This document shows positions 1 to 64,000 of a DNA stretch of 64,000 nucleotides, one piece after another. Where the stretch lies: positions 1 to 64,000 of the forward strand of contig JAFZSI010000010.1 of the NCBI GenBank assembly GCA_017619445.1, in the 5' to 3' direction. Origin of the DNA: Prevotella sp. Its GTDB lineage: Bacteria > Bacteroidota > Bacteroidia > Bacteroidales > Bacteroidaceae. Every line of letters begins with the position of its first letter. Positions within the stretch are counted from its first letter, which is position 1. Both the position numbers and the translations under genes were made by a program. The notes beneath the pieces are model-generated. The model had not been told where the DNA came from. It did no database searches and was given only the letters and a program-made list of their open reading frames with translations.

Positions 1-150
1 CGGGGGGCGCCGGGGAGGCACTGGGGAGGCATCGGGGCCGCGCTCGTAGCGCGGCGTACGGGGACAGCCGCAGCGGGGAGCAGCGGGAGGAGGAACCGGG
101 GCCCTCATGCCATGCGCTGGGAACACGGATTTTTTGGGGGGATTTGCCAA
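1..150. other. GC-rich window edge, no gene assigned
   Basis: The first 120 bases are far richer in G and C than the rest of the window and contain four G-runs (2-7, 12-15, 23-26, 34-37) with loops of 4, 7 and 7 bases, which fits a G-quadruplex motif on the plus strand. An 11-bp unit GGGGAGGCAYY is repeated at 12-22 and 23-33. Plus frame 1 is open from the edge to a TAA at 157, so this could be the tail of a gene starting outside the window. The translation (Arg/Gly/Ala-rich) is not recognisable, so I do not call a CDS. Confidence 0.35.
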
Positions 151-306
151 GCGTAAGTTTAGCTCAGGATTTTCTAGGGAATCTGGGCGTAAACCACCGC
201 TTTGTTTACGCCAGATGAACAATGGCGGGAACAAGGCGGTGCTTTACGGTGAGGAAGTGAGGCGTTACGGTGGAATTCTCTAGAGAATCTGAACGTAAAG
301 CGCAGG
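151..306. repeat. 21-bp-unit / CTAG-palindrome intergenic element, copy A (double core)
   Basis: Two CTAG cores lie at 174-177 and 280-283, 106 bp apart (5 x 21 + 1). The second is a perfect 14-bp palindrome ATTCTCTAGAGAAT at 275-288. Between them the DNA divides into 21-bp units starting with CTTTG or CTTTACGG at 200, 221, 242 and 263. The 21 bases ending at each CTAG begin GTTTAG or CGTTACG, as in the other copies of this family (12003, 20675, 28711, 52894, 57982). No ORF is credible here. Confidence 0.7.
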
Positions 307-506
307 GGCGCGTTCGGGGCGAATGGAAGGGGGAAGACAATGGGCGGTGTTGTTGTTATTATAGTAAGGATGGAGGTTGTGTAGTAGGGTGAAACTGAAG
401 GCAAATTGGAGATGGTTTGAGAGGAGCCACATTATAAATAATACGCGCGCACGTGTGAAGCATGGAACAGGACGAGGGAGAAAAAGTGGGTACACGCGGA
501 AAAAGA

Positions 507-545
507 AAAGCATCTTGCAGCAACGTGAATGCTGCAAGATGCTTT
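507..545 (-). terminator. Rho-independent terminator of the nqr operon
   Basis: A perfect 16-bp inverted repeat (507-522 and 530-545, stem containing GCATCTTGCAGCA) has a 7-nt loop and, read on the minus strand, is followed by a T-rich tract (TTTTCTTTTT). It lies 28 bases past the nqrF stop, the right place to end nqrABCDEF transcription. Confidence 0.88.
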
Positions 546-572
546 GTTTGAGTTCGGGTTGCTGACGAGCAA

Positions 573-1838
573 CTATCCTCCGAAGTTGTCGTACATGATG
601 GACTCTGGTTCCACACCGAGGGAGTCGAGCATCTGGACTACGGCATTCGACATGGGGCCGGGGCCGCACATGTAGTATTCCACGTCTTCGGGTGCCTCGT
701 GGTCTTTGAGGTAGGTGTTGAACATGACTTGGTGTACAAATCCCGGGGTGTATTTCACGCCAGCTGCGTCGGCTGCCGGGTCTGGGCGGTCGAGTGCGAG
801 GTGGAAGTGGAAGTTGGAGAATTCTTTCTCCAGCCCGAGGAAGTCGTCGAGATAGAACACCTCGTTGAGTGCTCGTGCACCATAGAAATAGTGCATTTCG
901 CGATCGGTGGTGTGCAGTGTCTTTGTCATGTGCATGATTTGTGCACGGAGAGGCGCCATACCAGCACCGCCACCTACCCAAATCATTTCGCGCTTTGAGT
1001 CGAAATGAGGATGGAAGTCGCCAAACGGTCCGCTCATGATTACTTTGTCGCCCGGTTTGAGGGAGAAAATGTAACTGGAAGCGATACCAGGATTGACATC
1101 CATGAATCCGCTGCGGTCGGGTTTGAAGGGAGGTGTGGCAATACGTACTGTCAGCATGAACACGTCGCCTTCAGCAGGATAGTTGGCCATGGAGTAAGCA
1201 CGGATTGTGGGCTCTGTGTTGACACACTTGAGCGGGAAGAGTCCGAATTTCTCCCATGAGGGCAGATACTCGTCACCAATGAGCGACTTGTCGATGTCTT
1301 TGTCGTAGTCGATGGTGAATGTAGGAATCTTAATCTGCGCATACGAGCCGGGAATGAAGTCCATGTGCTCGCCCTTTGGCAGCTGCACCTTGAATTCCTT
1401 GATGAACGTGGCAACGTTCTTGTTGCTGATGACGGTGCACTCGTATTCCTTAACACCAAGGATAGACTCATCGACATGGATTTTCAGGTCGCCCTTGACT
1501 TTGCACTGACAGCCCAGGCGCCAATGGTTCTTGATTTCCTTGCGCGTGAAGTGAGGCTTCTCTGAGTCGAGGATTTCTCCCCCACCCTCGAGCACCTGCA
1601 CCTTGCACTGTCCGCAGGAAGCCTTTCCTCCACAAGCAGAGGGAAGGAAGATGCCATTCTCGTTGAGCGTTGCCATCAGGTTGTTGCCCTGTGGCACATT
1701 GATGGTGCGGTCGCCGTTGATTTCAATGTTCACATTTCCACTCGGGCTCAAGTACTTTTTGGCGACGAGCAGAATGATTACGAGTGCGATGATCGTAATC
1801 AGAAACACTAATATGCTGTATAAAATAAACTGTCCCAT
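573..1838 (-). CDS. nqrF: Na+-translocating NADH:quinone reductase subunit F
   Basis: NqrF is the NADH-oxidising entry subunit of the sodium-pumping NADH:quinone oxidoreductase in the inner membrane. The 421-aa product is full length. It has one N-terminal membrane helix (about residues 4-25), then a ferredoxin-like domain with 2Fe-2S ligands C69, C75, C78 and C110. The flavin-reductase part follows, with the FAD motif RAYSMAN at 213-219 and the NADH-binding GGGAGMAPLR at 289-298. The combination of an N-terminal helix, plant-type ferredoxin and FNR-like domain identifies NqrF rather than RnfC. It is the last gene of the minus-strand nqr operon, 33 bp after nqrE, and is followed by a strong terminator. 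Confidence 0.97.
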   Translation of the reverse strand: MGQFILYSILVFLITIIALVIILLVAKKYLSPSGNVNIEINGDRTINVPQGNNLMATLNENGIFLPSACGGKASCGQCKVQVLEGGGEILDSEKPHFTRKEIKNHWRLGCQCKVKGDLKIHVDESILGVKEYECTVISNKNVATFIKEFKVQLPKGEHMDFIPGSYAQIKIPTFTIDYDKDIDKSLIGDEYLPSWEKFGLFPLKCVNTEPTIRAYSMANYPAEGDVFMLTVRIATPPFKPDRSGFMDVNPGIASSYIFSLKPGDKVIMSGPFGDFHPHFDSKREMIWVGGGAGMAPLRAQIMHMTKTLHTTDREMHYFYGARALNEVFYLDDFLGLEKEFSNFHFHLALDRPDPAADAAGVKYTPGFVHQVMFNTYLKDHEAPEDVEYYMCGPGPMSNAVVQMLDSLGVEPESIMYDNFGG

Positions 1839-1847
1839 CTGTTATTC

Positions 1848-1877
1848 AAATGAAAGATTAAAGATGAAAGATTAAAT
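1848..1877. repeat. 7-nt-period tandem repeat between nqrE and nqrF
   Basis: On the plus strand the units are GATTAAA, GATGAAA, GATTAAA in register. They fill the whole 33-bp nqrE-nqrF spacer and overlap the last codons of nqrE. This is one of many period-7 spacers in the window. Confidence 0.6.
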
Positions 1878-2498
1878 ATTCAGTCCGCTGAAACACATCA
1901 TGGCCATGGCCATAAGTCCCACGGTGATGAACGTGATGCCAAGACCCTGAAGAGGCTTGGGCACGTCGCAGTATTGCATTTTCTCGCGAATAGCACCTAA
2001 AGAGACAATGGCGAGCGTCCATCCAATGCCCGAGCCAACTGCATAGACCATGGCATCCCACACGGAGGTGATGGCCTGCGTGTTGGTGGGGTCAAGCAGA
2101 ATGCGCTGCTGCATGAAGAGCGATGCGCCCATGATGGCACAGTTGACAGCAATCAGCGGCAGGAAGATTCCAAGTGCCGCATAGAGTGAGGGGCTATACT
2201 TTTCGACAACCATCTCCACGAGCTGCACAATGCCTGCAATGACTGCAATGAACAGAATGAAACTCAGATAGGACAGGTCAACGCCCTCGACGAGACAGTT
2301 GGGGCCAAGCACCTTGGTCTGCAAGAGATAATCAACAGGTACGGTGACAAACAGCACAAATGTGACTGCAAGTCCGAGCCCGAGTGAAGTCTTCACGGTC
2401 TTCGAAACGGCAAGGTAGGAACACATGCCGAGGAAGAACGCGAAAATCATGTTATCGACAAAAATCGACCGGAAGAATAGACTTATTGCGTGTTCCAT
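1872..2498 (-). CDS. nqrE: Na+-translocating NADH:quinone reductase subunit E
   Basis: A 208-aa integral membrane subunit of Na+-NQR, with about six hydrophobic segments. The start [17 protein letters not shown] and the central run with NCAIMG and [11 protein letters not shown] are typical of NqrE, which is related to NqrD and to RnfA/RnfE. In the known complex NqrD and NqrE are paired inverted-topology subunits that bind a 2Fe-2S centre between them; the conserved cysteines lie in the membrane segments (for example in VNCAIMG). The gene follows nqrD after 3 bases, indicating tight co-expression. Confidence 0.96.
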
Positions 2499-2501
2499 AA
2501 C

Positions 2502-3125
2502 TTATTTCTCCTTATAAAAGTATGCACGATGAACCCAAATAACACAGCCGACAAGGATGAGTGCCATGGCGGGCATGGTCATCATTCCGTTGTTCTGATA
2601 GCCAAAGTCGTAAACCGACTGCGGGATGATTTGGAATCCCAGCAGAGAGCCGCGTCCGAAGAACTCACGGAAGGCACCCACAATGATAAGAATCATGGCA
2701 TAGCCCAGTCCGTTGCCAATACCATCGAGGAACGACGGCCAAGGCTTGTTCTGCATGGCGAAAGCCTCAAGACGGCCCATGAGAATACAGTTGGTGATAA
2801 TCAGACCGACATAGACAGAGAGCTGCACGCTCACGTCGTAGGCAAATGCCTTCAGTATCTGTGATACGATGGTCACAAGAGCGGCAACGACCACCAGCTG
2901 CACCACAATGCGGATGCGGTTGGGAATGGTGTTGCGAAGAACAGAAATGATGACATTGGCAAATGACGTGATGACGGTCACCGCAAGTCCCATCACAATG
3001 GCAGGCTTCAGCTGCGACGTGACGGCGAGTGCCGAACAGATGCCCAGTACTTGGATAAGTATGGGATGGTCGAGGTTCAACGGATTGGTGAGAGCCTCTT
3101 TGTTTTGTTTACTGAATAGTGCCAT
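2502..3125 (-). CDS. nqrD: Na+-translocating NADH:quinone reductase subunit D
   Basis: A 207-aa polytopic membrane subunit of Na+-NQR. The start MALFSKQNKEALTNPL, the segment GICSALAVTSQLKPA and the membrane motif ITNCILMGR are typical of NqrD. Like NqrE it has about six transmembrane helices and contributes cysteines to the intramembrane iron site. It lies 3 bases from both nqrC and nqrE, inside the six-gene minus-strand operon. Length is normal for the family. Confidence 0.96.
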   Translation of the reverse strand: MALFSKQNKEALTNPLNLDHPILIQVLGICSALAVTSQLKPAIVMGLAVTVITSFANVIISVLRNTIPNRIRIVVQLVVVAALVTIVSQILKAFAYDVSVQLSVYVGLIITNCILMGRLEAFAMQNKPWPSFLDGIGNGLGYAMILIIVGAFREFFGRGSLLGFQIIPQSVYDFGYQNNGMMTMPAMALILVGCVIWVHRAYFYKEK

Positions 3126-3128
3126 AGT

Positions 3129-3797
3129 TTATTCCTCCTCTGCTTTAGGTTCAACAGCCGTAGAGTCGGCTTCACATTCTGACTGGTTGCCGACTCCCAG
3201 GTTCTTCACATTCTTCAGGCATTCTTTAATCATGGCGTCAACTCCATTGGAAGTCAGCGTGGCTCCCGTCACACAATCGACCTGTGTTGCAGGATCCTCA
3301 ACTTTCTTCACGACGGAGAGCACCACGCTGCCATCATCGCCATAAATCTTCTTGCCGATGAACTTCTCCTGCCAAGCCTGTGAGTCTTTAATCTCAGCTC
3401 CCAGACCAGCTGTTTCGCTCTCATGGTTGAAGTAGGCGCCATAAACAGTGCCATCACCATTGATGGCCATGTAGCCGCTGATGCCGCCCCAAAGTCCCAT
3501 GCCTTTCAGGCTGGCAACGAGAACATCCTGTCCGTCAACGACACACTCATAGACTTTCTGTCCATCAACATCTTTCTCTTGTTTGACAACTTCTTTGTAC
3601 TTAGCCTCAGCCTCAGCGCCGTCCAAACCACGAATGTTGAGCGAATAGAGAATCTGCTTTTTCACATCCAGAGCCACATTGGCATCCTGCATGGGCTTCA
3701 AAGCCTGGAAAATGAATGCCAACAAGAAGGCTACAACGATAACGAGAATCGTACTATAAATAATGATGTACGTATTCGAATTGGTATTCAGTTTCAT
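3129..3797 (-). CDS. nqrC: Na+-translocating NADH:quinone reductase subunit C (FMN-binding)
   Basis: NqrC carries a covalently bound FMN and passes electrons within the sodium pump on the periplasmic side. The 222-aa protein has one N-terminal membrane helix (about residues 11-32), then a soluble FMN-binding domain. The flavinylation motif is VTGATLTS at about residues 178-186, whose Thr takes FMN by phosphoester linkage in the family. The C-terminus carries an acidic tail (EADSTAVEPKAEEE) that looks lineage-specific. Its start codon overlaps the end of nqrB by 4 bases, suggesting translational coupling. Covalent flavinylation needs ApbE, which is not in this window. Confidence 0.96.
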   Translation of the reverse strand: MKLNTNSNTYIIIYSTILVIVVAFLLAFIFQALKPMQDANVALDVKKQILYSLNIRGLDGAEAEAKYKEVVKQEKDVDGQKVYECVVDGQDVLVASLKGMGLWGGISGYMAINGDGTVYGAYFNHESETAGLGAEIKDSQAWQEKFIGKKIYGDDGSVVLSVVKKVEDPATQVDCVTGATLTSNGVDAMIKECLKNVKNLGVGNQSECEADSTAVEPKAEEE

Positions 3798-4954
3798 TTT
3801 GAACCTCCTCTCTTTATACGTTTCGAGATATTGCGTTCCACCACGAAGTGGTCAATAGTGGCTGCAAACATGTTACCGAAGAAGATGGCAAGCATCATGC
3901 CCTCGGGATAACCAGGATTCATCACACGAATGATGACAGCCATGGCACCAATCAGGAAGCCGTAGATATACATACCTGTATTAGTACGGCAAGAGGTAAC
4001 AGGATCGGTTGCCATGAACACAGCACCGAAGCAGAAGCCGCCCAGCACGATGTGCTCATACCAGTTGAGCGGGGTAGCGCCTGTTGCCTTAAACAGAAGA
4101 GCCATAAGACCACCGCCGACAAACACCCTCAGCATGGTGCGCCATGAGGCTATGCCCGTCCAAAGCAGAATCACGGCACCGATGGCGATTGCAATGACTG
4201 AAGTCTCACCGATAGAACCAGGGATGAAGCCTGTTATCATGTCAGTAAGCGAAGCAGTAACATCTGCACCCTGCCCTACTTGTGCAAGTGGCGTAGCGGC
4301 TGTAAAACCGTCGGGCAAAGTGTTGCCGAGACCGAAAATAGAATCGGTGGCAACCCATACGTTGTCGCCTGTCATCTTTGAGGGATAGGAGAAGAACAGG
4401 AACATGCGGGCGGCAATGGCCACATTGAAGATGTTCATACCCGTTCCACCAAAGATTTCCTTGGCAAAAATCACGGCAAAGGCACATGCCAGCGCGAGCA
4501 TCCACAACGGGCAGCCCACTGGTACGATGAGCGGAATGATGATACCGCTCACGAGGTAGCCTTCCTGAATCTCCTCGCCTTTCCACTGAGCCCAAATGAA
4601 CTCAATGCCAAGGCCTACGATATAAGAAACCAGAATCTTTGGCAGCACGGCCAAGAATCCGTAGAAGAATATGCTCCAAAAACCAGCCTCAGCCAGTTTT
4701 CCTGCAGCAAGATAGTTCTGGTAGCCAACGTTGTACATGCCGAACAGCATGGCCGGCATCAGCGCTATGACCACCATACTCATAATACGCTTTGAGTCAA
4801 TCGCATCGTGAATATTGGTTCCGCATTTCGCCGTCGTGTTGGGCACGTACAGGAATGTCTCGAAACCATCGAACACACTGCGGAAAGCATGAAGTTTTCC
4901 CCCTTCCTGGAAGTTGGGTTTTATCTTGTCAAGATAATTTCTTAATGCGCTCAT
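3794..4954 (-). CDS. nqrB: Na+-translocating NADH:quinone reductase subunit B
   Basis: NqrB is the main membrane subunit, holding riboflavin and a covalent FMN and forming much of the sodium path. The 386-aa protein has about ten hydrophobic segments. The flavinylation region reads DGFTAATPLAQ (canonical DGxSGATPL, with Ala for Gly) near residue 215, and EIFGGTGMNIFNVAIAAR is a family signature. The N-terminal soluble part includes the AFRSVFDGFETFLYVP segment seen in NqrB. It follows nqrA after 53 bases and overlaps nqrC by 4 bases. Confidence 0.96.
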   Translation of the reverse strand: MSALRNYLDKIKPNFQEGGKLHAFRSVFDGFETFLYVPNTTAKCGTNIHDAIDSKRIMSMVVIALMPAMLFGMYNVGYQNYLAAGKLAEAGFWSIFFYGFLAVLPKILVSYIVGLGIEFIWAQWKGEEIQEGYLVSGIIIPLIVPVGCPLWMLALACAFAVIFAKEIFGGTGMNIFNVAIAARMFLFFSYPSKMTGDNVWVATDSIFGLGNTLPDGFTAATPLAQVGQGADVTASLTDMITGFIPGSIGETSVIAIAIGAVILLWTGIASWRTMLRVFVGGGLMALLFKATGATPLNWYEHIVLGGFCFGAVFMATDPVTSCRTNTGMYIYGFLIGAMAVIIRVMNPGYPEGMMLAIFFGNMFAATIDHFVVERNISKRIKRGGSK

Positions 4955-5007
4955 ATTATTAAGACAATTAAACTGTTTAACTATTTCACATTCAGGAAAA
5001 CCCGTTT

Positions 5008-6357
5008 TTACGCATTTTCCTTTCTGAGCAAATCGAGTCCATCGCGCACAATACGCTGCAATTCAAGTTTGGAAGAATCAACGAACTCTGCCAAAGCGAA
5101 ATCCTCGGGCGAAACCTCATAAATGCCCAGCTGCTCCATCTTGTCGATATCACCAGCAATAATGGCCTTGATGAGATACTCACCATAGATGTCCATCGGC
5201 AGCACCTTGTCATACTCGCCGCTCATAATCATGTGGCGCTCACCGCCTTTCACACGGGCATCCAACTTGTATTCTTTCGAACCTTGGAGCCACGACAGAT
5301 AGCTGCGGTTTACCGAGAACTGTCCAAAGCGCGGCATAATCCATCCAAGCAACTCGTTGGCATCGTCACCCTCAGGAATCACCGTAATCTCGCTTGTGTG
5401 AGCACCTACGAAATCCTCTGTTGTAGCCACTTTTCCTGTCAGGACATTGCCGTTGATGATGCGCACTTTCTTGTCACCTTTCAGCTGGCCGCTGAGCAAA
5501 GCGCCAATCTTCTCGCCAACCAGCACTTCTGCATAAGCAGGATTGTCCACCTCGCTGCCGGCCACAGCCACAATGCGACGCAAGTCAACGCGACCCGTGT
5601 TGAACAAGCGGCCAATGAAGATGACAGCACTCGGATCAACAGTCCAAACAACCTCGCCCTTGTTAACAGGTGAAAGGTGGTTTACCTGCACACCCACATT
5701 GCCTGCCGGGCACTTGCCGTCAAAGACCGTCACCTCAACATCCTGAGCGTTGGTGAGTGCTGAAACAGACTGACGGGCGCCAATACCAAGATAAGTCTTT
5801 GCCATCTTCGAGAGTGCCGTCAGTCCAGTCTGGAAATCGGTCTCATTGCCCTTCAGTTCGAACTCAAAGTCAGCAGCCAACGGCATGTCGCGCAACGCAC
5901 TGACAAAAATAGCCTTGGGCTCTGTTGCGGGATTCGTGGAAACGGCATAAGGCAACTGATTGATAAAACCGAAAAGACCAGCCTCCAACAAGGCTTCTTT
6001 CACAGCATTACCATCCATGCCCTTCACATCTTTCTTTCCGAAATCCACATACTGTTGCTCGGCATCGCGATCTACTTTGACGCAAAGCACCTTACGGCGT
6101 TCACCACGTACCACGGCAGTCACACGACCGCTCACTGGCGAGGCAAACTTCACTTCGGGAAACTGTTTGTTGACAAACAAAGCCTCCCCGGCCTTGACCA
6201 CATCGCCCTCCTTAACCACGACCTTCGGAACCACGCCCGTAAAGCCCTCGGGAACGAGACCGACCTCTCCCTCTGGCTTCAACGTAAGCATTTCTTCCTT
6301 GGCCCTGCCTTGCAGGTTGATGTCCAAGCCCTTACGCAATTTGATTACATTTGCCAT
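5008..6357 (-). CDS. nqrA: Na+-translocating NADH:quinone reductase subunit A
   Basis: NqrA is the soluble, cytoplasm-facing subunit that contributes to quinone reduction. The 449-aa sequence begins MANVIKLRKGLDINLQGRA, the standard NqrA start, and continues with the barrel-sandwich segment VVKEGDVVKAGEALFVNK. It is the first gene of the operon, so the order on the minus strand is nqrA-B-C-D-E-F, as in most bacteria with the complex. The 130-bp leader upstream (6358-6489) ends at a plausible -7 box on the minus strand (CAAAAATA at 6489-6496 on plus), with no clear -33 element. Confidence 0.97.
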   Translation of the reverse strand: MANVIKLRKGLDINLQGRAKEEMLTLKPEGEVGLVPEGFTGVVPKVVVKEGDVVKAGEALFVNKQFPEVKFASPVSGRVTAVVRGERRKVLCVKVDRDAEQQYVDFGKKDVKGMDGNAVKEALLEAGLFGFINQLPYAVSTNPATEPKAIFVSALRDMPLAADFEFELKGNETDFQTGLTALSKMAKTYLGIGARQSVSALTNAQDVEVTVFDGKCPAGNVGVQVNHLSPVNKGEVVWTVDPSAVIFIGRLFNTGRVDLRRIVAVAGSEVDNPAYAEVLVGEKIGALLSGQLKGDKKVRIINGNVLTGKVATTEDFVGAHTSEITVIPEGDDANELLGWIMPRFGQFSVNRSYLSWLQGSKEYKLDARVKGGERHMIMSGEYDKVLPMDIYGEYLIKAIIAGDIDKMEQLGIYEVSPEDFALAEFVDSSKLELQRIVRDGLDLLRKENA

Positions 6358-6537
6358 AAAAATATAGTTAAAAAATAATTCTCATCAATAGTGAGCATGC
6401 ATTCTCAACTCATGTGAGTATCAATGAAAAGAAGACATTCACAACACACTTGCTTCTGAAAATCTTCATGTCTTTCAGTTATTGTGCGCAAAAATACAAA
6501 AAAATAAACACATTTTAAAGAAAAATCAAACAAAATG

Positions 6538-6569
6538 TTGCTCAATAACGACTTTTTACTGTATTTTTG
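6538..6569 (+). promoter_or_regulatory. Bacteroidetes-type promoter for tamB
   Basis: TTG at 6538-6540, 21 bases, then TATTTTTG at 6562-6569, matching the Bacteroidetes -33/-7 consensus TTTG-N19-21-TAnnTTTG. It leaves a leader of about 40 nt before the tamB start. Confidence 0.6.
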
Positions 6570-6617
6570 TGCCGACATTCATTCGGATTCAAAATAATTG
6601 TAATCTCGAAGTAACAT

Positions 6618-9600
6618 TTGAAAACAATAAAACGAATTGTATATTGGACGACATGGAGCTTGGTGGCTCTTTATCTTCTGATTGTTGTGCTGTTGAACGT
6701 TCCTACAGTACAACGATACATCGGCTCAGAAATCAGCGAAGCCTTAAGCCAGAAATTGGGCACAGAAGTCTCGGTAGGCAGAGTGGATTTAGGATTGTTC
6801 AACCATATTATCATCGACGACGTAAACATCTACGACCAGAGCGGCCGCCGCATGCTGCATGCTTCAAGGATAGCCGCGCGCATCAATCTGCTGGCTCTGA
6901 GAGAGGATAAAATCGACTTGTCGTCGGTGCTGTTGTTCGGACTCGACGGTGTTTTCAGCCAGGCCGACGCAGAAAGTAAGCCCAATTATCAGTTTGTGCT
7001 CGACTCGCTCGCCTCTAAAGACACCACCAGCCACAAGCCGCTCAATTTGCACATCAACTCACTTGTTGTCCGTAACGGAGCACTCAAATACGACCGCAAC
7101 GACATTCCTTTGACCAGCGGCAAGTTCAACCCTCAGCATTTGGAAATGAAAAACATCAGCGGCAGACTGAAGCTACAAGAGCTAACCGACTCTTCATTAC
7201 GCTTAGATGTAAAGAAATTATCATTCTCCGAATCATCAGGAATAGACTTGCGTCGCCTCTCGTTCAAACTTGATGCAAACAAGAAAAAGACACTGCTCAG
7301 CAACTTTTATCTTCAGTTGCCCAACAGCCATCTGCTCATAGACACTTTGGAAACAGCCTATTCCATGATGGACGGGCAAATCTCAATGCCCACACTACAG
7401 TTCCATGGAAACATTCACGACACAAAGATAACACCTTATGACTTAAGGAGTTTTGTTCCGTTATTAGACACCTTCAAGAATCCAATATATGTAAACACAA
7501 CATTCTCTGGGACCAGCACGACGCTACGTGTCAGCAAATTGCACATCAACTCAGAGACCAATGACATGGATTTGCTTGCCAACGGCTGGATGACAAACTG
7601 GAACAACCCGCATTGGAACGCCACTATTGACAACCTGAATCTGAGTGCAGAAGCCATTGATTTTGTAACAAAAAATATCAACGGAAAGAGTATCAATATA
7701 CCCGAAGAAATCACCCGTTTGGGTGACGTTCACTATCGTGGTGTGGTGGGCGGTTCAGGCAAGAACATTTCCACGAAGGGCATATTGGTATCTGACGCAG
7801 GAAACGCAAATTTGGGTGTGGGCATTAGGGGCAACAGCTTCACCGGACGCATTGAAACCGATGGCATTAACTTGCGGCGCATCCTTGCCAACGACGACTT
7901 TGGCATGATAGCCACGCGCATCGACGTGGACGGGCAATTGCACAAGGGCAAGAAGCCCAATATAAAGGCCAACGGAAAAATATCGCGCTTCGACTTTAAG
8001 TCTTACTCCTACCACGACATCACCATCGATGGCTCCATGCGCGACAATCTTTTCGATGGTCTGTTTGCCATCAACGACCCCAACGGAGAAATCAATATCC
8101 AGGGGCAACTCATTTCCGACGCCAAAGAGCTCAAGGCGAACGTCAAGGCTGAGGCACATCACCTCAACCCGTCGGCCATGAAAATCACCGACAAATGGAA
8201 AGACACCGTATTCGACCTTAACCTGGATGCCAACCTCAGCGGCCGCGACCTGAATACACTTACAGGCACCCTTTCGATGAGCGATTTTTCCATAAAATCG
8301 CCCGACACAGATTATCAGCTCAGCCATCTGGACGTTATGGCCGAGTATGAAGACGGTGAGCGCAACCTGCACATGAACAGCGACTTTGCCGAGATGACCG
8401 TAAAGGGCAACTACGACTATCAGACACTTTTGCAGAGCATCACCAACTTCATCGGCTCCAAGCTACCCACATTGCCAGGACTGCCGCCAACAACCAACAG
8501 CCGCAACAACAATTTCACCATCAATGCAACCATCAACCAGTCCGACTGGCTAAACAAACTGCTCGACGTGCCGCTCACACTCGTAGAGCCAGCCTACGTG
8601 TATGGACGCATGGATGACCGCGAACACAAGCTGAACCTTGAATGCAGCCTTCCCGCCATCTATTACGACGGCAGCCGCTATGAGGACACATGGTTGTCGC
8701 TCCGCACTCCCAACGACACGCTCTTTGCACAGGTCAACCTGCTGAAAGTCATGGACAACGGTCAGCGGTTCACATGGAGTGTGTCTGCCAATGCCGTCAA
8801 CAACCGCCTGCAGACGCTTGTCAGCTTCAACGACAACAAGCCCCGACCATTCAGGGGCAGCATACTGGCTGAGACAGACTTCTACAAGAACGCCCAGGGC
8901 AAAGCCACCGCACACATCAACGTGCGCCCGTCAGAGATTCTTGTAAGCGACACCGTGTGGCATGTCACACCCTCGGAAATCATCTACAACAACGACTATC
9001 TGAACATCGACCATTTCTCTGTTGAGCACAATAAGCAGCACCTGACCATCACTGGCCGCGCCACCAAGAGTGCCTCAGACTCCATCGTGGTTGATTTGCG
9101 CGATGTTGATGTGAACTATATCACCAACCTCGTGAACTTCCACGCCGTGGAGTTCGGAGGACTGGCATCGGGCCGCGCCTCCGTCCGCTCGGTGTTCAGC
9201 CAACCCTCTGCAACCGCAAAGCTGACGGTCAACCGCTTCACCTTTATGGACGGATACATGGGTGTGCTTGATGCCAAGGCCGACTATGATGACAAGAAAC
9301 AGCAGATTAACATCGATGCCATAGCTAATGACGGTCCCATGGCGCGTACCATCATCAAAGGATTCATTGCACCCGCGCGCGACCAGATAGACCTTGGCAT
9401 TGACGCATGGAACACGCGCTTAGAGTTTGTAGAGTATTTCTGCAACAGTTTCATGCGCAATACCGATATCCACGGCACAGGAAAACTAAGACTATGGGGC
9501 AAGCTGAGCGAGCTGAACCTCACAGGCGAGGCCGTGGCCAACGGCACCATGGAAATCAGTAGCCTCAACACTAAATACTGGCTGGAAAACGACACCGTCA

Positions 9601-11054
9601 GACTGGTTGAGAACAACATCATCTTTAAGAACGACACCATCCGCGACAAAGACCGCAACATCGGTATCGTGAGCGGCAGGCTACACCACGACCATCTAAG
9701 CGACCTCAGCTACGACATGGCCGTCAATGCAAAAAACCTGCTGGCCTACGACTTCAAGAGCTACGGCACAGACACCTTCTTTGGCACCGTTTGGGCCACA
9801 GGCAACTGCGCCATCCGTGGCAAGAGTGGTGAGGTGGTCATCGATGTCAACGCCACACCCGAGAAAGGCTCATTCCTGGAATACAATGCCTCCGCTCCCG
9901 ATGCCATCGGCAATCAGGAATTCATTCAGTGGCGCGACGTTACCCCAGATACCATTGCCTCTGCGCCCAACACCCAAACCCCATCACCCCCCACCCAACT
10001 CTCCCCCACCGGGGGCCAAGGGGGGCTTCAGACCGCTGACGTGGGTACCGACCTGCACATGAACTTCCTCATCAACACCACGCCCAATGCCACGCTGCGC
10101 CTGCTTATGGACAAAAACAGCGGCGACATGATTTACCTCAACGGTTCGGGCACCATACGCGCCACCTACTATAATAAAGGTAACTTCGACATGTTTGGCA
10201 CCTATCTCGTGGACCACGGCAACTATAAACTCACCATTCAGAACGTCATCAAGAAAGAATTCCAGTTCCAGCAGGGCGGTACCATTGTTTTCGGAGGCAA
10301 CCCCTACAACGCAGCCATCAACCTGCAGGCACTCTATACCGTTAACGGCGTGCCCCTGTCAGACCTCTCCATCGGCAACAGTTTCTCCAACAACAACGTG
10401 CGCGTTGATTGCATCATGAACATCACCGGCTCGCCCAACAACCCATTGGTTGATTTCGACCTTGACCTGCCCACCGTCAGTGCTGACGCCAAACAAATGG
10501 TGCGCAGCATCATCAACAGCCAGGAAGAAATGAACCAGCAAGTCATCTATCTGCTCGGCATCGGCCGCTTCTACACACAGGAGCCCAACAACGCCAGCGG
10601 ACAACAGACACAGGCCAGCCTCGCCATGCAAAGCCTGCTCAGCGGCACCATCAGCCAGCAAATCAACTCCGTGCTCAGCAGCATGTTCCGAAGCAGCAAC
10701 TGGAACTTCGGCGCCAACATCTCACCAGGCGACGAGGGCTTCAACAACGCCGAGTACGAAGGACTGCTCTCAGGCAGACTGCTCAACAACCGACTGCTCA
10801 TCAACGGACAGTTCGGATACCGCGACAATGCCAACGCCACCACCTCGTTCATCGGCGACTTCGACATACGTTACCTGCTCTTCCCCAGCGGCAGCATGGC
10901 CATCAAGGTGTATAACCAAACCAACGACCGCTACTTCACCCGCAACAGCCTCACCACGCAAGGCCTGGGACTCATCATGAAGAAAGACTTCGACGGGTTC
11001 AGCGACCTCTTTGGCACACGCCGCCGACAAAACAAGCAGTTCAACAGGCGTTGA
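6618..11054 (+). CDS. tamB: TamB-like translocation/assembly module protein (AsmA/DUF490 family)
   Basis: The 1478-aa product has an N-terminal membrane anchor (about residues 7-28), a long repetitive beta-rich body typical of the bridge-like RBG/AsmA group, and the conserved DUF490 C-terminal domain over roughly the last 420 residues. That domain includes SGTIRATYYNKG and LTIQNVIKKEFQFQQGG and ends in barrel-like strands. In proteobacteria TamB spans the periplasm and aids outer-membrane assembly or lipid transport; Bacteroidetes homologues are usually longer, as here. The start is TTG at 6618, chosen because it precedes MKTIKRIVYWTTWSL directly and fits the upstream promoter. A low-complexity Pro/Gly insert (residues about 1118-1140, positions 9971-10030) interrupts the domain boundary; see findings. 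No TamA partner is adjacent. Confidence 0.9.
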   Translation: MKTIKRIVYWTTWSLVALYLLIVVLLNVPTVQRYIGSEISEALSQKLGTEVSVGRVDLGLFNHIIIDDVNIYDQSGRRMLHASRIAARINLLALREDKIDLSSVLLFGLDGVFSQADAESKPNYQFVLDSLASKDTTSHKPLNLHINSLVVRNGALKYDRNDIPLTSGKFNPQHLEMKNISGRLKLQELTDSSLRLDVKKLSFSESSGIDLRRLSFKLDANKKKTLLSNFYLQLPNSHLLIDTLETAYSMMDGQISMPTLQFHGNIHDTKITPYDLRSFVPLLDTFKNPIYVNTTFSGTSTTLRVSKLHINSETNDMDLLANGWMTNWNNPHWNATIDNLNLSAEAIDFVTKNINGKSINIPEEITRLGDVHYRGVVGGSGKNISTKGILVSDAGNANLGVGIRGNSFTGRIETDGINLRRILANDDFGMIATRIDVDGQLHKGKKPNIKANGKISRFDFKSYSYHDITIDGSMRDNLFDGLFAINDPNGEINIQGQLISDAKELKANVKAEAHHLNPSAMKITDKWKDTVFDLNLDANLSGRDLNTLTGTLSMSDFSIKSPDTDYQLSHLDVMAEYEDGERNLHMNSDFAEMTVKGNYDYQTLLQSITNFIGSKLPTLPGLPPTTNSRNNNFTINATINQSDWLNKLLDVPLTLVEPAYVYGRMDDREHKLNLECSLPAIYYDGSRYEDTWLSLRTPNDTLFAQVNLLKVMDNGQRFTWSVSANAVNNRLQTLVSFNDNKPRPFRGSILAETDFYKNAQGKATAHINVRPSEILVSDTVWHVTPSEIIYNNDYLNIDHFSVEHNKQHLTITGRATKSASDSIVVDLRDVDVNYITNLVNFHAVEFGGLASGRASVRSVFSQPSATAKLTVNRFTFMDGYMGVLDAKADYDDKKQQINIDAIANDGPMARTIIKGFIAPARDQIDLGIDAWNTRLEFVEYFCNSFMRNTDIHGTGKLRLWGKLSELNLTGEAVANGTMEISSLNTKYWLENDTVRLVENNIIFKNDTIRDKDRNIGIVSGRLHHDHLSDLSYDMAVNAKNLLAYDFKSYGTDTFFGTVWATGNCAIRGKSGEVVIDVNATPEKGSFLEYNASAPDAIGNQEFIQWRDVTPDTIASAPNTQTPSPPTQLSPTGGQGGLQTADVGTDLHMNFLINTTPNATLRLLMDKNSGDMIYLNGSGTIRATYYNKGNFDMFGTYLVDHGNYKLTIQNVIKKEFQFQQGGTIVFGGNPYNAAINLQALYTVNGVPLSDLSIGNSFSNNNVRVDCIMNITGSPNNPLVDFDLDLPTVSADAKQMVRSIINSQEEMNQQVIYLLGIGRFYTQEPNNASGQQTQASLAMQSLLSGTISQQINSVLSSMFRSSNWNFGANISPGDEGFNNAEYEGLLSGRLLNNRLLINGQFGYRDNANATTSFIGDFDIRYLLFPSGSMAIKVYNQTNDRYFTRNSLTTQGLGLIMKKDFDGFSDLFGTRRRQNKQFNRR
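9971..10030. repeat. C/G-run insertion inside tamB
   Basis: C-tracts at 9973-9975, 9979-9982, 9987-9992, 9994-9996 and 10003-10007 are followed by G-tracts at 10011-10015 and 10020-10025. They encode a Pro/Thr/Gly-rich stretch (TPSPPTQLSPTGGQGG). The composition resembles the CCCTCCC/GGGAGGG spacer upstream of the PBP at 35500-35540. The C-tracts put a potential quadruplex on the minus strand. Confidence 0.5.
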
Positions 11055-11107
11055 GCCTGAATCTTTGTTCACAATACATTTGTTAATCCGAAATAAAAGT
11101 ATTTATC

Positions 11108-11884
11108 ATGAAAAAACTTAGTTATCTTTTCGTCATGCTCCTAATCTCAGCATGCACCAATGCAGCCAAACCCGGCAGCAACACCCCAACAACCATCAAC
11201 CAACAACCATCAACCAACAACCAACAACCAACAACCATCACCCAACAACCAACACCCATCAACGACGTTCGGGCCATGGGACTGTTCGGCCCCGTGTGCG
11301 AAGTGACAATCTTTGAGTATGATGCCTTCCAGGAAGGCGACAAACTGATCAAAGGCGATGAGATTGAAAACAACCGCAACCAGATGAAGTTCAATGCCAA
11401 AGGGCTTGTTACCCTTGACCTGTGGCGCGGCGAATACACCTACGATGCCAACGGCAAATTCGTGAAGGGAGTAAGCACAAAATCCAAGATGCGCCGCGAT
11501 GACAAGGGGCGTGTCGTGTTCTACAGCCAGCGAAACGACGATGAGGACGACGCCATGTTCCAAAACGAGTTCACCTACGACAACCAGGGGCGCATCGTCA
11601 AAATCGACCGACAGTTCTGGGAAACCACCGCACACGAGACATTTACCTACGAGGGCGATAACATCTACCCTTCCAAGCGAATCCTCAAATGCTTTGACGA
11701 GGGAACGGTCATCGACTCGGAAACCGAATACAAATACACCAAGTTCGACGACCATGGCAATTGGACAGAATGTGAGCTCAGCTACAGAACCACTGAGGGC
11801 GAGGAAGCTGGCGAAGATGAACTCACCAACGTCACACACACCAAAGGCAACGCCATTCAGGTGCGCAACATCAAATACTACTAA
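11108..11884 (+). CDS. Lipoprotein with YD-like repeats and a heptad-repeat linker
   Basis: A 258-aa secreted lipoprotein of unknown function. The signal MKKLSYLFVMLLISAC ends in a lipobox with Cys16. Next comes a low-complexity Thr/Asn/Gln/Pro linker (about residues 26-51). The body contains tyrosine-rich phrases such as GEYTYDANGKFVKG, NEFTYDNQGRIVKID and ETFTYEGDNIYP, resembling degenerate RHS/YD repeats found in Bacteroidetes surface lipoproteins. The linker is encoded by eleven 7-nt units, so unit gain or loss would shift the frame. It lies 53 bp after tamB on the same strand and may be co-transcribed. I do not recognise a specific function. Confidence 0.8.
   Translation: MKKLSYLFVMLLISACTNAAKPGSNTPTTINQQPSTNNQQPTTITQQPTPINDVRAMGLFGPVCEVTIFEYDAFQEGDKLIKGDEIENNRNQMKFNAKGLVTLDLWRGEYTYDANGKFVKGVSTKSKMRRDDKGRVVFYSQRNDDEDDAMFQNEFTYDNQGRIVKIDRQFWETTAHETFTYEGDNIYPSKRILKCFDEGTVIDSETEYKYTKFDDHGNWTECELSYRTTEGEEAGEDELTNVTHTKGNAIQVRNIKYY
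11184..11260 (+). repeat. Eleven 7-nt units inside a lipoprotein ORF
   Basis: Units read CCCCAAC, AACCATC, AACCAAC, AACCATC, AACCAAC x3, AACCATC, ACCCAAC, AACCAAC, ACCCATC. Three units equal 21 nt, so the protein shows a 7-residue pattern (QQPTTI-like). One unit more or less would frameshift the gene just downstream of the lipidated cysteine. Confidence 0.85.
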
Positions 11885-12245
11885 CAGCGCATCCCCGCTC
11901 CTGCTCCACGCCATTTGTGTTGAATAGCACAAACGTACACATAGATTTCACAAACGCACGGTTTAGGTTTTTCCCACGAATGGGCAAAATCATAGACCGT
12001 GCGTTTATTTTCAAATTTTCTAGAAAATTTCACCGTAAAGCTTTACTTTGTATTCGTAAAGTGATGCTTTGTAACCGTAAAGGGGCACTTTACGGCAGAG
12101 AACCTATTATTTGCGGATTTACAGGGCTTTTTGCAGGAAATGAAGAACGTGTTTCTGGGCATACTTTTCCGAAAAAGCAAGCGTTTGTGCACAATTTGTT
12201 CACAAAACGAAAACATGAGCATGTTTCTACGTCATGGAACCATGT
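11885..12245. other. Convergent intergenic region, no gene
   Basis: This gap between two convergent genes holds repeat copy B (12003-12095) and a pair of 8-bp sites, TTTGTGCACA and TGTTCACAAA at 12184-12206. A weak AT-rich hairpin (12211-12226) may help terminate the minus-strand transglycosylase gene. I see no open frame with coding character. Confidence 0.6.
12003..12095. repeat. 21-bp-unit / CTAG-palindrome element, copy B
   Basis: It has a perfect 18-bp palindrome AAATTTTCTAGAAAATTT at 12013-12030. The 21 bases ending at CTAG start with GTTTATTTTC. After the core, 21-bp steps begin at 12025, 12046 (CTTTGTATTCG), 12067 (CTTTGTAACCG) and 12088 (CTTTACGG). The CGTAAAG motif recurs four times. 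It sits between a plus-strand and a minus-strand gene. Confidence 0.75.
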
Positions 12246-13445
12246 TCAGACATGGAAACGGTGCTTATGCTTGGCTTTCTGGGGCAGGCGGTAGGTGCCT
12301 CCCTGTCCAGGAGGCAGGGAGCCTGAGCGGGCAACACCACGGTATTGGTCGTAGCGCTGCTGAATCTTATAGACATAATCAACGGTCTCGTTGCCGCGCA
12401 TATAGCCGTGCTTGACAACAGGGTCGCGATAGTACTCGGGCTCACGCAACTTGAGGACAAACTCGGCCACGTCGCGCCACCGCTGTGGATTGCGCCCGTT
12501 TTTCTGGGTGAGAGCCATGGCGTCGCGTATGTGGTGATAGCCGCCGTTGTAGCTTGCGAGAACGAAGTTGATGCGCTCCTTGCGGTCGCGTATGTCGGTG
12601 AAGTAGCCCGAGAGTTCGAGGATGTATTTGCCCGCCGCCGCGATGTTGGCCTCGGGGTCGTGCATCTTGTCGCGCGGCAATCCGAGGTGGTCTGCGGTGC
12701 CTGGCATAATCTGCATGAGTCCTCTTGCGCCTGCCCACGAGCGTGCCTGTGGGTCAAATGTGGATTCCTGATAGCATTGCGCGGCCATGAGGCGCCAGTC
12801 CCAGCGCGCCATGGGGGCATAGGTCATAAAGAGCTTGTCGTAACGTGAAATAACACCGCCGGCACGGTTGAGCATGGGTGCGAAGACGCGTCGCTTGACG
12901 CTGCGGGCTGAGAGCAGAAAGGCCTCTTCTTTTTTTATCTCAGCGAGCATGGAGGGTTGGAACCAGCGGTCGAGGGTATCGGCCAGCTCAACATTGTCGC
13001 GCTGCACGGCCCACGACACGTGGAGCGAATCGACCTTGGCACCACAGTAGCGGAGGCTGTCGCTGCCCTGCAGGTTCTGCGGAAGCATGAAGGCAATGAG
13101 GTCGGCCTCGCCGTGGCGCAGGCGGCTGACCATCTCGGCGGTGTCCTTGCACACCTCGACACGGACGCTTACGCCCAGTGTTCGGGCAAACTTGTCGCAT
13201 AGCAGGTATTGTGTACCCATGCCGTGGCCGTGATAGTCGTAGTAGGTCTCAGGTCCACTCATGGTAAGCATGATGAGCTCGCCGTTGGTGACCATGTCGC
13301 CCATGGTGAAATCGTCGTTGGCGGGTACGGGCGCATCTTTTACCTCGCCCCAGGGAGTAATGATGCGTGTGTCTTGTTTCTCCTGCTTGCAAGCGGCAAA
13401 CAAGAGAAGAGTGATGAGGGTATATAAAAGCGTTTTTAGTTTCAA
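12246..13445 (-). CDS. MltF-like membrane-bound lytic murein transglycosylase
   Basis: A lipoprotein that cleaves peptidoglycan glycan strands in the periplasm. The 399-aa protein has signal MKLKTLLYTLITLLLFAAC with Cys19 as lipid site. A solute-binding-protein-3-like domain follows (about residues 30-240, with FTMGDMVTNGELIMLTMSG and GMGTQYLLCDKFA). The C-terminal SLT domain (about 255-380) has catalytic Glu in QCYQESTFDPQA, then GARGLMQIMPGTA and ASYNGGYHHI. The arrangement is that of MltF (YfhD), in which the N-terminal domain regulates activity. It is divergent from hisG, with a -7 box TACTTTTG on the minus strand at 13485-13492. Confidence 0.92.
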   Translation of the reverse strand: MKLKTLLYTLITLLLFAACKQEKQDTRIITPWGEVKDAPVPANDDFTMGDMVTNGELIMLTMSGPETYYDYHGHGMGTQYLLCDKFARTLGVSVRVEVCKDTAEMVSRLRHGEADLIAFMLPQNLQGSDSLRYCGAKVDSLHVSWAVQRDNVELADTLDRWFQPSMLAEIKKEEAFLLSARSVKRRVFAPMLNRAGGVISRYDKLFMTYAPMARWDWRLMAAQCYQESTFDPQARSWAGARGLMQIMPGTADHLGLPRDKMHDPEANIAAAGKYILELSGYFTDIRDRKERINFVLASYNGGYHHIRDAMALTQKNGRNPQRWRDVAEFVLKLREPEYYRDPVVKHGYMRGNETVDYVYKIQQRYDQYRGVARSGSLPPGQGGTYRLPQKAKHKHRFHV

Positions 13446-13525
13446 TTTACGTATGGCGGCCTACAATTTGCGGCCAGACGCGTGCAAAAGTAATGAAAAT
13501 TCTTTCAGATATTGACATTTTTGCG

Positions 13526-13533
13526 TATTTTTG
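13526..13533 (+). promoter_or_regulatory. -7 box for the hisGDC unit
   Basis: TATTTTTG matches TAnnTTTG; no good -33 TTTG is visible at the usual distance. Transcription from here would give a leader of about 60 nt before the hisG ATG at 13599. A minus-strand -7 box for the transglycosylase lies 34 bp away. Confidence 0.4.
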
Positions 13534-13598
13534 CACCCGCATTAGCGACATTTAAGAATTTAAGAGTATTATTAGTAAGTTTTTTATCAGAAATAGGT

Positions 13599-14450
13599 AT
13601 GTTAAGAATAGCTGTTCAGTCGAAAGGCCGTCTTTTTGAAGACACCATGAACTTGTTGGCAGAGGCCGACATCAAAGTGAGCGCGTCGCGCCGCACCCTT
13701 TTGGTGCAGAGTTCCAATTTCCCGCTCGAAGTGCTCTATCTTCGCGACGATGACATTCCGCAGAGCGTGGCCAGCGGCGTTGCCGACCTTGGCATTGTGG
13801 GCGAGAACGAGTTTGTGGAGCGCAATGAGGAGGCCGACATTGTGGACCGCTTAGGTTTCAGCAAGTGCCGCCTTTCGCTGGCTATCCCCAAGGAGATAGA
13901 TTATCCGGGCGTGGAGTGGTTCAACGGCAAGAAGATTGCCACCTCCTACCCTTTCATCCTGCAGAAGTTCATGAATGGGCACGGCATCAAAGCCGATATT
14001 CACGTCATCACGGGCAGCGTGGAGATTAGCCCGGGCATCGGACTGGCAGACGCCATCTTCGACATTGTGAGCAGTGGTTCGACCCTTGTGAGCAACAACC
14101 TGCGCGAGGTGGAAGTGGTGATGCAGAGCGAGGCGCTGCTCATTGCCAACAAGCAGCTGAGCGACGAGAAGCGGCAGACGCTGAATGACATGCTGTTCCG
14201 CTTTGAGGCTGTGCGCCAGGCGGAGGACAAGAAATATGTGCGCATGAATGCGCCCAAGGCACGGCTCAAGGAAATCATCGAGGTGCTGCCGGGACTGAAA
14301 AGCCCCACCATCATACCGCTGGCCGACGAAGAATGGTGCTCTGTACACACGGTGCTCGACCAGAAACGTTTCTGGGAAATCATTGGCAAGCTGAAGGAGC
14401 TTGGCGCACAGGGCATTCTGGTCACGCCCATCGAGAAAATGATTCTCTAA
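13599..14450 (+). CDS. hisG: ATP phosphoribosyltransferase, long form
   Basis: HisG makes phosphoribosyl-ATP, the first and feedback-regulated step of histidine synthesis. I start it at ATG 13599 (MLRIAVQSKGRLFEDTM), because a longer open frame from 13512 adds only leader sequence. The resulting 283 aa is a long-form HisG with its own C-terminal ACT-like regulatory domain, so no HisZ is needed. Family motifs are SGVADLGIVGEN (about residues 68-79) and DAIFDIVSSGSTL (PRPP-binding region, about 153-165). The C-terminal segment ELGAQGILVTPIEKMIL is the usual end. It is followed by hisD after 27 bases. Confidence 0.96.
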   Translation: MLRIAVQSKGRLFEDTMNLLAEADIKVSASRRTLLVQSSNFPLEVLYLRDDDIPQSVASGVADLGIVGENEFVERNEEADIVDRLGFSKCRLSLAIPKEIDYPGVEWFNGKKIATSYPFILQKFMNGHGIKADIHVITGSVEISPGIGLADAIFDIVSSGSTLVSNNLREVEVVMQSEALLIANKQLSDEKRQTLNDMLFRFEAVRQAEDKKYVRMNAPKARLKEIIEVLPGLKSPTIIPLADEEWCSVHTVLDQKRFWEIIGKLKELGAQGILVTPIEKMIL

Positions 14451-14477
14451 GCACCGAACATTCACAACAAAAAACCT

Positions 14478-15764
14478 ATGAACATCATCAGATATCCCCG
14501 ACGCGAGGAATGGAAAGAGATTGTTGAGCGTCCGCATCTCGACGTTTCGCAACTGAATGCCGTGGTCAGTGGTGTGCTCAACGACGTGCGCCAAAACGGC
14601 GACGAGGCCGTGAAGAAATATGAAGCTAAGTTTGACCATGCGCAACTAAGCTCGTTAGCGGTCAGCGAAGTGGAAATGGAAGAGGCTGAGCAGCTCATCG
14701 CACCGGAATTGCGCGATGCACTCGTGCTGGCCCACCACAACATCAAAGCATTTCATGAATCACAGCGCTTTGAAGGCAAGCCCGTTGAGACACAGCCTGG
14801 TGTGACGTGCTGGCAGAAGAGCGTGGCCATTGAGAAGGTGGGTCTCTACATCCCTGGTGGCACTGCCCCACTCTTTTCCACCGTTCTGATGTTGGCAACG
14901 CCTGCCAAAATCGCAGGATGCCGCGAGATTGTGCTTTGCACACCACCAAACGCCGAGGGGAAAGTGAATCCTGCCATTCTGGTGGCTGCCCGCGTGGCTG
15001 GTGTGAACCGCATATTCAAGGCCGGAGGCGTGCAGGCTATTGGCGCGATGGCATACGGCACAGAGAGTGTGCCCAAGGTGTATAAGATTTTCGGCCCTGG
15101 CAACCAGTATGTCATGGCCGCCAAGCAGCAAGTGTCGTTGCACGACTGTGCCATCGACATGCCCGCCGGTCCTTCCGAGGTATGCGTCATTGCTGATGAG
15201 ACCAGCAATCCACAATTCGTTGCAGCCGACTTGCTGTCACAGGCGGAACACGGAACAGACTCGCAAGTGCTGCTTATAACCACCAGTGAGAAGATGCTCG
15301 AAGAGGTGAGAAATGAGGTTGAACTGCAACTTCAGAAACTGCCACGTAAAGAAATTGCTGCCAAGGCTTTAGAAAACAGCAAGCTGGTGTTGGTAAACAA
15401 CAAGGAAAAGGCCATGGAACTAAGCAACACGTATGCGCCGGAGCACCTGATTCTGGCTACCGACGACCACGAGCAGCTGGCTGCCAAGGTGGTCAACGCA
15501 GGAAGTGTGTTCATGGGTCATCTGGCCTGTGAGAGTGCCGGTGACTATGCCAGCGGCACCAACCATACGCTGCCCACACACGGCTACGCAATGGCATATA
15601 ACGGGGTGAATCTGGACAGTTACAATCGGAAAATCACCTTCCAACACCTGACGGCTGAGGGCATACGCTCCATTGGCCGTGCCGTGGAACTGATGGCCGC
15701 AAATGAACAGCTCGACGCACACAAAAACGCCATGACCGTGCGCATCAACAGCCTGAAACATTAA
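14478..15764 (+). CDS. hisD: Histidinol dehydrogenase
   Basis: HisD performs the last two oxidations of histidine synthesis (L-histidinol to L-histidine) using NAD and zinc. The 428-aa length is normal. Motifs seen are EKVGLYIPGGTAPLFSTVLM (about residues 117-136), GPGNQYVMAAKQQV (about 206-219) and the signature AGPSEVCVIADET. The Zn/catalytic segments QAEHGTDSQ and APEHLIL are also present. It is the middle gene of hisG-hisD-hisC, 63 bases before hisC. That spacer is unusually rich in ATC/CTC words but has no clear hairpin. Confidence 0.97.
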   Translation: MNIIRYPRREEWKEIVERPHLDVSQLNAVVSGVLNDVRQNGDEAVKKYEAKFDHAQLSSLAVSEVEMEEAEQLIAPELRDALVLAHHNIKAFHESQRFEGKPVETQPGVTCWQKSVAIEKVGLYIPGGTAPLFSTVLMLATPAKIAGCREIVLCTPPNAEGKVNPAILVAARVAGVNRIFKAGGVQAIGAMAYGTESVPKVYKIFGPGNQYVMAAKQQVSLHDCAIDMPAGPSEVCVIADETSNPQFVAADLLSQAEHGTDSQVLLITTSEKMLEEVRNEVELQLQKLPRKEIAAKALENSKLVLVNNKEKAMELSNTYAPEHLILATDDHEQLAAKVVNAGSVFMGHLACESAGDYASGTNHTLPTHGYAMAYNGVNLDSYNRKITFQHLTAEGIRSIGRAVELMAANEQLDAHKNAMTVRINSLKH

Positions 15765-15827
15765 TCTCATCAACTCTCATCATTCACATCCATTCCCATA
15801 ACTCCCATAAACTCCAATCAAACCTCC

Positions 15828-16862
15828 ATGAAACCCTTAGAACAACTGGTTCGCCCCAACATCTGGCGACTTGCACCATACAGCAGTGCCCGCAACGAAT
15901 ACAGCGGACGCACAGCCCGCGTGTTTCTCGACGCTAACGAAAACCCGTACAACACTCCGCTCAACCGCTATCCCGACCCGCTGCAGACCGAGGTGAAACA
16001 GAAGCTGAGCAAGATTAAAGGCGTTACGCCCGATTGCATCTTCCTCGGCAACGGAAGCGACGAGGCCATCGACTTGCCCTACCGTTGTTTCTGCGAGCCG
16101 GGCAAAGACAATGTGGTGGCCATGGAGCCCACCTACGGCATGTATAAGGTGTGTGCCGACATCAATGATGTGGAATACCGCCCCGTATTGCTTGACGAAC
16201 AGTTCCAGATAAGCGCTGAGAAGTTGTTGGCAGCCTGCGACGAGAACACGAAAATCATCTGGATTTGCTCGCCCAACAACCCGACGGGCAACAGCATCCG
16301 CCGCGAGGAAATTCTTAAGACCATTGAGCAGTTTCAGGGCTTTGTCATTGTTGATGAGGCGTACATAGATTTCTCAACACAAAAATCGCTGCGCCAAGAA
16401 CTGGCAAAACATCCCAACCTCATAGTTCTCAACACGTTCAGCAAGGCTTGGGGATGCGCCGCCATCAGGTTGGGAATGGCATTTGCCAGACCCGAAATCG
16501 TGGGGTTGTTCAACAAAGTTAAATACCCCTACAACATCAACCTGCTTACCCAGCAACAGGCACTCGAAGCGCTGAACGACCCCTACGAGATTGACAAATG
16601 GGTTAAGATATTGCTGCAGGAACGTAGCCGCATGATTGATGCTTTCAAACTGCTGCCCATTTGCAAGAAAGTTTATCCAACTGATGCCAATTTCTTTCTG
16701 TGCAAGATGACCGACGCGCAGAAAATCTACGACTATCTGGTGGACCGCGGCATTATTGTGCGCAACCGCAGCCGCATACAGCTGTGCAACAATTGCCTGC
16801 GTGTGACCATTGGCACCAAAAGCGAAAACAACGAAATATTGGCCGCCTTGCGCCAGTACTAA
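15828..16862 (+). CDS. hisC: Histidinol-phosphate aminotransferase
   Basis: HisC is a PLP enzyme transferring an amino group from glutamate to imidazole-acetol phosphate. The 344-aa protein is a class I/II aminotransferase: [16 protein letters not shown] at the start, CSPNNPTGN (about residues 145-153), IVDEAYIDF and the PLP lysine in [15 protein letters not shown] (about 202-216). It closes the his cluster here. hisB, which commonly follows hisC in Bacteroidetes, is absent and must be elsewhere, if present. Confidence 0.96.
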
Positions 16863-17029
16863 GTTGAGGCCTTGAGGAAAGGCAAAGGAGTGAATTATCG
16901 TGGCAAATGACTGAATAAACAGGCAAAACTGCAATTTGTTGTTAAAAATACGAAATAAAAATAACACATACGCGAATATTTGATTAATTTTGTGCCCGCT
17001 TAAGACAATTACTTTCCAAAATTAGAAAA

Positions 17030-17713
17030 ATGAAGAAATTATTGTGTATCATTTCTGTTGCGCTGGTTGTTCTGACAGGCTGCAACAACAAGAAAGGTTT
17101 TCAGGGTATTTCTGCAAGCGAAGATCCGGCAGCTGAGTTAGTCATGGCTGCCGTGGAAGAATGCGACACTCTTCAGAATGTTCTGCTTACACAGATTGAA
17201 GCGCAGGATATAAAAGGACTTACACAAGCCATTGTTCAAGCGCAAGAACGCATCACCGAACTGGCCGACAGCGGCGAGGTGGAAGTGGCGCGTGTCTATG
17301 CCATGAAACTTCATCAGGTTATCAAGGACAATGCTGAGGACATCAAGGCCTTCGGTATTGACGACCCGACACTCAACCAGATTGTGATGAAGATTTCAAA
17401 TATGCCTTTATCAGCTTCTGACGATGCTGCCACCATCGTGAAAGCGTTGGGAGCAGCCACAAAGGAAGGGGCTAAACAGGCTACAGAATCAACCATTCGG
17501 CGCTATCAGTCGCCCAAGCCTGCTGCCGTTGAGCCTGCACCTCAGGCTACTCCAGCACCAGAACCCGCTCCTGAACGCCAGGCTGCACCTGCAAAACCCG
17601 CAGCAAAGCCTGCTCAACCCGCAGCAAAACCCGCCGCTCCTGCACAACCTGCCGCTAAGCCTGCAGCACCTGCACCCAAGCGGAAAGACGACGGCGGCGA
17701 AGTGAGGCTCTAA
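17030..17713 (+). CDS. Lipoprotein with helical domain and Ala/Pro-rich tail
   Basis: A 227-aa lipoprotein of unknown function. The signal MKKLLCIISVALVVLTGC has a lipobox with Cys18. Residues about 30-160 are predicted helical and charged (VLLTQIEAQDIKGLTQAIV and similar). The last 65 residues are a low-complexity Ala/Pro/Lys region with repeated PAAKPA words, ending KRKDDGGEVRL. Such tails can span or associate with peptidoglycan, but that is inference. It has its own -7 box (TAATTTTG at 16985-16992) and a strong terminator at 17791, so it is probably monocistronic. Confidence 0.8.
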   Translation: MKKLLCIISVALVVLTGCNNKKGFQGISASEDPAAELVMAAVEECDTLQNVLLTQIEAQDIKGLTQAIVQAQERITELADSGEVEVARVYAMKLHQVIKDNAEDIKAFGIDDPTLNQIVMKISNMPLSASDDAATIVKALGAATKEGAKQATESTIRRYQSPKPAAVEPAPQATPAPEPAPERQAAPAKPAAKPAQPAAKPAAPAQPAAKPAAPAPKRKDDGGEVRL

Positions 17714-17790
17714 GTCGGTTCAGAGTTAGCAATCACGAGTCAAGAGTAAAAACGCAGGGAAATGGCGTAACAAGCCTTAAGAGATAGTAT

Positions 17791-17843
17791 TAGGAGCTAA
17801 GAGTAATGCAAATGTAGCAACTCTTAGCTCCTATTCTTTTTTG
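17791..17843 (+). terminator. Rho-independent terminator
   Basis: Perfect 14-bp arms (17791-17804, TAGGAGCTAAGAGT, and 17820-17833) with a 15-nt loop are followed by TTCTTTTTTG on the plus strand. It ends the 17030 lipoprotein transcript before the convergent glycoside hydrolase gene. Confidence 0.85.
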
Positions 17844-17879
17844 TTCTCTACTACTCATATCAGTTTTCTTCAACTCCCG

Positions 17880-20471
17880 TCAGTTCACGCGGATGATTCT
17901 TACGTTGCCGTTCAAGCCGCTGGGAACGGGTTTCCAGTTGGCGTAGCTTGTTGGCTTATAGTTGATGTCAACCACGTTCAGGTCTTTCATTTTGCGCCAT
18001 TTCACACCTTCGCGGTCCATGTCGGCAATGCGGTTGGCAGGAAGGTTTGTTACGGCAATGCTGATGGTGTTGCGGCCAGGCAGCAACACTGACTTGTCAA
18101 ACCAAAGGACAAAAGGCACAGCCCATGCACAACCAATGTCGTGGCCGTTGATATTTACACGCGCACTCTCACGCACATCTCCAAGGTCAATCATCCACGT
18201 ATGACTGCCGTTGAGCTGCTTTTCATGAATATCGAACGTGCATTGATAAATGCCTGTACCCATGAGTTTTCGGGTGTTTCGGTCGAGTGTTTCCCAAGTG
18301 CGTGGAGAACCCACGGAATAAGTCTTCTTGATGGCCGGGTCGCTGTCTTCGAAACGCAGTTTCCACCCCTTTTTCAGCACGATGGTATTGCCCTCTGTCA
18401 GGTTTGGCAACCGCAGACGCTGTTGCAGTCCTCCGGCCGTGTTTCCATTGTCTCCGGCAGGCTTTGGCTGGTCAAAGGTCTGCAGGATGAGCGACTCTCC
18501 CGAACGCAGCATCATTTTTATCCATTTGCCGTCGGTTTCCACAGCATATTTCTTGCCCGTCATAGGGTCAAACCAGAAAGCATCCTCGTAGTCGGTGGCC
18601 AACGTGGCCCACTCGTCAATATCGTTGGGCGTAAGGTTGGCTATGAAATAATGATAGCCCACAGGATTGCTACGGCGTATGACGTTCAGGTGCAAATCGG
18701 CCTTCATGGTTTCCGGTTTGGCCACCTGCGCCATTTCGGTGAACGAGTTGTCTTTGATGATGTGGGCACCTCGTCGGGCAAGCTCGTCTATATGTGCGCG
18801 CACATGTTGAGGCATAATGCAGTCGCCAGGAATAATCAGCGCCTTGTAGGTAGTACCCGCGGCGGTTCGCAATTGTTTGCCGTCGAAGGTGGTGGTGAGC
18901 AGATAGCGGTCGGATATGTAGTCGCAGTCGAAGCCAAGGCTGTCGATGGTCATCACCGCCCGCACAAAGTCAGGTGCCCTCTTGTCCAAACCTTCCACTT
19001 CGAACATCATCAGACGCTGGCGCGGGCTTTCTGCCCACATGTTTCTCACGGGCAGATAGACCAAGAAATCGTTGTCGGGCTTGCCCCACTGCAAATAGTT
19101 CTGACAACGCTCTATGTATTTCATCAGATAGGGAGCGTCGCGCCAGATGGTGTTGTTGGGCGACATGTCAATAGAGGCATAGAAACGCCATCCCGGCCAC
19201 GGCTCGTCCTTGGGACTGTAGCAAGTGCCGTGGAAAAACATGTGATTTACGCCTGCACAGAACATCAGGTCCAAGTCTGGCTTCATCTGCGAGAGCGATG
19301 TGCGGAAATGCTCGGTGAGCCAAGTGAATGTTTCGCTGCTTGTCAGGTTCTTACCTGTGACGTGAGCAGCACTCGACGCATATTTCAGCGTTGAGAAGTC
19401 CGAATAATTTCTGAACGTGTTGCCTGCGTCCGTGCGCAAGCCCTTGATGCCGAAGTCTGTCAGCCCAAAGCCCTCAATCTCAGGAATATCTGCGGCTGCA
19501 TACACATCAATGAGGTTCGCAGGAGAGCCGTGCGCCTGACTGCGCGTCTGCACACCATGACGGTGACACCATTCCACCCATTGCTCTGTGAAGTTCTTGA
19601 GCAGCAGGTCGGCCAGTGTCTCGCGATAGTCGCCCATCACCTTTGGATTACCATTGGCCAGAGCCGGCAAATGGTTCTCTAAGCGGTATCCGTTGCGACG
19701 TGCAAACTCGTCGAGCAGTTTCGGAGTCCAGTCGGCATCATAAACCTCGTAGCTATCGTTGAAGAAAACGGTTGGATAAGGTGTGTTTGTCTCGGCAAAA
19801 GCACGTTCGAAGCGCTGCAGGTAGTGCGCCACGGCCGTAGAGTCAAAGTGGTCAATCACATAGCCCTCACCGCCGGGTGCGGCCCGCTTCACCTTCTGCA
19901 GTGTGCGGCTCTCATAAAGAGCAATGACGCGCCGGTAGTCGCGTTTGTTTACGGGGAAATCGCGCTGCATCAGCAGTTTTGAGTGCGGTTTTTCTTTCTC
20001 TGGCACTTCTAAAACCAAGTCTTTGGCCACCTTGGTAGTCACCACCGTGTCAATCATTATCAGTTTGCAGGCAGCCTCTTCAATTGGCACCTCGGGACCG
20101 CCGAACGGCCATCCCGTGCCGCAGTTCATTTCCACCTGAATGCCATTTTTGCGGGCAATGGCCTCCACATCGCGCAGGGCCTCCATCCATTTGGGTGAGA
20201 GAAACTCTATGTCGCGCTTCTCGTTGCCCTGAACACCGTAGAGGGGCGTTATTTCCACCGTGCCAATGCCCACTTTGCTCAGCTGGTCAAGGTTCCATTG
20301 CAAATTGTCGCGGTCAACAGCCGAACCAAGCCACCACCAGCGGGTGCCAGGCTTGGCACTACGCATAGAGGGCGGCGAAGCTATCGACTCCTTTGCTTGC
20401 GCGGCATCCTGGGCATTCAGCAGCAGCGCCCATGCCGAAAGGAAACATATCAATAAATACCTTTTCATCAT
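17880..20471 (-). CDS. Secreted glycoside hydrolase, GH106 (alpha-L-rhamnosidase)-like
   Basis: A large secreted carbohydrate-active enzyme. The start is set at one of three close Met codons (ATG GTG ATG ATG), giving MMKRYLLICFLSAWALLLNAQ, a clear signal peptide; 863 aa. The N-terminal catalytic-type domain has TRWWWLGSAVDRDNLQWNL, VGIGTVEITPLYGV and NCGTGWPFGGPEVP, typical of GH106-like proteins. The C-terminal 150 residues form a galactose-binding-like beta-sandwich (GIYQCTFDIHE, VNINGHDIGCAWAVPF) with the conserved ending SGLNGNVRI. Alpha-L-rhamnosidase activity is inferred from family resemblance only. No SusCD pair is adjacent. Confidence 0.75.
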   Translation of the reverse strand: MMKRYLLICFLSAWALLLNAQDAAQAKESIASPPSMRSAKPGTRWWWLGSAVDRDNLQWNLDQLSKVGIGTVEITPLYGVQGNEKRDIEFLSPKWMEALRDVEAIARKNGIQVEMNCGTGWPFGGPEVPIEEAACKLIMIDTVVTTKVAKDLVLEVPEKEKPHSKLLMQRDFPVNKRDYRRVIALYESRTLQKVKRAAPGGEGYVIDHFDSTAVAHYLQRFERAFAETNTPYPTVFFNDSYEVYDADWTPKLLDEFARRNGYRLENHLPALANGNPKVMGDYRETLADLLLKNFTEQWVEWCHRHGVQTRSQAHGSPANLIDVYAAADIPEIEGFGLTDFGIKGLRTDAGNTFRNYSDFSTLKYASSAAHVTGKNLTSSETFTWLTEHFRTSLSQMKPDLDLMFCAGVNHMFFHGTCYSPKDEPWPGWRFYASIDMSPNNTIWRDAPYLMKYIERCQNYLQWGKPDNDFLVYLPVRNMWAESPRQRLMMFEVEGLDKRAPDFVRAVMTIDSLGFDCDYISDRYLLTTTFDGKQLRTAAGTTYKALIIPGDCIMPQHVRAHIDELARRGAHIIKDNSFTEMAQVAKPETMKADLHLNVIRRSNPVGYHYFIANLTPNDIDEWATLATDYEDAFWFDPMTGKKYAVETDGKWIKMMLRSGESLILQTFDQPKPAGDNGNTAGGLQQRLRLPNLTEGNTIVLKKGWKLRFEDSDPAIKKTYSVGSPRTWETLDRNTRKLMGTGIYQCTFDIHEKQLNGSHTWMIDLGDVRESARVNINGHDIGCAWAVPFVLWFDKSVLLPGRNTISIAVTNLPANRIADMDREGVKWRKMKDLNVVDINYKPTSYANWKPVPSGLNGNVRIIRVN

Positions 20472-20674
20472 CACCATTTCTTGTCTATTATTGCAGCATA
20501 TCATATGCAAAGATACGATTAAGTGAGCAAAAAAGAAAAAGAAAAAACACTTTTTTTCAATTTTTCTTTTTTCGAACGTGAGTATGTTATTGAAAGATAA
20601 TGCTTTTTTCCGAATGGGACGGAAATCCGCAGAGAAAAATGCAAAAAATGTGGAATTACGCAACTATTCCCGAG

Positions 20675-20760
20675 GTTTACAACCAGCGTTTCACAGACGG
20701 CAAATACAAAGCTATGGTTTAGCGTCAAATTTTCTAGAAAATTTCTGTGTAAACCTATGA
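20675..20760. repeat. 21-bp-unit / CTAG-palindrome element, copy C
   Basis: It has a perfect 18-bp palindrome AAATTTTCTAGAAAATTT at 20727-20744. The 21-bp units start at 20675 (GTTTACAACC), 20696 (GACGGCAAAT) and 20717 (GTTTAGCGTC), the last ending at CTAG 20734-20737. The right flank TGTGTAAACC mirrors the left GGTTTA. It lies between divergent genes. Confidence 0.75.
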
Positions 20761-20899
20761 GTTATGATAGCAAAGCATTCCTTTGCAGCAACAAAGGGTT
20801 ACTTAACTGTCGTAATCCAGTGGGAGGAATGGATAGAAACAATACTCATGGCCCCAGAAAAATAAAAACAAGTTATTTTGCAGATTCTTCATTCCACAT

Positions 20900-20939
20900 A
20901 CTTCATTTTTCATTTTTCATTCTTCATTTTTCATTTTTT
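20900..20939. repeat. 7-nt-period repeat before phoH
   Basis: In-register units CTTCATT, TTTCATT, TTTCATT, CTTCATT, TTTCATT, TTTTTTC end 4 bases before the phoH -7 box, so the block occupies the -33 region of that promoter. Confidence 0.7.
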
Positions 20940-20943
20940 TTCG

Positions 20944-20951
20944 TACCTTTG
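20944..20951 (+). promoter_or_regulatory. -7 box for phoH
   Basis: TACCTTTG matches TAnnTTTG. The expected -33 position falls in the CATTTTT repeats and has no TTTG. The predicted start of transcription is about 20 nt before the TTG start of phoH. Confidence 0.5.
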
Positions 20952-20978
20952 CAGCTGAAATATAAAGAATTTGAGATT

Positions 20979-21965
20979 TTGATTGAGAAGCATATTGTAT
21001 TAGAAGATATAGACCCCATGGTTTTCTATGGTGTCGGCAATGCGCATTTGCAGATGGTGAAGGCTCTTTACCCCAAGTTGCGCATTGTGGCACGCGACAA
21101 TGTTCTGCGTGTGCTCGGCGACGAGGAGCAGATGGCGCAATTGGAGGAGAGTGTTGAGCGAATGCGCTTGCACGTGCTGAAGTACAACAGCATCACCGAG
21201 GAGGACATTCTCGACATTGTGAAAGGGCGACAGACCAAGCTCGACGCCGTGAAGGGCGTGATTGCCTACAGCATTAGCGGAAGGCCCATTAAGAGCCGCA
21301 GCAAAAACCAGCAACGCTTAGTGGAGGCCTACGAACAGAACGACATGGTGTTTTCCATAGGCCCGGCAGGAACAGGCAAGACCTATCTGAGCATTGCTTT
21401 GGCCGTGAGGGCGCTGAAAGAAAAAACTGCCAAACGCATCATCTTGTCGCGCCCTGCCGTGGAGGCTGGCGAGAAACTGGGATTCCTGCCTGGCGACATG
21501 AAGGACAAGATTGACCCATATCTGCAACCGTTGTACGACGCGCTGGAAGACATGATTCCCGCCGTGAAACTGCAGGACATGATGGAGAAACACGTCATAC
21601 AGATTGCACCGTTGGCATTCATGCGCGGACGCACCCTGAGCGATGCCGTGGTGATTCTCGACGAGGCGCAGAACACAACAGCAGCCCAGATACGCATGTT
21701 CCTCACCCGAATGGGATGGAACACAAAGATGATTATCACGGGCGACATGACGCAGATTGACCTGCCTAAGGGGCAGCGCAGCGGTCTGCGCGAGGCTTAC
21801 GACCTGCTGAGGAACATCGAGGGCATTGAGTTTGTGGAGATGGACAAAAGCGACATCGTGCGCCACAAACTGGTGACACAAATCGTGAATGCCTACGAGC
21901 AATACGACAAGAACAGAAAAGAAATAAAACAATACGAGAACAATGAAATCGCTGACAAAGACTGA
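20979..21965 (+). CDS. PhoH-family ATPase
   Basis: PhoH-like (PhoL/YbeZ type) P-loop ATPase, in bacteria linked to RNA metabolism together with YbeY. I start it at TTG 20979, giving (M)[18 protein letters not shown], since the first ATG in frame (21018) would cut into the conserved N-terminus and the region further upstream is repeat. This gives 328 aa, normal for the family. The N-terminal KH-like region is followed by Walker A GPAGTGKT at about residues 128-135 and Walker [10 protein letters not shown] near 228-236. The C-terminus overlaps the purC start by 23 bases in another frame, suggesting coupled expression. Confidence 0.9.
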
Positions 21966-22896
21966 ATTTAACTTCAAAGGACAGAAGAGCGTTTACCACG
22001 GAAAGGTGCGCGACGTGTATAACATCGACGACGACCTGCTGGTAATGGTGGCCACCGACCGCATTTCGGCCTTCGACTTTGTGCTGCCCAAGGGTATTCC
22101 GTTCAAAGGACAGGTGCTCAACCAGATTGCAGCAAAATTCCTTGACACCACCACCGACATCTGTCCCAACTGGAAACTTGCAACGCCCGACCCTATGGTC
22201 ACCGTGGGTCTGAAGTGCGAAGGCTTCCGCGTGGAAATGATTATCCGCAGCATACTCACCGGCTCTGCCTGGCGCGAGTATAAGAAAGGTTGCCGCGAAC
22301 TGTGCGGTGTGCGACTGCCCGACGGAATGCGCGAGAACGAGCGGTTCCCCGAACCCATCATCACGCCAACCACCAAAGCCGACGAAGGGCACGACATGAA
22401 CATCTCGAAAGAAGAAATCATCAGCCAAGGAATTGTCTCCGCAGAGGATTATGCCGTGATGGAAGACTACACCCGTCGCATTTTCGCCCGCGGACAGGAA
22501 ATTGCCGCCCGCCAAGGCCTCATTTTGGTTGATACGAAATACGAATTCGGCAAACGCGACGGCAAAGTGTATCTCATCGACGAGATTCATACGCCCGACT
22601 CAAGTCGTTACTTCTATGCCGACGGTTATGAGGAGAAACTGGAGAAGGGAGAGCCGCAACGCCAACTCTCCAAAGAGTTTGTGCGTCAATGGCTCATTGA
22701 GCACAACTTCATGAACGAGCCCGGTCAACAGATACCCGAGATAACCGACGAATACGCGGAGAGCGTCAGCGACCGCTACATTGAGCTCTACGAGCACATC
22801 ACGGGCGAGCAGTTCAACAAGGCTGAGAGCACCGAGGACATTGCTGCACGCATTGAGCGGAACGTGAGCCAGTGGTTAGAGGAAGCTAAGCGATAA
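21943..22896 (+). CDS. purC: SAICAR synthase
   Basis: Phosphoribosylaminoimidazole-succinocarboxamide synthase joins aspartate to CAIR in purine synthesis. The 317-aa protein shows [20 protein letters not shown] at residues 21-40 and [18 protein letters not shown] after it. [16 protein letters not shown] and [14 protein letters not shown] are also family hallmarks. It is somewhat longer than the E. coli enzyme (about 237 aa) and of the longer class. It overlaps phoH and is followed 6 bases later by ubiE/menG. Confidence 0.96.
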
Positions 22897-22902
22897 TCCC
22901 TG

Positions 22903-23637
22903 ATGTACAAGCAGGAAGAGATAAAGCCCTACAACGACGGCACAGAGAAAGCCGGACAGGTGGAACAGATGTTCGACAACATTGCTCCAACCTACGACCA
23001 GCTGAACCATCGGTTGTCGTGGGACATTGACCGCAGATGGCGCAAAAAAGCCATTCGTCAGTTGGCTCCGCATCACCCAAAGCAGATACTCGACATCGCA
23101 ACGGGCACGGGTGACTTCGCCATACTTGCAGCACAGATGTTGCAACCCGAAAGGATTGTCGGGGCTGACATCAGCGAGGGCATGATGCAAATAGGGCAAC
23201 AGAAAGTAAAGGATAAAGGACTTGTTGACATCATCACATTTGCCCGCGAAGACTGCACAAGCATGTCGTTTGCCGACAACACGTTCGACGCTGTGACTGC
23301 GGCTTTCGGCATACGAAACTTCTCTGACCTTGACAAGGGACTCACAGAGATGTGCCGCGTACTGAAACATGGAGGCCATCTGAGCATTGTGGAGCTCACC
23401 ACACCTGTATCATTTCCCATGAAACAGCTGTTCAGGCTCTATTCACACACGGTGTTGCCCCTATACGGAAAACTCATATCGAAAGACCAGAGTGCCTATT
23501 CCTACCTGACACGCACCATCGAGGCTTTTCCGCAGGGCGAAACCATGATGGAAGTGCTCAGGAATGCTGGTTTCAGCCAATCGTCGTTCCGTAGGCTCAC
23601 CTTTGGCATCTGCACCATGTACTTCGCAACTAAATAG
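22903..23637 (+). CDS. menG: Demethylmenaquinone methyltransferase
   Basis: UbiE/MenG-family SAM-dependent C-methyltransferase. In an anaerobe with menaquinone it would perform the last step of menaquinone synthesis and so supply the quinone used by NQR. The 244-aa protein has [20 protein letters not shown] (residues about 23-42), the SAM motif [14 protein letters not shown] (about 65-78), [14 protein letters not shown] and the C-terminal signature. ATG start is 6 bases after purC. Only the menaquinone role is likely, since ubiquinone is not made in this group. Confidence 0.94.
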
Positions 23638-23666
23638 TAATCAGTATAATCCTAGAATAGTGAATT

Positions 23667-24413
23667 ATGGACAAATACGGACTCATCGGCTACCCATTGG
23701 GCCACTCGTTTTCCATCAGCTACTTCAACGAGAAGTTTGCAAACGAGGGCATTGACGCCCAATACATCAACTTCGAGATTCCAACCATTGAGGCATTGCC
23801 TGAAGTATTGGCCTCGAATCCCGAGTTGAAAGGACTCAACGTCACCATTCCCTACAAGGAGAAAGTGATTAGTTTTCTCGACCATGTGAGCCCTGAGGCC
23901 AGAGCCATCGGAGCCGTCAATGTCATTCGCGTTGTCCATAAGGGCAAGGAGGTAGAACTGAAAGGCTACAATAGCGATGTCATCGGATTCACCAAGAGCA
24001 TTGAGTCAATGCTGGAGAAATACCACAAGAAAGCACTCATTCTTGGTACCGGAGGTGCATCGAAAGCCATTAATTTTGGCTTGCGCTCTTTAGGACTGGA
24101 AACGGTTTTCGTGAGCCGCTACGAACGGCCTAACACCATTCAGTATCAGAGAATCACGCCAGAGGTGATAAAGGAATACAACGTGATTGTCAACTGTACG
24201 CCCGTGGGCATGTATCCCCACAGCGAAGAATGCCCGCAACTGCCCTACGAGGCCATGGACAGCCACACCATTCTGTACGACCTCATCTACAATCCCGACG
24301 AGACCCTGTTCATGCGCCGCGGTGCCGAGTATGGTGCCAATGTGAAGAACGGCCTTGAAATGCTCCTTCTGCAGGCCTTTGCCTCATGGGAGTTCTGGAA
24401 TGGTGAGAGATAA
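23667..24413 (+). CDS. aroE: Shikimate dehydrogenase
   Basis: AroE reduces 3-dehydroshikimate with NADPH in aromatic amino acid synthesis. The 248-aa protein starts MDKYGLIGYPLGHSFS (shikimate-binding GxPLxHS) and has LNVTIPYKEKVISFLD with the catalytic Lys (about residue 66), the nucleotide-binding loop LGTGGASKAI (about 125-134) and NCTPVGMYP. It is slightly shorter than E. coli AroE, as usual in Bacteroidetes. It follows menG by 29 bases and precedes the purM heptad spacer. Confidence 0.95.
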   Translation: MDKYGLIGYPLGHSFSISYFNEKFANEGIDAQYINFEIPTIEALPEVLASNPELKGLNVTIPYKEKVISFLDHVSPEARAIGAVNVIRVVHKGKEVELKGYNSDVIGFTKSIESMLEKYHKKALILGTGGASKAINFGLRSLGLETVFVSRYERPNTIQYQRITPEVIKEYNVIVNCTPVGMYPHSEECPQLPYEAMDSHTILYDLIYNPDETLFMRRGAEYGANVKNGLEMLLLQAFASWEFWNGER

Positions 24414-24426
24414 TCAAAAACAAAAA

Positions 24427-24481
24427 TAGTAAATTGTAAATAGTAAATAGTAAATCCGTAAATAGTAAATAGTAAATAGTG
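24427..24481. repeat. 7-nt-period repeat ending at the purM start codon
   Basis: Units AGTAAAT, TGTAAAT, AGTAAAT x2, CCGTAAAT (8 nt), AGTAAAT x2, AGTGGAC. The GTG start of purM (24479) is formed inside the last degenerate unit. Every unit carries TAA or TAG in one frame, so upstream translation is blocked here. Confidence 0.8.
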
Positions 24482-25666
24482 GACAACAGATATATGATGC
24501 GCGGCGTGAGTGCCGCCAAGGAAGATGTTCACAACGCCATTAAGAACATCGACAAAGGTATTTTTCCACAAGCCTTCTGCAAAATCATCCCTGACATCTT
24601 AGGTGGCGACCCCGCCTATTGCAACATCATGCATGCCGATGGCGCCGGCACGAAGTCGAGCCTTGCCTACATGTACTGGCGCGAGACGGGCGACCTTTCT
24701 GTTTGGAAAGGCATTGCCCAGGATGCCATTGTCATGAACACCGACGACCTGCTCTGCGTGGGTGCAGTCGATAACATTCTGGTCAGTTCCACCATCGGAC
24801 GCAACAAGATGCTCATCCCGGGCGAAGTAATCTCGGCTATCATCAACGGCACCGACGAATTATTGGCCGAACTGCGCGAAATGGGCATCGGCATCTGGCC
24901 TACTGGCGGAGAGACCGCCGACGTGGGCGACCTTGTGCGAACCATTATTGTTGACAGCACCGTCACTTGCCGCATGCGCCGCGAAGATGTCATTAACAAT
25001 GCCAACATCCGTCCTGGCGACGTTATTGTAGGACTTAGTTCCACGGGCCAGGCCACTTATGAACAGCGTTACAACGGCGGCATGGGCAGCAACGGGCTCA
25101 CCTCGGCCCGTCACGACGTGTTTGCCAAATACTTAGCCGAGAAGTACCCCGAGAGTTTCGACCATGCCGTGCCCAATGAACTGGTATATAGCGGCAAATA
25201 CGGCCTTACGGACTCCGTCCCGTATGTTGACACTAAGTGCCAACATACAGAACTCCCCGACATGGGCCAGCTCGTTCTCTCCCCCACCCGGACCTATGCC
25301 CCCATCATCAAGAAAATCCTCGACGAATTGCGGTCTGAGATTCACGGCATGGTGCATTGCACAGGCGGTGCACAAACCAAAGTGCTGCACTTCGTCAACG
25401 ACAATTGCCGCGTGGTGAAGGACAACATGTTCCCCGTTCCCTCACTCTTCCGCGCCATCCACGAGTGTTCCGGCACCGACTGGAAAGAAATGTATCAGGT
25501 GTTCAACATGGGCCACCGCATGGAAATCTATGTGCGCCCCGAAGTGGCAGAAAGAATCATCAGCATTTCCAAGTCGTTCAACATCGACGCACAAGTTGTT
25601 GGGCATATCGAGGAAGGCCCCAAGAGCCTTACCATCAAGTCGGAGTTTGGAGAGTTCAACTATTAA
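24479..25666 (+). CDS. purM: Phosphoribosylformylglycinamidine cyclo-ligase (AIR synthase)
   Basis: PurM closes the imidazole ring in purine synthesis (FGAM to AIR). The 395-aa product belongs to the longer Bacteroidetes form: ISAIINGTDELLAEL, GGETADVGDLVRTIIVDST and GLSSTGQATYEQRYNGG are recognisable ATP-binding and glycine-rich motifs. The best start is GTG at 24479 (MDNRYMMRGVSAAKED); ATG at 24494 or 24497 would lose five or six residues. The GTG arises in the last unit of a 7-nt repeat, with a TAA two codons upstream. It lies 66 bp after aroE. Confidence 0.94.
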   Translation: MDNRYMMRGVSAAKEDVHNAIKNIDKGIFPQAFCKIIPDILGGDPAYCNIMHADGAGTKSSLAYMYWRETGDLSVWKGIAQDAIVMNTDDLLCVGAVDNILVSSTIGRNKMLIPGEVISAIINGTDELLAELREMGIGIWPTGGETADVGDLVRTIIVDSTVTCRMRREDVINNANIRPGDVIVGLSSTGQATYEQRYNGGMGSNGLTSARHDVFAKYLAEKYPESFDHAVPNELVYSGKYGLTDSVPYVDTKCQHTELPDMGQLVLSPTRTYAPIIKKILDELRSEIHGMVHCTGGAQTKVLHFVNDNCRVVKDNMFPVPSLFRAIHECSGTDWKEMYQVFNMGHRMEIYVRPEVAERIISISKSFNIDAQVVGHIEEGPKSLTIKSEFGEFNY

Positions 25667-25698
25667 CAGTTCTTTTCACAGTTCCTCTCTCCGCTCTC

Positions 25699-25719
25699 AA
25701 CAATCAACAGTCAACAACC
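25699..25719. repeat. Short 7-nt-period repeat before a lipoprotein start
   Basis: TCAACAA, TCAACAG, TCAACAA in register, directly followed by CCATGAC with the start codon at 25720. Confidence 0.55.
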
Positions 25720-26016
25720 ATGACAAGAAGCAAAACAACACTCATCGTCATCGCCCTGGCTCCTGTTCTGCTCGTCTCGTGTGCACAAATTCTCACTGAG
25801 ACGCTGGTTCAGGACCCCATCAATTATGAATTAAACAAAAAGCCTACCAATCCGACTGGCATGAGCCACCGCGAGGCAAAGGAAAAGGAGAAGAACCAAC
25901 AAGAACTGATGAAGGCTGGGAAATGCCCCGACTGCAACGGCATCGGCAAGACACCCGACGGCAAAAACACCTGCCTAACGTGCAACGGCACAGGGAAATA
26001 CAGCTCAGAAAAATAA
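25720..26016 (+). CDS. Small lipoprotein with two CxxCxGxG (DnaJ zinc-ribbon-like) motifs
   Basis: A 98-aa exported lipoprotein. The signal MTRSKTTLIVIALAPVLLVSC has lipobox Cys21. After a charged helix (HREAKEKEKNQQELM, about residues 48-64) come two CxxCxGxG motifs, CPDCNGIG and CLTCNGTG, as found in DnaJ zinc fingers, here as a single pair that could bind one zinc. The ATG at 25720 is chosen for the clear signal peptide; an open frame further upstream is out of register with any family. It sits between purM and prfA, 12 bases before prfA. A periplasmic role for this zinc-ribbon-like motif is unknown; function not assigned. Confidence 0.8.
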   Translation: MTRSKTTLIVIALAPVLLVSCAQILTETLVQDPINYELNKKPTNPTGMSHREAKEKEKNQQELMKAGKCPDCNGIGKTPDGKNTCLTCNGTGKYSSEK

Positions 26017-26028
26017 AACAATTGAAGA

Positions 26029-27138
26029 ATGGACAATAACAGCATATTACAGAAACTCGACGGCCTGGAGGCCCGCTTCGAGGAAGTTTCAACCCTCATC
26101 ACCGACCCCGCCGTCATTGGCGACCAGCAGCGTTTCGTCAAACTGACCAAGGAATACAAAGACCTGTCGGACATCATGGATGCCCGTAAACGCTACATCG
26201 CCTGTCTCAACGGCATCCGCGAGGCCAAGGACATTCTGGCCAACGAGGACGACCCCGAAATGAAAGAAATGGCCCGCGAGGAATTGGCCGCCAATGAGGA
26301 ACTGCAGCCTAAGCTGGAGGAAGAGATAAAGATAGCCCTCATCCCCAAAGACCCCGAGGATGCCAAGAACGTGCAGATGGAAATCCGTGCAGGTACGGGC
26401 GGCGACGAGGCTTGCCTTTTTGCCGGCGACCTATTCAAGATGTACAAAAGCTACTGCGAGTCAAAAGGATGGCAACTCTCCATCACCGACTTCAACGAGG
26501 GAACCGTGGGCGGCTACAAGGAGATTGACTTTGCCGTGAGCGGGGCCGATGTGTATGGCACCCTGAAATACGAGTCGGGCGTGCACCGCGTTCAGCGCGT
26601 GCCTGCCACCGAGACCCAAGGACGAATGCACACCAGCGCCGCCACTGTGGCCGTGCTGCCCGAGGCCGACAAGTTCGAGGTGCATGTCAACGAGGGCGAA
26701 ATAAAGTGGGACACCTTCCGCTCAAGCGGTGCCGGTGGCCAGAACGTCAACAAGGTGGAATCGGGCGTGCGACTGCGCTACATGTGGAAGAACCCCAACA
26801 CCGGCGAGACCGAGGAGATTCTCATCGAGTGCACCGAGACCCGCGACCAGCCCAAGAACAAAGAGCGCGCCCTCTCGCGTCTCTATACCTTCATCTACGA
26901 CAAGGAACACCAGAAATACGTCGATGATATTGCATCGCGACGCAAAAGCCTCGTATCAACAGGCGACCGCTCTGCCAAGATACGCACCTACAACTTTCCC
27001 CAAGGACGCGTGACCGACCACCGCATTGGCTTCACCACCCACGACCTGCAGGGATTCCTCGCCGGCGACATTCAGCCCATGATCGACGCGCTCACCGTGG
27101 CCGAAAACGCTGAGCGCATGAAAGAAGCAGAACTCTAA
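26029..27138 (+). CDS. prfA: Peptide chain release factor 1
   Basis: RF1 ends translation at UAA and UAG codons. The 369-aa protein has the RF1-type stop-codon region RVPATETQGRMHTSAATVAV (about residues 188-207) with the PxT tripeptide PAT, and the catalytic GGQ in SGAGGQNVNKVESG (about 237-250). The C-terminal ending LAGDIQPMIDALTVAE is family-typical. It is followed by pyrF after 12 bases. Confidence 0.97.
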   Translation: MDNNSILQKLDGLEARFEEVSTLITDPAVIGDQQRFVKLTKEYKDLSDIMDARKRYIACLNGIREAKDILANEDDPEMKEMAREELAANEELQPKLEEEIKIALIPKDPEDAKNVQMEIRAGTGGDEACLFAGDLFKMYKSYCESKGWQLSITDFNEGTVGGYKEIDFAVSGADVYGTLKYESGVHRVQRVPATETQGRMHTSAATVAVLPEADKFEVHVNEGEIKWDTFRSSGAGGQNVNKVESGVRLRYMWKNPNTGETEEILIECTETRDQPKNKERALSRLYTFIYDKEHQKYVDDIASRRKSLVSTGDRSAKIRTYNFPQGRVTDHRIGFTTHDLQGFLAGDIQPMIDALTVAENAERMKEAEL

Positions 27139-27150
27139 TAATCAACTCCC

Positions 27151-27972
27151 ATGACCCGACAACAACTTGTAGAACAAATCTTCGCTAAGAAAAGTTTCCT
27201 TTGCGTCGGACTCGATACCGACGCCAAGCGACTGCCCGTGCACCTGCTCGATATGCACGACCCACTCTTTGAGTTCAACCGTGCCATCATCGATGCCACA
27301 GCCCCCTATTGCGTGGCCTTCAAGCCCAACCTGGCCTTCTACGAAGCCTTCGGCCTTCACGGCATGGAGGCCTTCAAGAAGACTGTTGACTACATCAAGG
27401 AGCGCCATCCCCACCATTTCATCATCGCCGACGCAAAACGAGGCGACATAGGCAACACTTCCAAGATGTACGCACGTACATTCTTCCAAGAGTACGACGT
27501 GGATGCGCTCACCGTGGCACCCTACATGGGCGAGGACTCCGTCACTCCCTTCCTTGAGTACGAAGGCAAGTGGGTCATCCTGCTTGCCCTCACCAGCAAC
27601 CAAGGCTCGCTCGACTTCCAACTCACGGCTGACGCTCAGGGCGAACGGCTCTTCGAGCGCGTCATCCGCACCTCGCAGCAGTGGGGCAACACCCAGAATA
27701 TGATGTATGTAGTGGGAGCCACGCGGGGCGAGATGTTCCGCGACATACGCCGCGTTGCGCCCAACCATTTCCTGCTCGTCCCGGGCGTGGGAGCTCAGGG
27801 TGGAAGCCTCGAAGAGGTGTGCCGATACGGCATGACTGCCGACTGCGGACTGCTCGTCAACTCCTCGCGCGGCATCATCTACGCCTCTAACGACGAGAAC
27901 TTCGCCGAGATTGCAGGCAACAAGGCCCGCGAACTGCAACAGCAGATGGCCAGCCTGCTAAGCCAGCTGTAG
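27151..27972 (+). CDS. pyrF: Orotidine 5'-phosphate decarboxylase (type 2)
   Basis: PyrF makes UMP from OMP. The 273-aa length and sequence fit the longer type 2 subgroup: [10 protein letters not shown] at residues 14-23, [14 protein letters not shown] and the catalytic [12 protein letters not shown] (about 93-104). Phosphate-binding [10 protein letters not shown] lies near 210. It is the last gene of the plus-strand run from phoH. Its last 86 bases are overlapped by a minus-strand HU-family frame, and a terminator follows at 28006. Confidence 0.96.
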
Positions 27973-28429
27973 TCTGTACGTCATCCCGCTTAAACTGATA
28001 AGAATACTCGCCAAGCACCCGTGTTTGGCGAGTTTTTGTTTTATTCCTACCCACTTCGAAAAACTTAATGCCCTGATACAGCACGGGATGCCCGTGTCTG
28101 CACTCGGGAAGCACATGCAAGCGCACACCGCGGATATGTTCCTCGGCCCGGAACTCCCCTGCCTCATCCACCTTCCGGCTCTCTATCTCCAACTTCAGCA
28201 GCCCCACGTCGTCCAGACGCACACTGTCGCCCGCGCGGAGGTGGTCGGCCACCACCCCGGCCAGCTCTGTGAGCACGGCAATCACCGTGCCGCGCGAGGC
28301 ACCTGCCCTGCGGCACACCTCCTTCACAATTCTCGCCGTCCCCACCTCGTTCTCATGCACCGCCACCGCCTTCCAGCGGCCGTAGTTCTTCAGCATCGGG
28401 CGGTTCTCCCTGACCATTCTGTACTTCAT
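27887..28429 (-). CDS. HU-family DNA-binding protein with a read-through C-terminus
   Basis: Residues 1 to about 134 match the Bacteroidetes HU-like proteins ([69 protein letters not shown]). They start with an extra segment before the HU fold and usually end soon after GIKFFxV. Here the frame continues for about 46 residues through the pyrF terminator hairpin and 86 bp into the antisense strand of pyrF. That tail ([18 protein letters not shown]) has no family character and looks like read-through after loss of the original stop. DNA binding is likely; the real C-terminus is uncertain. Confidence 0.7.
28006..28041 (+). terminator. Rho-independent terminator after pyrF
   Basis: Stem ACTCGCCAA (28006-28014) pairs with TTGGCGAGT (28025-28033), with an inner CAC/GTG extension, and is followed by TTTTTGTTTTATT. 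It lies 33 bases past the pyrF stop and inside the minus-strand HU frame. Confidence 0.85.
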
Positions 28430-28574
28430 ATCTTTTTCCTTTCTTTTATTTGTCTATTCTGTTTTCGACCACTGATTTCTCAGATTCCTCAGATTTTTCT
28501 TTTGTTCTTCTTATTCCACAGATTATTATAGATTTCTGCGGCTAAAGCCGCGATTTTTCCCACCCTGCCACCAG

Positions 28575-28683
28575 GAATCCGTGTAATCCAAGGATAATCA
28601 TCCCCTCATACTGAATCCGTGTAATCCGTGAAATCTGTGGTCAAAAAGTAAAAATCATCCGTGTCATCTGTGAAATCCGTGTG
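28575..28683. repeat. 9-nt-period repeat (ATCCGTGTA type)
   Basis: In-register units ATCCGTGTA, ATCCGTGAA, ATCTGTGGT at 28615-28641 and ATCCGTGTC, ATCTGTGAA, ATCCGTGTG at 28657-28683, with a partial copy from 28577. I recall similar word strings from intergenic DNA of other Bacteroidetes. Confidence 0.7.
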
Positions 28684-28710
28684 ACAAAGAACCATCTCCG
28701 TGGTGTAGCT

Positions 28711-28800
28711 CGTTGTTCTCATAAAGCATCACTTTACGTTCACAACTCATCACTTTACGCCTGAATTTTCTACAAAATCCGTTTGCAAAGATAACCTATG
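28711..28800. repeat. 21-bp-unit / CTAG-palindrome element, copy D (degenerate)
   Basis: Units of 21 bp start at 28711 (CGTTGTTCTC), 28732 (CTTTACGTTC) and 28753 (CTTTACGCCT). The core is decayed: AATTTTCTACAAAAT (28764-28778), CTAC in place of CTAG. The right flank still contains GCAAAG and CCTATG as in copies C and F. Confidence 0.65.
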
Positions 28801-29013
28801 AATCGCGAACGCCCAAAATCACGCCCGTAACTGCCACGTTAACGGCCGTAAAAGAGTCATTCTTTGAATTATAATATCTTGAGGATAGCATTCATACTTA
28901 CAATCGCACTAATTATTTCCGATTTTATGAAAAGAAATGCCTCAGTCTGCAAATATTTTAATATCTTTGTAGTCTGAATATGGAAGACCGCAGAAAGAAT
29001 TGCCGATAACACT

Positions 29014-29079
29014 ATGACGAACGTCAATAAGACCACCATCGACCCTGTGTTTGGGTTCATAAAGATTCCGCGGGGATTG
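29014..29079 (+). repeat. 66-bp direct repeat, left copy
   Basis: 65 of 66 bases are identical to 29995-30060. Similarity begins exactly at the ATG: the bases upstream of the two copies (ATAACACT and ACAGAGAT) do not match. The two copies are 981 bp apart and bracket the BRO-domain gene. Confidence 0.9.
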
Positions 29080-29151
29080 TTACTTATCATTTTGAAGCGT
29101 ATGAGATACTTCAACAAAGTGATCGTAATTATTTTGATGAAATATGAATAA
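29014..29151 (+). pseudogene. Truncated copy of the HD-hydrolase 5' end
   Basis: The frame encodes MTNVNKTTIDPVFGFIKIPR and then 25 further residues to a TAA, 45 aa in all. Its first 66 bases equal the start of the intact gene at 29995 with one difference (C for T at 29036), and weaker similarity continues for about 20 bases. After that the sequence is unrelated. A -7 box at 28972-28979 lies upstream, so this looks like the original promoter and start of the HD gene, now cut off from its body. It overlaps the BRO gene start by 8 bases. Confidence 0.8.
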
Positions 29152-29998
29152 AAGACAAAGTATAAAACTGTTTGAAAAACAGAAGGTTCGCACAGTTTGG
29201 GACGACAAGGAAGAAAAGTGGTACTTCTGTGTAGTAGATGTGGTGGAGGCTCTGACAGACAGTATAAACCCAACCGACTACATCAAAAAAATGAAGAAGC
29301 GTGACCCTGAACTTGCCAAAGGGTGGGGACAAATTGTCACCCCCCTTTCCGTTCAGACACCAGGCGGTAAACAGAGGGTTAATTGCGCTACGCAACAGGG
29401 TATTTTCCGTATCATTCAGTCAATTCCCTCTAAAAAGGCGGAGCCCTTTAAGCAATGGATGGCACAGGTGGCCAGTCAGCGTATCGACCAGATGCAAGAC
29501 CCCGAACTGAGCATTGAACAAGCCATAGCCGACTACAAACGACTGGGTTATAGCGATGCGTGGATTAACCAGCGCATCAAGTCAATAGAGGTGCGCAAGG
29601 AGCTGACCGATGAGTGGAAACGGACTGGAGTTCAAGAAGGATTGGAGTACGCGTCACTTACTGACATCATCACTCGCGAATGGAGTGGCTTCACCACAAG
29701 GCAATATAAGCAATACAAGGGGCTGAAGAAGGAAAGTCTGCGTGACAATATGACGAACATCGAGTTGGCACTGAACATTCTGGCTGAGGCATCTACTACA
29801 GAAATCAGCAAGGCTCAGAATCCAAAGGGTTTCAAGCAGAGTGCTGCCGTGGCTCGGAAAGGTGGGGAAATTGCAGGTGATGCCAGGAAAAAACTGGAGG
29901 CGCAAACTGGTCGTGCAGTGATTACGAGAAAGAAAGCCTCTGACTACCTGCCACCATCAGATAGCATTCAAGAGTTACCAGAAGAAACAGAGATATGA
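29144..29998 (+). CDS. BRO-N domain protein (phage antirepressor / DinD-like)
   Basis: A 284-aa protein with a Bro-N domain in residues about 8-115 (IKLFEKQKVRTVWDDKEEKW, WYFCVVDVVEAL, TPGGKQRVNCATQQGIFRII). The C-terminal half is helical and charged, with TDIITREWSGFTTRQYKQYKG and SAAVARKGGEIAGDARKKLE, resembling DinD (DNA-damage-inducible protein D). Bro-N proteins occur in phages and mobile DNA and bind DNA. The gene lies between two copies of the first 66 bp of the HD gene, and its TGA overlaps the HD ATG (ATGA), so it now leads that gene. The context suggests a recently acquired element; no integrase or transposase is present. Confidence 0.8.
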   Translation: MNKRQSIKLFEKQKVRTVWDDKEEKWYFCVVDVVEALTDSINPTDYIKKMKKRDPELAKGWGQIVTPLSVQTPGGKQRVNCATQQGIFRIIQSIPSKKAEPFKQWMAQVASQRIDQMQDPELSIEQAIADYKRLGYSDAWINQRIKSIEVRKELTDEWKRTGVQEGLEYASLTDIITREWSGFTTRQYKQYKGLKKESLRDNMTNIELALNILAEASTTEISKAQNPKGFKQSAAVARKGGEIAGDARKKLEAQTGRAVITRKKASDYLPPSDSIQELPEETEI

Positions 29999-30060
29999 CG
30001 AACGTCAATAAGACCATCATCGACCCTGTGTTTGGGTTCATAAAGATTCCGCGGGGATTG
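29995..30060 (+). repeat. 66-bp direct repeat, right copy
   Basis: This is the first 22 codons of the intact HD-hydrolase gene, matching 29014-29079 with one mismatch. Its left end is the start codon itself, overlapping the BRO stop codon. Confidence 0.9.
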
Positions 30061-31218
30061 CTTTTAGACATTGTGAAGCACCCGCTGGTGCACCGGCTGA
30101 CACGCATCAAGCAGCTGGGTCTGGCATCGTTTGTGTATCCCGGTGCACAGCATACGCGGTTTCAGCACTCGTTAGGTGCGTTCCACCTGATGAGCGAGGC
30201 CATCGTGTCGTTGCAGCAAAAGGGAATCTTCATCTTCGACAGTGAGGCGGAGGCAGTGCAGGCGGCCATCCTGCTGCACGACATCGGACATGGGCCGTTC
30301 TCGCATGTGTTGGAGGACACGCTCATCAGCGGCATCTCGCACGAGGACATCTCGCTGCTGATGATGGAAAAGATGAACAACGAGATGAATGGCGCACTGA
30401 ACCTTGCGTTGAAGATTTTCAAGGACGAATATCCCAAACGCTTTCTGCATCAGCTGATTAGCTCACAGTTGGATATGGACAGACTGGACTATCTGCGACG
30501 CGACTCGTTCTTCACGGGTGTCACCGAGGGCAACATCGGGTCGGCGCGGATTATCAAGATGCTGAACGTGGTGGACGACCGATTAGTGGTTGACTCGAAG
30601 GGCATTTATTCCATTGAGAACTACCTGACCTCAAGGCGGCTGATGTACTGGCAGGTGTACCTGCACAAGACGGCCGTGGCCAGCGAGAAAGTGCTGGTGA
30701 ACACGCTGCTCAGGGCGAAACAGATGGCACGAGAGGGCAAGGAGGTGTTTGCACCACCGTCGCTGCGCTATTTCCTCTACAACGATGTTGACCGCGACTG
30801 GTTCCTGAGCCACGACGAGGCGTTAACGCACTATGAGCGGTTGGACGACAACGACATCTGGAGTGCCGTGAAGGTGTGGATGGACAACGACGACAGGATT
30901 CTGGCCTTGCTGGCCTCCGACCTGATTGGCCGGCGCATTTTCAAGGTGGAAGTGCACGAAACACCCATAGACAGCGAGCAGGAAGAGGCTCTGAAACAAC
31001 GCTTGGCGGCCCAGGCGGGCATTGGACTGGAGGACGCGCACTACCTGATGAGCATCAACACGATTGAGAAAGACATGTATGACGTGAACGACGACCACAT
31101 AGACATTCTCTTCAACGACGGCAGCATAAAAGACATTGCCGAGGCTTCAGAAATATTAAATGTAGGCCTATTATCCAAAAAAATACGTAAATATTATGTC
31201 TGTTATCAACGTTTCTGA
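29995..31218 (+). CDS. HD-superfamily phosphohydrolase
   Basis: A 407-aa cytoplasmic hydrolase of the HD family, similar in layout to dGTPase-like/YdhJ-type proteins common in Bacteroidetes. The metal-binding His/Asp motif is seen in PGAQHTRFQHSLGAFH (about residues 43-58) and AAILLHDIGHGPFSHVLE (about 84-101), with a later Asp in SSQLDMDRLDYLRRD. The substrate cannot be told from sequence. In many relatives it precedes lpxD, as here (51 bp). Its start overlaps the BRO gene by 4 bases, which is probably a new arrangement, since a truncated copy with a promoter lies at 29014. Confidence 0.9.
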   Translation: MTNVNKTIIDPVFGFIKIPRGLLLDIVKHPLVHRLTRIKQLGLASFVYPGAQHTRFQHSLGAFHLMSEAIVSLQQKGIFIFDSEAEAVQAAILLHDIGHGPFSHVLEDTLISGISHEDISLLMMEKMNNEMNGALNLALKIFKDEYPKRFLHQLISSQLDMDRLDYLRRDSFFTGVTEGNIGSARIIKMLNVVDDRLVVDSKGIYSIENYLTSRRLMYWQVYLHKTAVASEKVLVNTLLRAKQMAREGKEVFAPPSLRYFLYNDVDRDWFLSHDEALTHYERLDDNDIWSAVKVWMDNDDRILALLASDLIGRRIFKVEVHETPIDSEQEEALKQRLAAQAGIGLEDAHYLMSINTIEKDMYDVNDDHIDILFNDGSIKDIAEASEILNVGLLSKKIRKYYVCYQRF

Positions 31219-31269
31219 AAAAAAATGGCTAATTTTGCAAAGTAATTATCATAATAAAGAATAATATTC

Positions 31270-32304
31270 ATGGAGTTTACAGCAAAACAAATTGCAGAAT
31301 TCATACAAGGACGTGTAGAAGGAAATGAAAACGCCATTGTCAGCACTTTCGCAAAAATTGAGGAGGGCAAGCCCGGAGCCATTTCTTTCTTGTCGAACCC
31401 CAAATATACCCATTATCTTTACGAAACAAAATCGAGCGTGGTGTTGGTGAACGACGACCTGCAGCTCGAAAAACCTGTCAGCACAACGCTCATCCGTGTG
31501 GCAAACGCCTACGAGAGCGTGGCACAGCTGTTGCAACTGTACGAGAAGATGAAGCCGCGCAAGTCGGGCATCGACCCGTTGGCTTCGATTGCTCCCACGG
31601 CCAAGGTGGCCGACAACTGCTACGTTGGGGCCTTTGCCGTGATTGGCGAAGGGGCCATAGTTGGCGAGGGCTCGCAAATCTATCCTCATGCGGTTGTTGG
31701 CGACGGTGTGAGCATTGGCAAGGAATGTGTGCTCTACCCCAATGTGACCGTCTATCAGGGTTGCAAGTTAGGCAACAATGTCACCCTGCATGCAGGAGCC
31801 GTGATAGGCAGTGACGGTTTCGGCTTTGCTCCGAATGCCGACGGTTACGACAAGATTCCGCAGATAGGCATCGTGGTGATTGAGGACAACGTGGAGATTG
31901 GCGCCAACACCTGCATCGACCGCTCTACAATGGGTGCGACGGTAATCCGCAAGGGTGTGAAGCTGGACAACCTTATCCAAGTGGCCCACAATGTGGAGAT
32001 TGGCAGCAATACTGTCATGGCCGCTCAATGTGGCGTCGCAGGAAGCACAAAGGTTGGCCAGTGGTGCATGTTTGGCGGACAGGTGGGTATGGCCGGCCAT
32101 ATCACCATAGCCGACCAGACACACGTGGGTGCTCAGGCCGGCATTACCAATACGGTGAAGGCACCTGGACAAACCATCATTGGCTCGCCAGCCTGGGATG
32201 CCAAGGGATTCATGAAGTCAGCGGCTGTTTTCCGCAGATTGCCTGATATGTATCAGAAAATCAACGAATTGCAGCGTCAGATTGAAGAGTTAAAGAGTAA
32301 ATAG
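31270..32304 (+). CDS. lpxD: UDP-3-O-(3-hydroxyacyl)glucosamine N-acyltransferase
   Basis: LpxD adds the second hydroxyacyl chain in lipid A synthesis. The 344-aa protein has the N-terminal uridine-binding domain ([18 protein letters not shown]) and a left-handed beta-helix of hexapeptide repeats from about residue 100. The catalytic His is in [15 protein letters not shown] (about residue 240). The C-terminal helix is [21 protein letters not shown] -7 box TAATTTTG lies at 31230-31237. The stop codon lies within a 7-nt repeat that continues to lpxC. Confidence 0.96.
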
Positions 32305-32333
32305 TAAATAGTAAATCGTCAAATAGTAAATTA
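32287..32333. repeat. 7-nt-period repeat spanning the lpxD stop codon
   Basis: Units AGTTAAA, GAGTAAA, TAGTAAA, TAGTAAA, TCGTCAAA (8 nt), TAGTAAA. The first two encode the last residues of LpxD (ELKSK) and its TAG, and the rest fills the spacer before the lpxC ATG at 32339. The unit is nearly the same as before purM. Confidence 0.75.
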
Positions 32334-32338
32334 TATAG

Positions 32339-33724
32339 ATGTTAAAACAAAAGACACTGAAAGGCAGTTTCTCGCTCTGTGGCAAAGGTCTGCACACAGG
32401 ACTGAGCCTGACTGTTACTTTTAACCCTGCACCAGAGAATACGGGTTATAAAATCCAGCGCATCGACATGGAAGGCATGCCCACTATTGATGCCATTGCC
32501 GAGAATGTGATTGACACCCAGCGTGGCACCGTGTTAGGCGTGGGCGACGTGCGCGTCTCTACTATCGAACATGGAATGGCTGCCCTCTATGCACTGGGCA
32601 TCGACAACTGTCTGATACAAGTAAACGGTCCCGAGTTTCCCATTCTCGACGGAAGCGCAAAAATGTATGTCGATAAAATCAGTGAGGTTGGTTTAGAAGA
32701 ACAGAATGCGCCCAAAGACTGGTACATCATTCGCAAGAAAATCGAGGTGAAAGACGAGAAGACCGGGTCGTGCATCACCATACTGCCCGACGAGGAGTTC
32801 TCGCTGACCACGATGTGCTCGTTCGAATCGAAGTTCATCAACAGCCAGTTTGCCTCGCTCGACAAGATTGACAAGTTTGCCACAGAAATAGCTCCTGCAC
32901 GCACATTCGTATTTGTGCGCGACATTGAGCCGCTGTTGCAGGCCAACCTCATCAAAGGCGGCGACATGGACAACGCCATTGTTATCTACGAGCGGCAGAC
33001 AACGCAGGAGCGCCTTGACATGCTGGCCGACATGCTCGGAGTGGAGCACCGCGATGCCACCGAACTGGGCTACATCCAGCACAAGCCGTTGGTGTGGGAA
33101 AACGAGTGCACTCGCCACAAACTGCTCGATATTATCGGCGACATGGCTCTCATAGGCAAGCCTATCAAAGGGCGTATCATTGCCACACGCCCTGGTCACA
33201 CCATCAACAACAAGTTTGCACGGCAGATGCGCCGAGAGATTCGCAAGCACGAGATTCAGGCTCCCATCTACGACCCCAACGAGGAACCCGTAATGGACAA
33301 CATCCGCATCCGCGAATTGCTGCCCCACCGCTATCCCATGCAACTGGTGGATAAGGTTATTTCGTTGGGAGCGACAAGCATTGTGGGTGTGAAAAACGTA
33401 ACCGCCAACGAACCTTTCTTCACGGGTCACTTCCCGCAAGAACCTGTTATGCCAGGCGTACTGCAAATTGAGGCCATGGCACAGTGTGGCGGTCTCCTGA
33501 TTCTTAATACGCTGGAAGAACCTGAGCGCTGGTCAACCTACTTCATGAAGATTGACGGAGTGAAGTTCCGCCAAAAGGTTGTTCCTGGCGACACACTTTT
33601 ATTCAAAGTTGATTTGTTGGCTCCTTTGCGCCACGGCATCAGTTCCATGCGAGGCTACATCTTCGTAGGCGACCATGTAGTGGCCGAGGCAACCTTTACT
33701 GCTCAAATTGTGAAGAACAAATAG
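32339..33724 (+). CDS. lpxC/fabZ: Bifunctional LpxC deacetylase / FabZ dehydratase
   Basis: A 461-aa fusion typical of Bacteroidetes. Residues 1 to about 305 are LpxC, the zinc-dependent UDP-3-O-acyl-GlcNAc deacetylase that commits to lipid A (KGLHTGLSLTVTFNPA; zinc ligands in TIEHGMAALYALGIDN and TRHKLLDIIGDMALIG). Residues about 318-461 are FabZ, the 3-hydroxyacyl-ACP dehydratase (LLPHRYPMQLVDKV; catalytic His/Glu region GHFPQEPVMPGVLQIEAMAQ). Joining them ties fatty acid elongation to lipid A demand. It is 34 bp from lpxD and 27 bp from lpxA. Confidence 0.96.
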   Translation: MLKQKTLKGSFSLCGKGLHTGLSLTVTFNPAPENTGYKIQRIDMEGMPTIDAIAENVIDTQRGTVLGVGDVRVSTIEHGMAALYALGIDNCLIQVNGPEFPILDGSAKMYVDKISEVGLEEQNAPKDWYIIRKKIEVKDEKTGSCITILPDEEFSLTTMCSFESKFINSQFASLDKIDKFATEIAPARTFVFVRDIEPLLQANLIKGGDMDNAIVIYERQTTQERLDMLADMLGVEHRDATELGYIQHKPLVWENECTRHKLLDIIGDMALIGKPIKGRIIATRPGHTINNKFARQMRREIRKHEIQAPIYDPNEEPVMDNIRIRELLPHRYPMQLVDKVISLGATSIVGVKNVTANEPFFTGHFPQEPVMPGVLQIEAMAQCGGLLILNTLEEPERWSTYFMKIDGVKFRQKVVPGDTLLFKVDLLAPLRHGISSMRGYIFVGDHVVAEATFTAQIVKNK

Positions 33725-33751
33725 AAATCACCTTCAAACCAAAACATAACG

Positions 33752-34522
33752 ATGAATCAAATTAGTCCGCTCGCCTTCGTACATCCAGAAGCCAAGCTCG
33801 GCGACAACAACGTCATCGGACCGTTCTGCTATATCGACAAGAACACTGTCATTGGCGACAACAACGTCATGCAAAACAGTGTGACCATCAACTATGGCGC
33901 ACGAATCGGTTCGAACAACGAGTTTTTCCCAGGCGCAAGCCTGTCAACAAAGCCTCAGGACCTGAAGTTCAAAGGCGAGGACACCATTTGTCAGATAGGA
34001 AACAACAACAGCATCCGCGAGAATGTGACCATCAGCCGAGGCACCGCCTCGAAAGGAACCACCATCGTTGGCGACAACAACCTGCTGATGGAAAACATGC
34101 ACGTGGCTCACGACTGTGTAATTGGCAACGGATGCATCATCGGCAACTCTACCAAGTTTGCTGGTGAAGTGGAAGTTGATGATTTTGCCATTATCTCTGC
34201 CACATGTCTGTTCCACCAGTTCTGCCGCGTTGGCAGCTACATCATGTTCCAAGGCGGCACCCGCACAAGTCAGGACATACCGCCATACGTCATTGCAGGG
34301 AAAGAACCTGTGCGCTATGCCGGCATCAACATCATCGGCCTGCGCCGACGCGGATTCAGCAACGAAAAGATTGAACTCATTCACGAGGCCTACCGTCTGC
34401 TCTACTCCAAAGGCGTACTGAAAGAAGGCATCGAGGAAATACGTAAAAACCTTCCCGAATGCGAGGAAATCAGTAACATCATCCGTTTTGTTGAAAACTC
34501 AAAGCGGGGCATCATCAGATAG
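33752..34522 (+). CDS. lpxA: UDP-N-acetylglucosamine acyltransferase
   Basis: LpxA acylates UDP-GlcNAc at O-3, the first lipid A step. The 256-aa protein has hexapeptide repeats ([19 protein letters not shown] and similar), catalytic His in [16 protein letters not shown] (about residue 121), the segment [16 protein letters not shown] and the C-terminal helical part with [19 protein letters not shown]. Length is normal. Its TAG overlaps the GTG start of miaA by one base. Confidence 0.96.
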
Positions 34523-35409
34523 TGCGCAACAAGCTCATCGTCATAGTAGGACCAACAGGTGTGGGCAAGACAGAACTCTGCATTCAGCTTGCCGAGCATT
34601 TCCACACACCAATAATCAGCGCAGACTCACGCCAACTGTTTGCTGAAATTCCCATAGGAACCGCTGCACCGACTCCCGAGCAGCTGAAACGTGTGAAACA
34701 CTATTTTGTGGGCACACTCCATCTGACCGACTATTACAGTGCTTCGAAATACGAGGAAGATGTGTTGAAACTCATGGCACAACTGAGTGAGGAGAATCCT
34801 ACAGCCTGCCCAACAGCCATCATGACGGGTGGTTCGATGATGTATATCGACGCAGTATGCGACGGTATTGACGACATACCCACCGTTGACGAACAGACAC
34901 GAGCCACGATGAAACAACGCTTAGCTGACGAAGGACTCCCTGCGCTGGTGGAAGAACTGAAAGTGCTTGACCCTGAACACTGGGCCATCGTTGACAAACA
35001 AAACCCAAGGCGCGTGGTTCATGCGCTGGAAATCTGCCACATGACGGGCAAGACTTACACTTCGTTCCGCAAGAAAGAGAAGAAGCAACGCCCCTTTGAC
35101 ATCATCAAAATTGGTATCAACCGTCCGCGTGAGGAGCTCTACGAACGTATCAACAAACGGGTTGACCAAATGATGGCCAACGGATTGCTCGAAGAAGCCC
35201 GCAGCGTTTACCCTCTGCGCCAGCACAATGCGCTCAACACAGTAGGATACAAAGAACTGTTTGCCTACTTCGACGGTGTCTGGACGTTGGACGAAGCTGT
35301 AGAGCGCATCAAGGGTAACACCCGCCGATACTGCCGCAAGCAACTCACATGGTTCAAACGTGACCCACAAATACACTGGTTCTATCCTGACAGCATAATG
35401 CATAATTAA
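34522..35409 (+). CDS. miaA: tRNA dimethylallyltransferase
   Basis: MiaA prenylates A37 of tRNAs that read codons starting with U. The 295-aa product has P-loop [19 protein letters not shown] at residues 8-26, the substrate motif SADSRQLF (about 36-43) and the C-terminal Arg-rich [13 protein letters not shown]. The start is GTG at 34522, overlapping the lpxA stop (TAGTG), which indicates translational coupling. Linkage of miaA to the lpx genes is likely a group-specific arrangement. Confidence 0.95.
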
Positions 35410-35571
35410 GGGAGTAAAGGAGGTAAAGGAGGTAAAGGAGAAAAGGAGAGAGGATATTTACAATTTGACAATTTACAATTTACAATTTAAAACACCCAAC
35501 ACCCTTACTCCCTCCCTTTGGGAGGGTTGGGGTGGGTTCCTACATTAAGTTCAAAGTTCAATAAATCAAAG
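35410..35571. repeat. Layered repeats and G-quadruplex motif before the PBP gene
   Basis: Three repeat types lie in 160 bp. 35412-35450 has 9-nt units (GGAGGTAAA). 35462-35492 has 7-nt units (ACAATTT x4, one with an extra base). 35510-35526 is CCCTCCC-TTT-GGGAGGG. The G side runs GGG-A-GGG-TT-GGGG-T-GGG (35520-35536), a canonical quadruplex motif on the coding strand 36 nt before the ATG at 35572. Confidence 0.75.
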
Positions 35572-38022
35572 ATGAAAAGTCCTTTACGTGCCATAGGGCA
35601 CAGCATAACAAGATTTTGGAAATGGTATCGCTCACTCTATAAAGGGCGCAAGTGGTATGTTAAGACATTGGCCGCTATCCTTACACTCATTGCTGCTTTC
35701 ATCATCTACTTAGGAGCAGTAGATATCAACTTCCTATGGCTCTTCGGCAAGTCACCAGGCTATATGTCTGGACTCGAACCACAAATCAACCAGGCATCAG
35801 AAATCTATAGTGCCGACGGCAAACTCATTGGAAAATATTTCAATGAGAACCGCACACCCGTGCAGTACGATGAAGTGGCGCCAAACTTCTGGAACGCACT
35901 CATCGACACAGAGGACGAACGTTTCTACAAGCACATTGGCATAGACCCCATCGGCATGTTCGCTGCTGCTAAAGACGCACTGCTTCACCACGACGCACGC
36001 GGTGCTTCCACCATCACACAGCAGTTGGCAAAGAACATGTACAAGATGCGCACCAACAATTCAACAGGACTCTTGGGAAAGATTCCAGGACTGAAAATGC
36101 TCATCCTCAAAACCAAAGAGTGGATTATTGCCTGCAAACTCGAGACCATCTATTCGAAAGAGGAAATACTCACCATGTATGCCAATACCGTTGACTTTGG
36201 CTCCAACTCTTTCGGCATCAAAACAGCCAGCAAAACATACTTCAACACCACGCCCAAGAAACTCACCACCGAACAGGCAGCCGTGCTTGTGGGAATGCTA
36301 AAGGCTACAACCCTCTACAACCCACTCTCCCACCCCGAAAACAGTCTCAAACGGCGCAACGTGGTACTTGGCAACATGGTGGCAAAAGGCGACCTGACAC
36401 AAAACGAGTGTGACTCGCTCTCCAAAATCCCCATCAAGCTCGACTACAGCGTGGAAACCAACTATGACGGCCAGGCCAAGTATTTCCGCGAGGCAGTGGC
36501 CGACTATCTGCAAGAGTGGTGCCACGAAAACGGCTACGACCTCTACAGCAGCGGTCTGAAAATATATACCACCATCGACACCCGCATGCAGCGTTATGCC
36601 GAGCAAGCCGCCATCCGACAGATGCGACAAGTGCAGAAAAACTTTGACAGCCATTGGGCCAACGAAGCACCATGGCAAGACGAGAACCACAAGGAGATTC
36701 CCGGCTTCATCGAGGGAATTGTGCAGAAACTGCCCGTCTATAAAACCCTGCTCGCCAAGTATCCTGACAGCCCGGACTCCATCATGGCTCACCTCAACCG
36801 ACCTCACAAAGTCAAGCTGTTCGACTACGAACAAGGCACCATCGAGCGCGAAATGTCAACCATGGACTCCATCCGCTATATGGTACGCTTCATGCACTGT
36901 TCCTTCGTCGCCATGGAACCCCAGTCGGGAGCTGTGCGCGCCTGGGTGGGCGACATCGATTTCGACTCATGGAAATACGACAAGGTAACCGCCATGCGCC
37001 AGCCTGGCTCCACCTTCAAACTCTTCGTTTATACCGAGGCCATGAACCAGGGACTCACACCCTGCGACAACCGCCGCGACGAATACATCAGCATGCAAGT
37101 GTTCGACAAAATCAAACAGGAAGAAGTCACATGGACCCCAGGCAATGCCAACGGCTATTTTACCGGCGACTCCATGCCCCTGAAAAGCGCCTTTGCCAAG
37201 AGCATCAACTCCATTGCCGTGCGCTTAGGCCAGGAGATGGGCATCAGCAACATCGCCCGCACAGCTATGGACATGGGCATCAAGAGCCCCCTCGACGAGA
37301 CGCCATCCTTAGCACTCGGCTCATCAGACGTCAACCTGCTCGAACTGGTCAACGCCTACTGCACCGTAGCCAACAACGGCATGCACCACGAGCCCGTGCT
37401 CGTCACCAAGATTCTCGACAAAGACGGCGAGGAAGTCTATCTCGGACCAAGCGACAGCCAGCAGGCCATCCCCTACAAGAGCGCCTTCCTCATGCAGCAG
37501 ATGCTCATGGGCGGCATGCGCGAGCCCGGCGGCACATCGCAGGCTCTTTGGGGCTACGTGGGCAACTACTCCGACACAGAGTTCGGCGGCAAAACCGGCA
37601 CTTCCAACAACCATTCCGACGCATGGTTCGTCGGCGTAAGCCCCCGCCTCGTCTGCGGAGCGTGGGTAGGCGGCGAATACCGTTGCATCCATTTCCGCAC
37701 AGGAGCACTCGGCCAGGGCAGCCGCACAGCACTGCCCATCTGCGGCTATTTCCTCGAAGCCCTGTTGCGCGACCCCGCATTCAAACACTATCGCGCACGC
37801 TTCGACAAACCCAAAGACCCCGACATCAACCAAGGTATGTACACCTGCTCGGGCTATACTCCTTCGCAGCGACGCGATACTGCCGACATTGACAGCACCA
37901 TCATCTATGAACAAGAGATAGTGCTCGACGAAAACGGTGTGCCCATCACACAGCCCACTCAGGAAGTGCCCGAAGGAACCATCGAGGAAGAAGAAATCAT
38001 ACTCGACCCCGAGAATATGTGA
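35572..38022 (+). CDS. Penicillin-binding protein 1A (class A, bifunctional)
   Basis: A membrane-anchored peptidoglycan glycosyltransferase/transpeptidase. The start is set at ATG 35572 (MKSPLRAIGHSITRFWK), because the open frame further upstream translates the G-rich spacer; 816 aa. A membrane helix lies at about residues 35-55. The GT51 domain shows EDERFYKHIGIDP and GASTITQQLAKNM (about 118-165). The transpeptidase domain shows SxxK in QPGSTFKLF (about residue 480), SxN in KSINSIAV and KTG in GGKTGTSNNHSDAW (about 680). The C-terminus is acidic (VPEGTIEEEEIILDPENM). Confidence 0.94.
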   Translation: MKSPLRAIGHSITRFWKWYRSLYKGRKWYVKTLAAILTLIAAFIIYLGAVDINFLWLFGKSPGYMSGLEPQINQASEIYSADGKLIGKYFNENRTPVQYDEVAPNFWNALIDTEDERFYKHIGIDPIGMFAAAKDALLHHDARGASTITQQLAKNMYKMRTNNSTGLLGKIPGLKMLILKTKEWIIACKLETIYSKEEILTMYANTVDFGSNSFGIKTASKTYFNTTPKKLTTEQAAVLVGMLKATTLYNPLSHPENSLKRRNVVLGNMVAKGDLTQNECDSLSKIPIKLDYSVETNYDGQAKYFREAVADYLQEWCHENGYDLYSSGLKIYTTIDTRMQRYAEQAAIRQMRQVQKNFDSHWANEAPWQDENHKEIPGFIEGIVQKLPVYKTLLAKYPDSPDSIMAHLNRPHKVKLFDYEQGTIEREMSTMDSIRYMVRFMHCSFVAMEPQSGAVRAWVGDIDFDSWKYDKVTAMRQPGSTFKLFVYTEAMNQGLTPCDNRRDEYISMQVFDKIKQEEVTWTPGNANGYFTGDSMPLKSAFAKSINSIAVRLGQEMGISNIARTAMDMGIKSPLDETPSLALGSSDVNLLELVNAYCTVANNGMHHEPVLVTKILDKDGEEVYLGPSDSQQAIPYKSAFLMQQMLMGGMREPGGTSQALWGYVGNYSDTEFGGKTGTSNNHSDAWFVGVSPRLVCGAWVGGEYRCIHFRTGALGQGSRTALPICGYFLEALLRDPAFKHYRARFDKPKDPDINQGMYTCSGYTPSQRRDTADIDSTIIYEQEIVLDENGVPITQPTQEVPEGTIEEEEIILDPENM

Positions 38023-38030
38023 TAATTTAG

Positions 38031-38130
38031 ATTTGAGATTTGAGAATTGAGAGTTGAGAATTGACGATTGATATAATTGGAGTTCCTTGAGCGCAGCGAA
38101 AATTTGTAAATTGTCAAATTGTAAATTATA
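38031..38130. repeat. 7-nt-period repeats between PBP and helicase genes
   Basis: GAGATTT, GAGAATT, GAGAGTT, GAGAATT at 38036-38063 and AAATTGT, AAATTGTC, AAATTGT, AAATTAT at about 38101-38128. The helicase ATG (38131) follows directly in the last degenerate unit. Confidence 0.7.
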
Positions 38131-39849
38131 ATGGGTCTTGACCTTTCGAACCAGGAGTTTCAAAACGCACTACAACTCATACAATTTACCCGTCGCTCGC
38201 TTTTTCTAACAGGAAAAGCAGGGACGGGTAAATCTACTTTCCTACGCTACATCTGCCAGAACACGAAGAAAAAACACATTGTTCTCGCACCAACGGGCAT
38301 CGCCGCCATCAATGCCGGAGGCTCAACGCTCCACAGTTTTTTCAAGTTGCCCTTCCATCCGCTGCTGCCTAATGACACCCGCTACTCGGTGCGAAATATC
38401 AAGGAAACACTCAAATACAACAGCGAGAAGCGCAAGCTCATACGAGAAGTGGAACTCATCATCATTGACGAGATATCCATGGTGCGTGCCGACATCATTG
38501 ACTTTATCGACCGTGTGCTGCGCATTTACACCCGCAACATGCGTGTTCCCTTTGGAGGAAAGCAACTGCTCCTCGTTGGTGACATCTATCAGCTGGAACC
38601 CGTCATTCGCGAAGAGGAACGCCAACTGTTGCGCCCTTTCTACCCCTCATACTTCTTCTTCCATGCCCGCGTGTTCCGCGAAATGCAGTTAGTAAGCATT
38701 GAACTGCGCAAAGTTTATCGCCAAAGCGACCCAACGTTCATTAGCATTCTCGACCGCATTCGTACAAGCAACATCGCTGCTGCCGACCTACAGCAGCTCA
38801 ATGCACGTGTGGGGGCCCAGCTCGACCTAAGCGGTTCACGACTGGCTATCACGCTCTCCACACGCCGGGACACCGTTGACTTCATCAACCAAGAACACCT
38901 TGACCAACTACCAGGGCAAGCCACACTATTCTTAGGAGAAATTATCGATGAGTTTCCCGAAAGCAGCCTGCCCACACCAATGGAGCTTTATGTAAAGCCC
39001 GGTGCACAGGTAATCTTCATCAAAAATGACATGGAACGCCGATGGGTGAACGGCACTCTGGGTACCATTGAGGCAATAGACGAGGAAGAAGGCACCATTT
39101 ACGTCATAGACGAAGCAGGACGCAAGTTTGAGGTGCAGCGCGAGCGATGGAGCAACATGCGCTATACCTTCAACGAACAGGAACAGAAGATTGAGGAAGA
39201 AGAAATTGGTGTCTATATACAATTCCCTTTGCGCCTGGCATGGGCCATTACCGTTCACAAAAGCCAAGGCCTCACATTCCAGCAAGTGAACATTGACTTC
39301 ACTGGAGGTGCATTCGCAGGCGGACAAACCTACGTAGCCCTCTCCCGGTGCACCTCGCTACAGGGAATCAGCCTCAAACAGCCCATCCGGCGCAATGACA
39401 TATTCGTGCGGGCCGAAGTACAACAGTTCGCCCGCCACTATAACGACAATAACATGATAACAACAGCTCTTCAGGAAAGTCAGGCCGACAAGCAATATCA
39501 TGACGCGGTGCAGGCATTCGACCACGGTGACATGGACGCGTTTCTGAAACATTTCTTCCAGGCCATTCATAGCCGCTACGACATTGAGAAACCCGCCGCA
39601 CAACGGCTCATCCGCCGAAAACTCAACATCATCAACCGCCAGGCAGAAGAAATCAAGCAACTGCACGAACAGCAACAACAGCAACAGGCATTCCTTCGCA
39701 AACTGGCCACAGAATATGTTATTCTCGGCAAGGAATGTGAAGCAGAAGGCATGCACACAGCAGCCATCGCCAACTACGAGAAAGCCCTCCAACTATGCCC
39801 CGAACACCCCGAGGCCAAGCGAAGGCTCAAACGTCTGAAGAAAAAGTAA
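38131..39849 (+). CDS. Pif1/RecD2-like superfamily 1 helicase with C-terminal TPR-like segment
   Basis: A 572-aa ATP-dependent DNA helicase of the Pif1/Dda group. Walker A is FLTGKAGTGKSTFLRY at about residues 26-41, followed by PTGIAAINAGGSTLHSFF. Walker B/DEIS is LIIIDEISMVRADI (about 109-122). The C-terminal helicase motif is LAWAITVHKSQGLTFQQV (about 369-386) with YVALSRCTSL. After the helicase core (about residue 430) comes a helical extension with a Gln-rich coiled coil (EQQQQQQAFL) and one TPR-like repeat (AIANYEKALQLCPEHPEAK). The start is the first ATG after a heptad repeat. Role in replication or repair inferred from family. Confidence 0.92.
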   Translation: MGLDLSNQEFQNALQLIQFTRRSLFLTGKAGTGKSTFLRYICQNTKKKHIVLAPTGIAAINAGGSTLHSFFKLPFHPLLPNDTRYSVRNIKETLKYNSEKRKLIREVELIIIDEISMVRADIIDFIDRVLRIYTRNMRVPFGGKQLLLVGDIYQLEPVIREEERQLLRPFYPSYFFFHARVFREMQLVSIELRKVYRQSDPTFISILDRIRTSNIAAADLQQLNARVGAQLDLSGSRLAITLSTRRDTVDFINQEHLDQLPGQATLFLGEIIDEFPESSLPTPMELYVKPGAQVIFIKNDMERRWVNGTLGTIEAIDEEEGTIYVIDEAGRKFEVQRERWSNMRYTFNEQEQKIEEEEIGVYIQFPLRLAWAITVHKSQGLTFQQVNIDFTGGAFAGGQTYVALSRCTSLQGISLKQPIRRNDIFVRAEVQQFARHYNDNNMITTALQESQADKQYHDAVQAFDHGDMDAFLKHFFQAIHSRYDIEKPAAQRLIRRKLNIINRQAEEIKQLHEQQQQQQAFLRKLATEYVILGKECEAEGMHTAAIANYEKALQLCPEHPEAKRRLKRLKKK

Positions 39850-39889
39850 TACCGCTCCCATTGGTCGCCGCCGTGTTTTAGCTGACGCT

Positions 39890-40687
39890 CTACAACACGT
39901 CACCTTCAAGTGGATACCACTTGGGATTGATGTCAATGGCATCGCCGAGCGATTCTACAAATTTCTCTCCTTCCTCAAGAGTGATGGGCTTTTCGTCGCG
40001 CATGAAGTTCTCTGCCACTTTCTCACCTTCCATGTCGTATTCCGTGAACCAACGCACGGTAGGACCCGGCTCGCTGTTCTTCACGGTGGCGTAGAATGCG
40101 GCGTGGCATCCTGTTCCGCAGCCTCCCGACTGCTGGATGGTACCTTTGTGGAGTGCTATTGAGGAATGGTAGTTCTGTGTGATGAGCAGTGCAATTTTTC
40201 CGGTATTAATGGCATAAAAGGCACCGTCTTCACCGTTGGCACTTTGGAACCACAGCTCGGGAATCTGGTCATCGTCAAGGTCAAGGAGTGAGAATTTCGC
40301 GAATGTTGCGTTCTCGCTTTTGTACATGTCGTCGTAATCCTTATACATCTTGAACATCTTGTCGAAGTCCTCAATCTCGATTTTCACCCGTTTGCCGTCG
40401 GGTTTATAGGTGTGTATGATGTGTTTTTCCCATCCTTCAATAAATTCGCTGATGACCCAGTTCTCACCATCCTTTGGAGCATTGCACTCTACGTGGTTGC
40501 CCTCAAAGGTGGGTTTAAAGAAGTCTGGAACTTTGTTTTCTTCCTGTACCAGTTCGGGTGCCTCGCTCTGAACGGAGTCCTGTAAGGTTTCTGGCTCGTT
40601 GTTATCACTTGCTGCGCTTTTGCCTGAATTGTTGCATGCTGTCAAAAGCAATGCAAGGCTCAGCATGAGTATTGAATTCTTTTTCAT
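39890..40687 (-). CDS. Lipoprotein with a DxDxDxxxE-type loop
   Basis: A 265-aa lipoprotein of unknown function. The signal MKKNSILMLSLALLLTAC has Cys18. An acidic Ser/Asn/Glu linker follows. The central LLDLDDDQIPELWFQSANG resembles a calcium-binding FG-GAP/EF-type loop, common in Bacteroidetes surface proteins with a 'field-of-view' repeat such as this. GGCGTGCHAA contributes two cysteines. It is the first of a minus-strand group but separated from GH53 by 51 bp of AT-rich heptad-type repeat. Confidence 0.75.
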   Translation of the reverse strand: MKKNSILMLSLALLLTACNNSGKSAASDNNEPETLQDSVQSEAPELVQEENKVPDFFKPTFEGNHVECNAPKDGENWVISEFIEGWEKHIIHTYKPDGKRVKIEIEDFDKMFKMYKDYDDMYKSENATFAKFSLLDLDDDQIPELWFQSANGEDGAFYAINTGKIALLITQNYHSSIALHKGTIQQSGGCGTGCHAAFYATVKNSEPGPTVRWFTEYDMEGEKVAENFMRDEKPITLEEGEKFVESLGDAIDINPKWYPLEGDVL

Positions 40688-40691
40688 AGAA

Positions 40692-40738
40692 CTTTGAGGT
40701 TAGAAAATTGAGATTTGAGAATTGAGAATGTAAAATTG
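40692..40738. repeat. 7-nt-type repeat between GH53 and lipoprotein genes
   Basis: Plus-strand words TTGAGAT, TTGAGAA, TTGAGAA follow each other at about 40707-40728, the same word family as at 38036 and 42201. Confidence 0.6.
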
Positions 40739-41761
40739 TCATTGTAAAGACGCCTCTGTGAAGGCTTCCATGATGGCTGTCGGACGGTGATTCTGAAATG
40801 CTCCCAATGGATAGTGCCCTTCGGCTTCGGGTGCCCAATAGAAAACACCATGACAATGGCCGTTTGTCTGCTGACGGGCAGCACGTATGAGTTTCTGCAT
40901 GAATGCTTTCCCTTCTTGTGGCTTTTTGGCCTCAACACCAGTTTCCACAATCATGGTCTCGCATCCGTATTTTTTGTTCAACCGACGGATGTTCTCCACC
41001 ACCTTCTGCAGAGTCTCATCTTCGCTTTTGGTCAACTTCGCCTCACGGTCCCAATAAGGATAAACACTCAGGCCTATCATATCCCATCGGGCGCCATACT
41101 GTTTCAGTCCGTCGAAAATAAAGTCATAGCGTGAGGCATCACAGCCTGCGTCAAGATGGACGATGCACAGGGCATCGGGATAGACACTTTTCACCGCCGC
41201 ATAACCTGCATCGGTAAGTCCAGCGTACTGCTGCATATTATCCTCAGCACGCCCCATGGGCCACAGGAAACCGTGCGTTGTTTCGTTGCCCACCTGCACC
41301 CATTTCACATCCACACTATGGTCTTTCAGCAGTTTCAAAACATCTCGCGTATGGGCGGCCAGAGCCATTTTCATCTCGTCATAGCTGTAGTATTGCCAGG
41401 TGCCAGGAATAGTCTGTTTGCCTGGGTCAGCCCACCAGTCGCTATAGTGAAAATCTATCATAATGGCCATGCCATAATAACGCGCCCTCAAAGCCATATT
41501 GAGCACGTCGTGCATATCCGAGAACCTCTCTCGAGGATTGACCCACACGCGCAGTCTCACGGCATTGAGTCCCAGCTCTTTCATCAGAGCCGTGTTCTCA
41601 CGAATTTCTCCGCGCGCATTGTAAAGCCGCTGTCCGTAGGCTTCGAGTTGTGTGGTTCCGCTGATGTCTGCTCCGAGCCAAAACGGTGAGTCTTCCGTTT
41701 GTGCCAAAACAGACAAAAACGGTATAGCCATCAGCAGAATTGTTGTAAATAGTTTTTTCAC
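40739..41761 (-). CDS. Secreted GH53 endo-beta-1,4-galactanase
   Basis: Arabinogalactan endo-1,4-beta-galactosidase, cleaving galactan side chains of pectin outside the cytoplasm. The 340-aa protein has signal MKKLFTTILLMAIPFLSVLAQ and a single GH53 barrel: FWLGADISGTTQLEAYG, LRVWVNPRERFSD and MIDFHYSDWWADPGKQ. The acid/base Glu is in VQVGNETTHGFLWP (about residue 158) and the nucleophile in MIVETGVEAK (about residue 270). Length is usual for a one-domain enzyme. No SusC/D genes adjoin; a cupin gene lies upstream on the same strand. Confidence 0.93.
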   Translation of the reverse strand: MKKLFTTILLMAIPFLSVLAQTEDSPFWLGADISGTTQLEAYGQRLYNARGEIRENTALMKELGLNAVRLRVWVNPRERFSDMHDVLNMALRARYYGMAIMIDFHYSDWWADPGKQTIPGTWQYYSYDEMKMALAAHTRDVLKLLKDHSVDVKWVQVGNETTHGFLWPMGRAEDNMQQYAGLTDAGYAAVKSVYPDALCIVHLDAGCDASRYDFIFDGLKQYGARWDMIGLSVYPYWDREAKLTKSEDETLQKVVENIRRLNKKYGCETMIVETGVEAKKPQEGKAFMQKLIRAARQQTNGHCHGVFYWAPEAEGHYPLGAFQNHRPTAIMEAFTEASLQ

Positions 41762-41780
41762 TTTGAGGTCTGTGGTTACT

Positions 41781-41854
41781 ATTAGATAATCCGCTCACGC
41801 TCGGCCAACTCCAAGCGAGCTTGGTTGGCTCTCGCTTACTCGCGGATTTTTTTA
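41781..41854. repeat. REP-like long hairpin, copy 1
   Basis: An imperfect nested palindrome: outer AATCCGC/GCGGATT, then GCCAA/TTGGC, then CCAAGC/GCTTGG, ending in a T-run on the plus strand. It is about 94% identical to 51408-51478. It overlaps the cupin stop codon and encodes its last residues (KIRE). Confidence 0.85.
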
Positions 41855-42186
41855 GGAAGATGCTCAGGCACAACGGCAAAGAATGTGAGGTCTTCTGTGC
41901 CGCGGTTTATCAGCGTGTGCTGTTTTCCCATGGGATTGTAGTGCACCTGACCAGGCATGACGATTTCCTCTTCGCCCTCATAGATATACGTGGCGACACC
42001 CGAGAGAATATACATCACTTCTGAATTCTGTTCATGCCGGTGCAGGCCAATGGAACAGCCTGGCTCCAGCTTACCGAACATGATTTTCACGTTGTTGTCG
42101 GTGTAGTGACGCATGATGTAGCGTCCTTCACCGCCTTTAAACTGAGGAACGATGGTTTCCTCTATCTTGTTGAAATCTATTTTCAT
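41836..42186 (-). CDS. Small cupin-domain protein
   Basis: A 116-aa single-domain cupin. Metal-binding motif 1 is LEPGCSIGLHRHEQNSEVMY (about residues 38-57) and motif 2 appears as HYNPMGKQHTLINRG. Such proteins are often sugar-binding, isomerase-like or sensory; the substrate cannot be told. It lies upstream of GH53 on the same strand, which suggests, but does not show, a link to sugar use. The last residues KKIRE and the stop come from a REP-like repeat. Confidence 0.85.
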   Translation of the reverse strand: MKIDFNKIEETIVPQFKGGEGRYIMRHYTDNNVKIMFGKLEPGCSIGLHRHEQNSEVMYILSGVATYIYEGEEEIVMPGQVHYNPMGKQHTLINRGTEDLTFFAVVPEHLPKKIRE

Positions 42187-42188
42187 AA

Positions 42189-42280
42189 GGTTTTGGGATT
42201 TGAGAATTAAGAATTGAGGTTTGAGACTTGAGGGTACTGATTATTGTTTTTCGCAAACATCAAACCTCAAATCCCAAACC
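42189..42280. repeat. Heptad-built inverted repeat between TonB receptor and cupin
   Basis: Left arm 42189-42204 (GGTTTTGGGATTTGAG) pairs with 42266-42280 (CTCAAATCCCAAACC), one bulge. A nested pair is GAGGTTTGA (42216-42224) with TCAAACCTC (42260-42268). The left side reads as 7-nt units (GATTTGA, GAATTAA, GAATTGA, GGTTTGA, GACTTGA). Confidence 0.75.
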
Positions 42281-42299
42281 TCCCAAACTAATCAACTTA

Positions 42300-45200
42300 T
42301 TAGAAAGTGTACTTCAGTCCCACCTGTCCGCGCCAGCGGCTGTAATAGTCGCTTGCGTACTTCAGCACGTAGTCTGCATTCTGTGTGAACTGGAATTTGC
42401 CGGAACTGTACTTAACGGGCGACATGAACTCGCTGACGTAGCCAGAGCTGCGGGTAATGCCCCAGTCTTTGTTGAGCAGGTTGGCAACGTTCATGATGTC
42501 GAGCGACAGTTCGAGTGAGTGAATCTGACGGCCAATCTTGATGTTCAGTTTCTCAGCCACATGCAGGTCGAAGTTGCTCTCGAATGGCAGGTTGTCGGCA
42601 TAGCGCTCGTAGTACTCTCCACGATGGTCTTTGAGGTAGCGCTGGCTTCCGAGCCACTGTTTCAGGTTGGCGCGCTGCTGTTCCTCGGAGAAGTCGGATG
42701 TGGCTTCAAACGGCATGAGGTCAATCTGTGCGTCGGTGGGAATGTAGAACAGGTCGTTGCTGGTGCCGTCATCGCCGTTGATGTCACCGCTGTAGATGAT
42801 GCTATAGGGCGAACCGCTGCGGCCTTCGTAGATGAGTCCGATGGTAGTGGTGAACAGCTTGTTGCGGCCATAGCTGAAGTGCCAGAATGCCGATGCCTTG
42901 ACGTTGTGGGGCAGGTTGAACGCGCTGTTGGCCAGCTCGGGGTCGTTGGAGTTCAGATGTGTATGGGTGTTGCGCCAGTTGCTCTGTGCCACTGAGGAGG
43001 TGACACTTGCCACGCCCTTCGACTTGGTGAAGGTGTAGCTTGCCATCAGGTCGAGTCCGAAGTTGAAGTGCTTCTCGGCCTTGAGCGAGAGGTTGTAGGT
43101 ATAGCCTTTGCTGGTGTTTGAGAGCAGGTAGATGTTGTTGTAGGGTGTGCCGGTGGTCACGCGGGTGAACATGGGGCGGTTGTCCCAGTAGAAGGGCGAC
43201 ACTTGTCCGAGGGTCTTGCCGGTCTCCTCGTAGGCGATGTTGCTATACACCACATCATTGAGGTTCTTCGAGTAGATGGCTTCTGCCGTCCAGTCGATGC
43301 CCAGGGCCTTGAAGTCGAAACCGAGGTTCACACGCAGGGTCTGTGCAAACTTAAAGTCATCGGAGAAGACGTTGATAAGCTGACTTCCTGACGAGGCATT
43401 GAGCTTGTCGCCATTGATGTACTGCTTGTCGGGGTCAAGAATGAGCGAGATATCCTTGGTCTTGGGTGCGTTCACCTGATAGGACGACAGCTGCACGCCA
43501 GTATTGGAGAAGTTGTTGCTGAGCCATACAAACGGAATGCGTCCGGTAAACAGTCCGGCACCTCCGCGCAGAATGTAGCGGTGGTCGTTCTTCACATCCC
43601 AACGGAATCCCACGCGGGGGCTCCACATGGGTGTGCTCGACAGTTTGTGGTCTGTGCGCACATTCCAACCTTTTTGAGCTGCGTAGGCGTTGAATCCGTC
43701 GTTGGCGGCAGGTTTGTCGAAGAACAGCGGCATATCCATGCGCAGGCCATAGGTTACTTGCAGGTTGTCGCTGGCAGCCCACTTATCCTGCACGTAGAAT
43801 CCCAACTGTCCGGCACCGAACTCGGCAGCCCAGCGGGGGTCACCCGTAATGGCTACATTGGCCTGTCCGAAGTAGTAGCGGTTGATGAGCTGGCCTTCAG
43901 GCTGTCCTTGCTTGGCACTCTGATAATAGCTCTTGAAATCGTCGTAGCTGTTAAAGTAGTAGCAACCGAAGAGGTTGGGCAGATAAATGTTCGAGAACTT
44001 ATAGAACTCGTTGTGCGTTCCGAACGTGAAGGTGTGGTTGCCCTTGAACCAAGTGAGGTTGTCCTCAACGGTAAAGATGTCCTGGTCGAGTCCGTTGGCC
44101 ATCGAACTGTACTCGTTTCCGATGTTCACCGTGCCACCTTGCTTACCCACGCTGTAAACAGTTACCGACGGGAACGGATTGCCTGATGTACGCTTGTCGC
44201 GAACACGCACGTAGGATGCACGAGCCTCGTTGCTCACATTTGGCGACAAGCGGCTCTGCAACTCAGCAATAAACGAGTTGGTGTTGGACTGGAACTCATA
44301 CAGGTGGTCAACGGTGTTGAGCGAGGCAATGCCGCCCAGGCCATTCAACTGCGAAGCGTCAACAAGGCTCCAGCGCAGGGTGAACTTGTTGAAATCGTTC
44401 ACGTTCCAGTCAATCTTCATGCCGGCCTTGGTGCTCTTGATGAAGCGGTCGGTGTCTGAGAATTGGCCGTGATAGTCGAAGCCCTGGTCGCGTGCCATCT
44501 CCTCAACGTTGCTCAGAATCTCCTTAGCCAGGTCAGCAGGCACCTTAGAGCCTTCAGCACCCAAGCCATACTGCGTGGGATACTCCTTGTTCGACTTCTC
44601 AAAGTTGGCAAAGAAGAACAGCTTGTCCTTAATGATGGGGCCACCCAAGGTGAAACCGTAGAGATACTCATGCTCGTCCTCCACAGCCTTGCTGTAACCG
44701 CCGTCGTCCATCTTGTACTTCTTGCCCACCAGCTTCTCGTTGTTGCCAAACACATAGCCGCTGCCATGCAGCTGGTTGGTACCGCTCTTGGTGATGGCGT
44801 TGATGGCACCACCCGTGAAACCGCTCTGACGAACGTCGAACGGAGCCACGTTGACCTGAATCTGCTCAATGGTTTCCATCGAAACGGGGTTGGTACCAGC
44901 CTGTCCGCCGTTTGCACCGCTCGAAGTCAGTCCGAACACGTCGTTGTTCATCGCACCGTCAATCTGGAACGAGTTGTAGCGGTTGTTCGTTCCTGCAAAC
45001 GAAATGGCACCCGACTGCGGGTTGGTGGTCACCTGCGGAGTCATGCGCGCAATGTCGGCAATGCTGTGGCTCACCGACGGAATGTCGTTAATCTGCTCGG
45101 CATTGATACTCATGGCCGCACCCGTTTTCGTGGCGTTCAGTCCGCTCTTGCCCGTCACCACCAGTTCGTCGAGCAGCTTGGCATCCTCCTCAAGCGAGCA

Positions 45201-45536
45201 TGAGAGCGTCTGCATCTCACCCAAGAGCAGACTCACATTATTGAATGTCTTGGTCTGGTGGCCAATGTACGACACGTCAACCTTGTAGGGGCCACCCGCA
45301 CGCATACCCTGAATGGTGTAGCGTCCGTTCTCGTTCGTCACCGCACGATACACCGTACCCGAAGGCTGGTGCACGGCAGTAATCGTTGCGCCGATAACTG
45401 TCTCACCGTCAGAGGTAATCTTACCATTGATACCCGACGTGGTGATCTGCGCACTGGCAGAAACCGCGAACAGCAGCAGCACGGCCATTGCCCACTGCCG
45501 AAGTCGCAAACCGGAAAAATGCAATCTTTTCTGCAT
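42300..45536 (-). CDS. Oar-like TonB-dependent outer-membrane receptor
   Basis: A 1078-aa outer-membrane transporter. The signal is within MQKRLHFSGLRLRQWAMAVLLLFAVSASAQ. Next comes a carboxypeptidase-regulatory-like beta-sandwich (GINGKITSDGETVIGATITA, ENGRYTIQGMRAGGPY, about residues 33-115), then the plug (LDELVVTGKSGLNATKTGAA with MTPQVTTNPQSGAISFAG and FDVRQSGFTGGAINAITKSG). The barrel is long and ends in aromatic Phe (QVGLKYTF), the usual outer-membrane sorting end. The order matches Oar-type receptors rather than classical SusC, and no SusD partner is present. Substrate unknown. It has its own promoter and a leader of about 120 nt. Confidence 0.92.
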   Translation of the reverse strand: MQKRLHFSGLRLRQWAMAVLLLFAVSASAQITTSGINGKITSDGETVIGATITAVHQPSGTVYRAVTNENGRYTIQGMRAGGPYKVDVSYIGHQTKTFNNVSLLLGEMQTLSCSLEEDAKLLDELVVTGKSGLNATKTGAAMSINAEQINDIPSVSHSIADIARMTPQVTTNPQSGAISFAGTNNRYNSFQIDGAMNNDVFGLTSSGANGGQAGTNPVSMETIEQIQVNVAPFDVRQSGFTGGAINAITKSGTNQLHGSGYVFGNNEKLVGKKYKMDDGGYSKAVEDEHEYLYGFTLGGPIIKDKLFFFANFEKSNKEYPTQYGLGAEGSKVPADLAKEILSNVEEMARDQGFDYHGQFSDTDRFIKSTKAGMKIDWNVNDFNKFTLRWSLVDASQLNGLGGIASLNTVDHLYEFQSNTNSFIAELQSRLSPNVSNEARASYVRVRDKRTSGNPFPSVTVYSVGKQGGTVNIGNEYSSMANGLDQDIFTVEDNLTWFKGNHTFTFGTHNEFYKFSNIYLPNLFGCYYFNSYDDFKSYYQSAKQGQPEGQLINRYYFGQANVAITGDPRWAAEFGAGQLGFYVQDKWAASDNLQVTYGLRMDMPLFFDKPAANDGFNAYAAQKGWNVRTDHKLSSTPMWSPRVGFRWDVKNDHRYILRGGAGLFTGRIPFVWLSNNFSNTGVQLSSYQVNAPKTKDISLILDPDKQYINGDKLNASSGSQLINVFSDDFKFAQTLRVNLGFDFKALGIDWTAEAIYSKNLNDVVYSNIAYEETGKTLGQVSPFYWDNRPMFTRVTTGTPYNNIYLLSNTSKGYTYNLSLKAEKHFNFGLDLMASYTFTKSKGVASVTSSVAQSNWRNTHTHLNSNDPELANSAFNLPHNVKASAFWHFSYGRNKLFTTTIGLIYEGRSGSPYSIIYSGDINGDDGTSNDLFYIPTDAQIDLMPFEATSDFSEEQQRANLKQWLGSQRYLKDHRGEYYERYADNLPFESNFDLHVAEKLNIKIGRQIHSLELSLDIMNVANLLNKDWGITRSSGYVSEFMSPVKYSSGKFQFTQNADYVLKYASDYYSRWRGQVGLKYTF

Positions 45537-45663
45537 AATCTGAATATGTTTTTTATGGATTAATAAATGTTTTTCATTCTTAGCATTCTTCTGTTCTCCC
45601 CTTCTCTCCCCACTCTACGGGGCAGGGGAATTTCCCCAACTCCTTCACTTTGCTATTCTTTTG

Positions 45664-45694
45664 CAAACTTACACAAATTTTTCAAAACAACCAA
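45664..45694 (-). promoter_or_regulatory. Promoter of the TonB receptor gene
   Basis: On the minus strand TTG (45692-45694 on plus as CAA), 20 bases, then TAAGTTTG (45664-45671). Good match to the Bacteroidetes consensus. The leader to 45536 contains C/G runs (CCCC, GGGG, GGGG at 45598-45640). Confidence 0.6.
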
Positions 45695-45780
45695 CATTTT
45701 TCACAGCATTTTTTACAAAAAAGAATTATTGGTGCCCGCAAAAAATGGCCTCGACCCTGACGGGGTCGCCTATCTAATAA

Positions 45781-45812
45781 CAAAGCCCTGGCTTGAGGAA
45801 GCCGGGGCTTTG
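45781..45812 (-). terminator. Hairpin terminator after the NigD-like gene
   Basis: CAAAGCCCTGGCTT (45781-45794) pairs with AAGCCGGGGCTTTG (45799-45812) with one wobble and a 4-nt loop. Only a short T-rich tail follows on the minus strand. A second small hairpin CGACCC/GGGTCG is at 45752-45768. Confidence 0.6.
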
Positions 45813-45862
45813 CGAAAATAACGAGCTATGCAATTAAAAAGAGGATGAGACACACACTCTTT

Positions 45863-46483
45863 CTACCAATACCGCTGCGTCATGTCGTTATAGATGATCT
45901 TGTCTTCGTACACCTCAACGGTTTTCTTGTCCTGGCTGAACAGCGCTCCAATCAAATCTGAGGCCCACGAACTCAACGGGTTCTCAATCTGCTCAGTTGT
46001 CATCGTCACGAATTCCGTCTGCTGTAACCCAAGGCCGTCGCAGTCGCAAATGAGCCGACCGTACTTGTTCTTCACCTTGACGGTGATTTTCGTGATGCAA
46101 CCCACCCGGAACGATGCGTCTTTCTCCAGCTGCAGGTTCTCCTTCAGCTTCGGTCTGGTGCGCAGCACGAAGTCGCCGGGCAACGAGGCCTTCGTCAAGT
46201 GGTAAGTCTTGGTCCACACGTTGTCGGTCATCATGAACGTGTTGTCCTTCTTGTCGTCGCTTCGGTATTCCACTTCGACGTCGTACAGGCTCAGTTCGTC
46301 CTGGGCCAGTTTCACCTCGTAGGTGATGTCGGCCGTGTCCAGTTCGCGGTCGTAGTACGACTTCTGCTCGTCAGTCTCCTGAAAAGGGGCGTCGTCGTCA
46401 TTGTCGCCACAGGCAGCAAAGCCCGTGGTCAGCAGCAAGGCACTTGCGGCCATTGCCATCATTCTCAGCTTTTCTTTCTTCAT
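45863..46483 (-). CDS. NigD-like lipoprotein
   Basis: A 206-aa lipoprotein. The signal MKKEKLRMMAMAASALLLTTGFAAC has a lipobox with Cys25, followed by GDNDDD, an acidic linker typical of surface-exposed Bacteroidetes lipoproteins. The body is beta-rich (VKLAQDELSLYDVEVEYRSD, CITKITVKVKNKYGRLIC). The word 'NigD-like' rests on general layout, not on a diagnostic motif. A promoter with TTTG-N19-TGATTTTG on the minus strand is at 46537-46567. It is probably monocistronic, ending at the 45781 hairpin. Confidence 0.65.
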   Translation of the reverse strand: MKKEKLRMMAMAASALLLTTGFAACGDNDDDAPFQETDEQKSYYDRELDTADITYEVKLAQDELSLYDVEVEYRSDDKKDNTFMMTDNVWTKTYHLTKASLPGDFVLRTRPKLKENLQLEKDASFRVGCITKITVKVKNKYGRLICDCDGLGLQQTEFVTMTTEQIENPLSSWASDLIGALFSQDKKTVEVYEDKIIYNDMTQRYW

Positions 46484-46536
46484 TTTCTTTGAATTTATTT
46501 AAGTTCATACTTTATGCCATCTTGACGTAACGGTTG

Positions 46537-46567
46537 CAAAATCACTGTTTTTGCGGGATTCGCCAAA
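46537..46567 (-). promoter_or_regulatory. Probable promoter for the 45863-46483 gene
   Basis: On the minus strand TTTG (46564-46567), 19 bases, TGATTTTG (46537-46544), one mismatch to TAnnTTTG. Confidence 0.4.
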
Positions 46568-46616
46568 TTGTTTCACCCTAATATTTTGTTTTCACAGAAG
46601 ATGCGAGGGTTTGGAT

Positions 46617-48785
46617 TCAATGCTCTGTGAGGTCGGCCATGAGAATCATGTCCATGGGAGTAATGCCGTGGGCAAGCAGGGTCTTTTTGTCGCGGCGGAA
46701 ATGCTCGCGCAGGGATTGTTGTCCTTTGTTTTTGTATTGCAGGAACAGCTGTTTGGCCTCGGCGATGTTGCCCATAAACCATTCACAGTAACCGGCATTG
46801 AGATAATCCTCGGCTGCGGGTTCGGGAGTTCCTTCCGTTGTTCCCGTAGGAGTGGAGAGGATGCGCTGGTAGGTTTCTTGTGCCTGTTCAAGGCGGTTCT
46901 GTGCCATCAGCCCCCAAGCCTGTGTGCGCTTCACGTTCAAGTCGCCGGGGTATTGATAGTCGAGTTTATAGACCAAAGGCATGGCCTCGTCGGTCTGTCC
47001 CTGATAGAGCAGTGCCACGGCAAGGCTCATCATGTAGCTTTTCTTATCGGGATGAAGTTCGAGCAGTTTGCGGTAGCATTGTTCTGCCTCGGCATAGTGC
47101 TCGTTGGCAAAATGGTGCTGCCCCATGTTGCGCAGAGCCACCTCATTGTCGGGTTCCATGTCGAGAACCTTCTGGTAGCAGGCAATGTCATTGCCTTCGC
47201 CGAAATACTGGCTGCATTTGGCTTGCAGCAGCAGCAAACGGGTTGACTGACTGTTGGCTGTTGACTTGTTGAGCAGTTCGCGCAGCTCGTTCATGCGCCT
47301 GTGCTTGAGGAGGAATGTGCCCAGCTCGGCCGCCTGCTGTCCCCAGTCCACGTTGCTGAAGGCTTTCAATGCAAAAAAGAGGGGCTGGTTGTCGAAGGGG
47401 CTGTTGAATTCGTGCTTAAAGGGGAAAAGCCTGTAGAAACGGTAGAGGTCCTGCAAGTACATGCGCCTGAACCATGCCGGCGAGTTTTGTTCCTCGCGAG
47501 GCGCTATGGGTCCTAAGGCCTCAGCCGTGCCGACCATCTCGCGCACGCTTGGCGGCAGCGTGTCGATGACCTGCACAATGGTCAGGGCGAAAGAATATTT
47601 GTCGCTGTCGCAGAAAGGTCCGTTCTCCACAAGGTTCTGCAACAGGCTGGTACCCTGCATTCGCTCGACGACGGCCCTCAGAGCGGGATTGTCTTTATAG
47701 AACGGTGTGAGCCAATGGGATATGTCGTTGAAGAAAGCGTGTTTCTTCATGAGCGAGAATCCGCCGAAATAGATGTCGGCCCCCTGTTTCTGCATGTCCA
47801 TCATGCGTTGCATGGTCTTTTCCATTTCTTCCATGGCGCGGTCGGCTGCTCCCGGGTCGAGAATGTCCTGCATGGGGTCGTCTTCCTTCTCCTCAATGCC
47901 AAAACGGGTGATGCGCAGGTTGTTGTTTTTCATGATGGAAGGGAAAATGTCGCTCTGAATGGTCTGGTTGTCTTGCTCGGCATTGAGGCAGAGGAAAATC
48001 TGCATCTGCAACTCAAGCAACTCGCGGCGGACATTTTCATCGGCACACACGTCGCCCACCATCCGCTCAATGTCGTCGGCATAGAGAGCTGTGGAGGGGT
48101 CGTCACTGAGCGAGAGCACCCACCCCACCAATGCACGCTGACGTATGCGCTCGTCGGTGGCACGGGTATATACATTCAGCAAGGTGCGCAGCTTGAGAAA
48201 GTCAAACTGCATGCGGCAGGCCAGGGTAATGGCGCTTTCCATAATCAGCACGTCGCCAGCGTCAACGGCTGGCGAGAGCAGCAGGTCCTGATAGAACTGT
48301 GCCGTGGACTCACCCCACTGCGTGGACAGCCACAACTTTCGGAACAATTCGGACATGAAAGCCTCATGACGCTCAAAGAGCTGCTGTTTTTTCTGCTTCT
48401 GATCATCGTCGCTCTGCAGGCTGAGCATGGCCACGTCGGTAACAAAGTTTTCCAGAGAGTAACGTACAAACTCGTTGTCCCAGTTTGTTTTGGCAGTCAT
48501 TCGCAGCGCATTGCTCATGAACGAGCTCCGGCGACATTTATCGGCCACCCTCGTGTCGGATTCCAAGGCACACATCCTGTGCAGCAAGTCGTCGTAGAGT
48601 TCCTGTCGCCGTTCGTCCTTGAAACCGCGCTCCATGTAGTCGAGCATCAGCTGATAGTCGGTGGCAATGTGCTCTATGCGCTCCACAGCGCGCACTTCGG
48701 GATAGAGCGTGGCATATTCGCGCAGACGGTTGATGGCGGCTTTGAGCTGCCGTTTGGAAAGCAGAAGGAAAACGTCGTTGTTCAT
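46617..48785 (-). CDS. TPR-repeat protein
   Basis: A cytoplasmic 722-aa helical protein. I start it at ATG 48785 (MNNDVFLLLSKRQLKAAIN), because the open frame upstream runs through the end of the preceding gene. The first 350 residues are helical with no recognised domain. The C-terminal third has clear TPRs: VALRNMGQHHFANEHYAEAEQ, YMMSLAVALLYQGQTDEAM and RTQAWGLMAQNRLEQAQETY (about residues 575-680). A Met/Asp-rich segment (EEKEDDPMQDILDPGAADRAMEEMEKT in pieces) lies near residue 300. It follows a solute-binding lipoprotein by 16 bases, so the two are likely co-expressed. Function unknown. Confidence 0.85.
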   Translation of the reverse strand: MNNDVFLLLSKRQLKAAINRLREYATLYPEVRAVERIEHIATDYQLMLDYMERGFKDERRQELYDDLLHRMCALESDTRVADKCRRSSFMSNALRMTAKTNWDNEFVRYSLENFVTDVAMLSLQSDDDQKQKKQQLFERHEAFMSELFRKLWLSTQWGESTAQFYQDLLLSPAVDAGDVLIMESAITLACRMQFDFLKLRTLLNVYTRATDERIRQRALVGWVLSLSDDPSTALYADDIERMVGDVCADENVRRELLELQMQIFLCLNAEQDNQTIQSDIFPSIMKNNNLRITRFGIEEKEDDPMQDILDPGAADRAMEEMEKTMQRMMDMQKQGADIYFGGFSLMKKHAFFNDISHWLTPFYKDNPALRAVVERMQGTSLLQNLVENGPFCDSDKYSFALTIVQVIDTLPPSVREMVGTAEALGPIAPREEQNSPAWFRRMYLQDLYRFYRLFPFKHEFNSPFDNQPLFFALKAFSNVDWGQQAAELGTFLLKHRRMNELRELLNKSTANSQSTRLLLLQAKCSQYFGEGNDIACYQKVLDMEPDNEVALRNMGQHHFANEHYAEAEQCYRKLLELHPDKKSYMMSLAVALLYQGQTDEAMPLVYKLDYQYPGDLNVKRTQAWGLMAQNRLEQAQETYQRILSTPTGTTEGTPEPAAEDYLNAGYCEWFMGNIAEAKQLFLQYKNKGQQSLREHFRRDKKTLLAHGITPMDMILMADLTEH

Positions 48786-48801
48786 TGCTGTGTTTGTGTG
48801 T

Positions 48802-49791
48802 CTATTTGCCCAGCCATTTGCGTGCTGCTTCAATGTCTTTCTGCCTTGGCTGTGAAGCGTGTTCGAAACGCAGTTTGGGGAGTGCTTTAATCACTTTTTC
48901 ATCGGCCTTCATATATTTCTCTATCAGCCCGGCATAATGCTGAAGTCCCTTCTGGTTGATAGAGTCGCAAGCCTGGTTGTAGGCTTTCACAAATGCCTTG
49001 TACTGTTTGCTGCGGTTTTTGTCTGTCAGGTCTTTCGAACGGAACACGATGGCCCCGAGACGCAGGTCGCTCTTGCGGCTGTCCCTCAGAACAGAATGTT
49101 TAAACAATTGTGCCTCGGTGGCCTGCGGCTCGGTGAGCATCACAGCGTCCATTTCGTTGTTATGGAGCATGAGCATGCGCACATGCACATCGTTGACGGG
49201 AATGCGGAACACATCGGTCTGCTTCAGTTTGCAGCTGTCTATCCACATCTGCGTCAGCATGTCGGTGGCCGAATGGTTGGTAATGGCCACCATCTTATCC
49301 ACCATCTGCTTCAACTCTTTCACACGCGCCATGCGGTTGCTGACCATCTGCCAATAGGTGTTCGTGGCCGTCATATACTGCAAGGGTGTGCCGCGGCGAA
49401 TCATGCGTTCAGCACGCACCAAATCGGTAACGCCGCCCTCAATGCTTCCTTTCTTGAGTGCCTCCTGGCAATCGAGCTGCGAGGTGAACTGCTTGGGGCG
49501 AATATCCACACCGAGTGTGTCAAACAGCCGGCGTTCCTTGGCCAAATAAATGGGAAGACAGTCGAGCGTGGGCAGTACTCCCACCTTCAGCGCGGCAGAG
49601 TCCTCACGCGCCAGACGCTGACGCTCGGCGCGGGTGATGCGCTGGCGTTCCTCATAGCTCTCGCCGCACGACACCAACGACAAGCCGCCAGAAACAAGCA
49701 TCACGACGACAAACAAATAAAAGGGTGCCCGCGTTCTGAAAACGTGGGCCGCCCTTCGGATTCTATTAATTAAATGTGCGATATTAGCCAT
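48802..49791 (-). CDS. ABC-type solute-binding lipoprotein (NMT1/SsuA-like)
   Basis: A 329-aa protein with an N-terminal tail of 24 residues, a hydrophobic segment FYLFVVVMLVSGGLSLVSC and lipobox Cys (about residue 42). The body is a periplasmic binding fold of the NMT1/SsuA type: LKVGVLPTLDCLPIYLAKER (about residues 67-86), TDLVRAERMIRRGT and VMLTEPQATEAQLF. Such proteins bind thiamine precursors, sulfonates or similar ligands for ABC importers. No permease or ATPase gene is next to it; the only linked gene is a cytoplasmic TPR protein, which is unusual. A minus-strand -7 box TACTTTTG lies at 49810-49817. Confidence 0.85.
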   Translation of the reverse strand: MANIAHLINRIRRAAHVFRTRAPFYLFVVVMLVSGGLSLVSCGESYEERQRITRAERQRLAREDSAALKVGVLPTLDCLPIYLAKERRLFDTLGVDIRPKQFTSQLDCQEALKKGSIEGGVTDLVRAERMIRRGTPLQYMTATNTYWQMVSNRMARVKELKQMVDKMVAITNHSATDMLTQMWIDSCKLKQTDVFRIPVNDVHVRMLMLHNNEMDAVMLTEPQATEAQLFKHSVLRDSRKSDLRLGAIVFRSKDLTDKNRSKQYKAFVKAYNQACDSINQKGLQHYAGLIEKYMKADEKVIKALPKLRFEHASQPRQKDIEAARKWLGK

Positions 49792-49826
49792 TTTTCATTT
49801 CTGATGGTGCAAAAGTACAAAAATCC

Positions 49827-49858
49827 TTTGAAAGTAAAAAAATATTTTTGTACTTTTG
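49827..49858 (+). promoter_or_regulatory. Promoter of radA
   Basis: TTTG (49827-49830), 20 bases, TACTTTTG (49851-49858), an excellent consensus match. Transcription would start about 35 nt before the radA ATG. A mirror -7 box for the divergent gene is at 49810. Confidence 0.7.
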
Positions 49859-49898
49859 TCACAAGCATTTTTTACTTTCAACATTTCTACCAACTAAC

Positions 49899-51293
49899 AT
49901 GGCAAAAGACAAAATAGCATACGTCTGCTCGAACTGCGGACAGGAAAGTGCCAAATGGATTGGCAAATGCCCGTCGTGCGGACAGTGGAACACCTTCAAG
50001 GAGATACGCATTGCCAACGAGAGCGGCTCCATGGCGGCGCGCTCGGCAGCAAGCACGGTGAGACAAAGCAAAAACGACAACAGAAACCAACCCATGCGCC
50101 TGCGCGACATCAGTTCGAAGGACTTGCCCCGCATAGATATGCACGACGGCGAGCTGGACCGTGTGTTGGGAGGCGGACTTGTTCCGGGAAGCATCGTGTT
50201 GTTGGGCGGCGAACCTGGCATCGGAAAGAGCACACTTTCGTTGCAGACGGCCCTGCAGCTCACCGACAAAAAGATTCTCTATGTGAGCGGTGAGGAAAGC
50301 CTCTACCAACTCAAGATGCGTGCTGAACGTATTGCCAAAAATGCAACTTCTGACAACCTACTCATCCTTTGCGAAACCTCGCTTGAGGCCATTTTCAACC
50401 ACATCAAGGAAGTGGTGCCCGAACTGGTGTTCATCGACTCCATACAGACCATCAGCACCGAAGAAGTGGACAGTTCGCCGGGCAGCATCACACAGGTGCG
50501 CGAGTGTGCCGCCGCTTTGCTGCGCTTCGCCAAGTCGAGCGGCATTCCCGTTGTGCTTATCGGCCACATCACCAAGGAAGGAACGCTGGCAGGTCCGAAA
50601 ATACTGGAGCACATTGTTGATACAGTGATTCAGTTTGAAGGCGACCAGCACTACATGTACCGCATTCTGCGCAGCATCAAAAACCGTTTTGGCTCCACCT
50701 CCGAATTGGGCATCTACGAAATGCAGCAAACAGGACTCCGTCAGGTGAGCAACCCCTCGGAACTGCTGCTCACACAGGACCACGACGGACTTTCGGGCAT
50801 TGCCATCTCGTCGGCCATCGAGGGCATCAGACCGTTCTTGGTTGAGACGCAGGCACTGGTCAGCACGGCGGCCTACGGCACACCGCAACGCTCGGCCACC
50901 GGCTTCGACCAGCGGCGTCTCAACATGCTGTTGGCCGTGTTGGAAAAACGTGTGGGGTTCAAACTGATTCAGAAAGACGTGTTCATCAACATTGCCGGCG
51001 GCCTGCGCGTCACCGATTTGGCCATGGACCTCAGCGTCATTGCCGCCGTACTGTCTTCAAACGTCGATACGCCCATCGAAAGCGGATGGTGCATGGCGGG
51101 CGAGGTGGGCCTGAGCGGTGAAGTGCGCCCTGTGAGCCGCATTGAACAGCGCATTGCTGAAGCAGAAAAGTTGGGATTCCAGCACATCATCATCCCCAAA
51201 TACAACCTTTCGGGCCTCAACCGCAAAAACTTCAACATTGAGCTTCATCCAGTAAGGAAAGTGGAAGAAGCACTCAGGGCTTTGTTTGGATAA
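49899..51293 (+). CDS. radA: DNA repair protein RadA
   Basis: RadA (Sms) is a RecA-like ATPase that aids branch migration and strand exchange in recombination repair. The start is ATG 49899 (MAKDKIAYVCSNCGQ), as the open frame upstream is leader; 464 aa. A zinc finger is formed by C10, C13, C24 and C27. Walker A is GGEPGIGKS (about residues 103-111), then the RadA motif KNRFGSTSELGIYEM (about 251-265) and a C-terminal Lon-protease-like domain (VFINIAGGLRVTDLAMDLSV, about 345-364). It has a strong upstream promoter. Confidence 0.97.
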   Translation: MAKDKIAYVCSNCGQESAKWIGKCPSCGQWNTFKEIRIANESGSMAARSAASTVRQSKNDNRNQPMRLRDISSKDLPRIDMHDGELDRVLGGGLVPGSIVLLGGEPGIGKSTLSLQTALQLTDKKILYVSGEESLYQLKMRAERIAKNATSDNLLILCETSLEAIFNHIKEVVPELVFIDSIQTISTEEVDSSPGSITQVRECAAALLRFAKSSGIPVVLIGHITKEGTLAGPKILEHIVDTVIQFEGDQHYMYRILRSIKNRFGSTSELGIYEMQQTGLRQVSNPSELLLTQDHDGLSGIAISSAIEGIRPFLVETQALVSTAAYGTPQRSATGFDQRRLNMLLAVLEKRVGFKLIQKDVFINIAGGLRVTDLAMDLSVIAAVLSSNVDTPIESGWCMAGEVGLSGEVRPVSRIEQRIAEAEKLGFQHIIIPKYNLSGLNRKNFNIELHPVRKVEEALRALFG

Positions 51294-51334
51294 ACAGCCA
51301 ACCTTCGTCAACGGAAGGAGGCCCTATTATTCAT

Positions 51335-51499
51335 GGAGTTAGCGGGAGTTAACGGAAGTTATCGCGGTCTGCGACCACTCCGGGAGTTAACGGACAATAC
51401 TTTGGCTATTAGATAATCCGCTCTCGCTCGGCAAACTCCAAGCGAGCTTGGTTGGCTCTCGCTTAATCGCGGATTTGTCCGTTAACTCCCGCTAACTCC
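51335..51499. repeat. Nested inverted repeats between radA and queC, holding REP copy 2
   Basis: The outer arms are perfect: 51335-51354 with 51480-51499 (20 bp, GGAGTTAGCGGGAGTTAACG). An alternative perfect pair is 51381-51397 with 51475-51491 (17 bp). Between them lies REP copy 2 (51408-51474), itself a hairpin. The region lies between convergent genes and probably serves as a structured terminator. Confidence 0.85.
51408..51478. repeat. REP-like long hairpin, copy 2
   Basis: It starts ATTAGATAATCCGCTC and ends GCGGATTTGTCC; only a few differences from 41781-41851 (for example CACGCTCGGCC for CTCGCTCGGCA). The same nested stem pairs (AATCCGC/GCGGATT, CCAAGC/GCTTGG) are kept. No gene runs through it. 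Confidence 0.85.
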
Positions 51500-51514
51500 C
51501 TTAAAAAAAGTAAG

Positions 51515-52174
51515 TTAGAGGAGACTTTCATATTCCGTTGTGTCGTCGATGCCAGCCTCTTCTAAGGCCTCGCGCCGTTCCACGCACGTGCCACAACGGC
51601 CGCAATGCTTCTCTTCGCCCTTGTAGCAGCTCCATGTCTCGGCATAGTCGATGCCCAGTTCCCTACCCTTCCGGGCAATATCGGCCTTGGTCAGGTTTGT
51701 ATAGGGTGCAAAAAGACTCACGCCGATGTACGTGCCTGCCTTGGCAGCCTCGTCAAACGCATCAACAAACGCTGCGCGGCAATCGGGGTAGATGGCGTGG
51801 TCGCCTCCGTGGTTGGCCATCATCACATAGTTCAGCCCGCGGCTCTCTGCCAGGCCCACGGCAACGGAAAGCATGATGCCGTTGCGGAAGGGGACCACCG
51901 TCGATTTCATGTTCTCGTCGGCATAGCTGCCCTCGGGAATGGCGTCGGCACCGTCGAGCAATGAGCTGTGGAAATACTCCTGCATGAAACTGAGCGGAAT
52001 GGTAATGTGCTCGATGCCCAGCCTTTGGCAATGCAGCCGTGCAAAAGGAATCTCGCGGGCGTTGTGGTTAGAGCCGTAGTCGAACGACACGGCCAACTCA
52101 ATGCGGTCAGCATATTCGTAAAGCATCGTGGTGCTGTCCATGCCACCGCTTACAATAATTACAGAATCTTTCAT
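51515..52174 (-). CDS. queC: 7-cyano-7-deazaguanine synthase
   Basis: QueC makes preQ0 from CDG with ATP and ammonia, for queuosine in tRNA. The 219-aa protein has the PP-loop VSGGMDSTTMLYEY (residues 8-21), then AVSFDYGSNHNAREI, and near the C-terminus the zinc motif CxnCxxCxxC in SCYKGEEKHCGRCGTCVER (about residues 179-197). Length is normal. It follows ridA by 118 bp on the minus strand, with an inverted repeat between. Other queuosine genes (queD, queE, queF) are not in the window. Confidence 0.96.
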   Translation of the reverse strand: MKDSVIIVSGGMDSTTMLYEYADRIELAVSFDYGSNHNAREIPFARLHCQRLGIEHITIPLSFMQEYFHSSLLDGADAIPEGSYADENMKSTVVPFRNGIMLSVAVGLAESRGLNYVMMANHGGDHAIYPDCRAAFVDAFDEAAKAGTYIGVSLFAPYTNLTKADIARKGRELGIDYAETWSCYKGEEKHCGRCGTCVERREALEEAGIDDTTEYESLL

Positions 52175-52214
52175 CTTTGTTCGCTCATACTTTCCTCTTA
52201 TATTATATTAGGAA

Positions 52215-52306
52215 AGAAATTAGAATAATTTGAATAATTACACCAAGAATAAAGTTAAAAAAAACACCAATTTGTGAAAGAAATTATTCTAATTATTCTA
52301 ATTTCT
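52215..52306. repeat. 25-bp inverted repeat around the ridA stop codon
   Basis: Left arm 52215-52239 pairs with 52282-52306 (24 of 25 bases, AGAAATTAGAATAATT type) with a 42-nt loop. The right arm encodes the last residues of RidA (KKLE) and its stop. Within each arm a 9-nt period (GAATAATTW) is visible. Confidence 0.8.
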
Positions 52307-52679
52307 TCCTGTACCCTATGCACTCTATCTCCACCAGCGCACCTTTGGGCAGGTCCTTGGCGGCAAATGCCGAACGCGCAGGGAAGGGCGCGCTGAACAT
52401 CGAGGCATACACCTCGTTCATGGCCCCGAAGTCGGCAATATCGCTCAGCAGCACGGTGGTCTTTACCACGTTGCAGAGGTCGAGTCCCGCTCCGCGCAGA
52501 ATGGCCTGCGCATTGAGCAGCGACTGGCGCGTCTGCTCCTTGATGCCTCCCTCGGGAAACTTGCCAGTGGCAGGGTCGATGGGCAACTGCCCGCTGACAT
52601 AAACAAATCCGTTTGCCTCTATGGCCTGGCTATAAGGGCCGATGGCCGCAGGAGCCTTGTCTGTACTGATTGCTTTCAT
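52293..52679 (-). CDS. ridA: RidA-family enamine/imine deaminase
   Basis: RidA speeds hydrolysis of reactive 2-aminoacrylate-type imines made by PLP enzymes. The 128-aa protein is full length: MKAISTDKAPAAIGPYSQAI at the start, VYVSGQLPIDPATG, TVLLSDIADFGAMNEVY and PARSAFAAKDLPKGALVEIE with the conserved Arg that binds the carboxylate (about residue 106). The last residues KKLE come from an AT-rich repeat. It is 118 bp upstream of queC and may be co-transcribed if the hairpin does not terminate. Confidence 0.93.
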   Translation of the reverse strand: MKAISTDKAPAAIGPYSQAIEANGFVYVSGQLPIDPATGKFPEGGIKEQTRQSLLNAQAILRGAGLDLCNVVKTTVLLSDIADFGAMNEVYASMFSAPFPARSAFAAKDLPKGALVEIECIGYRKKLE

Positions 52680-53220
52680 ATCTTTATAGATTAATCATTC
52701 TTTAGCTGCAAAGATAACACTTTATTCTCTCCCCTGCAAACATTTATCGGGAAAAAGACCTGTGTGGTGAAGAAAGCGAAATGTTAAAATCCATAATTCT
52801 GTGCACAACTTGTGCACAAAAAAGATTGTGAGGAACGAACAGAGTGTTTCGAACCCTGAATATATGCTATGAATCCGTAGTTTTACGCTTTGTTTTCACA
52901 TATATACGCTTTACGAACGCAAAGTGTAGGTTTACGCGCAAATTCTCTAGAAAATTTGAACGCAAAGTGTAGGTTTACGAATGCAGAGTGAAGGTTTATA
53001 AATGCAAAGTGAAGTTTTACGAACGTAAAGTGGTTTGTGAAGCTGCGCGTGGGAGTGTTTTACTCGCTGATTTGCAAAGTGTATGTGTCATTCGCGTGGG
53101 CGGTGTGCAAAAAAAGAATAAATTGCAGGCGGCAAGTGGCGGAATGTGAATTATTTGTAGTAATTTTGCAATCGGAAAAAATGAATACTCAATAGTAACA
53201 AGTTAATTATACATTTCATT
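52680..53220. other. Divergent intergenic region, no gene
   Basis: It holds a pair of TGTGCACA sites 11 bp apart (52800-52818), repeat copy E (52894-53041) and, near pgk, a -7 box TAATTTTG at 53161-53168 without a clear -33. I find no coding frame. Confidence 0.6.
52894..53041. repeat. 21-bp-unit / CTAG-palindrome element, copy E (longest array)
   Basis: 21-bp units begin at 52915, 52958, 52979, 53000 and 53021, with consensus GAAYGYAAAGTGWAGGTTTA plus C. The first two are identical. The core AAATTCTCTAGAAAATTT (52940-52957) takes one slot of 22 bp between units 1 and 2. In this copy the array runs in the reverse orientation to copy F. Confidence 0.85.
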
Positions 53221-54492
53221 ATGACAATCAACGAATTCAACTTTGCCGGCAAGAAGGCAATTGTACGTGTAGATTTCAACGTACCCTTAGACGAGAATGG
53301 TAAAATCACCGACGACACCCGCATCCGCGGTGCCCTGCCCACACTGAAGAAGATTCTGGCCGATGGCGGAGCCGTCATCATCATGAGCCACATGGGTAAG
53401 CCCAAAGGAAAGGTGAACCCCAAGCTGTCGCTCGGACAGATTCGCGAGGCCGTGGAGCAGAAACTCGGCGTTCCCGTGGCTTTCGCACCCGACTGTGCCA
53501 AGGCTCAGGAGGCTGCCGCTGCCCTGAAGATGGGCGAGGCGCTGCTGTTGGAGAACCTGCGCTACTATCCCGAAGAGGAAGGCAAGCCCGTGGGTGTTGA
53601 GAAGGGTACTCCCGAATTCGACGAGGCCAAGAAGGCCATGAAGGCTTCGCAGAAAGAGTTTGCCAAGACGCTGGCCTCTTATGCCGACTGCTATGTGATG
53701 GATGCCTTTGGCACCGCTCACCGCAAGCATGCCTCTACGGCTGTCATCGCCGACTACTTCGATGCCGACAACAAGATGCTCGGCCTGCTGATGGAGAAAG
53801 AGGTGCAGGCAGTTGACAACGTGCTGAGCAACATCAAGCGTCCGTTCGTGGCCATCATGGGTGGTTCGAAGGTCAGCTCGAAGATTGGCATCATCGAGAA
53901 CCTGCTCGGCAAGGTTGACAAGCTCATCCTCTGCGGTGGTATGACCTACACCTTTGCCAAGGCTCACAACGGCGAGATTGGCAACTCAATCGTTGAGCTC
54001 GATAAGTTAGACGTGGCCCTGGGCGTTGAGGAACTGGCCAAGAAGAACGGCGTGGAACTGGTGCTCGGAAGCGACTGCACAGCCACCAACGGACTGGACT
54101 TTGGCACCATGACCGTGAAGCCCGGCTCGGAAATCATCACCTGCCCTGCCAACAATGTGCCCGCAGGATTCGAGGGCGTTGATGCCGGTCCTGCTTCTCA
54201 GGAGGACTTCCGCAAGGCCATCGACGGCGCAAAGACCATTCTGTGGAACGGTCCCGCAGGCGTGTTCGAGTGCGACGACTTCACAGCCGGCAGCCGTGCC
54301 ATCGGTGAGGCTATTGCCAAGGCTACTGCCGAGGGTGCTTTCTCGCTCATCGGTGGTGGTGACAGCGTTGCCTGCGTCAACAAGTTCGGTCTGGCCGACC
54401 AGGTGAGCTACATCAGCACTGGCGGAGGCGCTCTGCTCGAGGCTATCGAGGGCAAGGTGCTCCCTGGCGTTGCAGCCATCAAGGGCGAGTAA
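53221..54492 (+). CDS. pgk: Phosphoglycerate kinase
   Basis: Pgk makes ATP from 1,3-bisphosphoglycerate in glycolysis. The 423-aa protein has [20 protein letters not shown] (residues 18-37), MSHMGKPKG, the hinge and nucleotide part [20 protein letters not shown] (about 203-222) and the C-terminal [13 protein letters not shown] with [14 protein letters not shown]. It is about 25 residues longer than most bacterial Pgk, through an insert (about 123-150, [20 protein letters not shown]) common in Bacteroidetes. It has a strong terminator downstream. Confidence 0.97.
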
Positions 54493-54526
54493 GCTTTCTC
54501 CTGTTGGAGAGACAACCACACAACAA

Positions 54527-54570
54527 AAAGAATGGGAAACGGCCTGCCGGCTGTTTCCCATTCTTTATTT
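54527..54570 (+). terminator. Rho-independent terminator after pgk
   Basis: Perfect 14-bp arms AAAGAATGGGAAAC (54527-54540) and GTTTCCCATTCTTT (54553-54566), with a short inner GCC/GGC pair, followed by ATTTAT. The A-rich left flank could make it work for the convergent gene too. Confidence 0.85.
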
Positions 54571-54604
54571 ATAGTTGACGGATAATGTCGGTTTCTGTAG
54601 TTTC

Positions 54605-55219
54605 TTAGAAGTTGATACCTACGTTCACAAACAAGGCATTGCTGTGAATCGAGTGGCCATCAGACTTGCTGATGTTAGAAACACCGAACTGATAGCCAGC
54701 CTCAGCATAGAGTTTGTTGAACTCAAAGCCGCAACCCAGCTTGAAGCCCATGTTGGCGCGCTTCAGACCGTCCCATTTCTTTTCATCGAATGTACCAAAC
54801 GACTCGTCGCCAATTTTCACCTTGCCGCTGAAAGCGTATGCGAAATACGGACCGAAGAATGGCAGAACAGCCATGTCGCCAGCCTTCACACCATACTTAA
54901 TCAACAGGGGAATCTCGAGGTTGTTGTAACCAACCTTGCCACCACCTTCATTCTTGCCGCCGCGCTCTGAATAGTATGCACCGCTCTCAAGGAACAGAGG
55001 AGTAGTATTGGAAACGCGGATACCCAGAACAGCACCGAGAACCATACCCATCTTCATGTCACTCTTCACATGGTCGCCACTCAGGGTTGCACCTGTCATA
55101 CCGATTCGGATGCCATAATACATGCTCTCCTTGTCAAGGTCGAAACCACCACTGCTGAACTGAGCGAATGAGGGCACTGCCAGTAACATTGCTACAATTG
55201 AAACTAAAATCTTTTTCAT
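54605..55219 (-). CDS. Outer-membrane beta-barrel protein (porin_2/OmpA-barrel type)
   Basis: A 204-aa small outer-membrane barrel. The signal MKKILVSIVAMLLAVPSFAQ is clear. The rest alternates in short beta-strands with Gly/aromatic residues: YYGIRIGMTGATLSG, PLFLESGAYYSERGGK, YNNLEIPLLIKYGVKAG and MGFKLGCGFEFNKLYAEAGYQFG. It ends in ...VNVGINF, with the terminal Phe typical of barrel proteins. It has about eight strands and fits the PF13568-type family common in Bacteroidetes. Specific function unknown. A good promoter lies upstream at 55262. Confidence 0.88.
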   Translation of the reverse strand: MKKILVSIVAMLLAVPSFAQFSSGGFDLDKESMYYGIRIGMTGATLSGDHVKSDMKMGMVLGAVLGIRVSNTTPLFLESGAYYSERGGKNEGGGKVGYNNLEIPLLIKYGVKAGDMAVLPFFGPYFAYAFSGKVKIGDESFGTFDEKKWDGLKRANMGFKLGCGFEFNKLYAEAGYQFGVSNISKSDGHSIHSNALFVNVGINF

Positions 55220-55261
55220 AATCTAATTAAATTTTTGGTTTGTTAATGATAATACTAAATG

Positions 55262-55293
55262 CAAAGAAACAATTTTTTTTGCAACCATGCAAA
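55262..55293 (-). promoter_or_regulatory. Promoter of the outer-membrane barrel gene
   Basis: On the minus strand TTTG (55290-55293), 20 bases, TTTCTTTG (55262-55269), one mismatch to TAnnTTTG. Leader of about 35 nt. Confidence 0.5.
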
Positions 55294-55385
55294 CTTTTTT
55301 CTCAAAAACTGATACCAACAGCAGCAAAATACTGCAAAAAACCTATAAATCTGCTCACTTTTATTGTCGCAAGCCTTGTGATATG

Positions 55386-55416
55386 TTGGAAATATGACAA
55401 ATATCATGTACTTTTG
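55386..55416 (+). promoter_or_regulatory. Promoter of the ftsZ paralogue
   Basis: TTG (55386-55388), 20 bases, TACTTTTG (55409-55416), a full consensus match. The start codon at 55437 is only about 14 nt past the predicted transcript start. Confidence 0.7.
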
Positions 55417-55436
55417 CATGAAACAATCATTCATCA

Positions 55437-56777
55437 ATGAAAAGCATGAATCAGCAGCAACAATACATAGACAAACTGGAAATCGCCAACATCGTGGAAG
55501 ACCAGATGCAAGACATCATCAAAGTGGTGGGTGTTGGTGGAGGTGGATGCAACGCTGTGCGCAACATGTATAACGATGGCATCCAAGGCGTTTCGTTCGC
55601 CGTTGCCAATACCGACTCAGCCTCGCTCTCACAGTCGCCTGTACCTGTTAAAATCAAGTTGGGTGAAGGGCTTGGCGCTGGTGGTAAACCTGAAATTGGG
55701 CGCAAAGAAGCAGAAAGCAGCATCGAGAGTCTGGAAGAGTTGTTCAACGACAACACGAAGATGGTGTTCGTCACTGCCACCATGGGCGGCGGAACGGGTA
55801 CAGGGGCTGCACCTGTAGTGGCTCGCGTGGCCAAGGAACGTGGACTGCTCACCATTGGCGTGGTAACCATTCCTTTCTTCTTCGAACACAGGCGCAAAAT
55901 CGTCAAGGCACTAAAGGGTGTTGACGAACTGCGCAAGCATGTCGATGCCATGCTCATTGTGAACAACGAACGGCTCTGCGACATTTACTCCGACACAAAC
56001 ATCTCGCTCAAGGCCGCGCTGGCAGATGCTGACAATGTGCTGAAAAACGCCGTTAAAGGCATTTCCGAACTTATCACCATCAGCTCAGAGGGCAACATCA
56101 ACCTGGACTTCAGGGATGTTGAATCTACCATGCGCAACGGCGGCGGCGCCATTATGGCAATCGGAAGGGCATCGGGACAACACCGAGTGGAAAAAGCCAT
56201 TAAGGACGCTCTCAACTCCCCGCTACTGCACGGCAATGACATCAGTCGGGCCAAGCGCATCCTGTTCAACATCTACTCAAGCGACGACAAGCCCATCATG
56301 GTGCCAGAAATGCAGGAAATTGACGATTTCTTTGACCAGCTCGACCCTAACATTGATGTGATTTGGGGTACTTCCACAGATGACACGCTCGGAGAGGATG
56401 CAAAAGTCATCATACTCGCCACGGACATGGAAGAAATCGCAGAATCCGAACCATCTATACAACAACCTATAGAAAAAAACGAAGATTATTACGAAGAACT
56501 CATCAAGAAACTCTATAAGCCCATGAAGGTGCCTGTAGAGGCCAATGACGAGTCGCCCGTTGTTGATGGCCGGAAGGAAGGAAGTCCGGGCAGAAGTTCT
56601 GTATCTGGCATAGGTGCGGAGGAGACAGAAATTCCATTCAGCGTAGAATCTCCCGAAGAACCTGAACCTGCAACTACCCCGAAAAAGACAAATCCACCAG
56701 CTCCACCCTCACCTATGGGATGGAAACAATGGCTGAAAAGAATAATTGATAATCTGATTCACGAACCGGAAGAATAG
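55437..56777 (+). CDS. FtsZ paralogue (tubulin-like GTPase) outside a division cluster
   Basis: A 446-aa FtsZ-family GTPase. It keeps the GTP-binding motif VGVGGGGCNAVRN (residues 31-43), the tubulin signature GGGTGTG (117-123) and the T7 synergy loop NLDFRD (222-227) with both Asp residues needed for hydrolysis. ATG is at 55437, with a second at codon 4. The tail (about 335-446) is long and acidic and ends GWKQWLKRIIDNLIHEPEE, a predicted amphipathic helix in place of the usual short conserved C-terminal peptide. It is not next to ftsA, ftsQ or mur genes, so it is probably a second FtsZ. Role in division or another filament is open. The next gene starts 16 bp downstream. Confidence 0.85.
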   Translation: MKSMNQQQQYIDKLEIANIVEDQMQDIIKVVGVGGGGCNAVRNMYNDGIQGVSFAVANTDSASLSQSPVPVKIKLGEGLGAGGKPEIGRKEAESSIESLEELFNDNTKMVFVTATMGGGTGTGAAPVVARVAKERGLLTIGVVTIPFFFEHRRKIVKALKGVDELRKHVDAMLIVNNERLCDIYSDTNISLKAALADADNVLKNAVKGISELITISSEGNINLDFRDVESTMRNGGGAIMAIGRASGQHRVEKAIKDALNSPLLHGNDISRAKRILFNIYSSDDKPIMVPEMQEIDDFFDQLDPNIDVIWGTSTDDTLGEDAKVIILATDMEEIAESEPSIQQPIEKNEDYYEELIKKLYKPMKVPVEANDESPVVDGRKEGSPGRSSVSGIGAEETEIPFSVESPEEPEPATTPKKTNPPAPPSPMGWKQWLKRIIDNLIHEPEE

Positions 56778-56793
56778 CCACAAACATCCCAAG

Positions 56794-57414
56794 ATGACGC
56801 AACCAATCGACATCACTGGACAAACAGACGACAACCATCTTGAACAGATGGCCAGCCAGCTGCAACAGCTTGCCAAGACACTCCAGCAAGCCGGACGAAA
56901 CGACTTGCTGTTGCGCGCTGTTGGTGTGCCGCTACTTGAAGAGCTGCTGATTGAGGCTGCGAGAGTGAGACTCAGTCGCCTGCTTATTACCAAAGACTTC
57001 CGTTTCTTTCTCATGGACCACAACAACCGAGAAATTGAAATGCAACCCGTGCACAAGGCTGTGTATCTGTTCTTCCTCGCTCATCCAGAAGGCATTGAGT
57101 TCAAACATCTTCAGGACTACCGCGACGAACTTTCGCATTTCTACATGGCAACGGCCAAACTCATGGACAAAGAAAAAATCGTTGAAAGCATCAACCACCT
57201 CGTGAATCCTCTTGACAATGCCATCAACGAAAAATGCTCGCGCATCAAGAATGTGTTCCGCTCACTCATGGACGACTATTGTGCCAACTACTACATCATC
57301 AGCAGCCACAATAAACGCCATTTCAACGGCTCTGAACGCATCTGGTTTGAAAGACTGAAAATCATCACACTGCCTCGTCACCTTGTAATCAACCAAACTG
57401 ACCTGAAGTTTTAG
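56794..57414 (+). CDS. Unrecognised helical protein linked to the FtsZ paralogue
   Basis: A 206-aa cytoplasmic protein that I do not recognise. It has no signal peptide and no membrane segment. The first third is a Gln/Leu-rich helix (LEQMASQLQQLAKTLQQAG). The middle has FRFFLMDHNNREIEMQPVHKA and VYLFFLAHPEGIEFKHLQDY, resembling a small winged-helix-like unit seen in some transcription-related proteins. The C-terminus is charged (RCSRIKNVFRSL region; NGSERIWFERLKIITLP). It starts 16 bp after the FtsZ paralogue with no terminator or promoter between, so the two are almost certainly one transcript. Confidence 0.85.
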   Translation: MTQPIDITGQTDDNHLEQMASQLQQLAKTLQQAGRNDLLLRAVGVPLLEELLIEAARVRLSRLLITKDFRFFLMDHNNREIEMQPVHKAVYLFFLAHPEGIEFKHLQDYRDELSHFYMATAKLMDKEKIVESINHLVNPLDNAINEKCSRIKNVFRSLMDDYCANYYIISSHNKRHFNGSERIWFERLKIITLPRHLVINQTDLKF

Positions 57415-57447
57415 AGCAGATTTGGTTTATGAAAAAGCCCACATTTA

Positions 57448-57479
57448 TTTGGCATAATTCACATTTAATCGTAACTTTG
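57448..57479 (+). promoter_or_regulatory. Promoter of the GNAT gene
   Basis: TTTG (57448-57451), 20 bases, TAACTTTG (57472-57479), a full consensus match. The start codon follows at 57511. Confidence 0.7.
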
Positions 57480-57510
57480 CAAGCAGAAAAAGAAGAATCA
57501 GAACGAAATT

Positions 57511-57942
57511 ATGCAGATAATCAGGGCAACAAAAACAGCACAGCAGGCCGGAGCCTATTATGTGCGCATTCAGGCAATGGCCCGCAAGCATCAGATTCCG
57601 CTTGAGGTGGAGTTTGACGAGCACGATACGCCCGAAACCAAGTACATTGTTGTGGTTGACGACTATCTGCCCGTAGCCACCTGCCGGATGTATGCCATTG
57701 ACCAACAGCACGTAATGCTCGGGCGGATTGTGGTGCTGCCAGAGTACAGGCACAAGGGGCTGGGCACTCTTGTTGTCAAGGAAGCAGAGCAGTGGGCCAG
57801 AGAGCTGGGCTATCTGACTGCCGTCTTAGAGAGCCGCGACAACAAGATTCCTTTCTACGAAACCATGGGCTACGTCATTGCCGACCCCAACATGATTGTC
57901 GGCGACACATTCACCTGCATCAGAATGGAAAAACAGCTGTAA
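57511..57942 (+). CDS. GNAT-family N-acetyltransferase
   Basis: A 143-aa single-domain acetyltransferase using acetyl-CoA. The CoA-binding motif A is RIVVLPEYRHKGLGTLVVKE (about residues 71-90; RxxGxG/A as RHKGLG), with motif B near ESRDNKIPFYETMGYVI. Substrate cannot be inferred. It has its own promoter and no clear operon partner; repeat copy F follows. Confidence 0.9.
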   Translation: MQIIRATKTAQQAGAYYVRIQAMARKHQIPLEVEFDEHDTPETKYIVVVDDYLPVATCRMYAIDQQHVMLGRIVVLPEYRHKGLGTLVVKEAEQWARELGYLTAVLESRDNKIPFYETMGYVIADPNMIVGDTFTCIRMEKQL

Positions 57943-57981
57943 CCTCTATCCCCCACCCAAGACCAAAACCATATACCTTTG

Positions 57982-58079
57982 CTTTGTTTTCACAAACCAA
58001 TGCTTTGCATTCATAAACCTAAACTTTACATTCACAAAGCATAGGTTTACGTTCAAATTTTCTAGATAATTCATATGAG
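57982..58079. repeat. 21-bp-unit / CTAG-palindrome element, copy F
   Basis: Four consecutive 21-bp units start at 57982 (CTTTGTTTTC), 58003 (CTTTGCATTC), 58024 (CTTTACATTC) and 58045 (GTTTACGTTC); the last ends exactly at CTAG 58062-58065. The right half of the palindrome is decayed (ATAATTC). It sits between convergent genes. Confidence 0.85.
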
Positions 58080-58131
58080 AAACAATCTGTACATGTTTAT
58101 TAGCTTGTAATTGTTCTGACAGAATCACAAA

Positions 58132-58169
58132 TAAAAAATGCGGCGCATCCAAGTGTAGGATGCGCCGCA
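58132..58169 (-). terminator. Rho-independent terminator of mutAB
   Basis: Perfect 12-bp arms TGCGGCGCATCC (58139-58150) and 58158-58169 with a 7-nt loop, followed on the minus strand by TTTTTTATTTG. It lies 43 bases after the mutB stop. Confidence 0.88.
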
Positions 58170-58211
58170 GAGTTTTCTGCGAGTTTACGTCAACGCTGAC
58201 TTGCGTGTCAA

Positions 58212-60374
58212 CTACTCGTCGAGCAGAATCTTCATCATCTCACAGGCTGCCTTGGCCACGGAGGTGCCGGGACCGAAGATGGCGGCCACGCCTGCCTTGT
58301 AGAGGAAGTCGTAGTCCTGGGCGGGAATGACACCACCGGCGATGACCATGATGTCGTCGCGTCCAAGCTTGTGAAGTTCCTGGATGAGCTGCGGGATGAG
58401 TGTTTTGTGGCCAGCGGCAAGACTGGACGCACCCACGATGTGCACGTCGTTCTCCACAGCCTCGCGTGCGGCCTCCTCGGGAGTCTGGAACAGGGGTCCC
58501 ATATCCACGTCGAAACCACAGTCGGCATAGCCGGTGGCAACCACTTTCGCACCACGGTCGTGCCCGTCTTGTCCCATCTTCGCCACGAAGATGCGGGGGC
58601 GTCGGCCTTCTTTCTTTGCAAACTCTTCTGTCAACGCACAGGCTTTCTCAAAGTCTGAGTCGTTTTTGCTTTCACTGCTATACACGCCTGAAATAGTTCT
58701 GATTACTGCTTTATAACGGCCAACGATTTCCTCGCAGGCATCACTGATTTCTCCGAGAGTACAACGCAGGCCCGCAGCCTTGACAGCAAGGTCGAGCAGG
58801 TTGTTCTGGCTCTTTTTGCCCTCAGCAAACTCGCGCACGCACTCGGTGATTTCCTTCAGGGCTGCCTGGCAGGCAGCTTCATCGCGGTTGGCGCGCAGTT
58901 CTTTCAGGCTTTCCTCCTGTTGCAGGCGCACAGCGGTGTTGTCAACCTCAAGGATGTCGATGGGATCTTCGTGCTCCAAACGATACTTGTTGGTGCCGAC
59001 GATGGTCTGCACGCCTGAGTCGATGCGGGCCTGCGTGCGGGCTGCGGCTTCCTCGATACGCATCTTGGGCAGACCAGTCTCAATGGCCTTGGCCATGCCG
59101 CCAAGTTTCTCGATTTCCTGAATGTGCTCCCAAGCCTTGTGTACGAGCTCATTGGTGAGCGTCTCCACATAGTATGAGCCTGCCCACGGGTCAATCTCCT
59201 TACAAACTTTCGTCTCGTTCTGGATGTAAATCTGCGTATTGCGGGCAATACGAGCCGAGAAGTCAGTAGGCAATGCGATGGCCTCGTCGAGGGCGTTGGT
59301 GTGAAGACTCTGAGTGTGACCCAAGACTGCCGCCATGGCCTCGATACAAGTACGTCCCACATTGTTGAAGGGATCTTGCTCGGTGAGGCTCCAGCCAGAG
59401 GTCTGCGAGTGAGTACGCAGGGCCAGTGATTTGGGGTTGGTGGCTCCGAAGCTCTTCACAATCTTCGCCCAAAGCAGACGGCCGGCGCGCATCTTGGCAA
59501 TCTCCATGAAGTGGTTCATGCCAATGGCCCAGAAGAACGACAGACGAGGTGCGAAGGCATCGACGGCAATGCCGGCATTGACACCTGTGCGCAGATAGTC
59601 CATACCGTCGGCCAGCGTATAAGCCAACTCAATGTCGGCGGTGGCACCTGCCTCCTGCATGTGGTAACCAGAGATAGAGATGGAGTTGAACTTCGGCATC
59701 TTTTGCGAAGTGTACTCAAAGATGTCGGCGATGATTTTCATCGAGAAGGCGGGCGGATAAATGTAGGTGTTTCGCACCATGAACTCCTTCAGAATGTCGT
59801 TCTGAATGGTTCCGGCCATTTCCTCGAGCTTTGCGCCCTGCTCCAGACCTGCATTGATGTAGAATGCAAGAACGGGCAGCACACCGCCGTTCATAGTCAT
59901 TGAAACGGACATCTTGTTGAGGGGAATGCCGGAGAACAGCACCTTCATGTTCTCGAGCGAGCAGATGCTCACACCAGCCTTACCCACATCGCCCACTACA
60001 CGGGCGTTGTCGGGGTCGTAACCACGGTGTGTTGGCAAGTCGAATGCCACCGACAAACCTTTCTGTCCGCTGGCAAGGTTACGGCGATAGAATGCATTGG
60101 ATTCCTCAGCCGTTGAGAATCCGGCATACTGACGGATGGTCCACGGACGGAATGGATACATCATTGAATACGGACCACGAAGATAGGGAGGAATACCTGC
60201 GGTGAAATCGAGGTGCTCCATGCCTTCGAGGTCTTCTTTGGTATAAACAGGACGAACCTCAATATGCTCTGGAGTCTTCCAGTTGTTCACAATGTTGTTG
60301 TCCTTCAACCACTTGGCACCATCTTGAGCCTTGATGCCTGCATAAATGTCAATGTCTTTAAAATTTTTACGCAT
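58212..60374 (-). CDS. mutB: Methylmalonyl-CoA mutase, large (catalytic) subunit
   Basis: The B12-dependent enzyme interconverts succinyl-CoA and (R)-methylmalonyl-CoA, the key step in propionate formation by Bacteroidetes. The 720-aa protein has the N-terminal barrel ([20 protein letters not shown], residues about 66-85; [29 protein letters not shown]) and a C-terminal cobalamin domain with the base-off motif DGHDRG at 603-608, His605 being the lower ligand. It then has [10 protein letters not shown] and VIAGGVIP. It follows mutA by 20 bases and ends at a strong terminator. No B12 riboswitch is seen upstream of the operon. Confidence 0.97.
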
Positions 60375-60394
60375 AATTCAAGTCCTCCTATTGA

Positions 60395-62263
60395 TTAGAT
60401 ACCAAGTTTCTGATTATACTCTTTCAATGTCTCGAGCACGTTGCAACGAACGTGTACAAAATTCTCAATTCCTGCAGCCTTCAAATCCTCCATGCAAGCC
60501 GGTGCACCAGCCACAACAAACATGGCTCGGCCATCGAGATACTTGAATGCGGGGATGGCATACTCTGCATACTCATCGTCGCTTGAACAAATCACCACTA
60601 TGTCGGCGTTGGCCTTCAAAGCAGCATCAACACCTTCCTCAACGGTCTTGAATCCAAGATTGTCAATCACCTTGTATCCGGCACAGGCAAGGAAGTTGCA
60701 AGAGAACTGGGCACGAGCCTGACGCATGGCCAGATTGCCGATGGTCAGCATGAACGCAACGGGCACCTTCGTCTCCTCTGTGTGTATGCGCAAGTCTTCG
60801 AAGTCAGCAGCCAGACGTGTGCTCTTAATAGCCTTGAACGGAGGTGTGGCACACTCTTTATTCTCCTCCTTACTGTGGCAACCACATGCGCACACCTTTG
60901 CACGCTTGCCCTCGCTCTTTTCTGTAAAGTTGGGGAACTGGTTGGTTCCAAGCAGGAATTCTTTGCGCTTGGCGGCGTCACCATGACGTTTAGCGTTGGT
61001 GGCGTTGATGTCATCCTGAATAGTACCAGCTTTAGCAGCGGCAAGGAATCCGCCCTCGTCCTCCACTCTCAGGAAGATCTTCCATGCTTCCTGAGCCAAA
61101 GCATCGGTGAGATGTTCAATGTAGTAAGAACCAGCACCCGGGTCAACAATGCGGTCGAAGTGACTTTCCTCCTTAATAAGCAGTTGCTGGTTTCGGGCAA
61201 TGCGCTCGGAGAAGTCGGTAGCATCCTCGTAGGTGACATCGAATGGAGTGACAACCATCGAATGAATGCCTCCAAGAGCGGCACTCATGGCCTCTGTCTG
61301 TGAACGCAACAGGTTGACGTAGGAGTCGAACAATGTCATGTTGTAGGTTGACGTTGTGGCATTTACAATCATCTTGCAGGCACAGTCGCACTTCGGCTCA
61401 TACTGCTTTACAATCTGGGCCCAGAGCAAACGGGCGGCACGGAACTTGGCCAGCTCCATGAAGTAATTCTCGCTCACGCCCATGTTGAACTTGATGCTCT
61501 TTGCGGCAAGGTCAACATCCACACCAGCATCAACCAGCTGCTGCAGATACTCATTACCCCAAGCCAAGGCATAGCCAAGTTCCTGCACGATATAAGCACC
61601 GGCATTGTTCAGACTGTCGGTATTGACGGCGATGCAACGGAAATTAGGATAATCCTTCAGTATTTCCACCAGCTGCGGAGCGGTGGCCAATACTTCCGTC
61701 ACATCCTTGCCCTTCATCACCATCTTCTCCATCGGGTCGAAGTTGATGCTGCCTACCACCTTCTCCTTGTCGTAGCCCTTCTTCTCGAAGTAGGCCACAA
61801 GAATTTGGGCCAGCTCCAACGCATGACGCTGACAGGTGGAGAAGTTCACTTCCACGATGTCGCAGTAGATATTATTTAATAAGGTGTCGATAAGCTCTGC
61901 GCTCACCTTATTTCCACCGAACCTGAATCCCAGCGAGTCGATGCCCTTGTTGAGGATGTCAAGCGCTTTGGCATTTGCCTCAGCAGGATCGTCAACCAGG
62001 ATGTTCTGGCGCACATACCATGTGTTGTCGTTCTTTTTGTTGCCCCGGACAAACGGAAATTCGCCCGGCAAAGAGTCGGGTGTCTTCAGGTTAGCCAAGT
62101 CCTCGCGGCGATAGAACGGCTGCACATTAAAACCTTCATTGGTTCTCCAGACGAGTTTCTTCTGAAAATCGGCACCTTTCAAATCGACCTGAATTTTGTC
62201 AAGCCATTCTTGTGTAGTAGGAGCCTGAAACTCGGTGAAGAGTTTTTCTTTGTTGTTTGACAT
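60395..62263 (-). CDS. mutA: Methylmalonyl-CoA mutase, small subunit
   Basis: The non-catalytic partner of MutB in the heterodimeric form of the enzyme. The 622-aa protein has the MutA start (FTEFQAPTTQEWLDKIQVDL) and a barrel with IDPGAGSYYIEHLTDALAQ. The C-terminal cobalamin-like domain lacks the DxHxxG ligand motif, as expected for the small subunit. A short Cys-rich insert joins the two domains: C458, C460, C462, H463 and C471 (CACGCHSKEENKEC), not needed by the fold. It is first in the operon; a minus-strand -7 box TATATTTG is at 62323-62330. Confidence 0.96.
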   Translation of the reverse strand: MSNNKEKLFTEFQAPTTQEWLDKIQVDLKGADFQKKLVWRTNEGFNVQPFYRREDLANLKTPDSLPGEFPFVRGNKKNDNTWYVRQNILVDDPAEANAKALDILNKGIDSLGFRFGGNKVSAELIDTLLNNIYCDIVEVNFSTCQRHALELAQILVAYFEKKGYDKEKVVGSINFDPMEKMVMKGKDVTEVLATAPQLVEILKDYPNFRCIAVNTDSLNNAGAYIVQELGYALAWGNEYLQQLVDAGVDVDLAAKSIKFNMGVSENYFMELAKFRAARLLWAQIVKQYEPKCDCACKMIVNATTSTYNMTLFDSYVNLLRSQTEAMSAALGGIHSMVVTPFDVTYEDATDFSERIARNQQLLIKEESHFDRIVDPGAGSYYIEHLTDALAQEAWKIFLRVEDEGGFLAAAKAGTIQDDINATNAKRHGDAAKRKEFLLGTNQFPNFTEKSEGKRAKVCACGCHSKEENKECATPPFKAIKSTRLAADFEDLRIHTEETKVPVAFMLTIGNLAMRQARAQFSCNFLACAGYKVIDNLGFKTVEEGVDAALKANADIVVICSSDDEYAEYAIPAFKYLDGRAMFVVAGAPACMEDLKAAGIENFVHVRCNVLETLKEYNQKLGI

Positions 62264-62554
62264 AGTGTAAATAAAATTATTATATAAGTTATTTATGTAT
62301 CTGCGTGCATCAAAATAACGTGCAAATATAGTGTTTTTTTCTGATATGATAAAATATTTATGCAGAAAATAATTCCTAAACGTAAAAAATTCAAAAACTT
62401 AACATGCAAGACCTATTTTTTTGCACAAAAATTATTTTTTGCGCACAATAATTGGTAACTTTGCAGTCAATTTTGAAACATCGTTCACCAGCATCCTTTT
62501 TTGAATGGCATGGTAACGACATGAATCAACGCGAAATAGATATTCTCGAATGTT
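62264..62554. other. Divergent intergenic region, AT-rich
   Basis: It holds the mutA -7 box (62323-62330, minus) and a -7 box TAACTTTG (62456-62463, plus) for the transporter; neither has a clear -33. A 22-codon plus-strand ORF at 62521-62589 overlaps the transporter start and is probably chance. I see no hairpin or riboswitch. Confidence 0.5.
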
Positions 62555-64000
62555 ATGAACTGGATAGTCAATCTTTTTTCCAACACTGAATCAGTGGCCC
62601 ACATCGCGCTGCTCTATGCGGTGGTCATTGCCGTGGGGGTTTTTCTTGGTAAAATCAAAATCGGTGGCATATCGCTGGGTGTAACATTCGTGCTGTTCGC
62701 TGGCATCCTGGCCGGACACATAGGCTTCACGGCTCCCGTAGACATTCTGACCTTTGTACAGGATTTCGGACTCATACTCTTTGTGTTTATGATAGGTCTG
62801 CAGGTGGGCCCAGGTTTCTTCGAGAGTTTCGGCATGGCGGGCATCAAGCTCAACGGACTTGCTGCCACAGGAATCCTGCTCAACATACTGGTGATGTTTG
62901 CCTGCTACTACATTTTCTTCGACACGTCTAATCCCATCAACCTGCCTATGATGGTGGGCACACTCTATGGTGCCGTCACCAACACTCCAGGTCTTGGTGC
63001 CGCCAATGAGGCTATGGGCAACGTTTTTACACAAGGAAATGCCCCCCAAATAGCATCGGCCTATGCATGTGCCTATCCGTTGGGCGTTCTGGGCATCATC
63101 GGGGCCACCATTCTTGTGCGCTACTTCTGCAAGGTAAAATTGGAGCGCGAAGAAGAGCAGCTCAACGAAGGCGAAGGCGTGAAAGCCAACCAGAAGCCCT
63201 ACAAGATGAACCTGCAGGTAACCAACAACTATCTGGAAGGCAAGACGCTGCTTCAGGTTCACGCTTTCCTGAACCGCGACTTCGTGTGCTCGCGCATTCT
63301 ACACGACAACCACATCAGCATTCCCAACCGCAACACCGTGTTCCATCTGGGCGACAAACTCCGCATTGTGTGCGCAGAAACAGATGCCGAGGCCATCATG
63401 GCGTTCATTGGCCCAGTGGTAGAGGTAGAATGGCCTCTGCAGGACTATCCGCTCGTTTCAAAACGCATACTCATCACCAACCCGAAAATCAACGGCAAGA
63501 CCCTGGGAGGTATGCATTTCTCAAGCGCCTACGGAGTGAACGTCACACGTGTCACTCGTCACGGAATGGAACTCTTTGCCACCACATCGTTGCCCCTGCA
63601 GGTGGGCGACCGCATCATGGTGGTAGGACCAGAGGATGCTGTGGAGCGCGTCACCAGTCTCATGGGCAACTCCATACGCCGGCTTGACGCACCCAACATT
63701 GCCACCATCTTCGTGGGCATTTTCATCGGCATCATCTTCGGCTCGCTTCCTTTCGCCATTCCTGGAATGCCCGTGCCAGTGAAGCTTGGCATCGCCGGAG
63801 GACCGCTCATCATAGCCATCCTCATTGGCCGCTACGGCTACAAGATAAAACTGGTCACCTACACCACCACCAGCGCCAACATGATGCTGCGCGAGATTGG
63901 ACTTGTGCTCTTCCTTGCCTCTGTTGGCATCAAGGCCGGAGCCAACTTCTTCGAAACGGTGGTCGAGGGCGACGGACTGCTCTATGTGCTCACGGGATTC
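62555..64000 (+). CDS. AspT/YidE-family putative transporter, cut by the window end
   Basis: The frame is open from ATG 62555 to the window edge, about 482 codons, without a stop. [20 protein letters not shown] begins the protein. The first 190 residues hold about five membrane helices ([38 protein letters not shown]). Two RCK-C/TrkA-C-like soluble domains follow ([20 protein letters not shown] and [19 protein letters not shown]). A second membrane half starts near residue 390 ([37 protein letters not shown]). This duplication with central TrkA-C domains is the YidE/YbjL/AspT layout, often anion or amino-acid exchange. C-terminus not seen. Confidence 0.9.

Follow-up and report, generated by a model that had tools for sequence, protein, structure and literature searches.

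The element under study lies in a 64,000-nucleotide stretch of a Prevotella sp. contig (the window) and consists of 21-bp units that run into a CTAG-centred palindromic core of 18 bp. The functions of its two neighbouring genes were read by eye (Table 1). A GC-rich hairpin at positions 58140-58169 is separate from the element, which lies past the hairpin. The sequence-only reading had described six loci in the window where 21-bp units run into such a palindrome. All six are found where it placed them, and the perfect 18-bp palindromes at 12013 and 20727 are confirmed.

Table 1. Elements, genes and heptamer repeats of the window. Positions are counted from the first nucleotide of the window.
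Feature	Position	Strand	Remarks
Element under study	57982..58079	.	21-bp units into core 58055-58072; convergent gap
Flanking gene, GNAT-like (read by eye)	57511-57942	+	
Flanking gene, methylmalonyl-CoA mutase-like (read by eye)	58212-60374	-	
Two-core element	151..306	.	cores 167-184 and 273-290, 106 bp between
Element with perfect core 12013-12030	12003..12095	.	units rightward; convergent gap
Element with perfect core 20727-20744	20675..20760	.	divergent gap
Element with degenerate core 28763-28780	28711..28800	.	core 342 bp upstream of HU-HIG start codon
Element with core 52940-52957	52894..53041	.	units on both sides; divergent gap
HU-HIG gene (PF18291), proposed binder	27887..28429	-	profile match; subfamily co-occurring with elements
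Heptamer repeats	24424-24480, 32291-32331, 35456-35489, 38020-38071, 40693-40738, 42192-42233		

The genome searched for the core spans 2.87 Mb in 81 contigs and is 85% complete. The 18-bp core, with up to three mismatches, has 334 matches in the whole genome and one match in the reversed control. The window contains four cores at this threshold, as compared to 0.01 in dinucleotide shuffles. A symmetric 60-bp profile was built from both strands of 94 cores (up to three mismatches) in an 823-kb sample, which consists of the window and further contig stretches and represents 29% of the genome. The profile reads AAATTTTCTAGAAAATTT with phased flanks. It detects 105 cores in the sample, the same number at all thresholds from 8 to 20 bits, and zero cores in the reversed sample; in the window it detects no element beyond the six loci. 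With cores within 260 bp merged into one element, the 105 cores make up 69 elements, and extrapolated to the genome, these numbers correspond to some 370 cores and some 245 elements. The sequence-only reading would have been refuted by a scarcity of further copies in the genome, but hundreds are present.

Around the 94 aligned cores, A/T triplets recur every 10–11 bp with AAA alternating with TTT, and an inverted pair of half-sites (a dyad) recurs with every 21 bp, a pattern that reaches about 110 bp to either side of the core. Where a dyad is scored as filled if five of its six letters match, dyads 1, 2, 3 and 4 are filled in 77, 35, 54 and 34% of 209 arms, respectively; the chance level is 0.65%. 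The core-to-core distances inside elements (n = 36) are 42, 43, 85 (11 cases), 106 (16 cases), 107, 127 (three cases), 148 (two cases) and 191 bp, and all of them fit the series 43+21n within 1 bp. The half-sites, YAAA and TTTR, are more often anti-complementary than complementary, both within dyads (157 vs. 67) and where half-sites face each other between dyads (90 vs. 42). This property argues against base pairing in an RNA and also means that the arrays have a polarity.

Copies equally common within genes would have spoken against the sequence-only reading, but none of the 69 sampled elements is inside a called gene. Two are at sequence ends, and the other 67 are found in 32 co-directional, 21 convergent and 14 divergent gaps, where the 32 include the window element at 28771 whose gap becomes divergent once the HU-HIG gene missed by the gene caller is counted. 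The proposed rule that copies lie only at switches of gene orientation is thus correct for the five placed copies of the window, with this same proviso for 28771, but does not extend to the genome sample, in which 32/67 copies are co-directional. Enrichment at switches is present in the form of an over-representation of convergent gaps in this genome. Among gaps of 200–500 bp, an element is found in 17/23 convergent, 5/36 divergent and 13/68 co-directional gaps, and the convergent class compares with 18/104 for all other gaps (Fisher 3e-7). A hand count places 29 of the 32 co-directional copies closer to the upstream gene's 3′ end than to the start of the next gene. Genes were called with a home-made hexamer program, which missed HU-HIG genes beside window 28771, C45:20314 and C47:82054, and long gaps may therefore hide genes.

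The intervals between elements (n = 60) have a minimum of 3.87 kb and a median of 9.6 kb. The CV of the intervals is 0.50 versus 0.91±0.11 for random placement in gaps; a value as low was obtained in 0/2000 placements and in none of 5000 draws that kept gap type and length. Intervals below 3.8 kb are absent where 12.9±3.5 are expected, and a count of zero occurred in none of 5000 draws with type and length rates kept; the 3.8-kb cut-off was picked after the data were seen, and the CV test is independent of it. Nine convergent gaps of 200–700 bp are without an element. Six of these sit 0.8–3.2 kb from an element, and another falls in a 53-kb low-GC stretch that is free of elements. This stretch, C11:1-53000 (L042-L044), has a GC content of 0.447 and is poorly coding; among ten genes scanned in it, several are of the polysaccharide type (Polysacc_synt_2, DegT) and others are housekeeping genes (DXP synthase, with TrkA/TrkH near the end of the stretch).

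In a second species, G486, 797 kb of sequence contain 51 cores in 36 elements, and the reversed sequence has none. None of the 36 is in a called gene; 15 are in co-directional, 13 in divergent and 7 in convergent gaps, and one is at a sequence end. Elements fill 4/11 convergent, 3/31 divergent and 7/79 co-directional gaps of 200–500 bp, and 7/41, 12/52 and 15/194, respectively, of gaps of at least 100 bp. The convergent preference is weaker in G486, as over gaps of at least 100 bp the divergent gaps are no less filled. The intervals (n = 29, with one pair 360 bp apart merged) have a minimum of 8.0 kb. None is below 8 kb as against 8.9±2.1 expected, a result reached in none of 5000 draws; this cut was picked after the data were seen and the CV alone gives P 0.08.

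A comparison of this genome with G486 yielded 139 reciprocal best pairs with a median identity of 80%, and there are 74 conserved gene junctions. An element is present at the junction in both species in four cases, here alone in one and in neither in 69 (Fisher 4e-6). At the junction with an element here alone, the G486 gap is 3.7 kb long. At the four shared junctions the number or spacing of the cores differs and the units read differently. Since the places are shared and the array sequences differ, the places appear to be older than the present array sequences.

The core (up to two mismatches) was searched for in 301 family genomes; this genome has 280 matches, G122 has 23 and G233 has four. 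Sixty further family genomes show 1–4 matches, mostly at the level of the reversed control; G163 has four matches against two reversed, and G241 has three copies of a single sequence. A core-plus-flank pattern with up to one mismatch is present in 44 of 398 genomes of the genus. The flank period in 37 other genomes is 21 bp in five (G486, G518, G598, G612 and G620) and 22 bp in 15, with no period assigned in 17, and the calls shift with the number of loci (G669 from 21 to 22, G637 from 21 to none assigned). The 21-bp spacing, which the sequence-only reading expected to be kept outside the window, is thus kept as a two-turn period, but its length is 21 bp in some species and 22 bp in others. 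Core pairs in most other species are 65–66 bp apart (43+22), and this is also true of G620 despite its 21-bp period. The distance is 43 bp in G624 as well as in G637, and G486 shows distances of 43, 106 and 127 bp. CTACATG-type direct repeats were observed beside the core pair in G607 (L064, L174, L175).

The nearest MutB relatives are 93–95% identical and come from Prevotella/Prevotellaceae MAGs, several of them from the rumen. Of 80 MutB loci 28 were scanned (L090-L117), comprising these nearest relatives and 21 further loci, and no element is present in the stretches covered, so the role of the elements is not general to the genus. Three of these loci carry a lone core-like 16-mer (up to three mismatches) that does not score as an element.

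A survey of neighbouring genes in 3-kb element loci of other species shows that HU-HIG and BT4734-like_N genes are recurrent. A core or core pair adjoins an HU-HIG gene in eight species. Four of the eight have a BT4734-like_N cluster gene on the opposite side, and one member of this cluster was confirmed by Pfam. The HU-HIG family (PF18291) was reportedly described in a survey, published in 2017, of the HU superfamily, and is not known to have a DNA site. In the literature collection searched, no paper names HU-HIG together with bacteroidetes. The HU-HIG gene of the window scores 52.3 bits with PF18291, where the cut-off is 26.2. This genome has 13 PF18291 matches, seven of which belong to one subfamily (alignment A1; membership threshold at least 145 bits). 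All six readable subfamily genes have a core upstream, and the seventh copy is at a contig end. The distance from core to family match is 153–158 bp in four of the six, and 186 and 345 bp in the other two. Of the six matches outside the subfamily, four are without a nearby core; in the other two, one is present at 291 bp downstream and at 565 bp upstream, respectively. The subfamily profile shows a weak resemblance to solved HU proteins (best E 3e-4).

The subfamily gene is present in 82 of the 398 genus genomes, i.e. in 36/44 that are positive for the core-plus-flank pattern and 46/354 that are negative (Fisher 7e-21). A hand tally limited to genomes with a completeness of at least 90% and a contamination of at most 5% gives 15/15 pattern-positive against 13/160 others. 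Nine element-positive genomes supplied the subfamily alignment; when these are removed from an 80-genome set, the gene is found in 22/30 positive and 0/41 negative genomes, the negatives having been chosen for high completeness. The gene has a stop codon in G490 and G637, which are both among the 36. At the family level it is found in 4/301 genomes, namely this genome, G122, G233 and G021, the last with a stop codon. A single clade (99/95) unites the proteins of those 21-bp species in which the gene is known, a grouping based on two species.

A core is also upstream of the subfamily gene in 39/59 loci of other genomes, and in 36 it is a pair 65–66 bp apart. The 39 comprise 20/30 loci examined from the 46 genomes that have the gene but not the flank-requiring pattern (17 pairs) and 19/29 remaining loci (all pairs); ten loci in each group have no core upstream. 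The flanks of 25 other HU-HIG genes, from five element-positive genomes without the subfamily, contain zero cores up to 1.5 kb. The HU-HIG subfamily, which belongs to the HU/IHF superfamily, is thus likely to be the binder of the elements. In several of L203-L216 and L305-L327 there is a third, imperfect core (3–4 mismatches) about 40–65 bp before the HU-HIG start codon, and this is possibly the operator proper. In the HU-HIG promoters of L194-L196 and L198, TAACTTTGC, a Bacteroidetes-like promoter motif, is directly before the core, which points to an overlap of the array with the transcription start.

The arrays may instead be bound by another protein, with the HU-HIG gene merely one of its targets. 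Eight of the 44 pattern-positive genomes are without an intact subfamily gene, and these include four of the six clear 21-bp species (G518, G598, G612 and G620, 70–85% complete). In addition, the half-sites alternate in kind, which could suit a heterodimer. However all eight genomes are less than 90% complete while every pattern-positive genome above that level has the gene, and the position of the core upstream of this gene, here and in other genomes, makes a different binder unlikely.

HU and IHF each kink DNA twice, at points separated by about 9 bp, which is near the 10–11 bp separation of half-sites in the elements. On the basis of the anatomy and phasing, the intergenic placement, the even spacing, the co-occurrence with the subfamily gene and position upstream of it, and the places kept in two species, a probability of about 0.6 is assigned to the reading in which a dedicated, autoregulated protein of the HU-HIG subfamily binds the elements as arrays, and these have an architectural or insulating role near the ends of transcription units. 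The CTAG-centred palindrome would be the nucleating site for the protein. Each two-turn flanking unit would present an inverted pair of A/T half-sites, YAAA and TTTR, on the same face and at a distance of about 10 bp. As two such half-sites suit one dimer, successive dimers may bend or wrap the DNA, with the bends adding in one direction. The protein would regulate its own gene by way of the upstream copy, used as an operator at the promoter, and the dispersed copies, mostly by transcription-unit ends and several kb apart, would act as chromosomal points with an architectural or insulating function. The distribution suits the earlier proposal of a dispersed, helically phased and probably protein-bound site that organises the chromosome or marks transcription-unit ends, but not its confinement to orientation switches. 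The association with the HU-HIG subfamily, the even spacing and the kept places with replaced array sequence go beyond that proposal.

A non-autonomous mobile repeat (REP- or MITE-like) spread by transposition could also account for a patchy occurrence with hundreds of copies in one species, and the exclusion zone would then be a form of target immunity. The subfamily gene itself is present here in seven copies, two of which have promoters 87% alike over 201 bp. Pairwise identities of the elements have a heavier upper tail than expected, with 20/5420 pairs exceeding every column-shuffled null pair and a 99th percentile of 0.570 vs. 0.516 in the null. The median pair identity however is 0.450 vs. 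0.447 in the null, so that copies are not alike along their length in the manner of a MITE or insertion sequence, and the similarity of the ten closest pairs ends about 100 bp from the core. The places are moreover common with G486, although the sequence differs and so does the number or spacing of the cores. That whole copies transposed recently is mostly rejected on the pairwise identities and the G486 comparison, with the heavier upper tail remaining, and the mobile-repeat explanation as a whole appears quite improbable. A phage origin is rejected as well, since exact-pattern searches of viral contigs gave 1 and 0 matches. The sole viral contig with an exact core pair is L335 (IMGVR_UViG_3300001521_000309, 965-1046).

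BIMEs bind IHF, gyrase and PolI. REP/BIME sequences of the GTAG and CGTC families are palindromic, high-copy, intergenic and partly species-specific, and are mostly between co-directional or convergent genes, downstream of coding regions (PMC3733652). The elements here share with them the high copy number, the intergenic location, the preference for co-directional or convergent gaps and the proximity to 3′ ends. No GTAG or CGTC tag at one palindrome end was seen in the single element copies inspected; single copies were used for this because the core profile was built from both strands. The sole RAYT (Y1_Tnp) match in the genome, which is 85% complete, scores 20.8 bits and is under the cut-off of 23, and on this ground a RAYT-driven REP is rejected. 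The elements also differ from REP/BIME in their two-turn register, non-complementary half-sites, even spacing and a dedicated HU-like gene with an upstream site. That they act at operon ends as transcription terminators, or as RNA elements of another kind, as the convergent preference in this genome and the closeness of co-directional copies to upstream 3′ ends might indicate, is very improbable, as the anti-complementary half-sites are the opposite of selected pairing, 14/67 elements are in divergent gaps, the element under study is past a separate GC-rich hairpin and an Rfam search of the window gave nothing at the gathering score. The hairpin form of this reading is rejected on the half-sites and the Rfam result.

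As putative binding arrays, the elements may be compared with sites of known DNA-binding proteins. The IHF consensus is WATCAANNNNTTR. The elements resemble IHF/HU sites in their YAAA...TTTR half-sites, which are spaced by about one helical turn, and in a candidate partner from the HU/IHF superfamily, namely the HU-HIG family (PF18291). They differ in the tandem arrays around a palindromic core, in a spacing that departs from the IHF consensus and in the lineage-restricted protein. In the matS/MatP and parS/ParB systems a dispersed palindromic motif and a dedicated protein have an architectural role. The elements are similar as regards a dispersed palindromic motif, a candidate dedicated protein and a proposed architectural role, and their distribution is constrained, as the spacing tests in two species show. 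Unlike matS and parS, they are arrays rather than single sites, avoid neighbours within several kb and have their sequence replaced in place between species. It is proposed that they be classed, as a variant, among chromosome-organising or architectural binding sites. No such repeat is described in the literature retrieved, as far as the available parts of those papers go.

A broader interpretation may be put forward tentatively. The elements could be a self-excluding chromosomal punctuation, in which a dedicated HU-like protein wraps phased arrays at fixed junctions about every 10 kb. The places would be long inherited, and the array sequence, period (21 or 22 bp) and protein would change together, as in a bacterial equivalent of satellite DNA that turns over fast while its sites stay fixed. 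If the elements are indeed bound in this way, the chromosomes of some uncultured gut bacteria would be marked near-regularly by sequence-specific HU-like nucleoprotein arrays, the HU-HIG family would gain a DNA target, and the system would offer a natural test of organising sites and proteins that co-evolve at unmoved positions.

Other repeats are also present in the window. Heptamer repeats of the AAATAGT, ATTTACA and TTTGAGA types, which are mostly intergenic, constitute a second repeat family (Table 1). Two 71-bp copies at 41779-41849 and 51406-51476 are 96% alike, and the latter is bracketed by 33-bp inverted arms at 51324-51356 and 51478-51510. An 86-bp direct repeat, 29013-29098 and 29994-30079, is 91% alike and is found at adjacent genes.
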